From assembly GCA_041486365.1 (NCBI GenBank), contig JBGPLH010000180.1, positions 1 to 6,799 of the forward strand: a stretch of 6,799 bases of DNA, written 5' to 3'. The DNA is from JBGPLH01 sp041486365 [NCBI: Thermodesulfobacteriota bacterium]. Lineage in GTDB: Bacteria > JAUYMQ01. Of the stretch, positions 1 to 6,799 are shown one piece after another. A model generated the notes under the pieces. The model made no database searches and had not been told where the DNA came from. It saw nothing but the letters and a program-made list of their open reading frames with translations. Both the position numbers and the translations under genes were made by a program. The number at the start of each line of letters is the position of its first letter. The first letter of the stretch is position 1.

Positions 1-1
1 C

Positions 2-355
2 TCCGCGCGCTACGCGGGGGAGCCCCGCTCGGACGCGCGCAACAACGCGAAGCTGCTCGATGCCCTCGCGGCGGTTCCGGCGGACAAGCGGACCGCCGCC
101 TTTCGCTGCGTGGCCGCCGCGGCGCTTCCCGATGGACGGGCGCTGTGGGAAGAGGGGAGCTGGCCCGGGCGGATCGGCCCGGCCCCCCGCGGCACGGGTG
201 GCTTCGGGTACGACCCGCTTTTCGTCGATCCCGATACAGGACGCACCGCCGCCGAGCTCTCGCCCGCGGAGAAGGACGCGCGGAGCCACCGCGGGCGGGC
301 CTTCCGAAAACTCGTCGCGGGTCTCTCGGGATTCGTGGAGGACCGGAAGGGATGA
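2..355 (+). CDS. rdgB: XTP/dITP pyrophosphatase RdgB (HAM1 family), 3' part only
   Basis: House-cleaning nucleotide pyrophosphatase that hydrolyses non-canonical purine triphosphates (XTP, dITP, ITP) to the monophosphate plus pyrophosphate, keeping deaminated purines out of DNA and RNA; cytosolic. The window starts inside the gene and shows the last 117 residues before a TGA. Family signatures are clear: SARYAGEP at the fragment start (HSARYSG in E. coli RdgB), GSWPG (52-56), the substrate-binding GTGGFGYDPLF (64-74) and the C-terminal SHRGRAF (95-101). The fragment lines up with the C-terminal part of the roughly 200-residue family, so only the N-terminal part with the first nucleotide-binding loop is missing, off the left edge. 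The end is normal. The next gene is tRNA-Pro on the same strand about 150 bp downstream, with a terminator-like hairpin between them. Confidence 0.97.
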   Translation, partial: SARYAGEPRSDARNNAKLLDALAAVPADKRTAAFRCVAAAALPDGRALWEEGSWPGRIGPAPRGTGGFGYDPLFVDPDTGRTAAELSPAEKDARSHRGRAFRKLVAGLSGFVEDRKG

Positions 356-439
356 CGGCGGGAGGGCGAGGCTTCTGCCGAGCCTGGGACGGTCTTGCAG
401 GATTCCATGGGAGGGCGGGCCGCTCCAACGAGCGGCGCG

Positions 440-468
440 TTGAGCGGCCGGAAGGCGCGTGGTAACCT
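440..468 (+). promoter_or_regulatory. Weak sigma70-like promoter candidate for tRNA-Pro
   Basis: TTGAGC (440-445, 4 of 6 to TTGACA) is separated by exactly 17 bp from TAACCT (463-468, 3 of 6 to TATAAT). A TGG immediately upstream of the second box could act as an extended -10. Transcription would start near 475 and give a leader of about 30 nt before the tRNA at 507. The matches are poor and overlap the terminator-like hairpin, so this is only the best candidate in the gap, not a firm call. Confidence 0.2.
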
Positions 469-490
469 GCGCGCCACGCTTTTCTCTTCT
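454..490 (+). terminator. Probable rho-independent terminator of rdgB
   Basis: Bases 454-462 pair with 467-475 to give a 9-bp stem (two G-U wobbles near the loop) closed by a TAAC tetraloop. The lower six pairs are all G-C. Beginning four bases later comes a T-rich run, TTTTCTCTTCT (480-490). This is the shape of an intrinsic terminator about 100 bp after the rdgB stop. The T-tract is interrupted by C and starts a few bases after the stem, so efficiency is uncertain. The same bases overlap a weak promoter-like pair, so the two readings compete. Confidence 0.42.
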
Positions 491-506
491 CGGACAATCG
501 ACTCAT

Positions 507-583
507 CGGGGCGTAGCGCAGCCTGGTAGCGCATCAGCTTTGGGAGCTGAGGGTCGTCGGTTCGAATCCGACCGCCCCGACCA
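507..583 (+). tRNA. tRNA-Pro (anticodon UGG), CCA encoded
   Basis: Complete cloverleaf. The 7-bp acceptor stem 507-513 pairs perfectly with 573-579. The D arm is GCGC 516-519 with 529-532 around a loop containing TGGTA. The anticodon stem is TCAGC 534-538 with GCTGA 546-550, with a seven-base loop 539-545 and anticodon TGG at 541-543. The variable region is GGGTC (551-555). The T stem is GTCGG with CCGAC around TTCGAAT (561-567). Discriminator A580 is followed by genome-encoded CCA (581-583). The C507-G579 first pair, A discriminator and G-rich anticodon loop are typical of bacterial tRNA-Pro. The UGG isoacceptor can read all CCN codons by wobble when modified, and it is usually essential. 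No integrase or duplicated 3' end was found, so there is no sign of use as an attachment site here. Confidence 0.98.
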
Positions 584-588
584 GAACG

Positions 589-616
589 CAACGGGGGCCC
601 AGGGGGGCCCTCGTTG
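589..616. terminator. Strong GC hairpin, probable bidirectional terminator
   Basis: Bases 589-600 pair with 605-616 to give a 12-bp stem (one G-T wobble at 594/611) with a four-base AGGG loop. It begins 6 nt after the tRNA CCA end and lies 34 nt beyond the stop codon of the convergent minus-strand operon. That position suits ending both transcripts or acting as a 3' processing/stability hairpin. Neither side has a true T-tract, so if it terminates, it does so as a GC-rich hairpin without U run or with Rho. The pairing is visible directly; the terminator role is inferred. Confidence 0.55.
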
Positions 617-636
617 ATTCGGATTCGGTGCCAGGC

Positions 637-652
637 TTGACTTATTGACTTA
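637..652. repeat. Tandem 8-bp direct repeat (TTGACTTA x2)
   Basis: Two exact adjacent copies of TTGACTTA (637-644 and 645-652). The second copy contains the TAA stop codon (minus strand, 652-650) of the DUF6285-like gene. A second tiny tandem, GATTCG x2, sits at 616-627. In DNA this GC-rich the AT-rich repeat stands out. It looks like replication slippage in the convergent gap; gain or loss of a unit would leave the stop codon intact. Confidence 0.6.
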
Positions 653-1066
653 TTCCCTTCGGCCTTCCTTCGTTTCCGACCTCTCCAGCAACCCCGGATC
701 CGACACCGCGAGCTTGTCGCGCACGGTGCGCCGGGCGTGGGCGAGCACCTGCGTCCGCCAGTCCCCCTCGTCAGCGGCGCCTTCGCGGATCTTCTCGCAG
801 AGCGCCGCAGTGCGGGCGAGGATCGCCTTCCTCGTGTCCGCGAGGGACGGCGGAGCCGTGACGGGACCCAGCAGCGCGTCGAGCCCGTCCCACTCGCGCC
901 GCGCCTGCTCCTCCTCCGTCCGGATCTCGCGCCCCACTATCCGGATGGCGTTGGCGGCCACGCGGGCGAGGAACGACCGGCGCCCTTCCGTGCTCGGGAC
1001 GACCTCTTCCTCGAGAAATCGCTGCACGGCGTCCAGGAGCTCGAGCGCCGTCGGACGGTCCTGCAT
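650..1066 (-). CDS. DUF6285-like small protein, LvaB-type partner of the adjacent kinase
   Basis: A 138-residue, almost wholly helical, soluble protein with no signal peptide or membrane segment. Recognisable family segments are the N-terminal DRPTALELLDAV (3-14) followed by an acidic stretch FLEEEVVP (17-24), the helix FLARVAANAIRIVGRE (32-47), and near the C-terminus TVRDKLAVSDP (114-124). I recognise this as the DUF6285 type that habitually follows an APH-family phosphotransferase in acyl-CoA dehydrogenase clusters. By position and size it matches LvaB of the Pseudomonas levulinate operon, which is needed for activity of the LvaA kinase; that link is from memory. The start is the ATG at 1066, which shares its A with the TGA stop of the kinase gene (TGATG). 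A GAGG Shine-Dalgarno lies 7 nt upstream inside the kinase gene. The open frame continues upstream to 1354, but only as an antisense-like shadow. Translation is probably coupled to the kinase. Confidence 0.85.
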   Translation of the reverse strand: MQDRPTALELLDAVQRFLEEEVVPSTEGRRSFLARVAANAIRIVGREIRTEEEQARREWDGLDALLGPVTAPPSLADTRKAILARTAALCEKIREGAADEGDWRTQVLAHARRTVRDKLAVSDPGLLERSETKEGRRE

Positions 1067-2085
1067 CAGCCCACCTCGATCAGATCCAGGATCTCCCACT
1101 CGGTCTCGGCAGTGCGCCGCCCGATCGTGGCGTGTTCCACGTTGCCGCCGACGCCGTCCAGGAAGAAGCGCGCCTGCGCGATGGTGAATACACCCCAGCG
1201 CAGGTTGCCGTAGACCTCCCAGAAGCGCACGCGCGCGGGATCGACCGGAAAGCCGCTCGCGTGCGCGTAGGCCTCGAAGAGATCCTCCCGGGTCCCCACG
1301 CCGCCCGCCGAGAGATGGTCGGCGCCGAAGCGCCAGGAGCGGACGCAGGCCCAACCCAGGTCCTCCATGGGATCCCCCACGTGCGCGAGCTCCCAGTCGA
1401 GCACGGCGCGCAGGCCCTCCTCGCCGACGATCAGGTTGCCGGTCCGGAAATCGCCGTGGACCAGCGTGCGCCGCCCGGGATCGGACGGAGCATTTCGCAG
1501 GAGCCAGCGCAGCGCCAGCTCGTAGGCCGGATGGGGATCGGGCGTGATCGTCCGGTACAGATCCTCGAGCCGTTCCAACTCCCAGCCGGCAGGCGGGCGA
1601 TCAAGGGGCGGGACGGGGAGGAACGCCAGGGTGTCGCCGAGGGGGATCCGGTGGATCGCCGCGAGGGCCGCGCCGAGCTGGCCGGGGAGGGCGGCGCGGG
1701 CGTACTTGAAACGGTCGTCGCGCACGATCCGCCGGCCGATCGTTTCTCCCTCGACCCGCTCCGTCACGTAGAAGGGCTGTCCCGCCGCCGTCTCTCCCTC
1801 CCACCAGGGGCGGGGAACGGGAACGAAGGCCTCGAAGGCGGCGCGCAGGAGGGCGAACTCCTCGCGGGGGCCGAACTGCCGGTGGCCCGCGCCGCGGAAG
1901 CCGAGCCAGGCCAGGCGCAGCGTCTCGCGGCGTCCGCCCCGGTGCGTGAGCATCGCGTCCAGGGCCCAGGTCTCGCGCACGGCCCCGCCGGTCATGCGCC
2001 GCACGCCGTCGATCGCCACCTCGACGGCCTCCGTGCGCTCCTTCACGAAGGGGGCCATCAGCCGGATCAGCTCGGTCTCGGTCAT
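1066..2085 (-). CDS. APH-family phosphotransferase (LvaA / ACAD11-kinase-domain type)
   Basis: Small-molecule kinase of the aminoglycoside phosphotransferase fold, 339 residues, the usual length for stand-alone members next to acyl-CoA dehydrogenases. Visible elements are a glycine-rich MTGGAVRETW (31-40), a C-helix-like REEFALLRAA (74-83), the hinge region YVTERVEGETIG (106-117), a family-typical LAAIHRI (141-147), the catalytic-loop Brenner motif HGDFRTGNL (210-218; Asp212 as base, Asn217 metal ligand) and the DFG-equivalent AVLDWELAHVGDP (227-239; Asp230). Within this family, context points to hydroxyacyl-CoA phosphorylation as in LvaA and the ACAD10/11 kinase domains rather than antibiotic resistance. 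It starts 7 nt after the ACAD stop, with no clear Shine-Dalgarno, so translation is probably coupled. It overlaps the DUF6285 gene by one base. One oddity is that the beta3-like stretch ETLRLAWLGF (54-63) differs from the LVLRRDP-type sequence common in relatives. Confidence 0.93.
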   Translation of the reverse strand: MTETELIRLMAPFVKERTEAVEVAIDGVRRMTGGAVRETWALDAMLTHRGGRRETLRLAWLGFRGAGHRQFGPREEFALLRAAFEAFVPVPRPWWEGETAAGQPFYVTERVEGETIGRRIVRDDRFKYARAALPGQLGAALAAIHRIPLGDTLAFLPVPPLDRPPAGWELERLEDLYRTITPDPHPAYELALRWLLRNAPSDPGRRTLVHGDFRTGNLIVGEEGLRAVLDWELAHVGDPMEDLGWACVRSWRFGADHLSAGGVGTREDLFEAYAHASGFPVDPARVRFWEVYGNLRWGVFTIAQARFFLDGVGGNVEHATIGRRTAETEWEILDLIEVG

Positions 2086-2092
2086 GCCGCGA

Positions 2093-3289
2093 TCACCGGG
2101 CGAAGTCCCAGCCGGCCCCCGAAGCCATCTGCTTCAGGATGCGGCGGGACACGACCATGCGGTGCACCTCGTCCGGACCGTCGTAGATCCGGGCGTAACG
2201 CGCGTGGCGATACATCTTCTCCAGGGGCGTGTCGCCCGAGACGCCGCGGGCGCCGTGCACCTGGATCGCCCGGTCGATCACGTCGTGCAGCACCTTCGCG
2301 CCGAAGAACTTGATCAGGCTGATCTCGACGCGGGCCTCGTCGCCCTGGTCGATCTTCCGGGCGGCGTCGAGCGTGAGAAGGCGCGCGGCCTGGATCTCGG
2401 CGGCCGAGTCCGCGATCCAGTTCTGCACCGTCTGCTTCTCCGCCAGCGTGGCGCCGAAGGCGCGGCGCTTGAGCGCGTAGGCGCACATGAGATCGAAGGC
2501 CCTCTGCGCCTGCCCGAGCCAGCGCATGCAGTGGTAGATGCGCCCGGGGCCCAGGCGTTTCTGGGCGATCATGAAGGCGGCGCCGCGCTCGCCGAGGAGA
2601 TGGGACTTCGGGACGCGCACGTCGGTGAGCTTTATCTCGCAGTGCAGCCCCGTCGTGTCGCCCATCGTGGGGACGATCCGCACGACCTCGTACCCCGGCG
2701 AGTCAGTGGGCACGATGATCATGCTCGTCCGCGCGTGGGGCGCGGCCTCCGGCTCGGTAACGACCATCATCGTCGTGAAGGCCGCTGCGCTTGCCCCCGT
2801 GGTGAACCACTTGTGCGCGTTCACGATCCAGGTGTCCCCCTCCAGATGCGCGGTCGACCGGATGCCGGTCGGATCGGAGCCGGCCACCTCCGGCTCCGTC
2901 ATGCCGACGCTCGGCGTGATCTCGCCGCGCACCATGGGGAGCAGCCAGCGAGACTTCTGTTCGGGCGTCCCGAAGAGGTGGAGCATCCAGGAATCCTGGG
3001 TGACGTGCGTTCCGAGGGCGACCATCGCGTGATCGCACCGGCCGATCACCTCGTTCACGTAGACGTAGGGCATGAAGGGAAGGCCGCCGCCGCCGATCTC
3101 CGCCGGCAGGTTGAGCGCCCAGAGCCCTTCGGCCCTGGCGCGGGCCTGGAGCTCCCTCATGAGGACGCCCGCCTTGCCGTCGCCCTTGTCGAGGACCGGC
3201 TCCTGGGGGATGATGCCCTCGTCGATGAAGCGACGGACGCGGGACCGGAGCTCCGCGACCTCGGGGGGGAGGCCCTCGTGGATGCCCAT
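2093..3289 (-). CDS. Acyl-CoA dehydrogenase (LvaC / ACAD10-11 type)
   Basis: FAD flavoenzyme of the acyl-CoA dehydrogenase superfamily, 398 residues, full length, cytosolic. The N-terminal helical domain (about 1-125) is followed by the beta domain with MTEPEVAGSDP (130-140), IVNAHKWFTTGA (155-166) and a strand region ending LTDVRVPKSHLLGE (221-234). The C-terminal helical domain has KRLGPGRI (244-251), AYALKRRAFGATLAEKQ (270-286), IQVHGARGVSGDTPLEKMYR (342-361) and ARIYDGPDEVHR (366-377). The DGPDEVH ending is characteristic of the ACAD10/ACAD11/LvaC branch and puts Asp370 where classic enzymes such as MCAD carry the catalytic Glu. The linked kinase and DUF6285 genes support a role in eliminating phosphate from a phosphorylated hydroxyacyl-CoA to yield enoyl-CoA; plain dehydrogenation is the alternative. 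ATG 3289 has an upstream GAGGAG about 10 nt away. The frame stays open far upstream, antisense to the divergent gene, but that part is not protein-like. Confidence 0.96.
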   Translation of the reverse strand: MGIHEGLPPEVAELRSRVRRFIDEGIIPQEPVLDKGDGKAGVLMRELQARARAEGLWALNLPAEIGGGGLPFMPYVYVNEVIGRCDHAMVALGTHVTQDSWMLHLFGTPEQKSRWLLPMVRGEITPSVGMTEPEVAGSDPTGIRSTAHLEGDTWIVNAHKWFTTGASAAAFTTMMVVTEPEAAPHARTSMIIVPTDSPGYEVVRIVPTMGDTTGLHCEIKLTDVRVPKSHLLGERGAAFMIAQKRLGPGRIYHCMRWLGQAQRAFDLMCAYALKRRAFGATLAEKQTVQNWIADSAAEIQAARLLTLDAARKIDQGDEARVEISLIKFFGAKVLHDVIDRAIQVHGARGVSGDTPLEKMYRHARYARIYDGPDEVHRMVVSRRILKQMASGAGWDFAR

Positions 3290-3340
3290 GGGATGATTGC
3301 TCCTCGGATCGGTTGAACGGCTCGGGAACGGAGGGTCCTT

Positions 3341-3370
3341 ATCATGGACGAGGCGGGACGTGCAATTCAA
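3341..3370 (-). promoter_or_regulatory. Candidate promoter of the ACAD-kinase-DUF6285 operon
   Basis: On the minus strand, TTGAAT (3370-3365, 4 of 6 to TTGACA) is followed after 18 bp by CATGAT (3346-3341, 4 of 6 to TATAAT). The start point would fall near 3334, about 45 nt before the ACAD ATG. The -10 box overlaps the start codon of the divergent membrane-protein gene, and the start point falls in that gene's Shine-Dalgarno. This is consistent with the only 54-bp gap between the genes. The matches are moderate and sigma specificity in this organism is unknown. Confidence 0.3.
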
Positions 3371-5194
3371 GGGGGTGCCCGCCTCCGCATGCTCGTGGCC
3401 GCTGCGCTCGCGATCCTCGCGACGCTCGCGCTCCTGCGCGTGGGCGACGGCGAGTTCATCACCTATGACGACCAGGGGGACCTCCTCCAGAACCGTCACC
3501 TCCAGCAGGGTTTCACCCGCGAGAGCCTCGCCTGGTCCCTCACATCCCTGGAGTCGAGCAACTGGACCCCCCTCGCGTGGATGACCCACATCGCCGACTT
3601 CTCGCTGTACGGGAAGAATCCGCGGGGCCATCATCTCACGAACCTCGCGCTTCACGCCGTCAACGTGCTCCTTGTGTTCCTCGTGCTGGAGGCGATGACG
3701 GGCGCCCTCTGGAAGAGCGCCTTCGTCGCCGCGGTCTTCGCCGTTCACCCGCTGCAGGTCGAGCCGGTCGCGTGGCTGATCCAGCGATACACCCTGCTCA
3801 GCACGCTGTTCTTCCTCCTCACGCTCGGCGCCTGGCGGCGCTACGTCGCCGCGCCCGGTGTCCGCCGCTATCTCCCGATCCTTGCGTTCTTCGCCCTCGC
3901 GCTGCTCTCCAAGCCCATGGCCGTCACGACGCCCTTCGTGCTCCTCCTGCTGGACGCGTGGCCGCTGGGGCGCATGGCGGGCCCCGCGCCGCCTTCGTCG
4001 GCGCGCGGGAAGCGGGCGGGGAGCGTGGCGATCCCGAGCCGGGGGGTGCCCATCGGATCGCTCCGCGCTTCGCGCGGATTCGCTCTTGTTTTCGGGCGCC
4101 TCCTGGCGGAGAAGGTGCCGCTCTTCGCGCTCAGCGCCGCCGTGAGCGCGGTGACCCTCGTGGCCCAGCGCGGCGCGGAGACCTCGCTCGAGATCCTGCC
4201 GCCGGGCCTCCGCGTGGCGAACGCGATCCACGCCTACGTGGCCTATCTGGGAAAATTCCTCTGGCCGAGGGATCTCGCCGTCTTCTATCCGTACCCCGGC
4301 GCGGGCCTGACCGGGGCGAGGGTGCTCGGCGCCCTCGCGGTCCTCCTCGCCGTGACGGCGCTCGCATGGAGGGCGCGCGCGCGGTGCCCCGCCGCCATCG
4401 TCGGCTGGCTCTGGTACCTCGGGACGCTCGTGCCGGTGATCGGGATCGTGCAGGTGGGGCTGCAGGCGATGGCCGACCGCTACATGTACACGCCGATCAT
4501 AGGCCTGCTGATCATGACGGCCTGGGGCGGCGAGGCGCTGCTCGTCCCGCGGGCAAGCCGCGTGGCGCTGGCCCTGGTGGTCGTCGCGCTCGTCACGGCG
4601 CTGGCGGGCCGGAGCGCCCTCGAGGCCGGCATCTGGCGTGACAGCGTGACGCTCTTCGCGCACGCCGTGCGCGTCACGGGGCCCAATGCCGTCGCGCAGC
4701 GCAACCTCGGCGACGCGTTCATGCGGCGGGGGAAGATTGACGAGGCGATCGGGCGCTACCGCGAAGCCCTCCGGATCAACCCCTACTCCGCGGAGGCGCA
4801 CTACAACCTCGCCGAGCCGCTCCTCGCCCGGGAGCGCATCGCGGATGCCGAGGCGCAGTACCGGGAGGCCCTGCGCCTCGACCCGCGCATGTACCCGGCC
4901 CGCTACAACCTCGCCGTGCTGTTCATCCGCGCCGGGCAGCTCGACGAAGCGGAAGCGCAGCTGCGCGAGGCGATCCGGCTCGCGCCCGATCTCGCCCCCG
5001 CTCACTACACCCTCGGGAACCTCCTCGCACGACAGGGTCGATTCGCGGAAGCGCTTCCCGAGTTCCGGGCGGCGGTGCGCCTCCGGCCCGACGACCGGGC
5101 GGCGCGGTTGCGCCTTTCGCGCGTGCAGGCGATGCTGGCGTCGGGAGCGAAGCCCACGTCGCCGCCGGCGGGCGCCCCGGGGCCCGCGCCTTGA
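3344..5194 (+). CDS. TMTC-like polytopic membrane glycosyltransferase (GT-C fold) with C-terminal TPRs
   Basis: 616-residue inner-membrane protein. A first membrane helix (about 16-32) is followed by an exoplasmic loop with the GT-C acidic motif ITYDDQ (39-44). Typical family blocks follow: NWTPLAWMTHI (73-83), GHHLTNLALHAVN (95-107), the membrane run 106-136 ending in HPLQVEPVAW (135-144), and LLSKPMAVTTPFVLLLLDAWPLGR (187-210 overall). A Pro/Arg/Ser-rich linker (211-245) comes next, then KFLWPRDLAVFYPYP (304-318), WYLGTLVPVIGIVQVG (357-372), ADRYMYTPIIGL (377-388) and a last helix near 405-422. Four TPRs fill about 448-583, then a Pro/Ala tail. This is the architecture of TMTC O-mannosyltransferases and of many bacterial TPR/PMT-like proteins, so a lipid-linked-sugar-dependent protein O-glycosyltransferase is likely; donor and acceptor are unknown. 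GGAGG lies 9 nt before ATG 3344. Met16 (3389), preceded by a G-rich stretch, is an alternative start. Confidence 0.88.
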   Translation: MDEAGRAIQGGARLRMLVAAALAILATLALLRVGDGEFITYDDQGDLLQNRHLQQGFTRESLAWSLTSLESSNWTPLAWMTHIADFSLYGKNPRGHHLTNLALHAVNVLLVFLVLEAMTGALWKSAFVAAVFAVHPLQVEPVAWLIQRYTLLSTLFFLLTLGAWRRYVAAPGVRRYLPILAFFALALLSKPMAVTTPFVLLLLDAWPLGRMAGPAPPSSARGKRAGSVAIPSRGVPIGSLRASRGFALVFGRLLAEKVPLFALSAAVSAVTLVAQRGAETSLEILPPGLRVANAIHAYVAYLGKFLWPRDLAVFYPYPGAGLTGARVLGALAVLLAVTALAWRARARCPAAIVGWLWYLGTLVPVIGIVQVGLQAMADRYMYTPIIGLLIMTAWGGEALLVPRASRVALALVVVALVTALAGRSALEAGIWRDSVTLFAHAVRVTGPNAVAQRNLGDAFMRRGKIDEAIGRYREALRINPYSAEAHYNLAEPLLARERIADAEAQYREALRLDPRMYPARYNLAVLFIRAGQLDEAEAQLREAIRLAPDLAPAHYTLGNLLARQGRFAEALPEFRAAVRLRPDDRAARLRLSRVQAMLASGAKPTSPPAGAPGPAP

Positions 5195-5200
5195 AACGAT

Positions 5201-5217
5201 CGCGGACCCGGTCCGCG
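5201..5217 (+). other. Small perfect hairpin in the TMTC-LLM intergenic gap
   Basis: CGCGGAC (5201-5207) and GTCCGCG (5211-5217) form a 7-bp perfect stem with a three-base CCG loop, 6 nt after the stop codon of the membrane-protein gene and 32 nt before the next ATG. No T-tract follows. It may be a weak or Rho-assisted terminator or a stability/attenuating element between the two genes. It is too short and unsupported to call a terminator outright. Confidence 0.4.
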
Positions 5218-5249
5218 GTGGGGCCGCTCATTTCCGGAAAGGAGACGTC

Positions 5250-6176
5250 ATGCGAATCGGGATCAGTTTCGATACCACGGGAGGGGAGCCCCTCGACGTG
5301 ATGCTCGAGGGGATCGCGCAGGCCGAGAAGGACGGCTTCGACGCCGCCTTCCTCCCGAACATCTTCGGCTACGACGCGTTGATGGTCTCGGCGCTCGCCG
5401 GGAGGATCACGAGCCGGATCGCCATCGGCACGGCCGTGGTCCCCACCTTCCCGCGCCATCCCTTCGCGCTCGCGCAGCAGGCGATGACGGCCCAAGCGGC
5501 CACGGGCGGGCGGTTGGTGCTGGGCCTCGGGCCGAGCCACCGCGTGGTGATCGAGACGATGCTGGGGCTCTCCTACGAGAAGCCCGCCCGCCACATGCGC
5601 GAGTACATCGAGGTCGTCCGCGCGCTCCGCGACAACGGCGGGGCCGCCTTCATGGGCGAGACCTACCGGGTGCAGGGGAGCCTCAAGGTCCCCGGCGGAG
5701 GCGGGTTCCCCATCCTGATCGGCGCCCTCGGGCCGCGCATGCTGAGGATCGCCGGTGAGCTTGCCGACGGAACGATCACATGGATGTGCGGCCCGAAGGT
5801 GCTCGGCGGGACGATCGTCCCCGGGATCCGCGCGCACGCGCAGGCGGCGGGCAGGTCTGAGCCGCGGATCGTCGCGGGGCTCCCAATCTGCGTGACCGAC
5901 GACCCGGCCGGCGCGCGGGAGAATGCGGCGAAGGCCTTCATGGTGTACGGAACGCTGCCGTCCTACCGCGCGATGCTCGACGCGGAAGGGGCGGCGGGGC
6001 CGGCGGACATCGTGATGGCGGGCAATGAAAAAGAGGTCCGGGCGTCCCTCGCGCGCCTGGCCTCGGCCGGCGTGACCGACCTGAACGCGGCGATCTTCCC
6101 GGCCGGGACCGACAAAGCGGCTTCGCGTCTCCGGACCTACGACTTCCTCGCGTCGCTCGGCGGGAAGATCAACTGA
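5250..6176 (+). CDS. LLM-class F420-type oxidoreductase (luciferase-like fold)
   Basis: 308-residue (beta/alpha)8 flavin/F420 oxidoreductase of the bacterial luciferase superfamily; cytosolic. Visible are the N-terminal strand MRIGISFD (1-8), the second-strand region EKDGFDAAFLPN (26-37), RIAIGTAVVPTFPRHPF (56-72), the LAQQAMTAQAATGGRLVLGLG block (74-94), the hallmark FPILIGALGPRMLRIAGE (153-170) with ADGTITW (172-178), and a C-terminal VRASLARLASAGVTDL (263-278). This pattern resembles the F420-dependent group typified by MSMEG_4879 (TIGR03564) more than FMN monooxygenases. F420 use is inferred, since no F420 biosynthesis gene is in view. ATG 5250 has AAGGAG 5 nt upstream. The frame extends upstream to 4686 only as a shadow of the TPR region. 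It lies 55 bp after the TMTC-like gene and 34 bp before the VOC gene, so it is most likely co-transcribed at least with the latter. Substrate unknown. Confidence 0.94.
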   Translation: MRIGISFDTTGGEPLDVMLEGIAQAEKDGFDAAFLPNIFGYDALMVSALAGRITSRIAIGTAVVPTFPRHPFALAQQAMTAQAATGGRLVLGLGPSHRVVIETMLGLSYEKPARHMREYIEVVRALRDNGGAAFMGETYRVQGSLKVPGGGGFPILIGALGPRMLRIAGELADGTITWMCGPKVLGGTIVPGIRAHAQAAGRSEPRIVAGLPICVTDDPAGARENAAKAFMVYGTLPSYRAMLDAEGAAGPADIVMAGNEKEVRASLARLASAGVTDLNAAIFPAGTDKAASRLRTYDFLASLGGKIN

Positions 6177-6210
6177 GCCCTTCGCCTCGATCCCGCGTCC
6201 AAGAGGTGTG

Positions 6211-6570
6211 ATGAAGCTCGAACGAATTCACCATGCGTCGCTCTGCGTTTCGGATCTCGCCCGGGCGAAGGCTTTCTACGGGGAGGTGCTCGGCCTGGAG
6301 GAAATCCCGCGGCCCGATTTTCCCTTCGCAGGGGCCTGGTACCGCGCGGGAGCGAACGAGTTGCACCTGATCGTGCTGATGGAGGGCACCGCGCCGGCGA
6401 CGCCGCTCAACGCGCTCCACCGGCACGTGGCCTTCGCGATCGACGACGTGGGGGCGGCGTCGGCGGAGCTGGAGAAGCGGGGTTACGAGGTCCTCGGCGG
6501 CGGACCGGGCGCGACCCAGGCCTGGGTGCGCGACAACGACGGGAACATCATCGAGCTGATCCGGCCCTGA
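6211..6570 (+). CDS. VOC family protein (glyoxalase/dioxygenase fold)
   Basis: 119-residue vicinal-oxygen-chelate protein with two beta-alpha-beta-beta-beta modules, a single-domain length that normally dimerises to form the metal site. Module 1 starts IHHASLCVSDLARAKAFY (6-23) and runs through VLGLE to ANELHLIVL (48-56). Module 2 starts HRHVAFAIDDV (70-80) and ends RDNDGNIIELIRP (107-119). Likely metal ligands are His8, His52, His72 and Glu115, so the metal site looks intact. Members include lyases, isomerases, extradiol dioxygenases and resistance proteins; the substrate cannot be read from sequence. I prefer ATG 6211, with AAGAGG ending 4 nt upstream, over the in-frame GTG at 6208, which would sit almost on the Shine-Dalgarno. 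The gene lies 34 bp downstream of the LLM oxidoreductase on the same strand, so they probably form one transcript and may act on the same compound. Confidence 0.93.
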   Translation: MKLERIHHASLCVSDLARAKAFYGEVLGLEEIPRPDFPFAGAWYRAGANELHLIVLMEGTAPATPLNALHRHVAFAIDDVGAASAELEKRGYEVLGGGPGATQAWVRDNDGNIIELIRP

Positions 6571-6583
6571 GCCCGCGCCCCGT

Positions 6584-6799
6584 CTACTCGGCGCTCCCCG
6601 GGGCGGCGGCCTCCATCTCCTTGAGCGACATCCGTCGGAGGCGCCAGGACAGCGCGATCGGCGCGATCACGGTCGTCAGGATCACCATGACGATGATGGC
6701 CGCGTAGAGATCCGGCGGCACGACGGGCTTCCCGTCCAGGTGCAGCCCAGCGCCGATCCCCGCGAAGATGAGCCCCACCTCGCCGCGCGGCACCATGCC
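6584..6799 (-). CDS. Cation:proton antiporter (Kef/NhaS-like, CPA2), C-terminal fragment
   Basis: Only the last 71 residues are in the window; the gene continues off the right edge. The segment opens with GMVPRGEVGLIFAGIG, the conserved motif near the end of the antiporter domain in CPA2-type Na+(K+)/H+ exchangers, whose Arg-Gly-Glu lies in the late membrane helices. A short exposed loop (about 17-29 of the fragment) and a final hydrophobic helix follow, YAAIIVMVILTTVIAPIALSW (about 31-51). A basic WRLRR and a short charged tail end the protein at a TAG stop. There is no RCK/TrkA-N regulatory domain after the membrane part, so this is a membrane-domain-only antiporter. Its role would be monovalent cation and pH homeostasis in the inner membrane. 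It converges on the VOC gene with only 13 bp between the stops. The internal Met at 6796 is not a start. Confidence 0.9.
   Translation of the reverse strand, partial: GMVPRGEVGLIFAGIGAGLHLDGKPVVPPDLYAAIIVMVILTTVIAPIALSWRLRRMSLKEMEAAAPGSAE

Follow-up and report, generated by a model that had tools for sequence, protein, structure and literature searches.

A three-gene unit joining an ACAD11-side dehydrogenase, an LvaA-type kinase and a DUF6285 protein in JBGPLH01 sp041486365: a proposed phosphorylation–elimination module for 4-hydroxyacyl-CoAs

Results and discussion

Three coupled genes of the bacterium JBGPLH01 sp041486365 very probably encode a two-step module for 4-hydroxyacyl-CoAs, in which a kinase acting with a DUF6285 protein would phosphorylate the substrate and a member of the acyl-CoA dehydrogenase (ACAD) family would then eliminate the phosphate. 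As judged from phylogeny, the trio is a recurring mosaic of an ACAD11-side dehydrogenase and an LvaA-type kinase. Direct observation covers the genes with their diagnostic residues, the positions of the proteins in the trees, and the linkage of kinase and DUF6285 genes.

Gene layout

The trio spans positions 650–3289 on the minus strand of the window, i.e. the whole 6,799-nucleotide stretch of contig JBGPLH010000180.1 that was analysed. It comprises an ACAD11/LvaC-family dehydrogenase homologue (2093–3289, minus strand, 398 aa; proposed 4-phosphoacyl-CoA eliminase), an APH-fold kinase of the LvaA/DUF6285-linked type (1066–2085, minus strand, 339 aa; proposed 4-hydroxyacyl-CoA kinase) and an all-helical DUF6285/LvaB-like protein (650–1066, minus strand, 138 aa; proposed kinase subunit). 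Seven nucleotides separate the ACAD stop from the kinase start, and the kinase stop and DUF6285 start have one base in common (TGATG). Pfam assigns the products to PF00441 (150 bits), PF01636 (105 bits) and PF19802 (78.4 bits against a gathering score of 28.1), while no NCBIfam model reached its cut-off for any of the three. The coupled unit described in an earlier note on this DNA is thus borne out by both the reading-frame coordinates and the domains.

The dehydrogenase

Excerpts of PMC12440821 describe the roles of residues in the ACAD11 phosphate pocket and of the catalytic Asp, and report that replacing the Asp by Asn, or altering R626, H634 or R637 non-conservatively, left ACAD10/11 with little or no elimination activity, while a change of H597 only lowered it. 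The window protein has R245, R250, H253 and R256 (RLGPGRIYHCMR; 2522–2557, minus strand) as equivalents of ACAD11 R626, R631, H634 and R637, together with a His aligned to H597. Its catalytic Asp, D370 in the motif YDGPDEVH (2162–2185, minus strand), falls in the alignment at the column of ACAD11 D753, where Glu is usual. The R626/R631/H634/R637/D753 set, with H597, occurs in the window protein, in 88 of 100 aligned rows and in none of 11 ordinary ACADs. These residues support the phosphorylation–elimination chemistry that had been proposed for the trio.

The best solved relatives of the protein are the ACAD11 structures 8v3u, 8v3v and 2wbi, and a careful tree of 37 rows, hand-chosen from the 100, places it on the ACAD11 side (support 98/97). 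Forcing it into the LvaC clade lowered the log-likelihood by 65.9 and was rejected (AU p = 8.5e-7). That it is an ACAD11-side member of the phosphoacyl-CoA eliminase family, outside the strict LvaC clade, largely holds on this evidence. The earlier note had equated the three components with LvaC, LvaA and LvaB: the likeness of the trios stands, as does likeness to LvaC in phosphate-pocket residues and catalytic Asp, but assignment to the strict LvaC type does not.

The kinase

The kinase keeps the APH catalytic Asp and Asn in its catalytic loop HGDFRTGN (1435–1458, minus strand; equivalents of ACAD11 D220 and N225), as well as a second Asp, that of the DWE motif, which lies in LDWELAH (1381–1401, minus strand) at the ACAD11 residue-240 column and which we take, from the APH family, to bind metal. 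It sits inside the LvaA/DUF6285-linked clade, in a group of five at 99/92 and with the clade split at 99/99; grouping it with ACAD11-type kinases instead was disfavoured in a modest test (AU p = 0.025). The careful kinase tree left out seven of 79 rows, i.e. L078, a long ACAD11-type branch, and the near-copies L032, L033, L035, L042, L046 and L068, and two pieces were added. Phylogeny therefore leaves both proteins within the LvaA/LvaC/ACAD11 clades, the ACAD on the ACAD11 side and the kinase in the LvaA clade; because the kinase is LvaA-type and not ACAD11-type, the label 'split ACAD11' is not borne out. Animal ACAD10/ACAD11 and bacterial ACAD11-type pairs share with the window ACAD its side of the tree, its phosphate-pocket residues and its catalytic Asp, whereas the window kinase belongs to the other clade, is a separate gene, lacks the R176 motif and has a DUF6285 partner.

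That motif, [YF]x1-3R[QRK] containing R176, is found in 14 of 18 ACAD11-type and five of 119 LvaA-type kinases; in the window kinase the R176 column is occupied by W and column 173 is a gap, in a stretch where the alignment is uncertain. At the column adjacent to the alphaC Glu, 15 of 18 ACAD11-type kinases have Arg and 11 of 119 LvaA-type kinases have a basic residue. ACAD11 R86 is named as a CoA contact in excerpts of PMC12440821, but the offset from D220 puts the ACAD11 Arg beside the alphaC Glu at 84, so that the match to the numbered R86 is unsafe and is not relied on. A frameshift or other damage in the N-lobe, considered for its odd LRLAWLGF stretch, was dropped because near relatives (L108, L110, L012, L105) vary in this strand too and the window kinase retains the aligned Arg.

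Recurrence across genomes

A survey of the exact trio, proposed earlier as a check, found ACAD, kinase and DUF6285 in this order on one strand at 16 of the 80 nearest genome loci (nine with separate genes, seven with kinase and DUF6285 fused), and also on Thermus pTT27; the arrangement is beyond chance. No kinase lay within the stretch examined in 32 of the 80 (40%). Two of the 80 are to be read with care: L053, scored as 'ACAD11-type only', is a fragment from the end of a contig, and its ACAD clusters with SAR86 loci that belong to the other type; the kinase match of L010 is a fragment lying at the edge of its locus.

Where the ACAD lacked an adjoining LvaA-type kinase or DUF6285 gene (34 genomes), DUF6285 was present in 22; the other 12, the part of this set searched for ACAD11-type kinases, all gave a hit to the profile of that kinase type (best E 2e-133 to 6e-43; one hit partial). 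Among 60 DUF6285-negative genomes, 14 had both the family ACAD and an ACAD11-type kinase, two the ACAD only, two the kinase only and 42 neither (Fisher p = 7.6e-10). In one of the two ACAD-bearing control genomes (of 16) without the kinase at cut-off (G354, G362), namely G362, a weaker kinase match adjoins the ACAD. A DUF6285 gene is present in one ACAD11-type genome as well (G038, locus L060), where the kinase lies downstream of it and not upstream, so that the two kinase types do not exclude one another. These distributions suggest that the route is common among bacteria and takes two forms, which differ in the kinase.

DUF6285 as a kinase partner

The annotated lvaB of the reference lva operon is itself a PF19802 protein (85.3 bits). 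In three phylum samples, with loci found by the DUF6285 family alone, the gene either was fused to a kinase or followed one directly in 58 of 62 loci, and 57 of these 58 kinases scored above 200 bits with the LvaA-type profile, the remaining one being incomplete. In the other four loci the ~3 kb of sequence read contained no kinase, and DUF6285 also occurs without an adjoining kinase in L058, L090, L104 and L114; G010 and G026 carry an LvaA-type kinase elsewhere in the genome. The pattern suggests a regular partnership between the DUF6285 protein and the LvaA-type kinase, and we propose for it the role of a kinase subunit, often fused. Excerpts of PMC6692424, citing Rand 2017, state that LvaB was pulled down with LvaA and that lvaA, lvaB and lvaC were each required for growth on levulinate; by analogy with these relatives, a DUF6285–kinase complex would form in JBGPLH01 sp041486365.

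An AlphaFold2 model of one natural kinase–DUF6285 fusion (pLDDT 92.9, pTM 0.92) was built from 29 of 30 fused rows, leaving out the incomplete L098; the alignment for the DUF6285 model (A4) had 52 rows, without plasmid rows and several near-copies or incomplete rows. Four of 50 VIA rows (5uxd, 5uxb, 6cav, 5iqf) continue past the kinase into the DUF6285 portion of this model, a hint only.

DUF6285 may replace the R176 motif of ACAD11-type kinases, because LvaA-type kinases lack the motif around the CoA-contacting R176. A bolder version, which we think somewhat doubtful, makes DUF6285 the acyl-CoA-recognition lobe replacing this motif across the whole 4-hydroxyacyl-CoA kinase branch, with R46 in contact with either CoA or the cleft of the kinase; there would then be two kinase solutions, one of them DUF6285-dependent, serving a single eliminase family. 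Alternatively, DUF6285 could be a scaffold or regulator that ties the kinase to the ACAD or limits the kinase, and not a subunit for catalysis or CoA recognition, a minority possibility to be taken seriously and one compatible with our overall explanation. The protein is all-helical with no catalytic motif seen, and Foldseek returned no PDB match at E <= 0.001 (best E = 1.8), from which no new fold is claimed because it is a small helical bundle. Yet the kinase–DUF6285 pair often occurs without an ACAD in the ~3 kb read, which argues against a purely ACAD-tethering role, and the near-invariant R46 (codon 929–931, minus strand; Arg in 126 of 127 aligned homologues), together with linkage to kinases without the R176 motif, indirectly suggests a role at the active site.

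Proposed reaction and substrate

By analogy with characterized relatives, the LvaA-type kinase, complexed with the DUF6285 protein, would use ATP to phosphorylate the 4-hydroxyl of a CoA thioester. The ACAD11-side flavoprotein would then take the C2 proton with its Asp while Arg245, His253 and Arg256 hold the phosphate, which would be eliminated without net oxidation to give a 2-enoyl-CoA. The 4-hydroxyacyl-CoA substrate class is likewise assigned from relatives.

It is unlikely, though conceivable, that the pair acts instead on another hydroxylated CoA thioester (branched, isoprenoid, a steroid side chain, or with the hydroxyl at another carbon). The top structural matches of one kinase–DUF6285 fusion (L065, not the window kinase) include the 25-hydroxysteroid kinase 9ft5/9fsg (Z 23.7/22.7) and Rv3168 (Z 23.1), but these values are near or tied with that of 3dxp (22.6), which groups by tree with the mouse ACAD11 kinase. 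According to excerpts of PMC11061730, the 25-hydroxysteroid kinase likewise acts ahead of phosphate elimination; this Sterolibacterium kinase and 25-phosphosteroid lyase resemble the proposed module in phosphorylating an alcohol and then eliminating phosphate, and in a similar kinase fold, but the alcohol is a tertiary one on a steroid and the lyase is termed putative. The pocket and catalytic residues of the window ACAD, moreover, match those of enzymes using 4-phosphoacyl-CoA.

It is also unlikely that the trio is a true levulinate (lva) operon acting on 4-hydroxyvaleryl-CoA, with LvaD and LvaE equivalents elsewhere in the genome. Its three components do match the reference operon of P. aeruginosa plasmid p12939-PER (L007; only lvaB is named there, the others being recognized by order and similarity), with 40%, 37% and 30% identity to C, A and B. 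The gene order differs (A-B-C in Pseudomonas, C-A-B here). Against this reading, the window ACAD lies outside the LvaC clade. A domain scan of four other window proteins (a Ham1 end, a membrane/TPR protein, an LLM oxidoreductase and a VOC protein) found neither an SDR domain as in LvaD nor an AMP-binding domain as in LvaE, and no lvaR-like regulator was found among the scanned window proteins. By contrast, an SDR gene is near all four LvaC-type loci, with a same-strand SDR and ligase in three of the four, compared with one of 61 other loci and none of the 21 non-LvaC-type loci that also carry kinase and DUF6285. The Thermus thermophilus pTT27 cluster (L001) shares the order and coupling of the trio, but its ACAD groups with LvaC, and the genes flanking it encode SDR, AMP-binding and histidine phosphatase proteins. 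The absence of LvaD and LvaE equivalents, pointed out earlier, therefore stands for the four scanned neighbours but not as an oddity, since it is usual in this ACAD branch; for the same reason a general 4-hydroxyacyl-CoA is a likelier substrate than levulinate. With no reductase or ligase genes adjoining, the proposed module would seem to take preformed 4-hydroxyacyl-CoAs rather than to form a levulinate operon.

An ordinary ACAD with two unrelated neighbours, a phosphotransferase of the antibiotic type and a small protein, is already disfavoured and very improbable, for although the first two Pfam labels are generic (Acyl-CoA_dh, APH) and the NCBIfam cut-offs were missed, the catalytic Asp and Arg/His/Arg set are absent from ordinary ACADs, the three genes are recurrently linked and the ACAD co-occurs with a kinase across genomes.

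The two-step route, in which phosphate is added and then eliminated, admits 4-hydroxy fatty acids to normal fat breakdown and is already known from Pseudomonas (levulinate) and mammals (ACAD10/11). As a working rule for annotation, genes at present labelled 'acyl-CoA dehydrogenase' and 'aminoglycoside phosphotransferase' could be assigned to this route by the signature RxxxxRxxHCMR plus DG(P/A)(D/S)EVH together with a DUF6285 partner.

Other genes in the window

A partial minus-strand gene, with its stop near position 6583, lies at the right edge of the window, outside the domain scan. The LLM-class oxidoreductase was considered as a fourth partner and dropped, its presence in eight of the 80 nearest ACAD loci being too infrequent.

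Gene arrangement

The three genes lie on the minus strand, with the ACAD at 2093-3289, the APH-fold kinase at 1066-2085 and the DUF6285 (PF19802) gene at 650-1066, each matching Pfam well above cut-off. Seven nucleotides run from the ACAD stop to the kinase start, and the kinase stop and DUF6285 start overlap by one base (TGATG); the placing and tight coupling proposed in an earlier note are thus borne out. The window also carries the end of a Ham1/RdgB gene, a tRNA-Pro, a VOC protein, and a membrane/TPR protein (3344-5194) with a long N-terminal part of many hydrophobic stretches and TPR repeats at the C-terminus, its gene and the ACAD diverging from starts 54 nt apart. An F420-type LLM oxidoreductase (5250-6176, TIGR03564) lies ~2 kb from the ACAD, and an LLM-class gene is found near the ACAD in 8 of 80 compared loci (L014, L016, L017, L025, L026, L040, L059, L062). 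Among window proteins scanned for domains there is no LvaD-like reductase and no LvaE-like ligase, in agreement with the earlier note.

An ACAD11-side ACAD with an LvaA-type kinase

In a careful tree of 37 rows, hand-picked from a 100-row ACAD set whose quick tree agrees, the window ACAD falls on the animal ACAD11 side (98/97), within an 18-row group (100/100); the LvaC group, made up of sequences of a Pseudomonas plasmid, Stutzerimonas, Azoarcus and Thermus, stands apart (100/95). A tree forced to join the window ACAD to LvaC has a log-likelihood lower by 65.9 and is rejected (p-AU 8.5e-7). The closest solved structures are mouse and human ACAD11 (8v3u, 8v3v, 2wbi). A second Alkalihalobacterium ACAD (L010:2568-3758) groups with animal ACAD11 (100/100) and so represents a bacterial enzyme related to the animal one.

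According to a study of ACAD10/11 (PMC12440821), D753 is catalytic, an Asp-to-Asn mutant does not complete the reaction, and the 4-phosphate is held by R626, H634 and R637, non-conservative changes of which hit elimination hardest, those of H597 only partly; plain acyl-CoAs gave no activity in that study's assay. By alignment, R245, R250, H253, R256 and D370 of the window ACAD correspond to ACAD11 R626, R631, H634, R637 and D753, and H597 is likewise kept. Of 100 aligned rows, 88 carry the full set. None of the 11 ordinary ACADs, as delimited by the tree, has it, and L064, one more relative, deviates from it.

The kinases themselves form two groups, split 99/99 in a careful 74-row tree that included mouse ACAD11 and 3dxp pieces. 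By a quick 79-row tree, 61 of the 63 rows in one group have DUF6285 as a fusion partner, as a neighbour or elsewhere in the locus, and the two exceptions (L027, L069) sit at locus ends in genomes that contain DUF6285. In the other, ACAD11-type group, 14 of 16 rows lack DUF6285 in the locus, the remaining two being second kinases in L008 and L036; of ten genomes reached through ACAD11-type loci (L059, L060, L062, L073, L076-L081), only G038 has DUF6285. The window kinase belongs to the DUF6285-linked group, in a five-row set (99/92) with metagenome-assembled (MAG) sequences L108, L110, L105 and L012, and holding it with the ACAD11 type in the 74-row tree is worse (p-AU 0.025). L012 is titled Klebsiella pneumoniae, probably wrongly; its kinase and ACAD cluster with unrelated MAG sequences. 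In Planobispora takensis (L063:7283-8281) the match to the LvaA-type kinase is spread across two open frames.

These two placements together make the unit, as read from sequence, a predicted pairing of an eliminase from the ACAD11 side with a kinase of the LvaA type. The earlier description, 'split ACAD11-like, LvaCAB-like', thus stands for an ACAD of the ACAD11 side and an LvaA-type kinase, and fails where it would join the ACAD to LvaC or the kinase to the ACAD11 type.

DUF6285 and the two kinase types

In the reference lva operon, lvaB encodes a PF19802 protein with 30% identity to the window DUF6285. Natural fusions to a kinase are frequent: of 67 DUF6285 matches, 30 are fused to one, 25 lie directly downstream of a kinase and 12 have none adjoining, although eight of these (L004, L032, L033, L048, L050, L056, L057, L063) have a kinase elsewhere in the locus. 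In an ACAD-independent test, three phylum samples were searched by the DUF6285 family alone, with matches in 26/299, 10/301 and 69/282 genomes (seed genomes counted in). The 62 new places (64 loci minus two duplicates; best 30 places only from the 282-genome sample), read over ~3 kb, comprise 43 directly behind a kinase, 15 fused and four without a kinase, and 57 of these 58 kinases score >200 bits against the LvaA-type profile, the kinase sequence of L174 being incomplete.

This raises the question of why two kinase types exist. In ACAD11, R176 precedes the catalytic site and is modelled as touching CoA (PMC12440821). The surrounding motif, [YF]x1-3R[QRK], occurs in 14 of 18 ACAD11-type versus 5 of 119 LvaA-type kinases, and a basic residue fills the R176 column in the same proportions (14/18 versus 5/119); columns D220 and N225 (catalytic) and D240 are invariant in both. 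As the stretch containing R176 is just a few residues shorter in the LvaA type (median 58, versus 60-66), the motif appears to have been replaced, not cut out. ACAD10/11 are reported as active without an LvaB-like partner (PMC12440821), while in P. putida lvaB is reported as essential and LvaB as brought down with LvaA (PMC6692424). DUF6285 may thus provide recognition of the substrate or of CoA; at its position 46 (R46), 126 of 127 homologues have Arg. An AlphaFold2 model of the kinase–DUF6285 fusion L065 (29-row alignment; mean pLDDT 92.9, pTM 0.92) fits a fixed placement of the two parts relative to each other, and window DUF6285 alone is modelled as all helices (pLDDT 95.2, pTM 0.77).

Co-occurrence of ACAD and kinase

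Among the 80 nearest ACAD loci, 32 have neither kinase nor DUF6285 in the stretch covered and 14 have an ACAD11-type kinase only. We searched the 34 genomes behind 35 of these loci (the 32 plus L010, L011 and L054 of the 14; the L029 genome was left out) and found DUF6285 in 22, at 25 places (~3 kb read): 16 fused to a kinase, six directly behind one and three alone, the last in G010 and G026, with an LvaA-type kinase elsewhere, and G028, with an additional fused copy. Each of the remaining 12 has a profile match to the ACAD11-type kinase (best E 2e-133 to 6e-43; G030 partial).

As a control we took 60 genomes negative for DUF6285 (from each phylum sample, the first 20 in the list to lack a match), at cut-offs of 1e-70 with motif, and 1e-40. 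Fourteen had both a family ACAD and an ACAD11-type kinase, two the ACAD only, two the kinase only and 42 neither (Fisher p = 7.6e-10, for genomes that are not phylogenetically independent). A doubtful motif match in L224 was re-checked and a proper RLGPARLTHCMR found within the same protein, and G362, counted above as 'ACAD only', has a weaker kinase match adjoining the ACAD.

Possible substrate

Three of four LvaC-type loci have a same-strand SDR and ligase no more than 2.5 kb away, versus 1 of 61 others and 0 of 21 of the others that also bear kinase and DUF6285, counting loci with enough flank (the window, with too short a flank, was left out). The missing LvaD and LvaE are therefore usual for the window's branch. 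By likeness to ACAD10/11 we favour general 4-hydroxyacyl-CoA disposal over levulinate; other papers deal with levulinate (PMC9399607, PMC9628823, PMC11116726). The phosphorylation–elimination chemistry and each of the three protein families are already known. No description of DUF6285–kinase fusions or of the two-kinase split was found in the literature searched, which is weak evidence of absence with most subscription journals outside it, nor any paper mentioning 'DUF6285' in the same search.

In three LvaC-type loci and one of Thermoleophilia (L001:7267-7920, L002:7337-8098, L006:7355-8032, L040:769-1404), the gene immediately after DUF6285 encodes a histidine phosphatase, which possibly clears stalled phospho-acyl-CoA; such a phosphatase is also mentioned for P. 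citronellolis (PMC6692424).
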